From assembly GCA_025266875.1 (NCBI GenBank), contig JALLLT010000023.1, positions 558,001-622,000 on the forward strand: a stretch of 64,000 bases of DNA. The letters run 5' to 3'. The stretch is from Fennellomyces sp. T-0311 (Eukaryota; Mucoromycota; Mucoromycetes; Mucorales; Lichtheimiaceae). Below, one piece after another: positions 1 through 64,000 of this stretch (the stretch's first letter is position 1; each line of letters begins with the position of its first letter). The position numbers and the translations under genes were made by a program. Under the pieces are notes generated by a model. That model saw only the letters and a list, made by a program, of their open reading frames with translations. It had not been told where the DNA came from and did no database searches.

Positions 1-1178
1 CGGAATATAAGCTTTTTATAGGATTGCTTCCATAGCGAGGCAAATGCCTCTCTTCTTTTTAGTGGCTAATTATATCACAATAACTGACGAACCGGCGTCG
101 ACGACCTACAATCCAGAGTACCCCAACCATGAGTAACCACGTGTAGTGTTGTGCCTCATTCCTAAAGCACTTTTCCTTTTTGGCTTTATTCCCATACGTT
201 TTTTTTCTTCGCTTTATTTTATAACATCCTCTTTACTGTACAGGTCTGTCTTTTCCCCAATAGGGACGTTTCAGACATGTCATTGGTACTCTTTACTGCA
301 TATATATACGCTTTCACCGCAAGGAAGCAATCACAAACGTATAGGGGCAGGTCAATAAGTTGTCCAAATCAAATTTATACCTTTTCAACTATATCACAAA
401 AAACAATCGTTATACAAATAAATAATGAGCCCGTTTGGTGTTATTCTATCCTTACTGCTTGATAGCTAGTTACTACCATATAATGAGACTAAATCCGGGT
501 AATAAAGCTGTTCACATATGTAACAGCAATTTCATAACTACTTATGTTCGTAATAGCAAAAAAAAAAAAGATCAAATTTCTTTCTAATGAGTGTATATAA
601 AATTAATTTTCTGTAGTATTCACTGCCATATTATTAGTACTCTAAACATCGCCTTTTGAGACCAATTACATATAGAAGCACCGTTACAATTGCGTATGCT
701 GATCTTCTCCTTTTCTTCAACAGTTTTCTTTGAATTCACTAGGTTCTCTTCCATAATAAAAGAAATTTCGACTTTACAGCTGGCCAATCACCTGTAATCT
801 AATCGAATGACTTCCCGTACGGTGGTGTAAAAACGGCTTTCGTTGTTAGTTATTGTACAGTTTATTGTCGTGGCGCTCCTGAATATGTGCACGTCGTAAA
901 ATCGAGGATCGGCATTCAACATATAAGCAGTGATACTTCAAAGCTATTCAGTAAAAGCGAAGGTGATAGCAACAATGATTGATGTACTTACCCTCCTCGG
1001 GAACGTCCACTTCTTGTGGATTTTATCCTTCATATATAACATCGCGCAAACTATCTATGAACCAACAGAGATCAGAGGACAGAATAATGCATCACATTTC
1101 TTAAGATCATTTGTCAGTTAAACCAATGCAACTTTAGATGAATGACTTTTACTATTGTTTTGTAATGGATAAATGGGG
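1..1178. other. AT-rich spacer, no gene recognised
   Basis: Only short, low-complexity open frames occur here and none shows family-like sequence or a coherent splice pattern. Poly-A and poly-T tracts are common (for example near 560). I see nothing functional that I can support. Confidence 0.5.
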
Positions 1179-1635
1179 ATGTCTTGCGACATTTTTCGTG
1201 AATATGATTTCTCAACCGGGTCGGACCCTTGCGAAAGAAGGCATGGCATAAAGCATAGTCATAAGGGCGATTGCATTAGTACCAAGGTCCCTCGCCAGAG
1301 CCATACGACATTGAGCGACTACGATGCTTCAGAGATCTGGAATGCTTAGGGTATTTGCGATCCCAAGTCATACCGCGGCTGCTCTGCTGAGCAGAACTGT
1401 GGCAACAACTGTGATGGACCCGAAGAGCGCTACCCCAACGAAGTCTGCAGTATTTACCGGGACAAATATGGAACGGGCATTTGCGTTGGCAAGAAGGAAT
1501 TCACTGAATGCAAAACTAGCCGACATTTGCGACGGTACCGACAACTGTTGTGAGGATGAAGTTTGTAACTATTACATGTCTGCCTCAAAACCTGGTATTT
1601 GCGAGCCCAAGTACTGCACTCAGCCAGTTGAATAG
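1179..1635 (+). pseudogene. Cys-rich repeat protein, probably broken
   Basis: Three Cys-rich modules follow one another. An open frame from the ATG at 1179 encodes a first module, runs into TAG at 1347-1349, and continues in the same frame with a module containing CGNNCDGPEE and GTGICVGKK. A third module (ADICDGTDNCCEDEVC, GICEPKYC) ends at 1635 but lies in another frame, so a one-base shift is needed near 1515. The in-frame stop could be removed by a 63-nt GT-AG intron (1287-1349, phase 0), but I found no intron that repairs the second shift. The spacing and the recurring GxGIC/DEVC pattern resemble small secreted Cys-rich fungal proteins, but no signal peptide was found and the family is unknown. 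Either a pseudogene or a sequence error. Confidence 0.4.
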
Positions 1636-2210
1636 ATAACACAATCGTCAATAAACTTGCTATGTACGACTTACGCTTTTACCTCATCATAATACGCCAA
1701 CTTGCGTAAGTCATTCGCAATATGATTGTTTAGTGTTGGTTATCGTCCAATATGTGAAGCAGGATATCGTAGTCGTTAGAGAAGCTTTGGCCGGTAATTG
1801 CGGCCGGCATGCGTTATTAATTTTCAATTGGTTGTGTGAAGATGACCGGTAAATAAGCCTGTCTGTGGTTCATGCGCTACTGATTCTGGAACGACCTGTT
1901 GGTACCACCAACATCCAGAAACCTGGGCTGCGAGATATCATGTCATGAACTGCATTCATTAAATTAGCAGCTATCTGCATATCACAAGCAGCATATATGC
2001 GTACTGTAATAGCTCGCAAGCGTGAATTCAAAGATTGTGCAAAGCAAGACAAGGGTTAACACAATGGTCTGACCGCGCATCGGTGCGATAATTCACTTGG
2101 AAGAAAGATGCAGTAATGTAATCTTTTAGTTGGTACAGAATGTGCGATGCAAAGTGTGTAGAAAAATAAACATAGGGAGGGAATATACAAGGGAAACGCA
2201 GCAAAAACGT
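1636..2210. other. spacer, nothing recognised
   Basis: No supported coding frame. It separates the Cys-rich remnant from the 3' end of MRD1 and should hold the MRD1 3' UTR. Confidence 0.5.
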
Positions 2211-4843
2211 CTAATCTTCTTCATCGACTTCCACCTTCCGCTTCTTGTTCAATCGTCCACCGATGCGCTCTTCCTTTGCAAAGCTTCGGCTGGTCTTTTC
2301 TCGAAGCGCGTCCACGCCCTCGTCATCCTTGGCCCATTCCAGGACAAGATGACGACCGTACAAATGGATATTGCCCATGCTATCATACACATTCTTGGCC
2401 TCTTGCTTGGTAGAGAAATTCAGGAAAGCAAAACCGCGATGGCCGCCGGTAGCCTTGCTGGGTAATCGAACAGACTCGAGTTTTCCATGTGTGCCGAAAA
2501 GCTCCTGCAAATCCTTCTTTGTTGCTTCGAATGGTATATTGCGTACCATGATCTTGGTTGTTTCGGGTTTCTTGTCGGATTTGGGTGCGTTACCAGCAGT
2601 ATTGGCATTCGAAAACTTGAGTTGCAGAACGTGGCCATCGAGCGTATAGCCCTGCATGGCCTTGAGAGCCTTTTCCGCCAACTCTTTGGACTTGAATTCG
2701 ATGAAACCAAAGCCCATGCTCAAGTTCTGGCCCGGATTCTTGGAATCAGGCTTGACGTTGATACGCGATGATCGATAGCCTTCGATACCAGAAAAGGCGT
2801 TGCGTAAACGATCCGGCGTTGTCTTGAAATTGAGATTCTTGACAAAGAGTGTGCCAATGTTGCCTTCATCAACGTCATCGAGACCAATCACATCCGCGCC
2901 GCTGATCACTTGTTTGGCTTCCTCCTTGGTCTTGTTGAGCATCTCAGGGTTGAACTTTTCCTTGAATAGACCGCTGGGGGCCTTTTCAAGATACAGCAAT
3001 GTGTCCTTGTAACGACGGTATGCCAGCTGTTTCAAGGCAGCACGTGCTTCGCTAGGCTCCAAAAACTCGACGACAGCCATCGTCTTTGCTGGCGGCACAA
3101 GTACCTGTAATGTATCATTAAGTCTCTCGCTCTCGTTGCTTCATGCAGCTACACATACTCTGCCAAGTTCACCAAACTTTCCAAACAGCTCGCGTAAGTC
3201 ATCCTCGGAAGTGCCATAGGGTGTGTTCTTGACTAACAGAATGGTTTCGCTGCGAGACTTGTCGCCGAATGCATCCAGAACGATTCCATGCTGCTCAAAG
3301 AACTTTTTGGTCTCGTTGACGATCTCGGTTTCAGCCAATGCAAGTCTAACAGCCATGTTGTCTGCATTGCGGTCGAGCAAAGTGGCCTTGTCGATGCCGA
3401 GACGGTTGGCAATGGATTCAGCAACAGCATCGCTCTATTAAACTCCATGTCAGTTTAAACTATCAACACATGATCTTTTTGCTCTAGCCATACGCTCATG
3501 TAAAGTGAGTTCCAGTTAAAGTCGCTGCCAGCGTTCTTCTTTCGATCCAACTCCTTTTGTTGCTTGAACTTGCTGAGCTTCATGCCATTGGGGCCAAGCA
3601 GCTCCTCCTCCTTCTGCTGAGGCTTTTCCTTGGCTGGCAGAATGTGGATCAAACGGCCCTGGAAGTTCTTCATATCCAAATCCTTATGTGCCTTCACCGC
3701 GTGTTCGGGAAGCGTGAATGTGACATAGGCAAAGCCTTTAGGTCGCTTGGTATCTTTGGAAATAGGCATGTGGATCTAGCCAATGGTCGTCATGTGTAAG
3801 CCTACCTATTCATAACACTCCAAATATCCCCGTCGCGTACCTCTGACAATGGACCATATGTCGAGAAAAGGTCTCTCAAATCGTCTTCGGTGGCGGTGTA
3901 GGCCAAGTTACGAACAAACAGACGGCCAGTGTCTTCGATCTGGTCGGCGACACCCATAGGCTTTCGTGTCGGCTCTCGCAGATTATCCTCGTCAACATCC
4001 ATTGGCTTTGCATCGTTGGATGTGTTGTTGCTTTCGCCCTGTTCGTCATCTTCATCCATTTTATCATCCTCGTCATCCTCGTTTGTGTCTGGTTGCTTCG
4101 GTGGCAAGTCATCGTACAGATCGTCATCCGAATCTGCTGCAATCTGCTTGACCGCATCCTCATTCTTTTGTCGCTCAAGAACAGTAGTATCGTCGTTTGC
4201 CCAAGTCTTGCCCTTGGATCGCGAGGTCATGACATCCAGATACTCCTGCAGCTTCGGATCATTCTCGGCGTCGTTAAATGTGTTGATATGGCTCTTCATC
4301 TTGTCTTGCTGCTCACGGAATGCATCTGTCTCCTCGACCTGGAACTCGTCCTTCTTGTCTGATCCATGCACCTTTTCAAATGCCGATGAACCTTGCGAGT
4401 ATTTACTCCACGGCCGGTTGAGATCCTCGGATCCATACTATTGACATTGTGTCAGCTACTCGTTGCTTCCGACTCCAATGCGTTTGCTTACTGGAATAGC
4501 CTTCTCGACTATGATGCGAGACATGTTGATAAATGAGTTGTTAAAGTACTCCAACGCTTCCTGAGCCGCTTTTTCCGTACGATAGCCGACAAAGCCGAAT
4601 CGTCGAGATCGACCCTGACTATGTTGGTGTCGAATCAGTAACTTGTTCCCGAGATCTATTTCAATCCACGTACGCAGTTTTCATGAGTTTGGCATCAGTC
4701 ACTTCGCCCTTAGCAGCAAAGTGCTTTCGGAAGTCGTCCTCAGACAAGTACTTTGGCAAATTCTTGATACACAGGCGTGACCTGTCAAAACTGAAGGGTT
4801 AGTCATGGATAGCAGGCGGATCAAGGGCGGCGCATGGTTACAT
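2211..4843 (-). CDS. mrd1: MRD1/RBM19-like multi-RRM protein, pre-rRNA processing
   Basis: Spliced model of 761 aa in seven exons: 4842-4843, 4674-4781, 4492-4618, 3841-4437, 3494-3775, 3159-3434, 2211-3104. Five RRMs are visible: RRM1 at about residues 2-80 (RLCIKNLPKYLSEDDF, RRFGFVGYRT), an acidic linker, RRM2 near 248 (GRLFVRNLAY), RRM3 near 430 (ETILLVKNTPYG), RRM4 near 548 (GTLFVKNLNF) and RRM5 near 646 (KIMVRNIPFEAT). The order and the basic tail (LNKKRKVE) match yeast Mrd1 and animal RBM19, which bind 35S pre-rRNA and support early U3-dependent cleavages in the nucleolus. The protein is shorter than yeast Mrd1. The start codon appears split: exon 1 gives AT, a 60-nt intron follows (4782-4841), and exon 2 supplies G, yielding MSRLCIKNLP. 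No other nearby ATG gives RRM1 in frame. It shares a 137-bp divergent promoter with mL43. Confidence 0.93.
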
Positions 4844-4980
4844 TCAAGCAAGAAAAAAAAGGTAAAGAGTAAAAAAATGTTGGATCCAAATTGGGTAAAA
4901 ATGGTCACTTTGCAAGCAGTCCCTCGCCTCTTTGCCAGACAACAATTCTTCCGCTCTCACAAAGGTCCAAACAGTTTGAC
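4844..4980. promoter_or_regulatory. divergent promoter region MRD1 / mL43
   Basis: Only 137 bp separate the two start codons, so both core promoters and 5' UTRs must overlap here. Both genes serve ribosome production (nucleolar and mitochondrial), which is consistent with shared control, but no specific motif is identified. Confidence 0.5.
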
Positions 4981-5518
4981 ATGTCGGCCGTTGCAAGCAA
5001 AGTGTTGCCAAAAACGAACAACGGCGCAGGCGCATTCGTTCTTCAGTGCAAAAGCCTCGTCTTCAACTACTGCGAACGATGGGGATCCAACAAGGGCATG
5101 ATGTAAGACGCCCTCTTTCTTGCCCGAGTGCGTGCTAACCCCATTAAAACAATAGCGAGTACATTAAGAAGGATCTGGCCAACTTTGCCCGCGAAAATCC
5201 ACAAATCGAAATTATCGTTCAAGCAAGACCTCACCACCACCCTATTATTCGCGGCAACTACTGTAAACACTCGACCAACACTTAAAAAAGAAAAAGACAG
5301 CACGACTGACGAGTTGTTTTTGTATACTAGTGAACGGTCGCGACAAGGTTATCTGCACACGCAACATGCCGCCTTCGGAAATTGCAAAGAAGGTTTCTCT
5401 GTTGCGCGACTCGAGCGGTGCCAAAATGAAGAACTTGGCCAAGAAGCCTGTTGTTTCCACCACCGAGAGTGTCCGAGGCGTTTGGTCACCGTTCCACACA
5501 AACCCTCATACCATCTAG
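4981..5518 (+). CDS. mrpl51: mitochondrial large ribosomal subunit protein mL43 (MRPL43/MRPL51)
   Basis: Three exons (4981-5102, 5156-5262, 5331-5518) give 138 aa. The sequence contains the L43 core: SKVLPKTNNGAGAFVLQCK, then RWGSNKGMIEYIKKDL and PHHHPIIRGNYLNGRDK, matching the mL43/L51/S25/CI-B8 thioredoxin-like fold shared with NDUFA2. It belongs to the mitoribosomal large subunit. Start chosen at 4981 because it begins the conserved block directly; an upstream in-frame ATG at 4891 would add 30 unlike residues. Introns are 53 and 68 nt, the first with a GCTAAC branch-like motif. It is convergent with TRAPPC4, 71 bp between stops. Confidence 0.9.
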
Positions 5519-5589
5519 ACTTCTTGTACACACATCCCAGCACCCACACACAACATCTTTAATGTATAAATCAACATATATTACACGCG

Positions 5590-6123
5590 TCAAGGGCCAT
5601 TGATTGTTTTGATGAATTTCAGGAGGGATTGGTCGAATTGGTCGGATCGGATAGGCATTTCCGGCGTGTGGAATGGGTTTTTCATCACAAAGTCGCTGTA
5701 GATGTCGTAGATCTTTTTCATGTACGGGTCCACGCTGTTTTGCTGCGTTGATGTGATAAGCAGAAACTTGGTTCCTGAAAATTGTAAACCAGCGTTATGC
5801 CCCCGTGGATTCTGTCAGAGTGTTGCTTACCAGTGAGCGTCTGGAAACAGTAAATCTTGAAATTGTCTGCTTCTAGCATTTCAATGCCGGACGAATTGTG
5901 TACTGGTGAAATCTTGGACGTAATGGCGTGTACGCTTTTTTTTATCGACCGTTGGAGGATGAGTGACCATGTACACGAACACGTCGTGGAATCCAATTTA
6001 CCCGTGAAATGTACCCGCCAAAACAAGGTATTCGTTGCTGGATAGCTTCTCGAGATTGTTGCTAAAGTCCTTCTGATATACTAGACCACCCGCTTTGTTG
6101 ATGATGTATAATGAGAAAATCAT
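5590..6123 (-). CDS. trs23: TRAPP complex subunit 4 (Trs23/synbindin)
   Basis: Three exons (6002-6123, 5831-5934, 5590-5774) give 136 aa. The N-terminus MIFSLYIINKAGGLVYQKDF and the C-terminal block MKKIYDIYSDFVMKNPF plus EMPIRSDQFD are typical of the sybindin-like longin fold of TRAPPC4/Trs23. The protein is a core subunit of TRAPP I/II/III, tethering complexes and GEFs for Rab1/Ypt1 in ER-Golgi traffic. It lacks the PDZ-like insertion that lengthens the human protein, as in short fungal forms. Introns 67 and 56 nt. Confidence 0.9.
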
Positions 6124-8487
6124 GGTGGTTCGAAAAGCTAAGGTTGGACCAACAGAACGGTGACTGGAAACTCAAAATTATCGTCGTCCCCAATTGCGTA
6201 TCATTGCTGTCATTAAGTGATATCACGTTATCGCTTCTAAAGCCATTGTAACTGCTCACCACTATCATCAAAGCAACTAGCTCAATGCCTTTTAATATGC
6301 GACCAGCTTAATGCAGCAGGAATTCTTGCTATTGAGTACGTTTCCATACCTTCTGTAGATACCTTCATGCTCTACCACTTAGTATGATCGACCAAATTAA
6401 GCTACTTCTTAGGCAAAGTGCAATCCTTTACTCCCAATGTCAAGTTTGAGTGAGCAAAATATCATGGTGGATGTGTTGCTGGATCGCGTACCTACCCCGT
6501 TCAAATTCAAATAGAGCAATACCTCAACCGCGTTTCCTTCATGCGCACTTACCTTGTGTTATCTGCTTAAAAGCCTGCATGGAAGCTATCAGGACTTTGA
6601 TCCAACCAAACTAAAACTGCGCATACAAGCTGTAACAATCAGCACTGAACCGATATGTATGCTTTTAGATAGACATGGGACGGCACACATCGAATTTTGC
6701 GATATCATCCGAAAATTAAGAAAATGCTCGGTACAATTCGCTCAAAACTTCTGACGCTCACTTTCAAAAGTTGGTATACCCAATTCAAAAATCGACGTAT
6801 TTTGTCCAAGTGGCCGTGCTGGTGTGTGAGAGCATGAAAATAATTGAATTTTTGGTTTCCCAATGTGAGGCACATGTGCAAAGGTTTTTAATACCGTTCA
6901 CGCTTCACTGTCTAGTAATATGTGACGATTATGATGGCAACACGCATGTAGTGAAACGAAAAGCTGTTTTGCTAGGTAGCACGAATGAGATGGAGAGCGA
7001 AAACAGCATGATGGTCTTACGTTATATCTGAACTTTCAACCCGCAATTTCTTATTCCCAACAACGATCAATACTACAAGTATTATCTTACTCGGCAAATC
7101 CGAGATATCTGGCAGCACGCTGCTCGATCGTCAAATGATTGCATAGAAAAGAACGCGTTGGGAAAGACATGTTAGAAAAAGAAAGGAAACGGTGTAAACG
7201 AAATGAGCCACTTTTCAAATTTGCACACAGCCTTATTTGCTTTCAAACAAGCGGATGGTTTTTTTTTTACCTAGGACCAGCGGTTACGTACATCATGTTA
7301 CCCAGTGAACATATGATCTGCGCTTGGAAATGCTCTATGCTACACTATTATGTTGTAAGTATCGTCATTATGTTATCTATAATTATCATACTTTCAAGTA
7401 TGATGTGTAAACCTTTATACGTTTCTAATGGAACACTGATCTCAACCATTTATAATACATAGTAGATAAAGCATCTTTTCACAATTTGTGTAGATCACAA
7501 GTGATTCCTGAAAAAAGGCTATTCAATTTTTTTTCTCGACAACTTGGTCCCAGGTCCATCTCGTGCCCTGGGAGCCTATATTCTGCCTCGGGTTAACGCC
7601 AGCAGGCGCTGCTGAGTAAATACACAGATGAAGTAGAACTGAAGTGACACACATACATGGTGTCATCTTTTTTCATAAACTTGAATAGCATTAATGAGTC
7701 GAACGTATTCCAGATGATCGCCCATTCGCTTGGTTCGCACATAAAACAAATCCACGTCTACTATGTAGTAAAAGCAATTTATTACATAACAGGGCATGCA
7801 CCCATTCAGCTCGTAAATACATATGGTGTCGCAAGTAAAAAAGATGCAAGATTTGATCTCCCCACACGACTTAATCAAGTTGTACAGAATTGCGGGACAA
7901 TCGATTTTCTGATACTGCCAAAGAAGCCGGTTGCCGAGGATACGATGAACGGGTCCAAGACGCATTATTTCTTATAATGAATAGACTAAGCTATTTTTGT
8001 TATTACCATAGGGCTGAACAAGAACATTTCCCGTCCGAGAATATTAACCTTGGTTTTCAAGGCTAACTATTAATATGCTATAGCTATTTCCTTAAAAGCA
8101 GTAGTCAAGACAGCGGATCGGGATGAGGTCGATCATTTATAGATTAGCAAACGGGAAAATGCTGTATACTGAAAAATTCCACATGAAAGTTTTGTAGGGG
8201 TAGAACTTTGCACCGCGGGAAAATTGCTAGTTTTTCTCCATCTTTGGTCTAAAACATTCGATCAATTATTTTGTAACCTGTTAATCTGACTGTACTACTT
8301 GGTGATCATAATCACTGCGCTTTTTTCTTGATCATGGTTGAGAAAACTGAAATATTACCTTCCCGATGTATGTGTATATCTGTACACGCGGAATAATGCA
8401 CGATAGGAAAACTATATAAGCAGTGTCAATTGGATGCGGCAAGATGCAAACCAAAAACCCTTCACTTTCTTTTTTTTTGTTTTGCCA
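6124..8487. other. AT-rich spacer with a few unassigned ORFs
   Basis: Open frames of 66-107 codons occur (for example 6771-7031 and 7657-7977), but they overlap antisense frames of similar size, show no recognisable family and no flanking splice logic. I treat them as chance ORFs or decayed sequence. The last few hundred bases should contain the glucoamylase promoter; a TATATAAG-like box lies near 8413, about 75 bp before its ATG. Confidence 0.45.
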
Positions 8488-10209
8488 ATGAAACTCTCAT
8501 CCATTGCCACTGTCCTTCTCTTATCGTTCGCGACACCTGGTCTCTCCGCTCCAGCTGCCTCTTCAAGCGATGAAGCTAGTGTTTCGGCTTCTGCCACTGC
8601 CTCGGCTTCGAGTTCCCCCGCTCCGTCTGCACCTGCTGATAGCGAAATTGGATCATGGATTGAGGAGCAGACTTCGTATAGTGAAACTGCGCTGGTAGCC
8701 AACATTAATCCCGAGGGTTCTGTCACTGGATTCATTGCAGCCTCTCCTTCGAAGTCCGAGCCGGTAAAGCAATACTTACTATGATAACTTTCTTCTTCAT
8801 CTCATTACTCGATTTCAGGATTACTTTTACGCCTGGACGCGTGACTCTGCTTTGGTGATTCGATCTGTGCTGCATATGTACAGCACCTCGCCGAGTGATG
8901 ACACTGCAGGTCTTCTGCAGGACTACGTGACTTTCCAACTCAATGCAATGGAACAGGATACTGTGTGTCAATGCCTTGGTGAACCAAAGTATGCTGTTGC
9001 TCAGAATTATCGTCAATAAAATACTAATAGGTCATTTATTTTAGGTTCAATGCCGATGGTTCCAGTTACACCGGTGCTTGGGGTCGTCCTCAAAACGATG
9101 GCCCTGCGGAGCGTGCATCTGCATTTGTATTGATTGCTAATGCATTGAGTGACAATTCCTCGTATGTTGAAGACACTTTGACGCCAGGTAAGCGATGCAC
9201 ATCCGTACTTGTATATCAGCAATATTAAGGCAAAATATAGCTATCAAGAAAGATCTTGATTATGTGGTCGAGGTCTGGGAACAAGCATGCTTTGATTTGT
9301 GGTAAGTATTTTTGCGAAAAGATGAATAGGAGAGCTAAGAGTTCCTGTCACCCAATTACAGGGAAGAAGTCAATGGTGTCCATTTCTACACTTTGATGGT
9401 GATGCGCAAGGCCCTCAAGGACGGTGCTGCCTTTTTGGGCAATTCATCTGACGCTTATACATCCACTGCAGATGAGATCGAGACCAAGCTTGAATCGTTC
9501 TTCTCGGCTGACAAAGGATACATTGAAGTCACTCAAGAACTTTCTGGTGGTGCCGATTACAAGACATCTGGTCTGGATACTTCTACTTTGATCGCTGCTA
9601 ATCTTGCCAGTTTGGGTGATGGCATCTTCACTCCCGGTTCCGACAAGGTAAAGTGTCACTCTCCATCCACAAACCATTACCACTAACTTTTTTTTTTAAC
9701 AATAGATCCTCGCCACTTCTTTGGCTATCAAGAAATCGTTCGCTGATATCTACGCCATCAACTCGGATGCTGGTGATGGTATTTCTTATGCTATTGGCCG
9801 TTACCCCGAAGACAAGTATGATGGTATCGGCAACTCGGAAGGCAATCCCTGGTTCTTGTGCACCTTGGCCTTTGCTGAAGTCTACTACCGTGCAATTGCT
9901 GAATGGAAATCGACTGGTTCTGTCCAAGTGACAGATGTCAGTGCTGAATTCTTCCAACAATTCGACAGTGGTGCTGCCGCGGGAACGGTATATGAAGCTG
10001 ATTCGGATGAATTCAATGCTGTTGTCGAAGCACTTTCCGCTGAAGCCGATTCTTACTTTGCCCGGGTACAGAAGCATGCCACGGATAACAGGATGAGCGA
10101 ACAGATCGACAAGGATAGCGGTGAGCAAGTTGGCGCCAAGGATCTGACTTGGTCGTATGCTGCCTTTATCACCGCTGCTGCTGCTTACGGCGGCAAGCCA
10201 TCTGCTTAA
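8488..10209 (+). CDS. secreted glucoamylase, GH15
   Basis: Six exons (8488-8763, 8819-8988, 9045-9187, 9241-9301, 9362-9647, 9706-10209) give 479 aa. Residues 1-20 form a signal peptide ([20 protein letters not shown]), followed by a Ser/Ala/Pro-rich linker to about 50 and the (alpha/alpha)6 catalytic domain. Active-site blocks are present: [24 protein letters not shown], the general acid in FDLWEEV (E218/E219), and the general base in RMSEQ (E444) before DLTWSYAAF. It should release glucose from non-reducing ends of starch and glycogen outside the cell. No starch-binding domain (N-terminal CBM21 as in Rhizopus, or C-terminal CBM20) is present; the Ser/Ala linker stands where CBM21 would be. 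Confidence 0.95.
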
Positions 10210-10769
10210 AAAAGATAAACTAGAGCAAACGATTATTACATACAACGACGCTCCTATGTTTATCCTTGTATTGATTGTTCACTTATCCTGGAAATAAAGG
10301 TTTTCCCCCCGAAAAAATTTGACAGCCACATAGTTGCCATGGCGACGGCAAAGCGTAACCTAGCAACCTGTGCTGCCTAGTTGTCAGTCTCGACCCAGTG
10401 AACGTGCTTTATTCACACAGTATCAAGGATGGTTTAAGCCTAGCTTTGGTATTATCATTTTCTTAATTTGTTGAACAAGAAATGTCCCCAAGGGAATCCA
10501 GCGAATGTCATTGAACCGAAAACTAAAAAGTGATCAAAATGACGAACGCATGGGACCAAACAATGGAGGTATAGGCGCTCTTGTCTCTGTATGACTCAAG
10601 CTTTGTCAACGGACGGCACAAAAGATGCTGTTTAGAAAGAAAAAATAAATTTTCTCCTTCCTGACAAAGGATCTAAGGCAGAGACTCTTTAAAAGAAAAA
10701 ACCAAAACACGAATCCGTGCTCCTTTTATACCATCTTCAGAAAAAAATTTTTTTTGAAACGGAGCTTCT
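10210..10769. other. spacer between convergent glucoamylase and IKS1-like genes
   Basis: 560 bp with poly-A/T tracts and no coding frame of interest; it should hold both 3' UTRs. Confidence 0.5.
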
Positions 10770-13700
10770 TTAGGCAACACAGATTCCACCCGAGAAAACG
10801 GCCATCATCACTACCCAAGTTACATGCATCGCTACGAGTAACAAGCTATGTGAAATACTCTCACTGTATATACAATACGCATCAGCAACGAAAATAACAG
10901 ATTAAAAGTGGCTTTTTTTTTTTTACTTGCCTCCAAAAGTCCAACATGGCTAGAAGAATGACCGGATAGAGTATGGATGGTGATGGCGCGTATGGATAAC
11001 AGGGATAAGTGCATGTTGCAATCTAAAGAGAAAACGCTCAATTCGCATTGTATTCGCCATCCACGTATTTTTTTTCCTTTTCTTACCTTTAATAATGCCG
11101 TCATCATCTTGACGCTACGCAAACCCATATCTCCTCTCACTATCACTTCAGGCGCAGGTATATCATCAGCTCGAATAAGAAGCTCCTGATCCTGAACCTG
11201 TGGATCCTTCTTTCTTCTTTTGCTGCCTGTGTCATCCTGTACGCTCTCTCTCTTTACCGTTTTTGATTCCACCTTGGCTTCCAATAATGAATCCATTTCG
11301 TCCCCTCCATCCTCCTCTGGTTTCAGGACTTCATCTTCTTCCGGCGCAAGTGCTTGAATTTTGCTCCCAATATCTAGCACCGAAGATTCATTCTTCATGA
11401 GTGTTGGAGAAAAATAGGCATCTGGTGCTCTCCATGATGGCCGTCTGGCTTTCTTGGCGTTGGAGGAGGTTGTTCCATTCCCATTACTACTTGATGGACT
11501 ACCAAATACTGATGATTCTTCCATATATCGAGGCATATTTCGAATTTGGTTCAGGATTTCTTCACACGAAGGTCGTTTCTCGGGATCTGTCGATAATAGC
11601 ATACGAATCAATAGCTTGAGTTCCGGAGGAATTTGTTCAGGTACATCCTGATCGCGCATCGCTTCTGCCAATGCTGGATCGACTGGGTTTTTCATGCCCT
11701 TGTATATATCAAATCGGTTTTTTGGAAACTCCACCCTAGACAAACGATGAGTATTGCTCAATATCTCGGATACATTTATACTTACTCTCGAAAAGCCAAG
11801 ATTTCTTCTTGTAACAGATCAATATCATCCACATTGGTATATGGTAGTTTCGTATAACATAGGTAGTATAGGACCATGCCAAGCGACCACATATCTGCCT
11901 TGGGTGAATATTCTTTCATGTGTCGTCCACGTGGATCCAATCGAACGTGTTCGGGTGCCATGAATTCGAGTGTACCCGTTGCACCTGTACGATCGCTATC
12001 CGGCACTCCTTCGAGATCTTCACATTCACCAAAGTCAGAAATAAGTACTCTAGGCCTAAAATAATCTACTTATGAGTATATATATAGAATGCTAATCTAT
12101 ACACAATGTCTCTCACATGCCACGAAAATCAAATGCACCGCGCCACTCGTTCGCCTGATCGTGCGAACGTTTCCGCTCGTCCCACTTTAGTAAGAGATTC
12201 GGGGGCTTCAAGTCGCGATGAACGATATTCTGTTGGTGCAAGTGTGCCAAACCTTCGACGATATCTAGGAATAATGACCAGATTTCAGGCATACTCAGCA
12301 GTCGTTTCTGAGTATGCGTGGATGGTGCAGAATCTTCAGTTTGTTGATGCTTTTCCAATTGGCGTCGGATACGTGCTCGTTTGCGTTCTTTGGCTGATTT
12401 TGGATCATTGGGCTTATTCGCTGGTTTTTCAGGAGGTCGTAGTATTTCTGGTTCCATATACTCTTCCAGATTTCCACCATTGGCACATTCCTTATGATAG
12501 TTGCTTTTAGGTGTGCAGATTCTAGTCGGTTTGTGGTATGCCGCTTACCATGAGTATAAACAAGCATGGAATTTCCGGTCCTTTTGTACAAGTTTTGTTA
12601 GTATTAAAATTCGTTACTGTCAAGAATTATCTTACCAAACGGTGTCAATCGGTTATACTCGAGCCATGCATGCTTATAATTGATGATATTCGGATGGCGC
12701 AGTCGTTCCAGCAAATGGACCTCGCGCAACATCTTTACGAGCCATGGATGGTTGTTTCCAACCGCGACCTTTTTGACAGCATACTTTCCCAGCTTGACTC
12801 CGTCAAGTTCATGCTACATAATAGTTGTCTTACTCAATCCACTTGCTTACTTAAAAAAATGGACCATGCTTACCTCGCATAGATACACGCTTCCTCTGAA
12901 TCCGCGTCCAAGCTTTTTCCGCTCCACAAAGAACTTTTCGTAGTATCCTTCGTTAAAGGCATTGGCGTTTAATCGCATGCCAGGTATGTCATCCTCACGG
13001 TTACTACGGCCTTGTGTTGTACGAGGGGATCTACCATATTGCGTTAAACGAGATTAGAAAGCGGCGATAAACAGGGTCATACTGTATTGGTGTGGTCGAA
13101 GCTAAAAGTCGAAAATAGTTTCGATCCATAAAATCTGGTTGGTTATCCTCTTTCGGGCTACTGCTTCGTCGTGAGAACGGTCGGTGGCAAAGAGGACATT
13201 TACCAGCTGAAGCCAACTATAAAAGATACAATTAAGTTTTTTCTCTTTTGCATCGCTCATAGCCAGTTATTTCTACCTGCATAGGTGAATGTGCATCATC
13301 ATCTGTATCGGAAGGCACGTGTTGACGCACGGTTACTATCCGACTTTCGCGATTATACAGCACCATCTGACCACTCACGTCGTTACGTCTATAAACATGG
13401 GCTTTAATATTCGTGGCTTTCACGCTTCAAATATAGGAAAGACGTACGATATAACGGTCCAGTCACGGTAGGGAACAATCTCAAAGGATGAAGGAGGTGG
13501 TGTAAGTGCCAATCCGTCTGAATTTTCAAATGGAGGAGCTGGTAACGCTGGTAATAGGCTTGATTCGGAATGTCCGGCAGAACGAGAACGTTGACGTCGC
13601 ATAACAGTAGGGAAATGGTTTGTCCAGAATCGATGGCGAGGACTGGTTGGTGAAGGCTCGTAGTCGCTAGGCAAGTAAGGGAGTGGAAGCGGGACCCGTG

Positions 13701-13776
13701 TAATCATGTCCGGTCGATTGACTCGTACTTCGGCCTCGCTGGACCGTCGGATGTTTCGGCGATCGTTTTCTTGCAT
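10770..13776 (-). CDS. iks1: IKS1-like serine/threonine kinase with C-terminal membrane segments
   Basis: Eleven exons (13448-13776, 13277-13388, 13083-13216, 12874-13030, 12636-12813, 12549-12580, 12117-12490, 11786-12055, 11087-11735, 10931-11022, 10770-10845) give 800 aa. The N-terminal region has VPYRDWTVISRNDVSG and a zinc-ribbon-like CPLCHRPF motif. The kinase domain has KLGRGFRGSVYLCE, YAVKKVAVG, HRDLKPPNLL (near 404), ISDFGECEDL and GTLEFMAPEH, with a charged insert before HRD. The C-terminus carries hydrophobic stretches (SILYPVILLAMLDFW; LLLVAMHVTWVVMMAVFSGG). This layout fits the poorly characterised fung­al IKS1 family. The last intron (10846-10930) uses a GC donor (GCAAGT); only this phase yields the hydrophobic tail. 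Confidence 0.88.
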
Positions 13777-14646
13777 AAGTTATAACGAAAAAGTGTGAAG
13801 TGCATAAAAGTGGTTGCGGGAATTGAAGAAAATATGTGCTGTCCAATTACTTTATATTTCTCACACCATTCGCACCATTCTTACGCTCCCAGTTAATTGG
13901 GGAAAGTCTGGAATCCAGTGTTTCAGCGTGGTACTTGCGGTGTCTATGCGGTGTGTAGCTACTATATTAATAATAGTCTACGGCAAGGCTATTAATGGGA
14001 CTCAACGACACAGGTTGTTGTACGTGCATTTTCGAGAACAATTGTCCAAGTGACAATAAAGTGAAAAGCTACGTATGAACAGGTCTTACGTGTGGTAGCA
14101 GATTATGATAGCTTGTTATGCTGTTCGAAGGCAATTGTTGACATGAAAGGATATAGTTGCCAAGCAGGTTTCTCTATAGCAACAAGTGACTGTGTAACCA
14201 TGTCCATGGCAGCGAAGCAAATATAGATTGTATTCGAGACAACAATCAGAGCACATTTAATTCCCTTAGAGATGTCAGTACTCCACAATGTGTGGTTACA
14301 AAACATATTGCCTGAGCCGGATGTTTGGATCGGTTCTCATAGACCGTGGGTATCATTGACACAATAGGCAAGAAAGAAGGTTTGCACGGCTGCTATGTGC
14401 CCAAACACTTACAATTGCACTGCAACCAAATTAAAAACCTCGTGACACATGGGCGGCCCATTCACACAATGTCAACTTCTTGAACAATTCGACATGGCAC
14501 GCCCATCAATAAGCTTTTGCGAATATGACATGATTTTTCACGAGCGGAAGCCGTCGTGACGTCTCAGATCAACCCCCGCTCGTTGTTTTTTTACAAGTCT
14601 TGTTTTCGCCGCACCGACCCTTACTTTTTTCTTATTCTATAACACA
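13777..14646. other. intergenic region between divergent IKS1-like and COX7A-like genes
   Basis: 870 bp without a supported gene; promoters for both neighbours are expected here. Nothing specific recognised. Confidence 0.5.
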
Positions 14647-14998
14647 ATGTCTCTCGTCAACAGACCCAACACCATCATTGCCAAGCAGCGTTACTTCCAG
14701 GTAACGTGTCGTTATTTTCAGAAATCATTGAATATTTTTTTGTGATTGTGCACATTCTGATAAGCGTGTTTTATTTTGGTCACCATTAGGCTCCCTCCAA
14801 CACGCTCTTGTTCCTTCGTGGTCCCAGAGACAAGTTCTTCGTCTACACCACCTTCCTTGTCCTCGGTACCGGTGTTGTCGGCTCCCTCTGGGGTGCTGTC
14901 AGAATGGCACGCGTATGTTATTTTTATTCTCTGTGTGCGAGAAACAGGAGCGTATAAGGCTAATCCCCGATCGTTTTGTGTATTAGGGCGACAAATAA
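14647..14998 (+). CDS. cytochrome c oxidase subunit 7A-like small protein
   Basis: Three exons (14647-14700, 14790-14912, 14987-14998) give 62 aa. The start MSLVNRPNTIIAKQRYFQ, the block LFLRGPRDKFFVY and a single membrane span (TTFLVLGTGVVGSLWGAV) followed by a short basic tail fit the single-span COX VIIa family of complex IV in the inner mitochondrial membrane. The last exon holds only three codons plus the stop. Assignment rests on layout and short motifs, so a different small inner-membrane protein cannot be excluded. Confidence 0.65.
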
Positions 14999-15762
14999 GC
15001 GATGTTTAGAAGGAAAAAAAAGGAACCGCAGCTCTTGTCACTACAGCAGCAACATAATGGCAAATGGTTGCCCCCCTTTTTTTTGTTTAGAGAGAATATA
15101 GATTGCGAGAGTCTATTAAATACTCCTTTTTGTTACTTTTCGCATTATTATTTCACTGATTTGGTAAACGGGCGTTTTCATTGGATGTGGATGGTGTGAC
15201 GTAAGCTCCATATGTTTTGGTCGTTGGCAACCGGCTTGCTCCCGTTCATTACCAAATCCTAATTATAAAAAAGAGGTGATGATTGTAGTCATTGGGCATA
15301 ATGGATCACGCAATGCATAATGATGGGAGCTGATTGTTGTCATTATGATGAATTTGCATAATGATGGCTGGATTTAGGTTTCAAAGTGCGATCGTTCGAC
15401 TTGCGTTCATCCTTTGCAACGGTTCGACTTATAGAAGTTAAAAAGGCATACTTGGAAACACAGCATTTCCATTGACGCCCAGAAAAGGAACAGCGTTGAC
15501 GACAAGGTTCGGTAAAAGGTAAAATAAAAAAAAGGGAGCTTTTGCTTGTTCCCTTTGGGCGCGGACTGTGGTGGCTAACTGGCTGCATATAATCGATCCA
15601 CAGGAGCCTTTTTTTTTACTTGGTGAAAACGCACAGACAACAACAAACAAAGAGTCGACTGTTGGGCCCGTTGTTCGAACGGAAAAAAAAAAAAAAAGAG
15701 AGAAACGAAATCAGCCAAAGCGATTGTTCAAAGACACGATTGAAACTCCTCTTCCTAATGCG
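14999..15762. other. spacer upstream of the Cdh1-like gene
   Basis: 764 bp with poly-A/T runs. An open frame joins the Cdh1-like frame from 15568, but its sequence there is low-complexity 5' UTR-like. Probable promoter and leader of the downstream gene. Confidence 0.5.
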
Positions 15763-17559
15763 ATGAGCAGCACCTACAAGTCCAAGTTACGGTCGGCGTC
15801 CAGAGCCAAGCTTGAGGAAGCGCGGACGAGAGATGAGCAGTTGGAAGACAATGAAGTGGGGACGTCGACGGATGGGTTGAACGCATCGGATCAGGCGGCC
15901 GATGATCCGACGTTACTGCCCAGCCCACGCACTCCTCCTATAACAGATTTAGGCGAGACTCCCGAATATCCCGATCTCGACGCCTTCTTTCCCCCTTCAC
16001 CTTATGGCCGACGACGACACCAGATCTATGGCGACAGATTTATACCCTTACGCGATGAACACAACTTTGTACGAGACTACCATTTGCTGGATTCGCCCAG
16101 CTCAGGGACACGCAATCCTTATGCAGACCCAGAATATCATTCCGAAACACGTGAGTTCGTGTATTTGTGGCTAGTGTATGGGTGTAGACTCATGTGCAAT
16201 GGATGTGTAGGCCACCGACAACGCCGAATGAGCGCGTTTTTTCGTGCGGAAATCATGGGCGATCCGTCGGCAGCAGACGAATACACCATGCCGGAATCCG
16301 CGCGGTCGCCCCGCCGCGTCTTCCATTACAGCAACTCAAACACCCCTAGACGGTCCCCCTCTCCCACCATCGAATCCCCGCACGGGCCCAGATACCAGAC
16401 CTCTCGATTCGGCGATGCAGGCCTTCGCATACTCTCCGCTCCTCACCGTCCTGCCCGGCACATTAGCCGGACGGCCATCAAAATCCTCGACGCGCCCGAG
16501 CTGCAGGTAAGTTTTAGTAGATCAGGTCTTGGCGCCAATGCTACGGAGTGACTGATCCAAGGCGGTTAGGACGACTTTTACCTAAACCTGGTGGACTGGG
16601 GTAATAACGATTGCTTGGCGGTCGGGCTGGGGTCCTGTGTGTATCTTTGGAATGCCAACACAAGCAGAGTCACCAAGCTGTGCGATTTTGTCAACGACGC
16701 CGTGTCATCCGTCAGCTGGGCCCAGCAAGGCTCGTCCCTGGCAATAGGAACGAACAAGGGCACCGTCCTGCTCTGGGACACTGAGACGTCGAGGCGGCTC
16801 CGCGCATGGAACGGTCATACATCACGCACAGGTACATGACGTCGATGGAAGGGGGAAACGAGAGCGTGTTTGTGCTCACCCATAGCTCTAGGTGCGCTTG
16901 CATGGAACTCGAATATTCTGACATCGGGCAGCCGAGATCACAAAATATTCCATCACGACGTGCGATCCCAGGGCCAGTACTTTCGAGAACTGAACGAGCA
17001 CGTCCAGGAAGTCTGCGGGCTCAAATGGAACGATGAAGGCACAATGCTTGCGTCGGGAGGCAACGACAACAACTTGCTGATATGGGGCTCTCATCAGAGC
17101 AATCTCCTCTGGAAATTTAGAGACCACACAGCCGCCGTCAAGGCCATCGGCTGGAGCCCGCACACCCGCGGCATGCTTGCGTCGGGCGGCGGAACTGCAG
17201 ACAAGACCATCAAGTTTTGGAACGCCATCTCGGGTGCGGCCATCTCGTCGCACGATACTGGCTCGCAGGTGTGCAATGTGGCCTGGTCCAAGAAGACCAA
17301 CGAGATCGTTTCGACGCACGGCTACGCTTCAAACTCGGACAGCTCGTCCAATCAGGTCATTGTCTGGAAGGCCAACAACATGCAGCGCGTAGCAACGCTC
17401 TCGGGCCACTCGAGCCGTGTCCTCTACATGTCACTGAGTCATGATGGCAGCACGGTCGTCACGGGCGCCGGCGATGAGACGCTGCGTTTCTGGGACGTGT
17501 TCTCCACGGCAGAGGTGATTCGACGCGAACCTGAGGATCGACGCGAATGTCTTCGGTAG
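15763..17559 (+). CDS. cdh1: APC/C activator Cdh1/fizzy-related, WD40 protein
   Basis: Four exons (15763-16150, 16211-16506, 16570-16831, 16892-17559) give 537 aa. The C-box GDRFIPLR lies at residues 90-97, followed by PHRPARHISRTAIK and the family signature ILDAPELQDDFYLNLVDW, then seven WD40 repeats (CVYLWNANTSRV, GTVLLWDTET, GGNDNNLLIWG, GDETLRFWDV). Cdh1/Fzr recruits substrates to the anaphase-promoting complex in late mitosis and G1. The start at 15763 is the first ATG giving the N-terminal SKLRSASRAK block. This reading ends in ECLR rather than the usual C-terminal Ile-Arg. An alternative splice (17556-17679) gives a tail with LSLFSVRN and stops at 17791. The first intron is 60 nt and in frame, so retention would not break the protein. 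Confidence 0.92.
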
Positions 17560-17908
17560 AAACCCACCGCCCTTTTTCCCTCCCACTTCCCCGCATCCAT
17601 TTTATTTCATCACGCAATCACAACTCCCCCAGCACACATCCTCAATGATACCACTTTTTTTTTCTCTCTTTGTGTATAGCAAGCTCCCTTCTCTCTCCCT
17701 CTTCAGTGTACGCAATTCCAAAAAAGAAAAAACAATGCAAACCGAAATTTTCAAAGGCATAAACGGCGCCTGCCCCATGTTTTATTTTTAGACGCTGTCC
17801 AAACTTGGCAAGTGTATCTTGCCGCTTTTTAAAGTCGGAACAGGCTGCGAGCCATGGTGCCAGATCTTGGCAACTCTTTTTCTTCCTTCTTACCACCAAA
17901 ACAACAGC
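17560..17908. other. short spacer, possible alternative last exon of Cdh1 and promoter of next gene
   Basis: Pyrimidine-rich stretch. A GTAGAA donor at 17556 and a TGTGTATAG acceptor at 17679 could add a last exon (17680-17791) to the Cdh1-like gene. It should also contain the promoter for the gene starting at 17909. Confidence 0.35.
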
Positions 17909-18820
17909 ATGTACGATACCCACCCTGATCCCTACGCCGGCCAATACCCCAAACCTCCCCCGCCGCCCGAGTCCCTCTCGACCGCGACCCCAGGCTCGAC
18001 GTACTACCCACAACAGCAATACTTCCCCGAACAGCAGGCATGGTCCGATTACCGCCAGCCATCCCACCAGGAGTACCACCAGCCTGCCACTCAGGAATAC
18101 CACAGACCTTCGCACGACTTCCAGTACCACACACCCGCACCGCAAGACTACCAGCGCCCATCCCAGGATTACCAACAGCCATCCACACAGAATTACCATC
18201 CAACACCCGCCTCACAAGACTACTACCACCGCCAATCCTACGACCCAGCCACATACTATCCACACCCAAACACAAACTATTACACAGAAGAACTGGATGC
18301 ACCCTCCTCACCCAACACACCCATCATCCCCAAACCCGAGACGACCCCGCCCAAAGACGAAGAAGAAGAGCCCAAGCCAAAGAAGAAGGCCGGAGGATGG
18401 TTCAAAAAGGCCAAGGTGGAATCAACCCCTCCGCCTCCACCAGCAGCGCCACAGCCGGCACCTGAGGATGAAAAGCCAACCTATGCTCCGCCCAACGATC
18501 CCGAGCGTGCTGGCGGTGGTTTCAACTGCTGCTGCTACAATCCAGAGATGACGTGCTGCAATTTCTTCTGTATGTTGATCGCGATCGGCTTCCTGGCAGG
18601 TGGTATTGCGCTTATGGTGGCTTCCAAGATAGTAAACGATCGTTGCAATAACGAATGTGGCGGAAGTGCGGAAGAGACGCTGAGCAATTGTACCGTTCTG
18701 TGCAACACAGTGCTACACAAGGCACTGTTATACGGTGGCGCCGCTGTGACAGGTCTCGCCGGGCTGGCTGTCGTATGGAGGTTGGTGATGTGTTGCTGTG
18801 CTGGATTCTCAAGGAAGTAG
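17909..18820 (+). CDS. Tyr/Pro/Gln-rich protein with Cys-rich C-terminal membrane segments
   Basis: Single exon, 303 aa, family not recognised. Residues 1-150 are Pro/Gln/Tyr-rich with irregular repeats built on QDY/QEY plus RPS or QPS (for example QEYHQPATQEYHRPS). A charged Lys/Glu region follows (PKPKKKAGGWFKKAK). The C-terminal 100 residues contain CCCYNPEMTCCNFFC, a hydrophobic helix (MLIAIGFLAGGIALMVAS), a loop with four Cys, a second helix (ALLYGGAAVTGLAGLAVVWRLV) and MCCCAGF. The layout suggests a membrane hairpin with a disordered N-terminus; the CC/CCC runs are candidate palmitoylation sites (inference). An upstream in-frame ATG at 17819 would add 30 unremarkable residues. Confidence 0.7.
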   Translation: MYDTHPDPYAGQYPKPPPPPESLSTATPGSTYYPQQQYFPEQQAWSDYRQPSHQEYHQPATQEYHRPSHDFQYHTPAPQDYQRPSQDYQQPSTQNYHPTPASQDYYHRQSYDPATYYPHPNTNYYTEELDAPSSPNTPIIPKPETTPPKDEEEEPKPKKKAGGWFKKAKVESTPPPPPAAPQPAPEDEKPTYAPPNDPERAGGGFNCCCYNPEMTCCNFFCMLIAIGFLAGGIALMVASKIVNDRCNNECGGSAEETLSNCTVLCNTVLHKALLYGGAAVTGLAGLAVVWRLVMCCCAGFSRK

Positions 18821-20215
18821 CAGCAGTTTGTACCATATTATTATATAATAAACAATAAAGAATTTGAATTAAAAACCAGAAAGTCTAAACAAAACAATCC
18901 AAATTTAGCATAGTTTAGGCTTGGTGGTAAGCTAATCCGGCCGATGACATATTTAGTACCATGTTCTATTCTTTGGCTGATCATGTTACTGATTTGCCCA
19001 CGTCTGTTTTATAGTTGTGTCACTCAAAAGCAACCTGTATAGCGCCATCCTTGCCGAAGAGGCTGTGTATGCCTCGGCTTTGTTTTTTCATGGTATGGCA
19101 TCATAGCAGTGTAACTCTCTTATCGATGAGCGCCATCTAGTGCCACTTCACACTCTCTCGAAGTCCTATGTTCCCAACACATTATCGTAGCTTGGAAAGC
19201 AGTTGCAGCTACGACCACCTTAACAGCAATATTTGTTATGAGTATAACCCCTATGTGGCTCAAGTATTAATAGTCGATCCGCTCACCGGATCAAAATGTT
19301 TATTCCGTTTCTGTTTTTAGACGTGTTCATCACAAGCGCCAAATTTAATAATTCAAGAAAATGGTCGCAAATCGACGCTCTCCTAACTATGTTACAATGA
19401 CTTTCACCTGTAGAACACTTTGACGCACACAATTACTATGAGTGACTATAGGGAGGTCAATGCTTGAGGTACTTGATGGCTGTACGCACTACAACTAAGA
19501 GTTCCTAAGAACGCCATTCAATAGAATCATCCAACTGTCGCCATCAGCATGCAAGTATCAAAAATCTTCATTATGGTAATTGCCCCTGCCAGCCTACACC
19601 CTACATATGTGAAGCATTGTCTATCGAACTTGAATTCGGACCCGATAGTACCACGGCACCGTGGCTGCATGATACCAATGCAGAATCATTTTTCTCGTCC
19701 CGATGCTTTCAAAAGTATGATAATCGGGAACTACGTTGCAAACTAGCAAGACAACAACTACTGTTAATGCAACTGAAGAACGAATTGAGTCTGTATTCCC
19801 AGTGGCTCCTGATAAAACAAAGGTAAAGGAGCCACTGTCAAGCGTGCTCCAACTTTGACTTTAGTGTCAGAACCTGGAAAGGGCTTTGTAGTGCGGACGC
19901 GATCGCGTAATATTAGAGACACGTATCGCCCTACCGTAGTATCAACGACTTCAGATCTACTTGGCTGCTCTATAATATAATCATACGCACGTCCAGTATC
20001 CAAGCTCTTTAACACGGTGTATGATCATAAGATAAAAAAATGCCTACAGAAGCTCAAAACGTCTTGCGATGGATCCACTCTATGTGATACACATTAGCCT
20101 GAAAAGCTGCTCGATAGTAAAATAACGGTTTGGTGCTTTAAGTATAGGAGAAACATATATTAATAAATTTACAGAAAAAATGCCAATGGATTGAATGCAG
20201 TTGTATGAGGTATAT
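18821..20215. other. AT-rich spacer between convergent genes
   Basis: 1.4 kb without a gene I can support. A short open frame (19764-20015, minus) has no recognised family. It contains one strong hairpin, listed separately. Confidence 0.5.
19800..19837. repeat. 11-bp perfect inverted repeat (hairpin)
   Basis: CAGTGGCTCCT is followed 16 bases later by its exact reverse complement AGGAGCCACTG. It could be a relic of a mobile element end or a structured non-coding site; no function can be assigned. Confidence 0.5.
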
Positions 20216-21305
20216 CTAATTTTTATCTTTCTTGCTCTTCTTCTCTTTTTTCTCTTTTTTCTTTTTCTTTTCGTTACTGGAGTCGTCACTGTCCTTGCTC
20301 TTTTTCTTCTTCTCTTTCTTTTCCTTCTTTTCCTTTTTCTTTTCCGCCTTGGAACGATCATCATCCTTGCTCTTCTTTTTCTTCTTCTTTTCCACGGCAC
20401 CATCATCCTTTTCGCGTTTTCTCTTGACGCTGACTTCTCCATCGTTTCGTTTCTCATGATGGGCAAGATAATCCTGCATCACACGAGCATATTTTCCTGT
20501 TTGCTCAACCAGGCCAAGACCACCCTTGCGTGCTGTACGCCCTTCACATGCAGCAAATAATTCCGCATCCGTCATTTTGATCGAATAATCCTTTCCATCG
20601 TCATCACTGTCGTCCTCGCTGGTAGAAGAGGGTGAGGTGGACTTGGGCGTCGATTCATTCGACCTGTCAAAATTTTTGTTGTCAGCAAAAGTGATGTCTT
20701 TCATTAAGTGGTTTCTATGGTCACTTACGGCTGCAACACTGACGAACTCTTGACAAATCCGCTGTATAATGAGGAACGAGCGACGGTTTGTGCCATGCTG
20801 GAATGAATCGTCTTTACTGAATCCATCAAGTTGGCTTGATCTGCCATGTCCGACATGGACGATGCTGGAGACGATTCCTTTGCTTTAGCTGCTGGGCGAT
20901 AGGTGCTAAGAATACCGGTTTCCGATTTACGATTGTCGCTTTTTTTCTTGGTTGCTACTCGGATCTAGATCATGGTTGAGTCACTCATTCAGCTCCCCCT
21001 TTCCCGAAAACATACCTCGTTCTCTTCTTTCTCCACAGTAACAGAACTAGCACTCTTATTATACAGGTGATCCCACCAGGCAAAGTCCCATTGTTGCTGG
21101 TTCTTGCCAACGCCCTTAGTGTCGTTCTTCACTTTGACGGTGATATGTTTGGCATTACCGTGCTTCTCTTTGCCTAAACCCTCGCCGCTAATTATAAACG
21201 GTTATGTAAAACAAGCAGAGGGAGATCGTGGAAATATATACGCTACGTTTTCCAACCGAATTTCTCGAGCTGTGTTTTGGCAAAGGAATCGTCCCACTTG
21301 TCCAT
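20216..21305 (-). CDS. gpatch4: G-patch domain protein 4 (GPATCH4-like)
   Basis: Four exons (21247-21305, 21016-21187, 20729-20964, 20216-20663) give 304 aa. The N-terminus LEKFGWKTGEGLGKEKHG is a G-patch, followed by VKVKNDTKGVGKNQQQWDF and WWDHLYNKSASSV, the block that marks GPATCH4 rather than PINX1. The middle contains DAELFAACEGRTARKG and the last 80 residues are an almost pure Lys/Glu/Asp tract (KEKKEKKEKKKK), as in nucleolar relatives. G-patch proteins activate DEAH helicases; GPATCH4 is nucleolar and linked to rRNA modification. Its start lies 62 bp downstream of the LSM12 stop on the same strand. Confidence 0.88.
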
Positions 21306-21367
21306 GAAAATAAGAGCGTAAAAAAAAAAGAGAGAGAGAAAGGGACGTGGCTTATTTTCAACACATT

Positions 21368-22117
21368 TCAATTTATTTGTTTCTTTCCAACCGTTTTCGT
21401 TCGCCTTCCAACTATACCAGAGCCGCTTAGTCCACGATCCACACGTTGGCTATCGAAACGTACCACTTTCTTTACACGCGCCAAGGAGGCAGCGGATGAA
21501 GCATTGGCTTTGCAGTTATCGATCCCGTAAGGAGGTTCAATAAGCACTTCATCCAGAACGACGATGGTATCATTTGACCAACGGCATGGTAATCTAACAA
21601 ATAAAGTTAGAGGCTAGAGCTGCGTTTGGCAGGCAAAGCGAGTTACGTTTTGCTTAATGCGTCAAAGATGTCCTGTGCTTCCTTGGTAACACCGACGCCC
21701 ATCTTGGCTACCCGTTGGCGCATATTCTTGACACCACTGGATTCGCGCTGTTCCAATCGGTCCACATGGACATAGTTGATAGGTAAATAATCCGCAATGC
21801 CCTCTTCGTTCGAAAGCACTTCTTTGATGTGTGATACTTTGATGATACGGAACGCAAGCCCCTTTCGCGAGTGTTGGCTGTTGGGCGAGCACTGTAAAGT
21901 AGCAAGTCAAGGATAAGACACTTTCTTTTAAGCAGTAAAAAAATAAGCACGTTGGAGTAATAAAAAGGATATCTAGTGCAAGGCAATTCGTCATGCGATC
22001 GTACGTATAGATGCGCCCTTGGATCTCTTCATTCGAAGCAGTCTTAATCTTGATTTGTCGACCGACAAGCCATTCCATTGTTTTCTTTGGCGTCTTTTGA
22101 CGCGTGGTGCTTTCCAT
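21368..22117 (-). CDS. lsm12: LSM12 homologue (Lsm plus anticodon-binding-like AD domain)
   Basis: Three exons (21973-22117, 21647-21893, 21368-21593) give 205 aa. The N-terminal Lsm part reads LVGRQIKIKTASNEEIQGR and IYTYDRMTNCLAL, joining to ECSPNSQHSRKGLAFRIIK; the C-terminal AD domain has RQRVAKMGVGVTKEAQDIFDAL, CRWSNDTIVVLDEVLIEPPY and NCKANASSAASLARVKKVV, all characteristic of LSM12, a cytoplasmic RNA-associated partner of ataxin-2/Pbp1. The first intron (21894-21972, 79 nt) begins ATATCCTTTTT, contains TTATCCTTGAC, and ends TTTAC: a U12-type AT-AC intron. No GT-AG pair in this stretch joins the two conserved blocks in frame. The second intron is a normal 53-nt GT-AG intron. Confidence 0.92.
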
Positions 22118-23635
22118 CTAGAAAAATAGAGCAACGAATTCTAGTCCGGATGTTACTGGATTTTGTTGGGTATAGAATAGAATAGAGTGAAGATCGAATC
22201 CGTTTTTAGGTTCGGCGATGCAAAATCACAGGACCGCGGGCTAAGTAATAGCCCACTGGTTATAGAAAATATCCCTAGCTCCACTAGCCCTTCGTCAAAG
22301 CTGAGTAGTGATTCCTTTGTTGGTCTACTCGAGCGGATACAGACACGTAGAGTATAATTGTAAGTCAATATTTAATCAGCTTGAACAGAATCCGTAAATT
22401 CTTCTTTGCGACAGAAAAGGGACAACTGAAATGAATGACAAAAAGACAGCAATTTCGTTCATATCGCACGTTAATTGAGACTTTGTTGTTACGCGGTACA
22501 ATCATTATGTACTTACAGTGAGTATTCAAGTCCATCTACAAACATGGGAAAATTGTCATCATTATCATCATCACGCGCTTCAAAATTCATCCAGTGATCT
22601 TGCGTCTGCATTTTGTAGGTGAAAACTTGGGCACAGTACCATTGATTTATAGATACGGTGGCGTTAAGTTACTATGGCAATTAGCAAAACTAATAATTTT
22701 CATTACACTTATCACGTGTGGAATTTCATTAGGACAGCTTTTGATTCCTTTTCCAGTATATTATGATATCAATGCAACGGTTGGCGAGACGTGACAAACG
22801 AGTCGCCAATTAAGTTTGAGACTTAATGAACAGGAATCTGTAGTTTAACGCCTTGGTAAAAAAAAAAAAAAGCGAAGTCATCCATAAATTTTCAAGAAAA
22901 CAAGCTATATAATTCGGTGTAGCCCTGCAGGCTCTTCTGCTCGTACCTCATATTAATTTTCTATTTCTGACTTCAAGAGCATTCCGAACCATTATTTTAA
23001 TATCCAATATACCACATAAATTGAAACCAATAGCCTCAGTAACAGTGAGAATAGTTCATCGGAAGTATTTTGAAGTAATATGTGTACCTTTAAATCAGAT
23101 TCAGAGAGCAGCGTTACTGTTCCTGCTACAGCTTTACTGGGTTGATCTTATGCTTGTCACATTGCTTGAAGCATTTGCCGCTCGAGCTGCTGTGATCGCT
23201 ATCGTCATTGGAACTGTCAAACAGACCCGGTGAGCAGCCAATCATTTGATGAGTACTATGTAGCAATCTTTGGCCTTTCAGAATTATATGCATACTCAGA
23301 AAAATTAATAGTAAATGCCTCTGTGTCCTACTTGGCGACTAAAACAAAGTACTGCGACACTTCAACTTTAATTTCGTACTTGATGACTTCCTAGTCAATG
23401 GCGCTTTTGCTGGCGGGCTACTCTTTTTGCTTCTTCTAGGAAATATTTCTCATTGTATCTCGGAATTATCTCTAGTAAGTATACTCAATATACTTTTTTG
23501 CATGGTGGGGATATGCCATTAACGTATATGCTTTAAGATAAGAAGGAAACACTATAGCTAAGCTGGATCTAGTCAAACAAAGCCAAAGTTATAAGGCTGT
23601 CATCGTGCAGGCTATTTATCACAATAAGAGTCAAA
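22118..23635. other. AT-rich spacer
   Basis: No supported gene. A minus-strand frame near 22505-22611 (MQTQDHWMNFEARDDD) could be a first exon of a small acidic protein, but no convincing continuation was found. Confidence 0.4.
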
Positions 23636-23810
23636 TGACATCCACTGCAAATAATTTCGATGGTTAAAAGTGGTTACAGCGGTTAAACATAAGTTTTTTA
23701 ACCACTTGTACTACCGTTTTTAGTAACTCAAGCGGTTAAAAAGCTTATGTTTAACCACTTCGAAAAACTATTCACCAAAATTCACCCAAAATTATTTGCA
23801 GTGAATGCCA
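23636..23810. mobile_element. MITE-like palindromic element
   Basis: 175 bp with inverted termini: the left end reads TGACATCCACTGCAAATAAT and the reverse complement of the right end reads TGGCATTCACTGCAAATAAT. Internal repeats of GGTTAAA/TTTAACC (around 23661-23760) form a second inverted pair flanking AAGCTTATG-like sequence. No coding capacity. Flanks show no clear target duplication, so the boundary is approximate. Confidence 0.55.
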
Positions 23811-24629
23811 CCTATTGGGCGTATATACCTAGTGATGTTGCGCTGATTCCTCGACTTTTTAAGATTCAAAGAGCAAAGCTATCGTAAACCAGCTATCGAC
23901 GGTTGGTGTTGCTTGTCAATACAGAGCAACGAAACCAGCTGGGTCGAAGCTTTTCTATTAGGTTAAACTTATCATCGGAGCTACCGTTATTTCCATTGTT
24001 GTGAAGCCATATAGAGCAGCCCTTAAACCTAATCATAACGTGTGTGACATTACCTGTGTAAGCTCTCTATTTCCGGGTTTTTAGGGACACAAGTTTATAC
24101 TGAGGATAAGATGATCTCGTTTATTGGACAATTAATATTTATATTTTTCTAACTATGGATAAGAGATTCTTGGTAGTGACAATTGGATATTTGGCAGCTT
24201 GGCCTCTTGGCTGGCTAAGGATTGCTTGAGCGGTTGAGCGGTGGCGAGTGGAGGCTTGAGAAACTGGATTCCTATTGACAGATGGTTCGACACAACTCAC
24301 AACCCGCATGAAAAGCTTGTGGACTGGAACTTTAGCCAATCATCGCTCCCTAACTAAAAACATATTCTTTTCCTCCCGTATTACAGTTAAAGGAAAGGGA
24401 CCGATTTTCCTCTTTGTACGTGATGATTTAGAGCTCGCACGAATGCTTACGATTGTACCGGATATTAACCACTACGATGGATTATATAGTTTAACATCGT
24501 TATCAACCGCTCTTGAATGGTTTGTATCTTTTCACAACCTTTTATATATATGTCATCCAGTTTCTAGCTGGTCCGTTCTCTCTTCTGTGTGTTTATACTT
24601 TATTTCCTCAACCGATCGCTTATATACCT
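23811..24629. other. AT-rich spacer
   Basis: Only one unassigned frame (24275-24652, plus) with no recognised family. Nothing else supported. Confidence 0.4.
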
Positions 24630-24687
24630 TTATCGTAATTGGCCGGTGGTGACGCCTGTGAAAGGATAAACCCACGCAACAATATGT
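24630..24687 (+). repeat. 58-bp inverted repeat, left arm
   Basis: TTATCGTAATTGGCCGG... reads identically, with one mismatch, on the opposite strand at 27171-27228. The arms bracket 2.6 kb that contain the decayed nuclease-like paralogue, which suggests element ends or an inverted duplication. Confidence 0.7.
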
Positions 24688-24997
24688 CCCTCTTACTCTC
24701 GATCAGTGATTGATCCAGTAGTGGTTGAGCTTAACGTGCTTAGTTCCATTTTCCAGCTTATCTTTCTTCTTGTTACGGCTAACCTTCTTTTGACTTATGA
24801 CTTATTGTGGATTACATTATCAGTTTCAGTATCAAGCAGCCTCTCGTCTTAATAATTTATGCTTGTGCGGCACATTTTATCCAATGCGTGGTTTATCTAC
24901 TTGGGGCGTAGTGATCTAGAAAGGAACACTGGTTACACGCAAATGCGCTGCAACCAGGAAGATTTTGGCGCGTGGCTGGTCAAGTTTGTATTTCGTC

Positions 24998-25947
24998 ATG
25001 TCTTCACAAGAAGAATCCTGTGGACTTACGTGTTCAGCCAGTGATCTTAATAATCAACGTGAGTTTTTATGATAATAAATAATGTTCTTAAACACGTAGC
25101 GTAATTCTACTGTCATTAGCATACTGGGCGAAAGATCCTTCGCTTTGGGATTTGACTGATTTTGACATAGAGTATGTCAAGTCTCATCCTAGTGCCAGCA
25201 AAGTAGTGGCCCATGAAGCTTTAGCAGTTGGAATTATGCGGATGCGCAAACGTCATAAAAAGGATCCCTTTATTTGCTCCAGATTGAAAGTATTGCGTAA
25301 ATCGCTTAAGGTAGGCATAGAATATATGAAAGTGGGGTAGAGCTCTGAACCGATGTTGAAGAAATCAGAAAGCGATCTCGCAAACAAGTACTTTTGGGAA
25401 CGTGCCAGAAAAAATATTTGTGTCGGCGCTGTCGAACAACAAGCGGCGTTATTGGAAGAGAATGTTTGGATAAGCAAGTATCTGGTAGCTTCAATCAAGC
25501 AAAGAACCAAGAAATTGACAGTGATAGAGTAAGTATGTTTCGAACTTCATTCCGAGTCTATGGACAACCGTAAAGCGTAAAATTATCTTCGTATTATTCA
25601 TGTAGGTAATTTTTTATACATTATGGATAGAGTATGCTTAAATAAGCGTATGGCTTATTCATTATAGGGACGTGAAGCCAACCTTATTGAGTCCATCGCC
25701 ACTTTCATCTAGACCACAAGTTAGGCATGTTGCTGATCATCTATTTATTTTGATAGACGCGAAACGCAATGTAGTGATGATAGCCACTACAAGAAAGAGG
25801 AAATGTTGGTACGCGATACAAAGGGACCAACAGCAGATGCCATTACCAGCTGTCAAGAATCTGAAATTGAGGACCATAAATCTGAAACGAGCTAATTTAT
25901 CGCCTGCATTTTACCATATATTAGGGGATCTCTGTGAACGTTCATAA
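24998..25947 (+). pseudogene. decayed paralogue of the PD-(D/E)XK-like protein (copy A)
   Basis: The first exon starts MSSQ and is 61 nt (24998-25058), exactly the length of exon 1 in the intact copy at 27463. The second exon (25120-25310) encodes YWAKDPSLWDLTDFDIEYVK and HPSASKVVAHEAL, closely matching YWDKDPASWDLNDFDFDYV and HPSANKSEAHQAL. A third block (25341-25530) matches the next region (ISKYLVASIKQR against VSQYLASAIKKR). The junction between exons 2 and 3 needs a 30-nt intron, too short for this genome, or a longer out-of-phase one. The following sequence no longer resembles the intact gene and the nuclease-like core is missing. Likely a 5' fragment that has decayed. Confidence 0.6.
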
Positions 25948-26662
25948 GACCATAAACATAAGAAATCCATTGTTGCATATGAGCGTAGTTCCAGTTTTCT
26001 TTGATAGTTCTGTAAAAAAATTATAACAGTTGCTGAGTAGCTTTTGGAAGGCATAAAAGTCTTTTGATCAAAAAAAAAAATAGGCGAATAGCCAACTCTA
26101 CTTCCTATACTTATAAGTGTATGGAGGTTTGCTGAAGCACTCTACTATCATGAAGACTTCCGGATGCATACAATATGCACAAAACTTTCAAACGTATGTA
26201 AAGTAAACGAGTGTGTAATAAGGCATGATGCCATACATGAAACCTTAATAGTAGTGGAGGAGGCAAGCTACAGACACACAGATTGATAGTCAACATCATC
26301 TAAAGAAGATTAGCATGCCATTCGCTGGATTGCATCCATAGGAAATAGCATGAAACAACGGATCAAAATCTAACGCACATGTGCACTAAAATAAAACTCA
26401 TTTATATCGATAACCTTCCCATTTTTCGACAGTACGTATATATTATACAGTAACTCCTTATCCCAGGTAGAAAAGTCGAAATTACAATACAACTTCCATA
26501 TAGTGGCGGATCCTCCACATCTTGTGCAATCGATGACGAATCAGTTTTCCAGATAACATCGAATCATATCGGAAGCATGACGGCTTCAAATGGTAGATTT
26601 TTTTCTTGCACGGATCTTAGAGATATACAGGGACTTGCGTTAACAATTTCTGAAAAGCGCAT
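25948..26662. other. spacer, nothing recognised
   Basis: AT-rich sequence with no coherent frame, between the copy A fragment and the direct repeats. Confidence 0.4.
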
Positions 26663-26853
26663 CAGCAAATAGATACACACTTACCAATGAGATGTAGATC
26701 TAAGCACACACAAGGAGACACTTTGTTCGCATGCAGCGCCCGAAATTATCTATGGCTCTAGCACACTTCCCACTCCCGAGGCCGGGTGTTTCTCACATCA
26801 GACAATAAGCGTCCATACGTGCAGGGCATCAGTAAGCGTCTCCAAGGTATCTG
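26663..26853. repeat. 191-bp direct repeat, copy 1
   Basis: Repeated at 26930-27120 with a constant offset of 267 bp and only a few differences (for example near 26701). On the minus strand a frame reads TLETLTDALHVWTLIV before a stop, and ends at a GTAAGT donor, so the unit looks like a duplicated exon remnant of an older element gene. Confidence 0.85.
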
Positions 26854-26929
26854 GTACAATGCTTGGAAGAGAGTACTCGGGTCGTAGCGCAGCGGACGTA
26901 GACAGTCAGTTAGCATAAAAAGTTTTGAG

Positions 26930-27120
26930 CAGCAAATAGATACACACTTACCAATGAGATGTAGATCGAAGCATACACAAGGAGACACTTTGTTCGCATG
27001 CAGCGCCCGAAATTATCTATGGCTCTAGCACACTTCCCACTCCCGAGGCCGGGTGTTTCTCACATCAGACAATAAGCGTCCATACGTGCAGGGCATCAGT
27101 AAGCGTCTCCAAGGTATCTG
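26930..27120. repeat. 191-bp direct repeat, copy 2
   Basis: Second copy of the unit at 26663-26853. The 76-bp segment between the copies is unique. Confidence 0.85.
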
Positions 27121-27170
27121 TAGCATGGTGAAATCTGAAGAGAGAGGGAAGACGCGTGGAGGATGCAGTC

Positions 27171-27228
27171 ACATATTGTTGCGAGGGTTTATCCTTTCAC
27201 AGGCGTCACCACCGGCCAATTACGATAA
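27171..27228 (-). repeat. 58-bp inverted repeat, right arm
   Basis: Reverse complement of 24630-24687 with one mismatch. Sequence similarity stops abruptly on both sides. Confidence 0.7.
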
Positions 27229-27462
27229 GGGTGCTGCCTTTTTTTGTGGGATTTTCCAGCTTTTTTATAACAAGTGTCAAAATCCGTTTTTATTGGCTGC
27301 AGCAGCCCCGTAAGTATTACCTGGGCCAAAATAGTGGACGGCCATGATGGTTACACAACATGTAATTGTTCGATATATGTTTCAGCATAGCCTGAGCTGC
27401 GCATAGCTTTGGTTTTCCCAAATCTCTCTGCGTATATCGACCATAACAGCGTCACGTTTTCT

Positions 27463-29557
27463 ATGTCTTCACAAGCCAGTATTTCATCAGATATACCGTT
27501 GCCTACGAGCACCAACATGGAAGGTTCGTTCTCATGAAATATATGTACTGAATTCTATTCCTTAACCTGATGATATACGTCCTGTCATTAGTCTCTTACT
27601 GGGACAAAGATCCTGCGAGCTGGGACCTTAATGATTTCGATTTCGACTATGTGACCAAGCATCCCAGTGCCAACAAGAGCGAGGCTCACCAGGCTTTGCA
27701 AAGCGAAATTTTGCTTATGCGCAGCTATAGCAAAAAAAGCAACTTCATCAAGTCCAAGCTGGCGTATTTGGAGAAAAGCCTACGTGTACGTAACACATCC
27801 CCACCACACAAAAATTATAGTATACTTAAAAAGTACAACCAGCAATCATCACGAGATCCCGTGAACAATATGTTTTGGATGAAGCACAAGGAGAAACTCG
27901 CCAACAGTGTTGTTGAAGAAAAGGTTGCACAGTACCAAGCCGAAGTTGGTGTGTCACAGTACTTGGCTTCGGCCATTAAAAAGCGTGCACAAGCACTTGA
28001 TCAGGTTTCGTAAGTATTATAGTCTTATAAGTATATTGTGTTCACGCCATTATTATTGCTCAGACCGAAACGGCAATTTGAGGGCTCCGAAAATGGTAGT
28101 AGTGGTCGCAGTGCCTCTAGCGGTGAATACCGTAAGCGACGTGTGAAGCAAAAAACCAGTCAGATCAAAGCTGTAACAAGAACAGCGACGCTCTCAGAAT
28201 CTGATGCTAAGGTACGTAAGCTACATATTTCGATTAAATATCGTTGTTATTGACTTTAAATTGACAGTGGTTTGTCGGAGAGGAAAACATTTCTGAGAAA
28301 CTGCTAGAGGTTCGAAAGGACACGGTCAGCAAGCACGAGAAAAAGAAAAATTTGCAGGATTACCGCGAACTGTATGGTACTTTTTTTTGACAGTTATGAT
28401 GGATCTGACTTTCCCTTCCAGGGCTTTAAGCCACATTTTCTTGTTCTCCAGGTCCCAGAACCATTCTGTGACCCGTGATTTCGGCACCGAGGGCCACACC
28501 AAGGTCTTACAAGCCTTGCCAACTGTTATGGGCGTGTCGCTGCCTTTAAAAGCAACAACATGGTCTAAAGAAATTTTAGACATGGTAAGTATAATGGAAG
28601 TTATACCTCTTTTGTTGATTACCATAGTAATTTAATGTTACTATATCAATAGATCAATGGCAGTATGCCAGCGCTTTCACTGAAAGAGTGTAAGCGTAAA
28701 ACCGCTGAGTGGATTGTGGAAGCATGCGACGATGACGATGACAGCCTCCTCATCTTTGCAGATATACTGCATCGATCGTAAGTACTTAATGAAGGTCAAG
28801 TAAAATTCTTTAGATTGATAAAAAAAAATTGCTATTTGCACAGTGTCCCGAGGCTACTGTCAGCCACCAACAGCAACAATGTCGAGGACACTTTTGTCCA
28901 TAATGCTGTGACCGATCTGCTGGACGTTGTTTTTGGTGAAGATCAAAAACTGTGCCACGAATGGTAAGTATGCAATTCATTATTAACATCATTGGCTAAA
29001 ACAATTTGTTATAAAGGGCAAACAAGAAGTTTCCCGGAACTGAAGCAAGTGTTTTGATGAAGCCCGACTTCATGGCAGCGACCAAGCCATCCCACCGTGT
29101 TGTGTACCTTTTCTCGGTGGAGATCAAGCCCCCGACCAAGACCCGCGATGACGATGTCTGCGAAGACCGGGTTAAGCTCGGCGTGCAAATGAAGGCAATG
29201 CTCCAGGTTCTTGAGTCACTTCATTTGCGGAGCCCACAAACATGTGGTCTGTTGATCCAAGGTAATGCTTGCATTTATAAGTTTTCATGGTACACTAACT
29301 ACAAAAACAGGCTTTGACTGCACGGTGTATCAGATGGATTCGGTATACAAGCCAATTTATCGCATGATGGAAATTGGCACTTTCAAGTTGATCGGAAAAA
29401 GCCACGAGCTGGCATTGCTTCCAAACGCAGTCGAACGTCTCCTCGCTTGCAAGGTATGAGCTAGTGCTGTACGTCTATGTATTGAATATACCTAATCTCA
29501 AGTATATAGGCCATTGTTCAACACAATGCTAAAAAAGTGGAAGACCATTACCGTTGA
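27463..29557 (+). CDS. PD-(D/E)XK nuclease-like protein, multi-copy family (copy B, intact)
   Basis: Ten exons (27463-27523, 27592-28009, 28064-28211, 28268-28371, 28452-28584, 28653-28777, 28844-28963, 29017-29261, 29311-29453, 29510-29557) give 514 aa; an extra 57-nt GT-AG stretch at 27786-27842 is in frame and may be an intron (495 aa). Residues 384-407 read MKPD, then FSVEIKPP about 16 residues later, the spacing of a PD-(D/E)XK active site (PD at 386-387, E405-x-K407), followed by KLGVQMKAMLQVLESL, GLLIQGFDCTVYQMD and YRMMEIGTFKL. The N-terminal half is charged with a basic patch (YRKRRVKQK). I infer a nuclease fold; the biological role is unknown. Related fragments lie on both sides, so this is a locally amplified family. 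Confidence 0.75.
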
Positions 29558-29833
29558 ATCATGCCAGCTCGACCTTATCCCTTTCCTTACAACTTTTACC
29601 CTCATCAAAACACACTCATTGTCATCTCCTTGTTAACCCACTCACATCATTCATCCGAACATATCTTGCGCATTAAATTTACATATTCTTATTATTTGAT
29701 TCATCAGAAGCTTAAAGAACTGCTTCTATAGGTACGGTATCAATATGCCGCAATATTTTTTACACGAGTTTGAGCAGATGCGATAAACGGTTAATTATTG
29801 ATGAGTCGCGCTGTTGTTGCAAAAATTCTTATA
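29558..29833. other. 3' flank of copy B
   Basis: 276 bp of AT-rich sequence ending at the TA dinucleotide where the Tc1 element inserted. Confidence 0.5.
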
Positions 29834-31181
29834 CACTCCCACCCAAAAAGTCTTCGGAAAATTTTTGAATTCCGCTGCTATGCAAATACATGCATGTTTT
29901 TCAAAGGCGTTTCTTTAAGGGTATCATTACTAAAACTGCCAACTTCCATTAGAAAAAAATAATTTTATCTATGTTAAAAAGTTTAAAATGGGGTATTGAC
30001 AATACACTAATACTTTGTATGCTCTCCCTTGGCTTTAATGACAGCCTTGCAGCGATCTGGCATACTACCCACGAGAGACTCTGCCAGTTCAATGGTCAGT
30101 TTATCCCACTCTTCACGAAGTGCAGCCTTTAGCTCTTCTTTGGTCGAAATATGAGCTCTACGCTTTCTGACTTTCTTTTCTAAGGCATCCCATACATGCT
30201 CAATGGGATTTAGATCAGGACTCTGGGCGGGCCAGAAGCTGAACCCTCTAATACCAGATTCCTCCTTGTATCGCCTCGTATAGCCTCCAGTATGGCAGCT
30301 AGCGCCGTCTTCTTGGAAGATAAACTCTCGGCCAGTATCTTCAGCAACTTTTTTAAGGTATGGGAGGAAATGATTGGCGAGGCAGGTGACATATGCTTTT
30401 TGATCTACATTGCCATCCATAAAGACCAATGGCCCGAAGCCTCCCGCCCAAAAACAGCTCCACACCATGACCGATCCTTTGCCAAACTTGTATGTTGGAA
30501 CGATATGGCGTTTTTCATATCGCTCCCCTTGTCGTCTGATGACGCGTGCTCCTCCGTCATTGCCTCGTACTGTAAATCTGGATTCATCAGACCAGATGAC
30601 GTTGCTCCATTGATCCATGGACCAATCCTTGTGCATTTTGGTCCATGCAAGCCGTCGAGCTATCTGCTTACGCGTCAAAGCTGGCTTTTGAGCTGGTCGA
30701 CGAGAGCCAAAGCCGTCCCTCTTCAAGTACTTGATCACCGTGTTTCTGGAGACCATAATGCCTGCACTCTCAAGTGCTGCTTGGTGAAATAAATATGGCT
30801 CCATTGGCTTGCATCTTGCACTTAGCCGGAGGGCAATTCGATTCGTCTTGTTCAGTTTTTCAGGTCGCCCACTTCTAGGCTTATTCCTGACAGTGCCGGT
30901 CTTTTCCCACTTCTTGATGACACTATCGATGGTGTTGCGATTTATCCCGGTAAAGGATGAAATCTCAAGGGATTTGGTATTAGCCAATTTCATTCCGATT
31001 ATTTGATCTTTTTCTGCTTCTGTAAGCTGTCGGCGCTTCTTAGGAATGTTGTTGGTAATATCGCGAAGGGTCATTGTTATGTAGAGTAAGAAAAGGGGTG
31101 GCAACATACATAAATGTAAAATATTTTGTTTTTATTTTGCTTCCAAATTTGGAACTTCCGAAGACTTTTTGGGTGGGAGTG
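29834..31181. mobile_element. Tc1/mariner-family transposon, complete
   Basis: 1,348 bp. The ends are perfect 26-bp inverted repeats starting CACTCCCACCCAAAAAGTCT, flanked by TA on both sides (29832-29833 and 31182-31183), the expected target duplication of this superfamily. One intact transposase gene lies inside on the minus strand. Perfect ends and an open frame indicate a recent and possibly active insertion. Confidence 0.95.
30007..31074 (-). CDS. Tc1-type transposase
   Basis: Single exon, 355 aa from the second in-frame ATG (31074; an upstream ATG at 31107 adds 11 hydrophobic residues). The N-terminus holds two helix-turn-helix regions (LTEAEKDQIIGMKLAN, SLEISSFTGINRNTIDSVI, with the GRPEKL linker between them). 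The DDE triad is visible: VIWSDESRF, FIFQEDGASCHTG and DLNPIEHVWD. I count 35 residues between the second D and the E, one more than classic Tc1 (34). It cuts and pastes the element at TA sites using the terminal repeats. No stop or frameshift interrupts it. Confidence 0.95.
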   Translation of the reverse strand: MTLRDITNNIPKKRRQLTEAEKDQIIGMKLANTKSLEISSFTGINRNTIDSVIKKWEKTGTVRNKPRSGRPEKLNKTNRIALRLSARCKPMEPYLFHQAALESAGIMVSRNTVIKYLKRDGFGSRRPAQKPALTRKQIARRLAWTKMHKDWSMDQWSNVIWSDESRFTVRGNDGGARVIRRQGERYEKRHIVPTYKFGKGSVMVWSCFWAGGFGPLVFMDGNVDQKAYVTCLANHFLPYLKKVAEDTGREFIFQEDGASCHTGGYTRRYKEESGIRGFSFWPAQSPDLNPIEHVWDALEKKVRKRRAHISTKEELKAALREEWDKLTIELAESLVGSMPDRCKAVIKAKGEHTKY

Positions 31182-31353
31182 TATGTTGAACTGTACGTAG
31201 TTAACGCACAAAGATTAGGCATTAGGGCGCTTGACTGAAAAGAACTTATCGATATTGTTTTTGCATTATAGTATGTATCAGCAAAAGATATGTAAGCACT
31301 CTTCGCGTTTGTTACCTTGTGTAAGTTTATAAGTCGCATGTTTGCGCGTTCTA

Positions 31354-32170
31354 CAAACGAAGTGACTCAGGAACCTGGAGCATTGCCTTCATTTGCACGC
31401 CAAGCTTAACCCGATCCTCACAGACATCGTCATCGCGGGTCTTGCTTGGGGGCTTGATCTCCACCGAGAAAAGGTACACAACACGGTGGGATGGCTTGGT
31501 CGCTGCCATGAAGTCGGGCTTCATCAAAACACTTGCTTCAGTTCCGGGAAGCTTCTTGTTTGCCCTTTATAACAAATTGTTTTAGCCAATGATGTTAATA
31601 ATGAATTGCATACTTACCATTCGTGGCACAGTTTTTGATCTTCACCAAAAACAACGTCCAGCAGATCGGTCACAGCATTATGGACAAAAGTGTCCTCGAC
31701 ATTGTTGCTGTTGGTGGCTGACAGTAGCCTCGGGACACTGTGCAAATAGCAATTTTTTTTATCAATCTAAAGAATTTTACTTGACCTTCATTAAGTACTT
31801 ACGATCGATGCAGTATATCTGCAAAGATGAGGAGGCTGTCATCGTCATCGTCGCATGCTTCTACAATCCACCCAGCGGTTTTTCGCTTACACTCTTTCAG
31901 GGAAAGCGTTGGCATACTCCCATTAATCTATTGATACGACGAGCAACTATAACAAGCAAAAGTAAATAAATGCAATAAAGAAGTTCATAGTAAACTGAAT
32001 ATACCTCATCTTTACCATGGTCATCTACCAGTACGGAGACTGAGGGTCCATGATTCGCTGTAGTTGATGAATGGTATAGACGACGAGGGCAGCGATTGTA
32101 TATAGGCAAAGAAGAACAGCGACATACCTGAACAATACAATGATCAATGATGAATCTGTTTGATTGCAAG
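31354..32170 (-). pseudogene. inverted partial copy of the PD-(D/E)XK-like gene (copy C)
   Basis: 31354-31936 is a reverse-complement duplicate of 28644-29228: exons 6, 7 and most of 8 plus their introns, with near-identical intron sequence and correct splice sites. It ends abruptly inside exon 8 (after the codons for ...QVLESL), before the conserved GLLIQGF region. Upstream sequence to about 32170 (ANHGPSVSVLVDDHGKDE between plausible splice sites) is not homologous to exon 5 of copy B, so this is a chimera or a broken relative. The near-identity including introns argues for recent duplication or gene conversion. Confidence 0.7.
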
Positions 32171-33377
32171 ATGATGATGAGTAAATAAATGTTGCTCCTT
32201 ATGTTATTTGAGTATGGCTCACAAGAAGTGGTGCTATAACAGTGTAGAGGAGAGGCGTGGGAAGCAATTCAATTCATGCGACTTTTGTGCCACATAGACT
32301 TGTACGTCATCGGCAGCACATATAAATCATCGTAAGTTTTACAGCACGCTCGCACATTTTGCGAGATATAATGAATGGACAATTCTTCGACGAAAATGAT
32401 ATCACCATCTTTATTATAGGGGAGTCCACAGTTGATATATGAGAAAGAAGCAAGATAGCTGCTTAGCCAACCACATCTGTGTAGCACCCACTGTTGTTTT
32501 ATTTAAATTGATAAAAAGAGCCCAAAGTAGTTGATGCACGCAAAAAAATTGCTTGTAAAAGTAGAAGAAGCTCAGAGCAATTACTTAATTTTTGTATCCA
32601 GTTTTAACGACAGGCAAGTAGTTACGAAGACTTGAATGGCGCAGGGCATCATCTTCATGCACCATGTCGTAGATTACTGTGTATGCTGGCACTAAAGTAG
32701 AATATTAGTGAAACACGTTAGGTTGGATATAATTTTATAGCTGGAAGCACATATCGATTTTCTAGCGAAGAATTCACCATCCTGGGTTCTTGAAAGGCTG
32801 ATAGCGTGGATTTTTCTTTAACGTAACCAGTGGACCACTGCATTCGCTTCTGAATGAGCGCAAAGGCAAAACCACAGGGAGAAAATGCCCCCCCCCCCCG
32901 CCCTTATGTCCAACGTGTTCAGCTGATTAGGCTAGTGGATATGCTAGCGTGGTCTCATCAAAATGGCGTCATTACTTGGCCTGCACTTGATATCTTTACT
33001 GCCTTTTCCGGAAAAAATGTGGGGGAGTTGGCAATGGTAAAGCAAGAATAGTATAGCCGGATTGTTGCAACTTTCACTGTACTCGATGGTTACGCAAGGT
33101 AAACAATGATTCACTGCTCATTCCGCGGGCCACCTTGTTCAACTTGTGTGTGTGAGCGAGACGGATGTAAGGAATACATGCCCAGGATGCTCATCTTATG
33201 GGGTTTTTGACCAGGCTGTGGGTATATCGATATACGGATTATCTAATAAAGACGTTCGATGTGATTCCCGTTCCAAAAAGAGCACTTATCAGCCGCATGA
33301 TCTGGAAATTGTGTGCATCGGAGGTAGTCTGGATACATAATACTCCCCTTTTTTTTTCTTTAGTTTCGTAAAAAAAA
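32171..33377. other. spacer upstream of NC2-beta
   Basis: No supported gene. An open frame at 32854-33051 (MSAKAKPQGEN) contains a run of ten C residues near 32888 and has no recognised family. The end should hold the NC2-beta promoter. Confidence 0.4.
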
Positions 33378-33988
33378 ATGAGTGATACTGAACGAACAGG
33401 TCCCACTGGCGACGATGACTTGTCATTACCGAAAGGTACGCTTCATTTCTGTGATTGATTTATAAAAGAGAACAGAACGCTGATCAAAAACTGCGGGATC
33501 AATAGCGACGGTCCAAAAGTTGATTAACGAAATGATGCCGCAGGATGTGGTGTGCACAAAAGAAGCACGCGATCTACTGATTGAATCGTGCGTTGGTAAT
33601 TCAGTAAAGACGCTATGATGACTGCAGAGTGAAGGGCTCAAGGCACAGGGAAAATTAGAGTTTATCCATTTGATTGCTTCTGAGGCGAACGATATTTGTG
33701 ATAAAGAAACGAAAAAGACGATAGCGGGCGAGCACGTGGTTTCGGCTCTGAAAGCACTGGGCTTTGAGGAGTACGTGGATGACGTAGAGGAAGTGTACAA
33801 GGAGCATCGCCAGCAGCAGAAGGTTTGGAGGGTGTGCAGGTGGCTGGCCTTTTATTGATTACATGCGGTAGGATCGAGATAAGCGAAGTTCGCGACTGGA
33901 AAAGACGGGGATTTCAGAGGAAGAGCTGCTGCGGCAACAGGAACTATTGTTTGAGCAGTCGCGTTTAAAGTACGAAGCACAGCAGTGA
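33378..33988 (+). CDS. ncb2: negative cofactor 2 beta (DR1/Ncb2)
   Basis: Four exons (33378-33435, 33506-33595, 33659-33822, 33872-33988) give 142 aa. After GDDDLSLPKATVQKLINEM the histone-fold continues with DLLIESCVEFIHLIASEAN, KTIAGEHVVSALKALGFEEYV and ends ISEEELLRQQELLFEQSR, nearly motif-for-motif the NC2-beta family. With NC2-alpha it binds TBP on DNA and represses or redistributes RNA polymerase II initiation. Introns 70, 63 and 49 nt. Convergent with the small helical protein gene; stops are 22 bp apart. Confidence 0.95.
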
Positions 33989-34010
33989 AAATCAAGGCGG
34001 CGTTGGTGTT

Positions 34011-34431
34011 TCATTGAATATTTCCTGGAAGGAGGATGAGGTCGCCTGGATGAAGCGTACGATTTGCCCGCGCAGATGCTCTGTATATAGTTTCTTAGTT
34101 TCCCTTAGCGTGTGCGTGTGTGAGTATAACATGGTTACCTTGATGCGCTTCCAAGCGTTTGATGCCGTCCAATTCGCGCTCCATGTCCTCCAACATCACT
34201 TGATCATGTGCGCTTGCAAACGCTTGCAGCGTGTCGGCCACTTGCTGGAGCAACCCATACATCTTATCAACGGCATCTGCACGCTATGCGGTCAGTGCGC
34301 GGCCGAAAAGGACAAACAGAGGCACCTTTCATGTGCTGATTGCGGTCTTCAATGATGGCGTGGATGCGACGGCGCACCTCTTCGTCATCGAGCGGCTCAG
34401 CCTTGTCCAACACTGAGGGTTCATGCGTCAT
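34011..34431 (-). CDS. small helical protein, function unknown
   Basis: Three exons (34326-34431, 34139-34276, 34011-34093) give 108 aa. The middle, EEVRRRIHAIIEDRNQHMKD, AVDKMYGLLQQVADTLQAF and DQVMLEDMERELDGIKRLEA, has heptad-like spacing and should form a coiled coil. The size and character resemble subunits of small coiled-coil complexes (BLOC/BORC, kinetochore, Mediator-type), but I do not recognise a family. The last intron (45 nt) is the shortest accepted here and makes the C-terminus the least certain part. Confidence 0.6.
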
Positions 34432-34655
34432 TTCTGGGTGGGGAAAAGGCAAAAAAGGGTGGGCGTGTTTCAAGCGGCGCTCTGGGCAAAAAGGTGCATA
34501 TGAAGGCGATGATGTCATTGATGGCAGAATGAGGATTTATTGTGCGTACGTAAAACGAGAAAAGGGGAGCTAGATACAGTGGATTATAAGCTAAGTACAG
34601 TTTTTGAAATGAAAATATGGCACAAGAAAGAAGGGTATGCTGCGATGGGAGAATA

Positions 34656-35769
34656 TTACTGGGAAGAATGATACAACTGCTCGAAACACTCGATCAACGT
34701 CTGCAGGCCCAAGAGGTAGCCGTGGTCGGGAGCATTGGGCAACTCAGGTGGCCAGCTCATGTCATCGATCCGTTCCTGCATTTCTTTCAAAGTAACGCAG
34801 TGGGCAAAGTCGATGATGCGCAGATCAATCGGGCAGGACGGGTCCAGGCCGTCGTAGATGATAAGCAGGCTGGAGCCGAAGAAGCGGTAGCCTGGGAGCG
34901 AGCGGATGAGCAGGGCGAGTCTCCGCAGCTTGCGCAGTAACGCGGGAATATGCTGGGCAAGTAGGGTGTTGCCGTCGTGGAGAAAGTAATGCAGCGTCTC
35001 ATGGAAGGATTGAGGCGTCAAGTTCCGACCGACGTATTTGTCCTGCACGTCATATGCACGACGGTTTATTTTATACACCTGCAAACATACACAACACACA
35101 CACACACATAAGCAAACAATTGAGTATGGTGAGAGACGTTAGGGATGAACTCGGTCTTACCTGCATGCCGCACATACGGACCCCCAGTCGTCGGCTGGTC
35201 GAGCGCTCGCATTTGGCCGTCTGGCTGGCCCTTTTAGCCGCAGAGGCATACACGCCGTGCTGTCTGGTTCCCATTTTTAGATCCAGCACACACGGCTTCT
35301 TCATGTTGACCGTCAGATCCTCAATCACAATAAACTCCTGCGCTATCCCCTTTTCCACAAGGAGCGCCTGCTTGGACCGTCGCCCGCTGAGTGCCTGCCG
35401 GATGCGCTCAAGCACCACGCTCTTGTCCTCGGTCTCATCGTCGTCCTCGAGCGAATCGTCGTCGTCCTCTTCCTCGTAGAGCAATTCCGGCGATGCGTAT
35501 CCGCTTGCGCCATAGTCGTCGGCTGCTCGGCTCGTCGTCCGCTTGCACGGCAGACGAATCACCCCGATGTAACGGGGAATAAACGGAAGGAATTGGCGGT
35601 GGTACTGCAGGTCTTCGTAAAACGACTGTTCCTTGGTCGCCGTAACATCTTTGCAAATGGCCCCATTCGACGTGAGACGGAACATGGCGACATGGCCACC
35701 GACTTTGTGCGTAAATGGAATGAGCGTGAATGGGTCTTTTGGTGTGCGGCACGACGGTGTATTGACCAT
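34656..35769 (-). CDS. kcs1: inositol hexakisphosphate kinase (IP6K/Kcs1 type)
   Basis: Two exons (35161-35769, 34656-35078; intron 82 nt) give 343 aa. The IPK-family signature PCVLDLKMG (PxxxDxKxG) sits at residues 159-167, followed by TRQHGVYAS as in IP6 kinases. The C-terminal half has [15 protein letters not shown] and the metal-binding IIDFAH. An acidic insert ([14 protein letters not shown]) precedes the signature. The enzyme should make pyrophosphate forms (IP7) from IP6, which signal phosphate status and transcription. It lacks the long N-terminal extension of yeast Kcs1. The ATG at 35769 was chosen over an upstream in-frame ATG (35871) whose 34 extra residues are a translated poly-T leader. 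Confidence 0.93.
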
Positions 35770-36396
35770 GTTTGTTTTACATAAAGAAAAAATAATAAAA
35801 AATAATAATAATAAAAAGTAAAAAGAAAGGAAGAAGGAAGAATTCAAGGGGGAGTGGAGCCAAGCAGCCATTTAATGCCTCGCAGTCGCCCGGCATGGCT
35901 GGTCCTGGGAAACATGATTGGCTGATCCGGTGGGAAACGAAAATAACACAGAACGATTCCGACTTTGTGGTGGTTTCAAAAAGGCATTCACCCCTGAAAC
36001 AGCCAGTGCCTGAACCAATTGACAAGAGGATGAGACCCCCCTGCCATCCTAAACGTGATTGTGGCGGAAAAGGCGAGTGGTCTGCGTTTCCATGCAAAAA
36101 AAAACAAATTGTCAAAATGGCTCGCTTGGTCGGGTTTGCCTTAATGGGCAGAGTCGGATGGGTTGGTCACCGACAATCTATTGGCCATCCCATTTCTATC
36201 GGCGCCGCACGTTGCCATACCGAATCGGAACGCTCCGTGCTCGCATTCTGTCCCATTGTGTCACCAAACATGCCTTTCCATCCGTTGTTGGCTTATCGCA
36301 CCAACTTGAGACGTTCACACGTGCATGAGACACGTGTCCTTATACAGAATCATTTGCTTTATTCATTAGTTAAGGTATACAGATAGATAATATATT
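35770..36396. other. spacer between IP6K and Opi1
   Basis: A plus-strand frame (35895-36386) is open but unlike any family I know and lies in the expected IP6K promoter. AAT microsatellite near 35793-35815. Confidence 0.45.
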
Positions 36397-37910
36397 TCAA
36401 GGGTTGGTATCCATGGCTTGTTGCTGTGGCTCCTGCTCGTTGCTGGATTCGCCCCGTCCAGCCACGCCTACGACGCGTAACCGGTCAATCCAAAGATCAG
36501 CCCGGTCTACAGTGTCAGAAAACACGTTATGGACACTCTGCAGCATTTCAATCGATTCGCCGCCAAAATTGAGGAGTTTGATGGATGTTTCATGGAGCTG
36601 TGGATCGTCTGGCCCGGCCACTGGCGACGTGGTCGTGCTGTTGGCCGTCTTCCATCGGTTCGGTAATTCCAGAATAAACCCGCGCACCGTGTTCTTGGCT
36701 TGTTCGGGAAGACTGGACGAGGCGTATCGACTGATCACTTCGACGACCTTGCGTACTGTGTCGACCATCTCCTTTTTGATAGACGCAATTGTTGCTGACG
36801 AGTTTTGTTGCACAACATCTTTGGATTTGTTGGCACTGTTGCTGGCAAGTGACACTAAATAGCTCCGTAACATTGCCATCTGTCGTTCAATATGTTGCAT
36901 GGCGTACTAAAAAAAAACAATATTCGATTAAAATTAGGTCTTATTGTTTTTTTGGCCAAGTTTACCTGTAGCCAAGAAAGACAATATCGAAGACACTTCA
37001 TGCTTTCTTCGCTTACAACTGCGGCAGTGGTACCTGCTGCTGAACCAGCATGCAGCATAAGTTGGTGCCATCGACTCGGTTGCATATCTTTCTTGTGGCG
37101 AACTTGCGGTGATTTGGGTTTCAGCGTGTACGGGCGGTGTGGCGATGTTGAACGCGAGCACGGGCGTGATCGTATCGGTGTGGCTACTTATCATGGTTAC
37201 ACACTTGCGCCATGACCATTTATAACAATACTTACTGTTATCGTTATTGGTACGCCTTGGTCGCAACGAATTCCGATCTGGGTGTTCTGATATGGAAGTC
37301 TTTGCCAATATCTTGGCCGTTGCCAGGGTAACATCGTCTTCTTCCTCTTGCTATATCAGAAAAAAACGTGTGAATGCATATTAATTAATGAATCACAATT
37401 GTGATACCTTACTTTAGAAGGACGTCGCCCATATCGTTCGTAGATCGGCACAGCTAGTGATTCCACCATTTCTGCTCCATATTTGACAACGCTATTGGAT
37501 TCTTTTGATGACTGGTATGCTCGCCATGCCGAATTTACCAATCGATAATCTGAAACGCGCTGCTGCTGCTGTTGCTGTTGTTGTTGCTGTTGCTGTTGAA
37601 GGTGTTCTTCATCGTCTTCATGTATGGTAGTGGCTGCTGATGAGTCGCTGGAAAATGAATAATATCGTGGTGAAGAAATTGGTGGCAGTACGATCTTGTC
37701 GTCTATTTGTGTTCATGTAAGTTTTTGTTGCGATAAATGTTTCTTTTTCTTGTGCTCGCTATTACTTTTTTCGGCACCGCTACGTGCCATATCGCCAAGT
37801 GCTTCTGCCGCTAATCGTACGTCGGGGTCGCTGACGGACTCCACCATGCCATTGTCTTGGAAATTGCATAATTGCGTTATTGACATTGGTGATGAGCCAT
37901 GGTGTGTCAT
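36397..37910 (-). CDS. opi1: Opi1-family transcriptional regulator of phospholipid genes
   Basis: Five exons (37766-37910, 37413-37702, 37236-37350, 36966-37186, 36397-36906) give 426 aa. The N-terminus SPMSITQLCNFQDNGMVES and VRLAAEALGDMARS is the Opi1 start; a Gln tract encoded by CAG/CAA repeats (about 37558-37600) precedes YRLVNSAWRAYQSSKE and GAEMVESLAVPIYERYG. The C-terminal half (WHQLMLHAGSAAG, SMKCLRYCLSWLQYAMQHIE, NTVRGFILELPNRW) is the conserved Opi1 domain. In yeast Opi1 leaves the ER when phosphatidic acid falls and represses INO1 and other UAS-INO genes. The tandem neighbour on the same strand is an IP6 kinase, another INO1 regulator in yeast. Confidence 0.92.
37558..37601. repeat. 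CAG/CAA (Gln) triplet repeat in Opi1
   Basis: On the minus strand this imperfect CAG/CAA run encodes about twelve Gln within the second Opi1 exon. Length variation between strains is likely. Confidence 0.8.
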
Positions 37911-38584
37911 TATAGGAATGGGGTTATTCGAGTAGTTGTGAAAAACAAAACAAGGAAAAAGAAAAGGAAAAAAGAAAAAAAAAGTTGGGTACTTTTTTAG
38001 ATACTTGCGATTTCACGTGCAAATTGCATGTGTGCAGTGAGGCCTTACGGCATTATGTAAGGTTGCGCCAACTGAATTTTTTTTCACACATGCCTATTAT
38101 CGACGGATCAGCGAGGGAGAGTTGGGGAAAAAACTTACTCTCCCAATCTTATTTGGTATTCCACGACGGAACCTTATAACAAAGCAACCCAATGGTTGTC
38201 TTGACAACGATAGCGTAGAAGGATGCAAGCATGGACCCCAACCATGCATAATCTCTAAAAAAAAAAAAAGTAAAAATAAACGGGTGACCAAATCTATTAC
38301 CATTCACATGAAAAAACCGCGGTTTCTTGAGACAATACCGTAAAGTGCTTGGTAATTTGGTACAATGAAGTCATGCGTAAGGGGGAGATCTAAGATTTCT
38401 ACCTGCAAAACCCCAAAAAAATTATCGCCAGTTCACTTTTTTTTTTTTTTTTTTGCTGTCAAATCGCCTTTCCCCACAAAAAAAAACCTTTACCCATTAT
38501 TCGATCATTATTGCTTCATTTCTTTGTGTTTGTTGCTCAATCGTTTTGTTAGACTGACAAGAGTAGCTCTGCTTTTTTTGACAA
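37911..38584. other. spacer upstream of Opi1 and left of the Plavaka element
   Basis: Poly-A/T rich, including a 19-20 base T run near 38437. No gene. Confidence 0.5.
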
Positions 38585-38829
38585 CCCCATTTTGACAGTA
38601 CAATTCATCAGAGAAGTTCCCGATGGCCAAGGGGGGCAAAGGAGGGCCGAGGATGGCTTAAATTTTACATTTGGCTGACCCCCACCGGGCGATGACTAGA
38701 ATGGCTTTTGAGCCTTTCGCAAAGGCCAGAATTCCTTTCTTACCTTTGAGACGCCTTTGGATTGTCTTTATATCGGCTCTGGCATACCTTTTCATCGGCT
38801 CAAAATTCAGTCGAAACACAGCGTAAAGC

Positions 38830-39005
38830 CTTTCTATAGACCATCGAACGTCTCTTTGGAGACTGTTGAATGTCCTTCTGCAGACTATCGAATGCCTCCT
38901 TGAAGGCCATTTAGTGTCTTTCTATAGACCGTCGAATGCTTCTCTGAAGACTTTTGAATGTCTCTGTATAGTCAATCACCTGTCTTTCCATAGACGATTA
39001 AATGC
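38830..39005. repeat. degenerate 22-bp tandem repeat, about eight units
   Basis: Units begin at 38830, 38852, 38874, 38896, 38918, 38940, 38962 and 38984; typical units are CTTTCTATAGACCGTCGAAT and CCTTCTGCAGACTATCGAAT plus two bases. Similar 22-bp-spaced sequence occurs inverted near 46490-46600, so these look like transposase-binding subterminal repeats of the large element. Confidence 0.75.
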
Positions 39006-39118
39006 CTTTGCAACGCCTTACAGGTGCATTATTGATACATGAACAGCTTTTGATAAGAAACAACTGTTAATTACATAATTGCCGCCATGAAAAAAAAAAA
39101 CGTTTATTCGTTTGAATT

Positions 39119-40297
39119 TTAATCATCAAAAAATGAATCTATTATTGCCTCTTTGTCCCCGCGAAATCCTCCCGTGCCCGTAAACACGGCATCTGTCACG
39201 TATGACTCCGTTTGTTCCCAGTCAATTTGTTGCTTTGACCCGTCGCTCTTTATCAGGGCATGGTATATAATAGCCCAGTCCGAGTTACAAGAGAAGTCCT
39301 GCCTGTAACCCGGGCGACTGGGATCATTTGCCCCAGATGCCACGCGATAGTACATCTGTATATATAAGGTAAGACTGAAGTAAAAATATATATTAGTTAT
39401 GAAATTACCGCTAGGCCGACGAGAACAATAATCTCGCGCGTGATACGCGTTATGGTTTTTGGCAGCCTTGGTCTGCCAGATGTTTCGCAAAACATCACCT
39501 TCTTGATGCAATCAATAAGTGCATCACTTTGGAACTTCTGGCCGTTGCTGCTGTACCCTCGGCGGAGGAACCTGTGAGATATACCATATGAGCAATTGTA
39601 TATATCCAAGCGGCATATTGTACTCACCTCTGCTTCTCCAGCAACTCCGTGTAGTACTCCTTGTTGCGGTTACCCGGGATGGTAACAGCATCGATTGTAA
39701 AATCGAAGCCAAAGAACGAGTACGTGTCCAAAAACTCACGGACACTGTTGTGCATAGCCGTGCGGCGTGCACCAATGACTGTTGTATACTGCTCAAATGT
39801 ACTGTAAGGATATGGAAATTAATTGTCAACAATCGTTAAGCTTACGGCAGTCACTAGGTTCTGGGATATCGTGTAATGAACCAGCTCGCCCTGCTGGACC
39901 CCATTGATTTTCATAACCAAGTCCAGTACACGCCGGCTTGTTTCTTTGTACGCGTCGCGCAAGGGAAAAGCATTGAGTAAATAACTGTCAAGAGCTGAAA
40001 GCTTAACGAAGTCATGCTCCTTGGTGGAATCACGTTCAATCTTCAGCTCAATCCTATAAATCAATTTAATAATTAAGAAACAGTAGGCGGAGGTGGTACA
40101 ATTATTTACGAGTGCTTCTTCAATTGGCTTTTGTCTAGAACTGGTTCTTCTGTTTCTGCACGCGAGTTCCTTTGAGCGGTACGCTCGTACATGGCCTGCT
40201 TTTTGGATACGTGCTCTGTCGTATGGTTGTCGCTGTCGCTTTCTTCGTCCGCATTGGAGTAAAAAAAAGATTTCTGTCGCTTCAAAGTGCCCGTCAT
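39119..40297 (-). CDS. unknown protein, probable second gene of the Plavaka element
   Basis: Five exons (40110-40297, 39846-40053, 39628-39791, 39409-39571, 39119-39355) give 319 aa with all phases consistent. I do not recognise the family. Visible features: a charged N-terminus (ADEESDSDNHTTEHVSKKQA), a helical middle (KLSALDSYLLNAF, ETSRRVLDLVMKIN), a block HNSVREFLDTYSFFGFDFT, and a basic stretch FLRRGYSSNGQKFQ. The third acceptor could be 3 nt further on (one Gln less). It is transcribed away from the transposase gene 640 bp off, and lies between that gene and the left subterminal repeats, so it is probably an accessory protein of the element. Confidence 0.6.
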
Positions 40298-40937
40298 GTT
40301 GATGAAAATGAAAAAGAAAAGATGCTTAGGATGAGATAATTCAGCTAGGTATTTTAATAGATTACACTGGAATGTGAGTAGCTCAAGAATGTGCTATGCG
40401 TTACACAGTCTGTACCCCCTGATTATGAATGTCCCGTGTTTAACCACCCATCCATACAAGCTTCACAGTGTTGTCATATGTCACTCTAACTCAACGACTC
40501 ACTCCTTGAAGCAGCTTTATAGTTCGCTTTCACTTACCGGCCAGAAACGTTTAGCATTATAACAATATACTAAAATTGGTACTCAGTGATATGTGTAATG
40601 CAAGGCTGCATAAGTGTAAATGATGTCTGTGGTTTCATGCATAATCGGCAATTAAGGAGGTACATTAATTTTTGCTCGGTTGTCCGTGTGAATACGTACA
40701 GGTACCTACCTGCTGTTTCAGTCGGTATCATATATTGAGCGGCTGCAGAAAAAAACGTGTAAAAGGATAAATGCACATATTGCCACACATGTTATTTAGG
40801 TAGATTTTTTTTAATTATCCTCGTGCATAGCAATTTGCGTGTCGCATTTGGATCATTACATGCTTTACATTTGTGTGAACGTTTATATTTTCTTATTACC
40901 TGTATACGCCAATCAGTAATCAATCGAAGAACGAATA
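40298..40937. promoter_or_regulatory. divergent intergenic region of the Plavaka element
   Basis: About 640 bp between the start codons of the two element genes; no coding frame stands out, so it should hold both promoters. Confidence 0.4.
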
Positions 40938-43327
40938 ATGACAAGCGGTCCATGTCCATTTGACAGATGTGGCTACAAACCATACAAGAATGTGCAGTCT
41001 CATATCCAACGTGCACATCCAAATGAACCGTTACCCGACAGAATTTTTACCGAATCTGTATGATTAATTGCAATAATCATACTTACAGCTTATGTAACTA
41101 ACTCTAGGTTGCTTGATTTCGCCAAAATCAGGTGGGAACTAGACAATTAGGTTCGCGTAAACGCCCTCCCCAATCTGACAATAGCGAAGAGCCTTCTCAA
41201 AGTGAAGAGATACGGGAGACCCAAAAAAACAGCTTGCGTGAAGGTTAGTAGGGCTTCACTTTAAACATTTTAGTGATTGAAATGCGGTCGTATACATATA
41301 GAAAAGAGCTTTGAGTCACCAAAGGATTACGGTGAATTTATTGTCGAAGATCTTCATAAATTTAATGCATTGGAAAAAGCTATAATCAGGTTCACTCTTG
41401 ATAATGAGCTGTCACATATTCAATACGAGCGGTACGTAATATGACTGTACTAGCATTAAACGATGGATTTATGCTGAGATATTTCAACATAGGCTTGTTT
41501 GTATTCTAGAGCGTGCGCGGAGAAGCGAAGAAGTGATTTCATGTAGGACATGGGAGACTGTAAGAGAAAGGGCCAAGGAAACAGTTAAAAAACAGAATCT
41601 TGTGAGTAGCAAGCAATAATTAAAGAATTTTCGCTCACTAAGTTTTGCAGGATTTCAAGGAATACGCAATCGATGTAAACACAGTCAAAGACTTCCCTGA
41701 AAACAAACAGCTTTTGTTTCAGTCTTCGATCGGGAAGCAACCCACTTTATATTATCGCGACATTTTTGACGTGTCTGAGAGCATATTTAGTGATCCAAGT
41801 TTTCAAAACCATATTGTTTTGACGCCATCAAAACTATACCGAGGAGATGAGCGTGTATATACCGAGATACATACTGGAGATTGGTGGAACAATGCGCAGG
41901 TAAAATTTCTACCCCGCGATATGAAATGCTTTACAGTTTTGCCTTGATACAAATAGTCTAATAGCAAGGCGTTACTATTGACTATATAGGAAGAGATCGG
42001 AAAGGATAAAGTTGTCTTGTCCATAATGCTGTCATCGGATCAAACTGTGATCTGGGAAAATCAGCGCTATAAAGCTTGGCCGGTGTATATTAAGCTCGGT
42101 GGGTTAAGGCTTACATTTGCACTTCAAACTCATAAAAATATTGCATGTAGGAAACGTACCAATGTCGATTCGTAACAAGTACAGCTCTAGATCTGCTCGT
42201 ACGCTCGCTTATCTTCCAATTATTGAATCGAAGGCGTACGGCAAATCGGATTGGTTCCGCATTGCAAAGAAAGCAATATTCCATCATGCAATGTCCGTTA
42301 TATTGGAGCCTTTCACCAAGAAAAACGAGTAAGCGTACGATATATAATTTATACTCTTGTGAACTAACAAGTTTATAAAAGATTTCTGATGCGTGGTCCA
42401 ATGAACTTGCTCTATAATTGCGTTCCATTCCTCGCAGCGTATACCGCTGATTATCCTGAACAGTGAGTTCGAAATATGTATAGAAAAAAAACAGGAATAG
42501 CATTAACGAGTGCCGGTAAAGGTGCTTACTTGCAACAACTCGCCAAGGCGACAGTACTAAATGTCCCTGTCCTCGGTGTACCATAACAAAGGACTTGCTG
42601 CATGATCCTTCCTCAAAGCATCCATGTGCTAAACCTCGAACTAACAAGGATTCGAAAGAACTGTATTGGGAGGTAAAAGGCGCACCGAATAAAAGTAAGG
42701 CAGAGGACATCTGTAAAGAGCATTCGATACATCCAGTATATGTGAGTACTTTTACAAACGTCTCCATTTGTAATGCATATATATAACAACCAATTAACGA
42801 ACGCGACATGGGCGGCTAGAATGCATTTTGGGACTTGCCACGATTTGACATACATTCAGCATTACTAGCAGATGACTTGCACCAGCTAGGAGGTGTTCTT
42901 GGTGATCACCTTATGAGCTTTATCGAGGAACTTATAGTCAATGAGCATGGAAATGAGGCATTGGACACGGTTACTGCACGGTAACTTGAAATGTTTCCGC
43001 TCTATTGAATACGTCCTTTATTAATTATTATGTGACAAAGGGCGAGAAACCTACCAAGATATCGTGGTTTACGACATTTCGAGAACGGTATTTTGCCATC
43101 ATGCTTAAAAAATGCGACATATCACGAACTTGTTGATTGTATGAAGGTGATAGCAAAGCAGTATTGGCTCCTCTAATCAACACTTGTATCTAACTGTGTG
43201 TTTTTATTCATACGATAGTGCCTGCTACCTTGCGTCTACGATTTAATCCCATCGCAGGCAGCAATGTGCTTTAGATACTTCATTGACTTTTGGTTTCTAG
43301 CAGCGGCAAAAGAACATGATGAAACAT

Positions 43328-45082
43328 CACCTTAGAAAAAAAATATGAGAAATATATTGAAATATGGAAAATTTCAATATCAAATATGCAATTATGGGGA
43401 TCAAAAGCATATGTATCACTTTTATATTGAACAATTTTCAATATAGTCGTAGCCTTAAAACATATGATGTCAATGGGTTACCGTATATAGTTCAAGTTGT
43501 AATCCATTGGTGGGTTAACACTAATGCGCGGTATTTTTGACGGAATGCGCGACTTCTTTTTTCAATCAAGTTCCAGTGACTATGACTTGGTTATCAGAGC
43601 AGACTTTCGTTCAAATGCTGAACATTGTCTTTGGGTCAATCAACGAGCTGAAGACTATCGTCTCTAAAGGTATAGAAGAAGTAAAAAGTGCAGTATCCGA
43701 ACTGAGAACTGATGTGAAAAATTTGACAGAGCAGGTCGAAGATCTCAAACACCACGTGGAATCGAGCAAACTGTTGCTACAGATGCCAACCGATGATGTA
43801 CTTACGTCCCGATTCATCTTTACCCAACCCTTTTGAGGACATTATGATCAAAAGAACCATGGATCATCCAAAAAGTGGATATATGCAACGCCAATTTTCA
43901 TGGCCACTTTATGAAATGCTTGGCAATGAAGTACTCAAGACAAGGTATTGGGGTAAGTCCATATTTAACATTTTCAAAAAGAATGCCATGTCGTTTACAG
44001 AAGGAATTGCAAGATTCATCCGCATAAGAGATCGAATACCCGGGACAGTATTATGGCGGCAACTTGCTGACAACCAGTTTTATGACGCGGTCAGTATTCT
44101 AGAGAATCGTGTAGGTAATAATTTCCCTTTGAAGGCTTGTGCTGGGCACTGAGCTGCGCACGTAATTATGGTAGAAGCATGAAAAAAAAATTAGGTTAAA
44201 AGGTATAAGCAACGAAAAATAAAAGAATAAATATATATTGCTAACCTTCAGTGTATAGAAAAACAAGGCAGCAGATAAAACACCACAGCAGGAGCACGAA
44301 GGATACGATATGTTCTACTTCAGAGCTACTGGTGTAAAGGTAAATGTTGACTAGTTTGGCATCGGCGGAATCAGCCCGGAACACAAACAAGATGGCAGAT
44401 AATCATCAGTATGAGTTTGATGAACCAAGTCTACATGACTATTTGGATCTGCAGCATAATTTGAGCTGGGATATGTCGAGTGTATCGGATTATGCAAACT
44501 CCAATCCTACGGCAACGCCGAGTGGCCTTGCCCATATTCTATCAACAGGATTGTCGAGCAGCTCTGATCATCTTGCACCTGCAACATTATCAAATGGCTA
44601 TGCACATCTTCCACCCGCAATGATGACTATTAGTTTTGCTGCTGGTGGTACAGGTCGAGGTGCCCGAAATGGCGGCGAAGATGAAGCGGTTGTGCAGCTT
44701 GGACATCGATATGACAGCTAATATGGCACTGGGAGTGGAAGCGGAAAATGGTTGACATTAGCTGGCATGTTTTACTGCTACGCTACTATGTTTATCGGTT
44801 AGTTCTTTCAATATTACCTCTCCAAAATGATTTTATAGCATAATAAAATGGTGTTTGTACCGCCAAATCGTGTTCATAAAATTAGTCCACATTCGCTGTA
44901 TAAGGAGATCAGTCGGAGTGAAAAAATATTGAAACTGTTCAATATTTTGTGAGAAATATTGAAATGTCTTCAATATACATATGGGAAAAATATTGAAAAA
45001 ATATTGAAAACCTCCCTATTTTTCCATATCTTCATAATTGCATATTTTTCTGACATATTTCTCATATTTTTTTCCTAAGGTG
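43328..45082. mobile_element. nested non-autonomous transposon
   Basis: 1,755 bp. The left end reads CACCTTAGAAAAAAAATATG and the reverse complement of the right end CACCTTAGGAAAAAAATATG; the match extends through GAGAAATAT (one mismatch in about 29 bp) and returns further in (AATATGCAATTATG). CAT flanks both sides, a 3-bp target duplication. ATTGAA/TTCAAT motifs recur within 150 bp of each end. CAC termini, 3-bp duplication and clustered subterminal motifs fit the CACTA/EnSpm group. No transposase is encoded; it carries one or two small ORFs. Confidence 0.88.
43537..44152 (+). CDS. cargo ORFs of the nested element: coiled-coil protein plus overlapping frame
   Basis: A first frame (43537-43836, 99 aa) encodes a clear coiled coil: VFGSINELKTIVSKGIEEVK, SELRTDVKNLTEQVEDLKHH. 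A second frame (43793-44152) overlaps it at +1 and encodes NPFEDIMIKRTMDHPKSGYM, SWPLYEMLGNEVLKTRYWG and IRIRDRIPGTVLWRQLADNQ. Together they look like one protein (coiled coil plus a globular, possibly DNA-binding domain) interrupted by a frameshift, or two proteins. No family recognised. A third frame at 44344-44721 is Ser/Gly-rich and unassigned. Confidence 0.4.
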
Positions 45083-46489
45083 CATCGCTGACTTTTATGG
45101 AAGAAACTTTGGAGAACTATGTTCAGTCTAGCTCTATATTCATTCCTTTGTCACCGGTGAGTTGTAAAAAGCGGATATAAGAAACAATAGTAGAGCATAG
45201 CGCTTATACTAACGTATAAACATAACCTATTGAACATTTTAGACTGGTCTCAACTTCCCGAAGCAGCATGCACTTTCCAAATATGTCGGTGACATTCGCG
45301 AAAAAGGAATAATTTGTAACTACAGTACAACACAAACCGAAAATCAGCATAAGTTCGACGCGAAAAAGCCAGCAAAACGAACAAACAGGCAACGCTCCAC
45401 TTTCACAGGACAAGTCAGTGAACATATTTTTTAGATTTATGTAGTTGAAGGATCTTTACTTAAACAGCATGAGATAAGGCGGTAGAATTCATAAGCGTTC
45501 GTGACGCACTTCTGGTGATGACGAGCTCTACCAAACCTTTTTCTGACACCAGCAAGTTTTCGAATCGAATAACAGAGCACAAGTTTATGTCTCCGGACAA
45601 CGGCGAAACAACAATAGATTCCCTATCGGAAAACAATCTATACAAAGATTTAGAATCTATAATCGAAGGATACATCGATGATGTGAAATTGAATAGGCTA
45701 GGACGAAAGAAGCGTTATAATATGCCAAGAGTGGAAGTAAAAAAGGTAGATCATCAATGCACACACTGTTCAAAGCATCTTCCCAGTAAACATACAACTA
45801 ATTTCGTACATTATAGGTTAAAGTGTTCAAAGAGCTACGCGTGTACGACTATGACGATGAAGGGGACTGTTACGAGGATATCATCCGAGCAAATCTTAAC
45901 TACCGCCAAAGTGTCCGGATGGATTTCGTTCTTTATAGGATTGAGGACGATAACGATGCCCCTATTCGTGTTGGACAGGCACTTATGTTTTTCAAGATGG
46001 ATTACGGCGAAGAGGAATTAGATCTGGCACTCATACAAGACTATCCATTTAAAGCGGTACGCCATCCAACCGGTTCTCCTGTACTTCAATCTCCGCACTC
46101 GAGATACAAGGGGAATCGAAATGTTATCGATGCGGACCGGATTGAAAGGGCAGCATATGTGGTTCCTGATTATAGGACAGAAACATCTTCACCTGGACAG
46201 TACGAGCAATATTTGCTGGTACAGGACATAGATCAAGATTGCTGGCGACGATTCGCTACCAATCTGCCCAAGAAACGTGGTCGACCACCAAAAGATACTG
46301 CCAATCGTAACGATCGACAATAGTATTTATGGATATTTAATCGTAGCATCGTAATTTTTATGTCATGATACGTATAGATTGTAATACTTGGGTTACTTTT
46401 TGGAGTTTATTAGAGAAGGGAATTAAGCGTAACGTTGTGTCGGATACTATCAGATATGGGAACGGCTCTGAAATAGGAATGGTTGTCCT

Positions 46490-46661
46490 ACCAAAGGCAT
46501 GAAAGGCGTTATATGGACATCCAGAGGCACCAAAGACAATGGATCCTTTGGATGGCCCTAAATGACATCGAATGGCATGCATTCCAAGCTAAAGGCACAA
46601 ATGGCTCTGGGAAGGTAACTCCGATGAGAAACTTTTCCGATGTTGGGGTTAAACTGTGGGG
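46490..46661. repeat. right subterminal degenerate repeats of the Plavaka element
   Basis: Read on the minus strand, short units recur with GATGTC/CTTTGG-like cores at roughly 22-bp spacing, resembling the left array at 38830-39005. Assignment is by eye and approximate. Confidence 0.35.
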
Positions 46662-49600
46662 CTATCATATGATGACCATTATACATATGGATTGACATGG
46701 CGTTGCTCTTTTACAACCGCGTGTGTTGTCAATATATTAAACTATTCTATAGATGGGTGTTTGTGGTGTAGATCACGACGATAGATAATGCGTGCTGAGA
46801 AGCGGGTGTAAGTCCATTGATGTCTTTTTTTAACTTTTTGAGCGTGAATTTTTTGGTGCTGACTTTTTTTTTCAGCATGACGACGGATGCGCTATTGTTT
46901 TAGTTGCTGTCTCAATGGCTAAAATAATACCACAGCTTAGAGATACAGAAATAACATGCGAATGTGTTACAGCATATCCACTATTCTCTTTTCTCGTACG
47001 CATTTTATAAAAAGAGATACTGATATGGCAATGCCACGTATATATAAAAGATATGTTTTTTTGCCTTCGTCTTGTTCATGCATAATCTCCCCTACCCTCT
47101 TGCCCCTGGATGGCTCTGGTTCCCTAACGGGTTGCACTCCGAGCAATGTGAAGTTTTGTCATGCGGCGTGATCCAGATGGCCCAAACGACTGGCTTACAA
47201 AAGCGAATCACGTGAATGACAAAGTGTCAATGTTTTTTTTGACGGATGAGCCATCCGAGCTTTATCCATTGCACCACTTGTGTACCAATCATTTCCAACT
47301 TTCTTTGAGAGGATAATTCCGTAAACCTTCCTTTTGATTCCTAATGTTTATTACACGAAAAGTCAACAGTATTACGTATCGAAGGGGTATAGTGACCCAT
47401 ACTGATGCATGCTTTTCCCATCTTTTTTGAACCCGCATGATATATGACCTATCGTTATCAATCCTTTGGTACGTATCTAAATTTAGTTTCCCCATATGAA
47501 AGTCAGTATGGCTTTTTTTTGAAACAGTGACTTTTTTTTATCCAGAACCAGCAATTCCGTGCTTTAGAACCGGTTCCATGAGCAAAAGCCAACAAAGCTG
47601 ACAAATGGATCATGAAGTTTTTAGCTTACTAGGAAAGTTAGTTCGGAATAACTGAGAACTTGATCCGATTGTTATTCATTATGATCTCGTAATCATAGAA
47701 AGTAAGATCATACGTGGATGGGGTTGCTTCTTCATGCACATTGCATTGACCAACAGAAGGGAAAGACTCTACGTCATCTTGATGAAGTATCCTCAAACCA
47801 GATTTTTGTGGCGCAATGATAGCTATACCTAAGGATATGGATGATACGTAGAAAATGTTTGCTTCTTAACTTGCTTTATGACGACAGCATAAAGTCTCGT
47901 CAAACCATAGGTAGCTGTGTTTTTCGGTTGTCCCAAATGGAGCAGGTTCATTTATGAGCAGTTTGACGTAGAAAACAGTATAGCGACGATAAGAAAACAT
48001 TCGCAAGGTGTAGATTCTCACTCCAAAGTCGCGACAAAAAGTCCTGGTGATACATGGTAAGAGTTGAATAGCTCTTTAACCCCAGAGAGCGGCACATGCT
48101 TACAGGAAGTCTGTCCCACATGATTGCTGTTTCATAAAGACATCTTCCACGAGGTTTTCCGTTAAACCAATGAAGTACAAAGTCCAATAGATACCATATT
48201 TCTCGCTTGCCAATCATACAGAATGTCATTTATTATGACGCAGAATCGAAGGTGAATAGTACATAGAGAGTCATATCTGAGGATCGTCCAAGCGTGGACC
48301 ACCGATATTAAAGCAGAAACATGAAAACGCTTCCCTAGTCGCTTACAGCAACTCAGAAGTGCATCCAACCCAGCGTATGTAAATTAAACCATCAAAGGAT
48401 TATATAAAGTTGCTTGAAAGCAGAACCATTAGAGCCAGCAGTGAAAATGCACTATGGACCTCTGAACTCATTTACTCGCTCAAACAGCGATGGGATTTTC
48501 TTAAAGTACTGATCCGTTTTGTAGATAAAAGAAATGTACGCAGTAGTGGTACGTAGCCACCCGTGACATTAGCGGCTGACGAAGAAAAGTTCACTTTGAA
48601 AAGACGCAGCTATTGGGATTCAAGACCATTGATGAGATGCAAGTACTTGTTTTGACTACTATAGTAGATGCGCCAAAGTGTGTGGTTTACTGAACCGTTG
48701 AGTTCAAGTCCCTAATATTACTTTGGCCCGAGTTATACCTAAAAACACGTTAGTCCCTGCTGACCTTAGATGAATAACAACGCATGAAATGGAATAGGGT
48801 AATGATAAAAGACACAAAGTACAGATGAAATGGAAAAAATAGATAATTGAGGAAATTCGAAGGTTAGTGTCTTGGAAAACCATCATAGCATATTTTTCTG
48901 AATAGGAACTGATCCTGTGATTGGATTTCCTTGATGTATTAGTATTGTTTGTAGAGAACTCAAAGACAAATTATGTGATACTAACTGTTTGCCAAATCAT
49001 CGACGCAGAAAAAGCTTATTTAGATGAAATGTGTTTTACGCCTTTTACCGAGATAATAAAAAATGACCCAGATGACGACATGTTTTGTTTTATGTACGAA
49101 GTAGTGTCACTGTTAAGCAATACAGAGCAGTATAATTTGTGTTGCTAGCATAATTTAATACTGAATGACGGCCAAAAGTAGGCTGATTTTGGAGCCAGGA
49201 TTTGAAAAAAAAAGTTAAGAGTAGCGGACACAATTGCAACGCCCATTGAAAGAAAACTCTAAAGCTCGTCGTAAATCAACAATTATGTTATCAAGAATGG
49301 ACACCTGTTCATGAAAGCGAATGAATTGAAGGGTCAAACTCATACACATACACATTGAAAGGTACAACGTCACTGTCACATCCAAGGAAGCAATTAAGCC
49401 ATAAAGATCCGGACGTAAACGAAACGTTACTACCGTAGCGACACAAGAAGATGGCAATATCTCATCATAACTAAAGCAATCCGCTGGAAGTGCGTTGAGA
49501 ATGAAGCATCTACGCCATCAAAACGGCAAACAACCAAGACCACCGCTGGTTCCCTGGGAAGGTAAGCGACATAGTATCCAATAGACAATTTCTGAAAGCA

Positions 49601-52195
49601 GTAGTATTACTCTTGTGAGAGTTTGTACAAGATCAAAAGAAGATACTAATTCTATCGTCATCATCCGCGAAAAGAACTATCCCGAATTACTATTGCCACA
49701 AATACATTTGTTTGGTTCTACAAAACCGACGGTCAAGTCTAGATCAACGTGGATCGTACGTTACAGTTGCTCAATGCGTTCTCCGACATCACAAACTAAC
49801 CAGCCATTACAAGAAAATATGCAGAACTCACTCAGAAGTAATGTTGCTAGGTGGGAAAGTTATAGGTATTTCCATGGGTTACAAAGAATCAGTAGAATAG
49901 ACATCTTTACATCATAGTAACATACTACAACTGCCCTTACAAGAATAGTCGTGCTGTGTATTACAGGGGTCCGTTGAAATTGCGAAATTCTACATTGCGA
50001 AGCATTTCTGCCTGTCGATTTCGCCAAGGTAATCTTGGAAAGCTAAATTTGGCTGAACTGGCAAGTATCTCTTGATATTATGGTATTATTCTGTCTTTTT
50101 AATTTCTGTACTTTATAGATAGTACGCTTGATGACCTACGTATATGAAAAGTCGCAAGATGTGCAAGTTGCAGAAGCGGGTACGTGATTCATTGTTACGA
50201 TCCAATATGTGTATACTTTTTCTTTGCCTGGCAAACTGAGAATAGTTTTTAAGCATTGTTGTTCATACATTGGATGTTATCGGACGTGGCAACATTCTAA
50301 CACATATCTGGAAGCACCGCGATTAGAACTTTTATATCAGTAAACGAGGAAGAGATGGGCATCCCGCTGTTTATAAAACTCCGTCTGGAAAGCCATTCGA
50401 TTGATGGTACGTAGATTGACTAGCCGTGATATCGAAGCAGCTTCCAACATGAAAGTATTATCTATTGAACGCACGAGATAAGATCGGGAGAATGGAGATG
50501 ATAAGCGTATACCATCGTAACAACGCTGCTATTCATTATAATTGATTTTAAAATGGTATGTTTGGGGTGGTCATGGTATCAATCATCTACAGATTGATAG
50601 TGTTATTATAAAGCCGAAGGACGGGACGTCCTACAAGTATAAAATCTGACATTCCTTATGGAATTAATAAGAATGACACTTTTATGTAGCCTATCGCGAA
50701 TATTATGAGAAGCTAAAGTGATATCGATACTTGCTGTATAATGTCGTGAGTACCAGCGAAAATCTCAAGGTCCTCCGCATTTACATGATATATCTGAAAC
50801 CATCAAGCAGCTTGAACGATGGTTCACTAGCATTGTCAAATGCTCTAGCACCAAAAATATACTGACGAAGGGAAACTGCTTCTTGCCAGCATTATTACTA
50901 TACAAAAGGAAATAGTTTTTGTCACGTGCAAAGTAAAGGGAAAAAATGATGCTTTTGCAGAAAGAATGGTTTACCCAGGCCGTTTTACACGGCTATTCAG
51001 ATGTCATTCAACTTTACCCGTGATGTTGAATAAGATTACGCATGACCTGTTCAGCAATAAAAAATAAGGTTCCATACATTTATCAGTGGAACTTTTTTCA
51101 TGGGACAATCACAGAGTAGGCCTTGAAAGACTTTATCAAGTGAGCCAACCGGGGTCAATAAGATATGGGTGCGTGAACCTGATGATAGGATGTGCTTTTT
51201 TCCACATCAAGCGTTTCAGATACTGGGACAATTGCATTACTATTCCATTTGAACAAAGGCTCATTATGTTTCCATTCAGCCGCAACACTACGTAGTACGT
51301 AAGAGCGTCGAATGTCTTTTTTTTTTTGCATCGCCATAGGGGATTAAATTAGATGCATCTTGACACTTTAAGATACTCATCATCTCGAACACGCTGGTGT
51401 ACGATGAAATACATCGATTATTGGATTCATGCTCTGATGTTTATTCCATACGGGTGACGCACTGGACTGTGAAGCTTTATTTTTGTGCACGAAATAACCA
51501 AAATTCATGCAATTCTTTCTCTTTCTTCCTCATTCTTTCCGCTCAACCATGGTGCCTCCCCGATCATCCAACATTTACAAAGAAGACGAACAGGTTTCGT
51601 ATAAGCCTTTGGAAGGCAGTAAGTTTTGACCTGATTTGGATATAAACTCAAAAGATGAATAAAAAAAACAGTAGCAGATTCCCGCTCCACCGGAACCATC
51701 GTGGAAGTTGTTCTGGAACCGGTAAAAAAAGATACGGGCACAGACAAAGAAAAAAGAATAAATTGTAAGGCACATTTATTATAGAAAGAAGGAAACAAGG
51801 GCAAGGTCATGTCAAGTGCCACGGCGGACCATCCTTGCTACTATATCAAGAATGAGAACACTGGAAAAACAACGTGTAACGTGTTTGATTGTTTTTGGAA
51901 ATCTTGACGTAACTAACTGGAAGAAATTAGTGATACGGCACTCTGCTGTCATTGAGCGAGTCAAGAAAAACAAGTAGTTTTTTGTTTCAAGAAAAGATGC
52001 CATGAAACACACATTGCGTTCTTCTATCTTCACATGTCTGCTGCTTATAACCAATTTGAAAAAACTTGCTTTCATCAAAATAACAACAATTGTTCAAATT
52101 TGCACTGATGCATATGAAAAAGAGTGTCACGGGGGACCAAACATGAATATTTTTTATATTACAAAACACAACATAATATGATTATATACAAGAGA
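46662..52195. other. gene-poor, AT-rich region with decayed coding remnants
   Basis: No intact gene found in 5.5 kb. Several stretches look like ancient exons: around 49620-50060 and 50110-50400 short blocks with plausible splice signals encode MTYVYEKSQDVQVAEAG and YKTPSGKPFD but are broken by stops and frameshifts. A minus-strand frame at 47948-48229 (94 codons) has no recognised family. The whole region behaves like old repeat-derived sequence. Confidence 0.45.
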
Positions 52196-52461
52196 GTAAG
52201 AGAGAAATAAAGAGCAAATCATTCCTCATCATCCTCTTCAATAATGGTTTCCATCCGACATGAGTCCATGGAGGCCAAGAGTGAGCACCGGCGACGACGA
52301 TACATATGAGACGACCGGAAGGGTTTGTATTGAAGAAACTCGTCGGATACATCGCTTTTATCCTCCTTGATGAGGTCGTCAAGACGTGTACTGGATCGAC
52401 ATGCTTCGCGAAGAGTAGCAACGGATGGCGTCAATAGCGAATATGGCGGATATGTAATCAT
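52196..52461 (-). CDS. small ORF, 80 aa, unknown
   Basis: The frame 52219-52461 encodes STRLDDLIKEDKSDVSDEF, YKPFRSSHMYRRRRCSLLAS and an acidic end (IIEEDDEE). It stands out from the surrounding noise by its balanced composition and clustered charged blocks, but no family, upstream exon or promoter is evident. Possibly a short regulatory protein, possibly chance. Confidence 0.3.
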
Positions 52462-53886
52462 TTGTTTTTTACAAGAAGAGGTAAAGAAGAAGAATGAAAA
52501 AAAAATAGATTTCGCAGCAACGAGGCTTTATATAGATATTTTGAGAGTCTTGTGATAATAGCATAAAAAAGGTCTTGCCTCTTGGGGGAGGTCTTGCGTT
52601 CTGTTTGCTCTTTCTATGCTTTTCAATTACACAACAATTGCCTCCTTGTCAATTATAAAGTTTTGTTTGGAAGCTGATGGAACGAATTCATTCACTTCAT
52701 TCTACAAAAAAAGTGGTTATGCATGTCCGTTTTGTTGGTTGGGATGACGAAGCTGCAGACCATCGTGTGATCTGAGCACACGGAAACCGTTTTGCCTTTC
52801 GCTCAGTCAATGGTTGCACCACGGGACGTCATTGTTACCGGGATACATTCGTGCATATCTACAGAAATATGATGTCTGTTGACTTTTACTGCTTCCCATG
52901 CGCGATCGTGATGATACGTGGTAAATGTGACAGTATAGCAGTTCATAGCACCATACTTAAAACGGGTTTCATGGTGCCACCCCAGTGGCGAAACAAATTT
53001 CATTATCTATACTGTTTTAAGCTCTGTTTTACATGATCTTTCCCTTTTACTGCTGCCAAGAGACAGTCGTAATCTCAAAGTCATCATTGTCGCCATGGGT
53101 CCATTCCTGATTACAGAGCTGCCACTTGCTTGAAAGAGACCGCTTGCTTTTTTTTCTGGAATCAAAGGTCGGTTACTTTTCAACACATACCCTACACGTT
53201 TGTAAGTACCAAATTCTTTGAGGATTGACCTTGTCACCCTTTATTCATGAAAACTACTCAGTTCGCAGGCATTGGTCATGGATTCTTGTGGATAACAACC
53301 CGCAAGACGGGTCAGTGCGTCATCACCCATTCTGATGCACAAAGGGGTTTTTTGTTGTGTGCTTCGTGCATCGTGTCAAAATGTATCACATTTTCATCCA
53401 AAACTGACACGACTATCGGCTGCTCCCCCCCCTCTATTGTCAATCCAAGAAACAGTTACAGAAGCTGATCCAGTCTAAACAAATCGGTCAATGAACAGCC
53501 CATCGAAACGACATTCAATGCATTTTTTTTCTCAGTACACCACGGTTACTTCGAAGAAACATTCAACGCCTAGGGTGCTCTTGCAGTATGTTTCCAAACG
53601 ACATGAACTTATTGCACTGAATGGGTTCATGGACTTGTCGTTGCTAATCCATCATTCATCTGATCTTTTTGTCATGGCGACAGATACTTGGACTCTTAAT
53701 ACAGTGCGACCGACAAGAGATTGTTGCAGGTAATAATAAAGGAAAAAGGGCGTGGCTCATTCTTGTGTCAGTGACGAAGTTGGACGAATCGAAAGTCCGG
53801 TCGAAATAAGTGGTGTCGTAAAGCCGATGGCCTGCGTGCGCGTTATTTCCTCGTTTCTCCTTTGGCAGTAATTAAAGAAAAAAGAA
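52462..53886. other. spacer upstream of RBX1
   Basis: No supported gene; short frames only. The 3' portion should contain the RBX1 promoter. Confidence 0.4.
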
Positions 53887-54552
<666 letters not shown>

Positions 54553-54587
54553 ACGCATCCAGCTGGACTAGCTCTTTTTTTTTCTTT

Positions 54588-54612
54588 ACTTCTCTCTCTC
54601 TCTCTTTCCTTC
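54588..54612. repeat. CT microsatellite
   Basis: Run of TCTCTCTCTCTCTC downstream of RBX1, in the gap before the convergent gene. Similar CT tracts occur at 58060-58070 and 59167-59205. Confidence 0.8.
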
Positions 54613-54667
54613 CTCTCTCCCCGATCTCTTTGTCCAGAAGAAATACAGTAACGTGCAGACTTTATTG

Positions 54668-55291
54668 CTAGACGCGTCTGGGATGAGCAGGTCTATCCTG
54701 AAGATGAAGACCGTCGGGAGAAGGGTATAAGTGATGATATCTGAGGATTTTCAACGAGACGGTAGCAAACACCGAAGCCTGGTCACGAAAGGGGCTATGG
54801 GTCGTGTTGTTCTGACTCGTGTTCAACTTTAACCCACGTTCCAACCCAAGCTTGACAAAGTCCAGGCCTTGCTTCATATGCTCGCTCGATCCGCTGTTGC
54901 AATACACGTAAATGATATTGATCAAGCAAGTGATTTCCGTGTGTTGGTCACGCAGCGGCGGATCCGTCTGTGTCAAAAGGAACAGCGTGTATTTTCGCGC
55001 GCGTTCGGGATTCTTTGAATATCGGACGAGCGTGGCAATCGATTTGCGGAACGTGCTCAACTCTTCTTGCGTAAACGGCCTTTGACGACTCACTTTGCTT
55101 GGATTGTTCAGGTCGCCGGCGCGTCCAAACGGATCCTCCAGCTCAAGTTTTTGCAGCAGTCGGTTGAATAGCAATTCAGCTGCTTCAATGTCCCCTCGAC
55201 TTCGCGATTCTTCCAAAAGTTGTCGCATCAACACATTCAATGGAATGCTTCTGACATTGCGTTCCAGCAATTCTTCAGTGTACGATAGCAT
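54668..55291 (-). CDS. helical protein, possibly PPR/TPR-like, unknown function
   Basis: Single exon, 207 aa, all helical in character. Segments such as LMRQLLEESRSRGDIEAAELLFNRLL (written here in two parts: LMRQLLEESRSRGD and IEAAELLFNRLL) and GLDFVKLGLERGLKLN resemble helix-turn-helix pairs of pentatricopeptide repeats. The C-terminus is Pro/His-rich. No targeting peptide or known family recognised. It is convergent with RBX1 (115 bp) and 69 bp downstream of the ZMAT5 stop on the same strand. Confidence 0.6.
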   Translation of the reverse strand: MLSYTEELLERNVRSIPLNVLMRQLLEESRSRGDIEAAELLFNRLLQKLELEDPFGRAGDLNNPSKVSRQRPFTQEELSTFRKSIATLVRYSKNPERARKYTLFLLTQTDPPLRDQHTEITCLINIIYVYCNSGSSEHMKQGLDFVKLGLERGLKLNTSQNNTTHSPFRDQASVFATVSLKILRYHHLYPSPDGLHLQDRPAHPRRV

Positions 55292-55360
55292 TGTTTTTTT
55301 TTAAAAAAAAAAAACAAAGGTGGGGAAAAAGAAAAAGGATATAGGTATTGCGTGTCAAAA

Positions 55361-55907
55361 TCAACTCCAGTAACCAGATTTAGACAGTGAATAGCCTGTA
55401 ACAGGCGGTGGCGGCTTCAATGATGCCGGCAAGTCGCGTACTTTCCATCCTCGCGGTAACCGATATTTTGTTTCGACCACTGCCGTCGATGTATTGGGCT
55501 GCTGCTGTCGCTCTTGCAACCAGGCTGTCAGTTCCGGTGGGTACACCGGTCGTCCGTACATGTCGTAGGTGATATGACTGTAGCGGCATTCAAGTTGGTA
55601 CTCGCAGTAACCGTACGTCAGGTATCGATGGCACGGTGGTTTGTTCATTTGTTCCTGGATATATTCGCTCGGTTCTTTTTTTTTTTTCGTTTTGTTAGTG
55701 GAACCAACCACCGTTTCTCCAACCATTACCTTTGAACCAGTCGTAATGGAACTTTCGATTGGCTTGATGAACTGCACCGTTAATGTGCTTTTGTCGATTC
55801 GTGGCATTGTCAGGAAATGCGCATTGACAGAAATCGCAGTAGTCTATATGTAGTCCAATGAGGTTACGATTCACTTTTTTGATTGTAAACTCACACTTTT
55901 TAGGCAT
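55361..55907 (-). CDS. zmat5: ZMAT5-like U11/U12 snRNP 20 kDa protein
   Basis: Three exons (55895-55907, 55730-55843, 55361-55674) give 146 aa. A U1-type C2H2 finger starts at residue 5 (KKYYCDFCQCAFPDNATNRQ, then KHINGAVHQANRK), followed by a CCCH finger (CHRYLTYGYCEYQLECRYSH) and a C-terminus with DLPASLKPPPPVTGY. This order and the closing LPxSLxxPPP motif match vertebrate ZMAT5, the 20K subunit of the U11/U12 di-snRNP, which recognises U12-type introns. U1C has the first finger but not the CCCH finger or this tail. Exon 1 is only 13 nt. Confidence 0.88.
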
Positions 55908-56358
55908 AATCAAACTGGAAAAATAAAGAGAGCTTTGTGTGACAACACTTTTCTTTCTGTTGGAATCATGCATAATGTCAAGTGCTCCTGGTTTATCGAT
56001 TGCCATGGAAATCATCCACCACAACCACACGAATGTATGCATTCTGCTTTCGATACTCTGCACGTACCCCATACATGACCGGGTGTGCTATTACTCAAAG
56101 CAACGCCGAGCTTTGACGAACGAGATCGATGACCACCGAATAATCATGGCCACCCCATGTATCCAAATAGCAGACACATACTTTTAACAGCCAGGCAACC
56201 CGTCTCTCACCGTCAACCATTATACCTTGACCCTCTGTGTAACCGTGATCAAATATACCACTGCAGGTCGGCGATCAAAAGCGTGCAAAAGGCCTTTTTT
56301 GTATCGCATCACTTTTGGATCAAAAGGGCATTTATTTTTAAGTAAAAAAAAAAGGCAT
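55908..56358. other. spacer
   Basis: 450 bp between the peroxiredoxin stop and the ZMAT5 start; no gene. Confidence 0.5.
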
Positions 56359-57112
56359 TTAAAGCTTTGCCAGAACAGCCTCGGCACCTGAAACGGAAAC
56401 GCCACGAGCCTCCTCAACACCAACATACGTGACCTTCAAGTCATCGACAATGATGGCGAAACGCTTGGAACGAATACCCATACCGCCCTTGGACAAATCC
56501 TGCGTCAATCCGAGAGCTTCGGAAAACGTAGCACTGCCATCACCGGCCATAATGATCTTGTCCTTGACACCGCTGACCTTGCCGAAAGCGTTCATCACGA
56601 ATCCATCAATGACCGACAAGCAAATGATATCACTGACTCCCTTGGCATGCAATGCATCCGCTGCTTGCAAAAAGCCAGGAACGTGTTCCTCGGAACAAGT
56701 AGGCGTGAATGGACCTTTTTATGTCATCCATGAGTCTTTTACTTTTTTTTTATGTGGCGACATGTCCTTACCTGGAATGGCAAAGATGATAACCTTCTGG
56801 CCCTTTAACTTTTCGTGGATTTTGTATGGCAAAGGGCTAGAATGAAACGTTTAAAAAGCGGCTCTTTTCCATCGATACCATACTTACCGAGGACATGCCT
56901 GCAAGTCCTCGTTAGGGTCATAGGGAACGTACTGCAAAGTACCATCGGGAATCTGGAGTATTTTTCTTAGTAAGCTTTTTCCTTTTTACCCCTCTTTTTT
57001 ATTTGTCAAACGGTGTCAATGAATACGTACAGTGTCGCCAACTTTGATAGTCTTATTTTGAAAGAAAAAAATGAATGTCAAGCAAACGTGAACGGGCAAA
57101 AAGGCTTACCAT
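56359..57112 (-). CDS. type II peroxiredoxin (PRX5/Ahp1)
   Basis: Five exons (57110-57112, 57031-57051, 56888-56952, 56772-56836, 56359-56714) give 169 aa. MTIKVGDTIPDGTLQYVPYD is followed by KVIIFAIPGPFTPTCSEEHV with the peroxidatic Cys at residue 58 in the PxxxTxxC motif, then GVSDIICLSVIDGFVMNAF (possible resolving Cys), DGSATFSEALGLTQDL and RSKRFAIIVDD. It should reduce hydroperoxides with thioredoxin in the cytosol; no N-terminal targeting sequence is seen, though the C-terminal AKL is one residue from a peroxisomal SKL-type signal. Exon 1 consists of the ATG alone and exon 2 of seven codons. Confidence 0.95.
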
Positions 57113-57597
57113 TTTTTTGGGTTTGGGGAAGAAAGTGTAAAGAGAAGAATTGCGCTATCCTCGAGTCAAATTTCATTTCAAGTGCTCGCTCGGGAAAACT
57201 CCGACCCAACACATTGATCATCACAACCGCGTGTATATCCCTGCGGTCTACTCGGTCACTTGGCAACTGTCGATAGCAACGGCTGTTTCAATGACTATAC
57301 ATTTTACTCGATGCTATGGTAACCATGTCCAAATGGTAAGCAAGGAAACGTGTTATAACATTCGCGACCAAGTCGTACACGCACTTGACTTTTGCAACGC
57401 GTTCCACTTCCACATACGACACGACAAAACTCATGATCGACAGTTTCGTACGTGATATTCCATGCATCCTTGGGAAAGAAAAAAAGAGAAAAGACGAGCC
57501 TTGTTGACAGATGCTTGAGAAGCGGGATTTCAAAGGGCCTCGAAAAAAAAAAAGAAAAAGGGAAGACCGTTCATTCTTGGCGGTGGTGTTGTGGCGA
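57113..57597. promoter_or_regulatory. divergent promoter region peroxiredoxin / NDUFAF7
   Basis: 485 bp between start codons; no gene or recognised motif. Confidence 0.45.
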
Positions 57598-59159
57598 ATG
57601 GCAAGCAGGTTACTCTTCCAGGCACGACCACTCTCGCATTGTCGGTCGTTGCGAACATGCGTACGATGGCAAACAACGGTTAGCAACGATTCTAAAAAAC
57701 TAATTGCCCCACGCAATGGGTTACTGGATCCGTTCTTTGAACAACAACCAAAGACGATTGGACAATACCCACGAAAAACAGCGCAAGACGTGGCGTCATT
57801 AAAGACTCCACCTACGCGTACTCGCATGCTGAGTCGCGACTTTATCGACGATTGTCTATACAATCCCAACTATGGTTACTTTTCAAAGCAAGCCGTCATT
57901 TTTTCGCCAGAAATGGATTTCGACTTTACCGAACTGAGAGACCATTTGGAATTCATGGATGTGTTGGCTCGCATGTACAAGGATATTGAAGGAGAGATTG
58001 ATGAGGTGGATGAGGTCGCTCGGCAGGTCTGGCACACTCCTACAGAACTCTTCAAGGTACTCTCTCTCTCTTTTTTTTCGTGTTTTAACGAGGACTGGAA
58101 GATACTTACCAGTACATTAGCCCTGGTATGGCTATGCCGTTGCCAAGTACATGGTATCCGAATACAAGCTTAATTTGTACCCACACAAGGATCTCATCAT
58201 TTATGAAATGGGCGCCGGCAACGGCACGCTCATGATGAATATTCTGGATTACATCCGCACATACGAGCCTTCGGTGTACAAGCGTACGCAATACAACATT
58301 ATCGAGATTTCCGGCAAACTGGCTGAACGACAATCGCAAAGTCAGGATGTGCGTGATGTAACGGAGCAACACACCTGCGTCAAAATCATCAACAAGAGTA
58401 TTTTCGATTGGGATATCCATGTGCCCGATGAGTGTTTCTTTTTGGGCATGGAAGTCATTGTACGTTTCTCCAAAAAACATAAGCGTGCCAACACACTCAC
58501 GCTTTTCCGATTAGGATAACTTTGCGCACGATGTGATTCGATACGACATGGAGACGCTGCAGCCCTACCAGGCATTGGTGAGCATCGATGACAAGGGAGA
58601 CTACACGGAACTGTACGAACCGGTTGGCAACGACGCGTTAATTTCACGTTACTTGGCCACACGAAAGCAAACGCGATACAAAAGCCCCATCTTGTCGCGA
58701 CAACTGTGGCACAAGTTCCTTCAACTGTTGCCCTTGGCACCCAACATGACGCAGCCCGAGTTCATCCCAACCAAGCTGTTTTTGTTCTTGGAGACGTTGA
58801 AAAAGCACTTTCCCCACCATCGATTGATCCTTTCGGACTTTTCGGAACTGCCTGATGCCGTTGAGGGTGTGGATGGTCCGGTTGTTCAGACGCGGTATAG
58901 AGGAACCATGGTCCCATGCTCCACGTACATGGTCCAACCCGGCTGGTTCGATATCTTTTTTCCGACAAACTTTGAAGTGCTGAGGGAAATGTACTTGTTG
59001 GTGTGTCGCGGGACCCGGGCAGGAAGTGACAAGAGCGTCAAGGTGCTCACGCATCGCGACTTTTGCGAACGATACGGCGATATAGAGCGCACCACCACGC
59101 GAAGTGGAGAGAATCCCATGCTGATGTACTACGAAAACATGAAATTCTTGATCTCGTAA
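57598..59159 (+). CDS. ndufaf7: NDUFAF7/MidA-type protein arginine methyltransferase, mitochondrial
   Basis: Three exons (57598-58056, 58121-58459, 58515-59159) give 480 aa. The N-terminus MASRLLFQARPLSHCRSLR is a basic, hydroxylated mitochondrial presequence. Then come SRDFIDDCLYNPNYGYFSKQ, the SAM-binding motif LIIYEMGAGNGTLMMNILDY, YNIIEISGKLAERQ, LGMEVIDNFAHDVIRY and, near the end, PGWFDIFFPTNFEVLREM, all typical of DUF185/MidA proteins. NDUFAF7 methylates an arginine of complex I subunit NDUFS2 during assembly, so a complex I-containing (non-fermentative yeast) fungus is implied. Tandem with STT4, 128 bp upstream. Confidence 0.95.
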
Positions 59160-59287
59160 CGGACTATTTTCTCTCTCTTTCTCTCTCTCTCTCTTTCTCT
59201 CCTTCTTTCTTCTTTCCAACTGTATTTATCCTCTGCATATATGATGTAATTTGCTTCTTTTTTTCCACTCGTTTGAATAGTAACCGA
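59160..59287. repeat. CT-rich microsatellite between NDUFAF7 and STT4
   Basis: 59167-59205 is almost pure CT/TTC repeat on the plus strand, located in the short gap that must serve as NDUFAF7 terminator and STT4 promoter. CT-rich tracts are common near fungal start sites. Confidence 0.7.
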
Positions 59288-62200
59288 ATGACTAGTTTGA
59301 CATGCGGAAGCTTACATGGTCGCATTCTTCAAAGTTTGTCCAATGTCCTTGCTGATTCGCGATCAGCCGCGGCAGACAACGAGATTGAGCTACTGCTCGC
59401 ATCATGTCCTTCCGTACCAATGCACAGCGGCTTCGGTATATTTACACGGGAAGACGCGCCGGAGACCACAGTGGGCACCATGGTATAATTGAGTGCACAC
59501 CTTTTTCAGAAACAATTGCATAATTATTGTGAAACTTAGACGATTCGCGATTTGGAATCGCTCCGAGCGCTCGTCAATTTCGCCTGCACTGCCTCGGAAC
59601 TGGATCCACAAATCATCGTCCGTTTGATCGCTTACATTCGCTATCTACCCGTATTCCAATGGCAAGAACCACCATTCAGCCTGTCTCCTCTGCCCGCTTT
59701 GGTGGATACCGCAACATACACCCTGGCCTCGGGTCTGTTGGAATTGGCATACAAGAACCCGGTAATGGAAGAAAACATCAATGCAGTGCTATGGGCTTTG
59801 GCTGAAACGATCACTGAGCTTATCCTTCAACACGATGGTAAACGCCAACTAAATCCATATGCACTTTGTTTGGTCTAACGCACAAGAGAAAGTCGACTAT
59901 ACCATCTCATTCGCGCTACCTGCGTTTGCTGGACTACTTCGAGCCTATCAACTCTCCCGCTACATCTTCAGACCAGACCAGTTCATGTCCGTATGGATCA
60001 GTTCGCATGACCTGATCAACGACAATGTACTGGACGCCGTGCGCAAGTCCATCTCGGCCTGTCTGGAGAGCGACACGGCGGACATGGCGAGCAGACACAT
60101 CCTGAGCAATTACTGGAACGCGCGTATGCCGTTAAGCAGCAATCGAATGATTTGCGACTTGCTGATTATCTGGCGGAACTGTTTGGCACGCATCGTATCC
60201 AACTGCGGCGCGACCACGGGTCCGCAAGAAGATCGGTTTTGTCCCGATTACGCAGACATGTATCTGACCACTAGAATCAAGGAGCCTTGGACGAAACTCA
60301 TGGAAAGGACGCAACATGATACGCCGCCAGAGGAACTGAGCAGGGAATTGGTTCAGAAATTGAATGGTACCTATGTCATGAGCTTGGGCTATTATGTCGA
60401 TGCGAAGGATTATCTTCAAGAGCATGGAGTGCAAGGAAAAGATGGCTATATGCGAGAGATCATGGGGCTTGGTTTGGTAAGCTTTTCGAGCCACTCATCG
60501 TCGCATGGATATCGTTCGCTAATGGTACATTGTTTATAGCACGTGGCTGCATTGGCTTCGGTATATCTTCATCAAGTGGATGATGTCCTTATCAAGTATA
60601 TCAACGAGAGCTTGTTTGATCACACACTGAGTCGCAATCGGGATCATCCTTGGATTTGCGTTGCTGCTCTGGATGCAGCTGCGTTGATTGCAATCAAGTA
60701 GGTCCATTGATAAACAAAGATCAACAAGTACTTCTTTCTTAGTCGAGGTACCGTAGCTTCCCCCAAAAGACAGGCGCTATGATCAATATCATTAGCCATT
60801 TTCTGGCCACATCCAACTTGACATTCCTCGAACTGCCCTTCTGCAGTGGCCAACCCAAAGAGAAACGAACCATTCGACAATTTGCGATTGTCCGCCTTGC
60901 TCAGTGTGTTCAGGTAAATATCCTTATTTTTTTATCCTGCTTATCTATAAAAAGGTTCTTATCGGTGTGGAAGTAGTCCAGACCACCGTCCCAGCGATCC
61001 CAAGCAGCGATATCTACACTTTATGCCTTGCTGAATGAAATTACCCAATATGACGACGAGCGTGAACAGAATCACGAAGCAATGGAGATCAAGCGTGAAC
61101 GACAACGACAGCAGATGGCCGCTATTATAGGTATCGCCGTCCATCTGCGAGATGACGAAGTATGGCCGATCCATCAGTCGGACCCGCTGCTTTTTTGTTT
61201 AACAGTTGCATATAGATATCTGCCCAGGCTTTCTCCATGGTTCTGCTGAGACGAAACTTGCTGTCAGCCGCGGTGGCATCGCCTGTCATGACTGAACTTG
61301 TTGAGATGGCATTGATTAGCCCACCTCAAGTATTCAACGATATCATCAACCTGTTTTCCATCCTGAATCGTGAATCGCTGACGGGAAAGGGCAACGAATA
61401 CAACGAAAAAGTGTTTAGCTCGGTAACGCTGGTTTATCAATGTCATCAATGTCAAAACTAAATATTAAAATAGGTATTGCAATCACAACTCGACCTTGCC
61501 AGAGGAATCCACCACCGTCCAGAATTCTACGAATCCTACCTCTGCAACATCCTCACCTTGTTCGTCGACAACGGAATCCTTATCCAACACATGATCAACA
61601 AACAATCCAAAGATAACAAGAAAGAAAGTGAAGAAGATGCCATGGCACTCAAAGCAAGATTGGGCCGACTGCTACCTGTCCTGCAAGCATTACTCGAGCA
61701 CGAAGATTTTAAACCTCATTTGAGTCCAAGCGAGGAACTCGTCACTTTGTTCCGCAACACATGGCTCCAATGCGTGTTCTTCGGCTTTACCGTCAACTCC
61801 ATGTGGGAATGGCGAGATGCAATGCAGGTCATTGCCAGTAAATCACCTGCACTCATGATTGAAACGGATACGGATCATTTGGAAACTGATTTGGAGTACA
61901 ATTCGGTATTGAGTGCAGGTGGTGTTTCGCAATCTGCCGCCAACAGCATGCGTCAACGGCTGCAAGCCGTCCTTATTGGCAACTTGTATGATATCAAAGG
62001 ATTTTCGTTTGCTCAGGTCGTGTTTACGCTCAGCATATACCATGTGGAGACAATGCGAGGTCATATGGGCGACTGCAGCTATATCTTGCGATACTTTATG
62101 AGTGATGCCGTCAGCAGTAATACGCCGTTGGATCGCTGTTTGCAAAGTATCACGAATACGGTCGTGGATTACTTTATTCGAGACGCTTCGCAAAAGGCGT

Positions 62201-64000
62201 CGATGCAATCGTTGGAACGTGGGCTTTATGAACAGATGAGCGAGCTGTTAAAGTTGTGCTGTCATCGATTGAGCCGTGTTCATGTGGCTGCTCTCACAAT
62301 AAGTAACAAACTCGTCAATACGTTTCCGCAGATATTTGCTGAGAAGTCATTGATCACTTTGTTACTTGAACTTGTTCAGTTGACGTGGCTCAGTTGCGAA
62401 GCTGAATATCGAGATGAGGTACGATGGTGTTGGCTATTGAGGACGGGAGAGCAAAAGGACTGAATGTTTTCTGTAACAAGTATACACCAGTATTTCGCTT
62501 TACATCGGCACGCGCTAGAGTCACGCTTGAATTGGGTGACTCGTATGTGTATCGAAAACAAGTGTGTACCAGTCTTTACGACCACGCCAAGCGATGGTTG
62601 CAATTGTCGATGGATCTTGCACCACTTGAAGTCACGGGTCTGCTCCAAGACTACCTGGCCGAATTTGACCGGTTCGAGCCGGATGCACCGATTGATGTGG
62701 TTCATTTGGGACGATCATTGGCATTGGATATTGGGAAAGCTGCTGCAAAGAACCAGCTTTCCGTAGGTTCGTACTCCCATCACTTACCTAACCAATTGAT
62801 CCGCTTACTTATTCCGGTAAAGATTTCGTTCCAAGGGTACCTGGCGTAGAACCTGACGACGCTTCAGATTTCGTATACGGATTTACTTCGCGACGATACT
62901 ATACCGGTGAAATCAATGGAATGAGCTATATCGCGGCATTGGATCGAAACGAAGGTATGCAAATACCGCTGGACAACGCAGATATGAGAATGCTGAATAC
63001 TACGATTACAAAGACAAGTTGCCAGGCCTAGATTCTCACAGCATCTGCGATGAGAACCAGGAACCGTTTCAGTTTGCGGTGTTGCAAGAAATGTTTGAAG
63101 ATGCCAAGAACAATAGGTCGATATCGACCAAGCGACTCAGTCGTGTGATGCTTCGGACAGCCGCAGCTATCGTCTCATTGAAAAAGGTATGTGTCTATAC
63201 ACATAGTGCCAACGAAGGGTTTTCACTGATGACTTGATAGGTGCATCCAGATCTTGTGAGCTACCTCGTCCGAATTCCCGTGCGGATATTCACGCCCGAA
63301 TCCATCGAGATAGCGACGGGTGTCTGGAACTGGGTTTTGGTTGAACGTCCTGACGTTGAAAAGCGACTGATGGTTGAAATGCTTGGTATGTGGCGATGGG
63401 CTCACAGACACCGCAAAGGTTTATTTTCTCCCAGATTCAGGTACCAATGCATCATCGCACTATGTCTTTATTTACTAATATCCAATATAGCTTCAAGGAT
63501 CCATTTGAGAACAATATGACGTACAAGCCATCGGACCGACCTGCTCGACAAAAGACGCAGCAAGAAGCTGGCGCACTTTTTGCTCCTCATATCAAATGGA
63601 TCACTTTTCTTCAAAGTCGGCTGAATGCCATCCGTCATCACGACAAGTACCTTGTTGGACTCTTCATGCATCTTTTGGAAGAAACATTTCGAAACTCTCG
63701 ATTGATCAGGTGATATTTGTAACTTGAAAAAAATGATGGCGCTGATTTGCTTATGCATATGTTTAGCTCGCATTCATTGTCGCGACAGCCCCGGTTCCAT
63801 TTGATTCTGCTTGGATTGAGAATTCTTCAAACGTTTCGTATGGAAGCTGTGGCCGAGCACAAGTTTCGTACACTCGTTTATGAGTCTGCATTCTGTTGGT
63901 TTTCCATGGCACCAGTGTGAGTGTAACCACTGCTTTCTTCGTCACAAAACTGCATGGAATTCATAAGGGATATATATCCATATATTAGGTGGCACTATGG
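59288..64000 (+). CDS. stt4: phosphatidylinositol 4-kinase III alpha, STT4 (5' part, runs off window)
   Basis: Fifteen exons placed (59288-59482, 59540-59837, 59887-60476, 60540-60697, 60757-60913, 60977-61159, 61216-61422, 61474-62418, 62481-62766, 62823-62954, 63014-63186, 63241-63440, 63491-63709, 63767-63916, 63989-64000 onward) give the first 1,301 codons, all in phase. This is the helical-solenoid N-terminal part; the kinase domain lies beyond the window. Landmarks include GKGNEYNEKVFSSVLQSQLD, EYNSVLSAGG, FSFAQVVFTLSIYHVETMRG, SYILRYFMSDAV, SLITLLLELVQLTWLSCEAE and APVWHYG, matching PI4KA/Stt4, which makes plasma-membrane PI4P with Efr3 and Ypp1/TTC7. The ninth intron has a weak donor (GTTCGT). 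Confidence 0.88.

What the first reader, a model, noticed from the sequence alone, without database searches (positions are those of the whole stretch)
21894..21972. Textbook U12-type AT-AC intron in the LSM12 gene
The only way to join the two conserved LSM12 blocks (NCLAL and ECSPNS) in frame is an intron from ATATCCTTTTT to TTTAC. The donor is the U12 consensus, TTATCCTTGAC is a near-perfect U12 branch site, and the branch A lies 13 nt from the 3' end. Exon phase (145 nt before, 247 after) is consistent. It is the only such intron among roughly ninety I placed in this window. Minor introns are rare in fungi and lost in most lineages.
Basis: partly seen in the sequence, partly recalled or inferred. 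Interest (0 to 1): 0.88.

Follow-up and report, generated by a model that had tools for sequence, protein, structure and literature searches.

The report
AT-AC minor intron in fungal LSM12
The LSM12 gene of a mould (likely the Mucorales fungus Fennellomyces) carries a short stretch with all the sequence marks of a rare AT-AC intron, predicted to be removed by the cell's second, 'minor' splicing machine; the same genome holds 34 more matches to the same A-starting pattern, ten of which join into recognisable protein domains, so it is a well-made member of a known class rather than a lone oddity.

Summary
On the minus strand, 21972-21894 is a 79-nt AT-AC intron, /ATATCCTTTTT...TCCTTGAC-12 nt-AC/, phase 1, first of three in LSM12; removing it gives a 186-aa protein whose LSM12 domain spans the junction. 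The genome has U6atac above Rfam's cut-off and a U11/U12-25K gene. U12 and U4atac RNAs were sought, not found; U11 was not sought. It is not alone: the donor-plus-branch pattern has 44 genome matches, 3 reversed. All 39 TATCCTTTT matches of a relaxed search were read: 35 begin with A, 2 G, 2 C. A Pfam domain spans the predicted junction in 13 of 29 loci scanned (11 A-type, 2 G-type). Proteins of other fungi read through what must be the same donor at the same codon. Two corrections: the deposited protein from the same contig implies a cut 2 nt downstream (AT-AG, D49 for E49), and LSM12 intron 1 is a listed U12 intron in fly and human, there GT-AG (PMC2831892). New member of a known kind; the near-exclusive AT-AC make-up is the novel part.

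The parts
21973..22117 (-). LSM12 coding exon 1 (145 nt, ends in phase 1: ...NCLAL + G)
   Evidence: open frame from ATG at 22117; LSM12_LSM domain begins here
21894..21972 (-). U12-type AT-AC intron 1, 79 nt
   Evidence: donor, branch site and AC terminus, in-frame join; one of 44 genome-wide pattern matches vs 3 reversed
21962..21972 (-). 5' splice site ATATCCTTTTT
   Evidence: read directly; 34 further loci share ATATCCTTTT, as the search pattern demands
21906..21916 (-). branch-point element TTATCCTTGAC, branch A at 21907
   Evidence: 12 nt before the AC end; the A and T before CCTT are the commonest letters there, 23 and 24 of 35 A-type loci
21894..21898 (-). 3' splice site TTTAC/
   Evidence: the AC that leaves NCLAL-E-CSPNS
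21647..21893 (-). LSM12 coding exon 2 (247 nt)
   Evidence: end of LSM12_LSM and start of AD domain
21594..21646 (-). intron 2, ordinary GT-AG, 53 nt, CTAAC branch-like site
   Evidence: in-frame join, agrees with P0001
21464..21593 (-). LSM12 coding exon 3 (130 nt)
21412..21463 (-). intron 3, ordinary GT-AG, 52 nt
21373..21411 (-). LSM12 coding exon 4 with stop (39 nt)
   Evidence: 186-aa product, identical to P0001 except residue 49
21892..21970 (-). intron as implied by the deposited protein P0001 (AT-AG, same length, shifted 2 nt)
   Evidence: the translation of this alternative is identical to P0001

Best explanation
The 79-nt stretch 21972-21894 (minus strand) is most likely a U12-type AT-AC intron, the first intron of LSM12, predicted to be cut out by the minor spliceosome of this mould. 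Shown here: the donor /ATATCCTTTTT, the branch element TCCTTGAC with its A 13 nt from the end, the AC, the phase-1 in-frame join, a U6atac gene, a U11/U12-25K gene, and a genome-wide set of like sequences, some of which join known protein domains. Inferred: U11 and then U6atac would pair with TATCCTT, U12 would pair with TCCTTGAC and bulge the A, and both cuts fall at /AT and AC/ rather than 2 nt downstream. From the shared codon and donor that proteins of other fungi imply, the intron was likely inherited from an ancestor of Mucoromycota, Glomeromycota and Zoopagomycota, and is probably the counterpart of the U12 (GT-AG) intron 1 of animal LSM12, with a change of subtype on one side.
For: Structure and frame. 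LSM12_LSM 18-73 spans the junction at residue 49, E 1.2e-9. TATCCTTN{35,65}TCCTTRAC: 44 genome matches vs 3 reversed; relaxed form 60 vs 9. In 13 of 29 loci joined by the rule (AC for A-type, AG for G-type, best open frame chosen), a Pfam domain over its cut-off spans the junction, e.g. VPS11, MIOS, Gaa1, RNB, FancD2, NF-YB, Alg6/8. U6atac 45.8 bits, cut-off 33, E 8.9e-9, with AAAGGAGAGA and a terminal T8. U11/U12-25K: PF18036 E 2.5e-10, and PDB chain 8r7n_B, named U11/U12 25 kDa protein, E 1.1e-5. Proteins of other fungi read [DHN]-I-L-F, the translation of xAT-ATC-CTT-TTT, at the same codon: Lichtheimia ornata, Apophysomyces ossiformis, Umbelopsis nana, Rhizophagus irregularis, Thamnocephalis sphaerospora. 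NF-YB of the same genome: the AT-AC cut gives ITSEASD, the commonest form in homologs, a 2-nt shift gives ITSESSD. LSM12 intron 1 is U12 in fly and human (PMC2831892, section 8 read).
Against: No transcript was seen. The deposited protein of the same contig has D49, which needs the AT-AG cut 21970/21892. Of 71 LSM12 homologs with residues there, D stands in 23, Q in 17, E in 7; within Mucorales D stands in 21 of 24, outside in 1 of 44. Three of 120 listed NF-YB homologs carry SESSD, as a real 2-nt shift would give. U12 RNA was not found by Rfam (best 21.4 bits, cut-off 53) or by three patterns with cmscan of their loci; U4atac not found by Rfam or by a pairing pattern; U11 not searched. AC ends 9-15 nt after the branch element in 25 of 35 A-type loci, against 13, 19, 18 and 14 in four control windows: an excess, but 10 lack it there. 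16 of the 29 joined loci gave no domain over its cut-off across the junction.
Confidence: 0.9

Rival explanations
1. The intron is real and minor-type in its signals but is cut as AT-AG, 21970 to 21892, as the deposited model has it, so residue 49 is D.
For: P0001 from the same contig is letter for letter that product. D stands at this place in 21 of 24 Mucorales rows. If those models rest on RNA, they speak for this cut.
Against: It would move the 5' cut to +3 of the ATATCCTT donor, unlike any U12 intron I know (recalled). Outside Mucorales D is 1 of 44, Q 17, E 4, and within them Zychaea mexicana has E. In NF-YB of the same genome the same shift turns SEASD into SESSD, a change seen in 3 of 120 listed homologs. 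D is what a model gives if it keeps the intron's first AT after the exon's G and uses the AG two bases past AC, so I read it as an annotation artefact; in other species exon 2 may also simply begin with AC or AT.
Confidence: 0.08
2. The stretch is removed by the major (U2) spliceosome through some other pair, or is not an intron.
For: Some AT-AC introns elsewhere are U2-type (recalled). The frame runs through the stretch without a stop, giving a 151-aa reading. No transcript was seen.
Against: That reading loses the rest of LSM12, since 79 is not a multiple of 3, while the spliced one gives both LSM12 domains. The one in-frame GT-AG pair leaves 18 codons of intron translation. Donor and branch are both U12 consensus and the pair is enriched 44 to 3 genome-wide.
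Confidence: 0.02

Closest known systems
U12-type intron 1 of LSM12 in Drosophila (CG15735) and human
   Same: Same gene, first intron, U12-type (PMC2831892, section 8 read); splicing of the fly lsm12a minor intron depends on Miso in ovaries (PMC12084885, passages).
   Different: GT-AG there, AT-AC here; whether it is the same codon in animals was not tested.
U12 introns of Rhizopus oryzae and Phycomyces blakesleeanus
   Same: Same intron class in relatives that have U12-type snRNAs (PMC2846911, section 11 read).
   Different: There 1 AT-AC with 2-3 GT-AG (Rhizopus) and 8-9 AT-AC with 8-12 GT-AG (Phycomyces), from ESTs; here 35 A-type to 2 G-type pattern matches. The two counts were made in different ways.
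Minor introns of Rhizophagus irregularis and Basidiobolus meristosporus
   Same: Fungal minor introns with snRNAs shown for Rhizophagus (PMC10639083, sections 30 and 34 read, passages else); an R. irregularis protein implies the same donor at the same LSM12 codon (P0045).
   Different: 205 and 249 introns reported there; the subtype make-up of those sets was not seen.
AT-AC-rich minor introns of Blastocystis ST1
   Same: AT-AC majority: 196 of 253, human about 26% (PMC10639083, passage).
   Different: Unrelated lineage, median length 39 bp; the bias here, if it holds up, is stronger.

Membership tests
U12-type (minor) spliceosomal intron | 5' splice site /RTATCCTT | tested here: met
   ATATCCTTTTT at 21972-21962; the rule RTATCCTT is in PMC2846911
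U12-type (minor) spliceosomal intron | branch element close to TTCCTTRAY, A about 10-15 nt from the 3' end (recalled) | tested here: met
   TTATCCTTGAC, A 13 nt from the end
U12-type (minor) spliceosomal intron | AT-AC or GT-AG termini with in-frame exons | tested here: met
   AT-AC, phase 1, LSM12 domain spans the junction; the deposited model implies an AT-AG cut 2 nt on
U12-type (minor) spliceosomal intron | splicing seen in RNA | not testable with these tools
   no transcripts at hand
U12-dependent spliceosome in this genome | U6atac snRNA | tested here: met
   45.8 bits, cut-off 33
U12-dependent spliceosome in this genome | minor-specific protein U11/U12-25K | tested here: met
   PF18036 E 2.5e-10 on C108, with a weaker neighbouring exon (E 0.057, one stop); PDB 8r7n_B E 1.1e-5. 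Two other loci reach PF18036's cut-off only with neighbours
U12-dependent spliceosome in this genome | U12 snRNA | tested here: inconclusive
   not found; the genome search scored 42 of 2158 candidates and its control never rang over the cut-off
U12-dependent spliceosome in this genome | U4atac snRNA | tested here: inconclusive
   not found; 48 of 1263 candidates scored
U12-dependent spliceosome in this genome | U11 snRNA | not tested
U12-dependent spliceosome in this genome | CENATAC (PF14968, link recalled) | tested here: inconclusive
   one match of 17.8 bits, cut-off 25.3, read as chance
Ortholog of the animal LSM12 U12 intron | same codon and phase in animals | not tested
   animal gene structures are not held here; only gene and intron number compared

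The most novel reading that the evidence does not exclude
This mould's minor-intron set is almost purely AT-AC: its minor spliceosome has nearly lost the GT-AG subtype that makes up most minor introns in most species, so the LSM12 intron, GT-AG in animals, is AT-AC here as part of a genome-wide subtype shift.
Probability: 0.5. Interest if true: 0.55.

Novelty: new member of a known kind. Interest (0 to 1): 0.42.

Why it matters
It gives a well-supported minor intron in a gene whose first intron is minor in animals too, so the age and subtype history of one intron can be traced across opisthokonts. It suggests that public fungal gene models mishandle AT-AC introns in recognisable ways (read-through DILF or EYPF, or a 2-nt AT-AG shift), which would hide minor introns from surveys that start from annotation. 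If the 35 to 2 excess holds, it gives a mould for asking what sets the first base of minor introns.

Tried and rejected
U12 snRNA by Rfam RF00007, by GAGTAAGGAAAATAACG with 2 mismatches, CCTTN{4,14}AGTAAGGAA and GAGTAAGGAAAA, with cmscan of 28 loci (L001 and L009, 11 loci, 15): no U12. The one-mismatch hit L009 and the look-alike L018 have no U12 match and were dropped; the three weak Rfam places (L087-L089) were not examined further. Pattern hits against reversed controls: 7 to 20, 11 to 20, 11 to 7.

U4atac by Rfam and by a pattern built from the expected pairing with this genome's U6atac: none, control also none.

CENATAC: under its cut-off, rejected. PDB search with the LSM12 protein: no match up to E 1. 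Rfam scan of the window: nothing over the gathering scores.

Rows dropped: 16 of the 44 strict matches do not continue with a T after TATCCTT, among them four copies of one repeated sequence (L032, L035, L036, L064), and were not counted as candidates. Of the 60 relaxed matches 12 were not fetched, all TATCCTTTG. Eight of the 35 A-type loci (L046, L053, L059, L090, L092, L093, L094, L101) were not scanned with Pfam.

Papers: none pairs 'AT-AC introns' with Mucorales; three pair AT-AC, minor introns and Rhizopus; none holds AT-AC, minor introns, fungal and predominantly together.

Full report
What is there. The gene lies on the minus strand. Exon 1 (22117-21973, 145 nt) ends ...NCLAL plus the first base of the next codon; then come ATATCCTTTTT at the start of a 79-nt stretch, and at its end TTATCCTTGAC, 7 nt and TTTAC; exon 2 (21893-21647, 247 nt) goes on with the rest of a GAG codon and CSPNS. 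Two ordinary GT-AG introns of 53 and 52 nt follow, and the product has 186 residues. Pfam finds LSM12_LSM at 18-73 (E 1.2e-9) and the anticodon-binding domain at 89-174 (E 2.8e-29). The LSM domain spans the junction.

Alternatives for the junction. Enumerating AT, GT or GC donors with AC or AG acceptors that join NCLAL to CSPNS in frame gave 13 pairs, 5 of them with stops. Only 21972/21894 (AT-AC, E) and 21970/21892 (AT-AG, D) leave a single codon. The first fits the U12 donor. The second is implied by a deposited protein, P0001 of Fennellomyces sp. T-0311, whose contig length, 677,527, equals that of the window's contig, so it is very likely the same assembly; it differs from my product at residue 49 alone and equals the AT-AG product letter for letter. 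I take the AT-AC cut as right and the deposited one as an annotation artefact. First, the U12 donor starts at 21972. That cuts both ways: it may be one artefact repeated, a true D from an exon 2 beginning AC or AT, or the true cut. Third, the NF-YB gene of the same genome has a like intron (L097, AC 18 nt after the branch element). There the AT-AC cut gives ITSEASD and the 2-nt shift ITSESSD. Of the 120 NF-YB homologs listed (1374 passed the threshold), a search string found SEAS or SEAA forms in 101 and SESSD in 3; it failed on 16, of which 8 read FVTSEASD and 1 FVTSEAAD on inspection. The three SESSD rows are Pilobolus, Spinellus and Piromyces. RNA would settle it.

Not alone in the genome. 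TATCCTTN{35,65}TCCTTRAC has 44 matches in 45.6 Mb, against 3 for the pattern reversed. A relaxed pattern has 60 against 9. Sequence was obtained for 48 of the 60: first base A 39, C 5, G 3, T 1. All 39 with TATCCTTTT were read: A 35, G 2, C 2. Neither pattern constrains the first base. For 29 of these loci I joined predicted exons, using AC for A-type and AG for G-type by rule and choosing the longest open frame, and scanned Pfam. A domain over its curated cut-off spans the junction in 13: LSM12, importin-beta N-terminal (L029), VPS11 (L039), MIOS (L041), Brr6 (L043, only 7 residues past the junction), an Alg9-type mannosyltransferase (L052), Gaa1 (L057), RNB (L061), FancD2 (L095), NF-YB (L097) and Alg6/Alg8 (L104) as A-type, and Cornichon (L062) and Sec1 (L045) as G-type. 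Sixteen gave none; a TBC domain (L028) was just under its cut-off. AC ends 9-15 nt after the branch element in 25 of 35 A-type loci, against 13, 19, 18 and 14 of 35 in four windows further on.

The machinery. U6atac is at C101:572577-572709, 45.8 bits against a cut-off of 33, with AAAGGAGAGA, CCCCUUGAUAAGGA and eight terminal Ts. Its predicted fold is not notably better than shuffles (z -1.2). U11/U12-25K: a C108 exon matches PF18036 with E 2.5e-10 and a neighbouring one weakly (E 0.057); the two read together match PDB 8r7n_B, named U11/U12 25 kDa protein, with E 1.1e-5. U12 and U4atac RNAs were not found; the genome searches scored 42 of 2158 and 48 of 1263 candidates, so this is not evidence of absence. 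U11 was not sought.

Conservation. Of 111 LSM12 homologs, six match a read-through motif after the NCLAL-like block: Lichtheimia ornata, Apophysomyces ossiformis, Umbelopsis nana and Rhizophagus irregularis as [DHN]ILF, the translation of xAT ATC CTT TTT, and Modicella and Podila as weaker HIILV and HIFLV. Thamnocephalis sphaerospora (Zoopagomycota) shows DILF in the alignment. NF-YB models of Gigaspora rosea and two of Dichotomocladium read SEYPF, and one of Syncephalis SEYPC, the phase-2 reading of such a donor. The DNA of these species was not seen, so the shared donor is inferred from proteins. LSM12 intron 1 is U12-type in fly and human, GT-AG in both (PMC2831892, section 8 read). Whether the codon is the same in animals is untested.

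What is known. Minor introns in Rhizopus and Phycomyces (PMC2846911, section 11 read) and in Rhizophagus, Basidiobolus and others (PMC10639083, sections 30 and 34 read, passages else) are in print. The AT-AC share is about 26% in human and 77% in Blastocystis. The paper searches listed none that, in the parts I saw, describes an LSM12 minor intron in a fungus or an AT-AC-dominated set in Mucorales; the supplementary intron lists of PMC2846911 and PMC10639083 were not seen and may hold both.

Verdict. A minor intron with strong support, ordinary in kind, in a genome with dozens of its like. The 35 to 2 excess of A over G, measured only on short introns with a strong consensus, is the point worth following.

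Noticed in passing
genome G000, loci L027-L070 and L090-L109: 35 short minor-intron candidates beginning ATATCCTTTT against 2 beginning G; before CCTTRAY the letters A and T are commonest (23 and 24 of 35), where the recalled animal consensus has TT.
   Followed up: partly
P0006, P0013, P0036, P0045, P0066 (LSM12); P0138, P0157, P0180, P0193 (NF-YB): Public fungal proteins carry what looks like read-through of U12 donors (DILF in LSM12, EYPF or EYPC in NF-YB), a fingerprint that could find minor introns from protein databases alone.
   Followed up: partly
L032, L035, L036, L064: One sequence with GTATCCTTCATCATGC at four places on three contigs, probably a repeated or mobile element, not a minor intron.
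   Followed up: no
L067, intron start near 1536 (C139:516836): A-type candidate joining what looks by eye like a voltage-gated channel segment (no Pfam match); such genes are rich in minor introns in animals (recalled).
   Followed up: no
window 20216-20884, minus strand: Open frame with a long lysine-rich tail next to LSM12, nucleolar-protein-like by eye.
   Followed up: no
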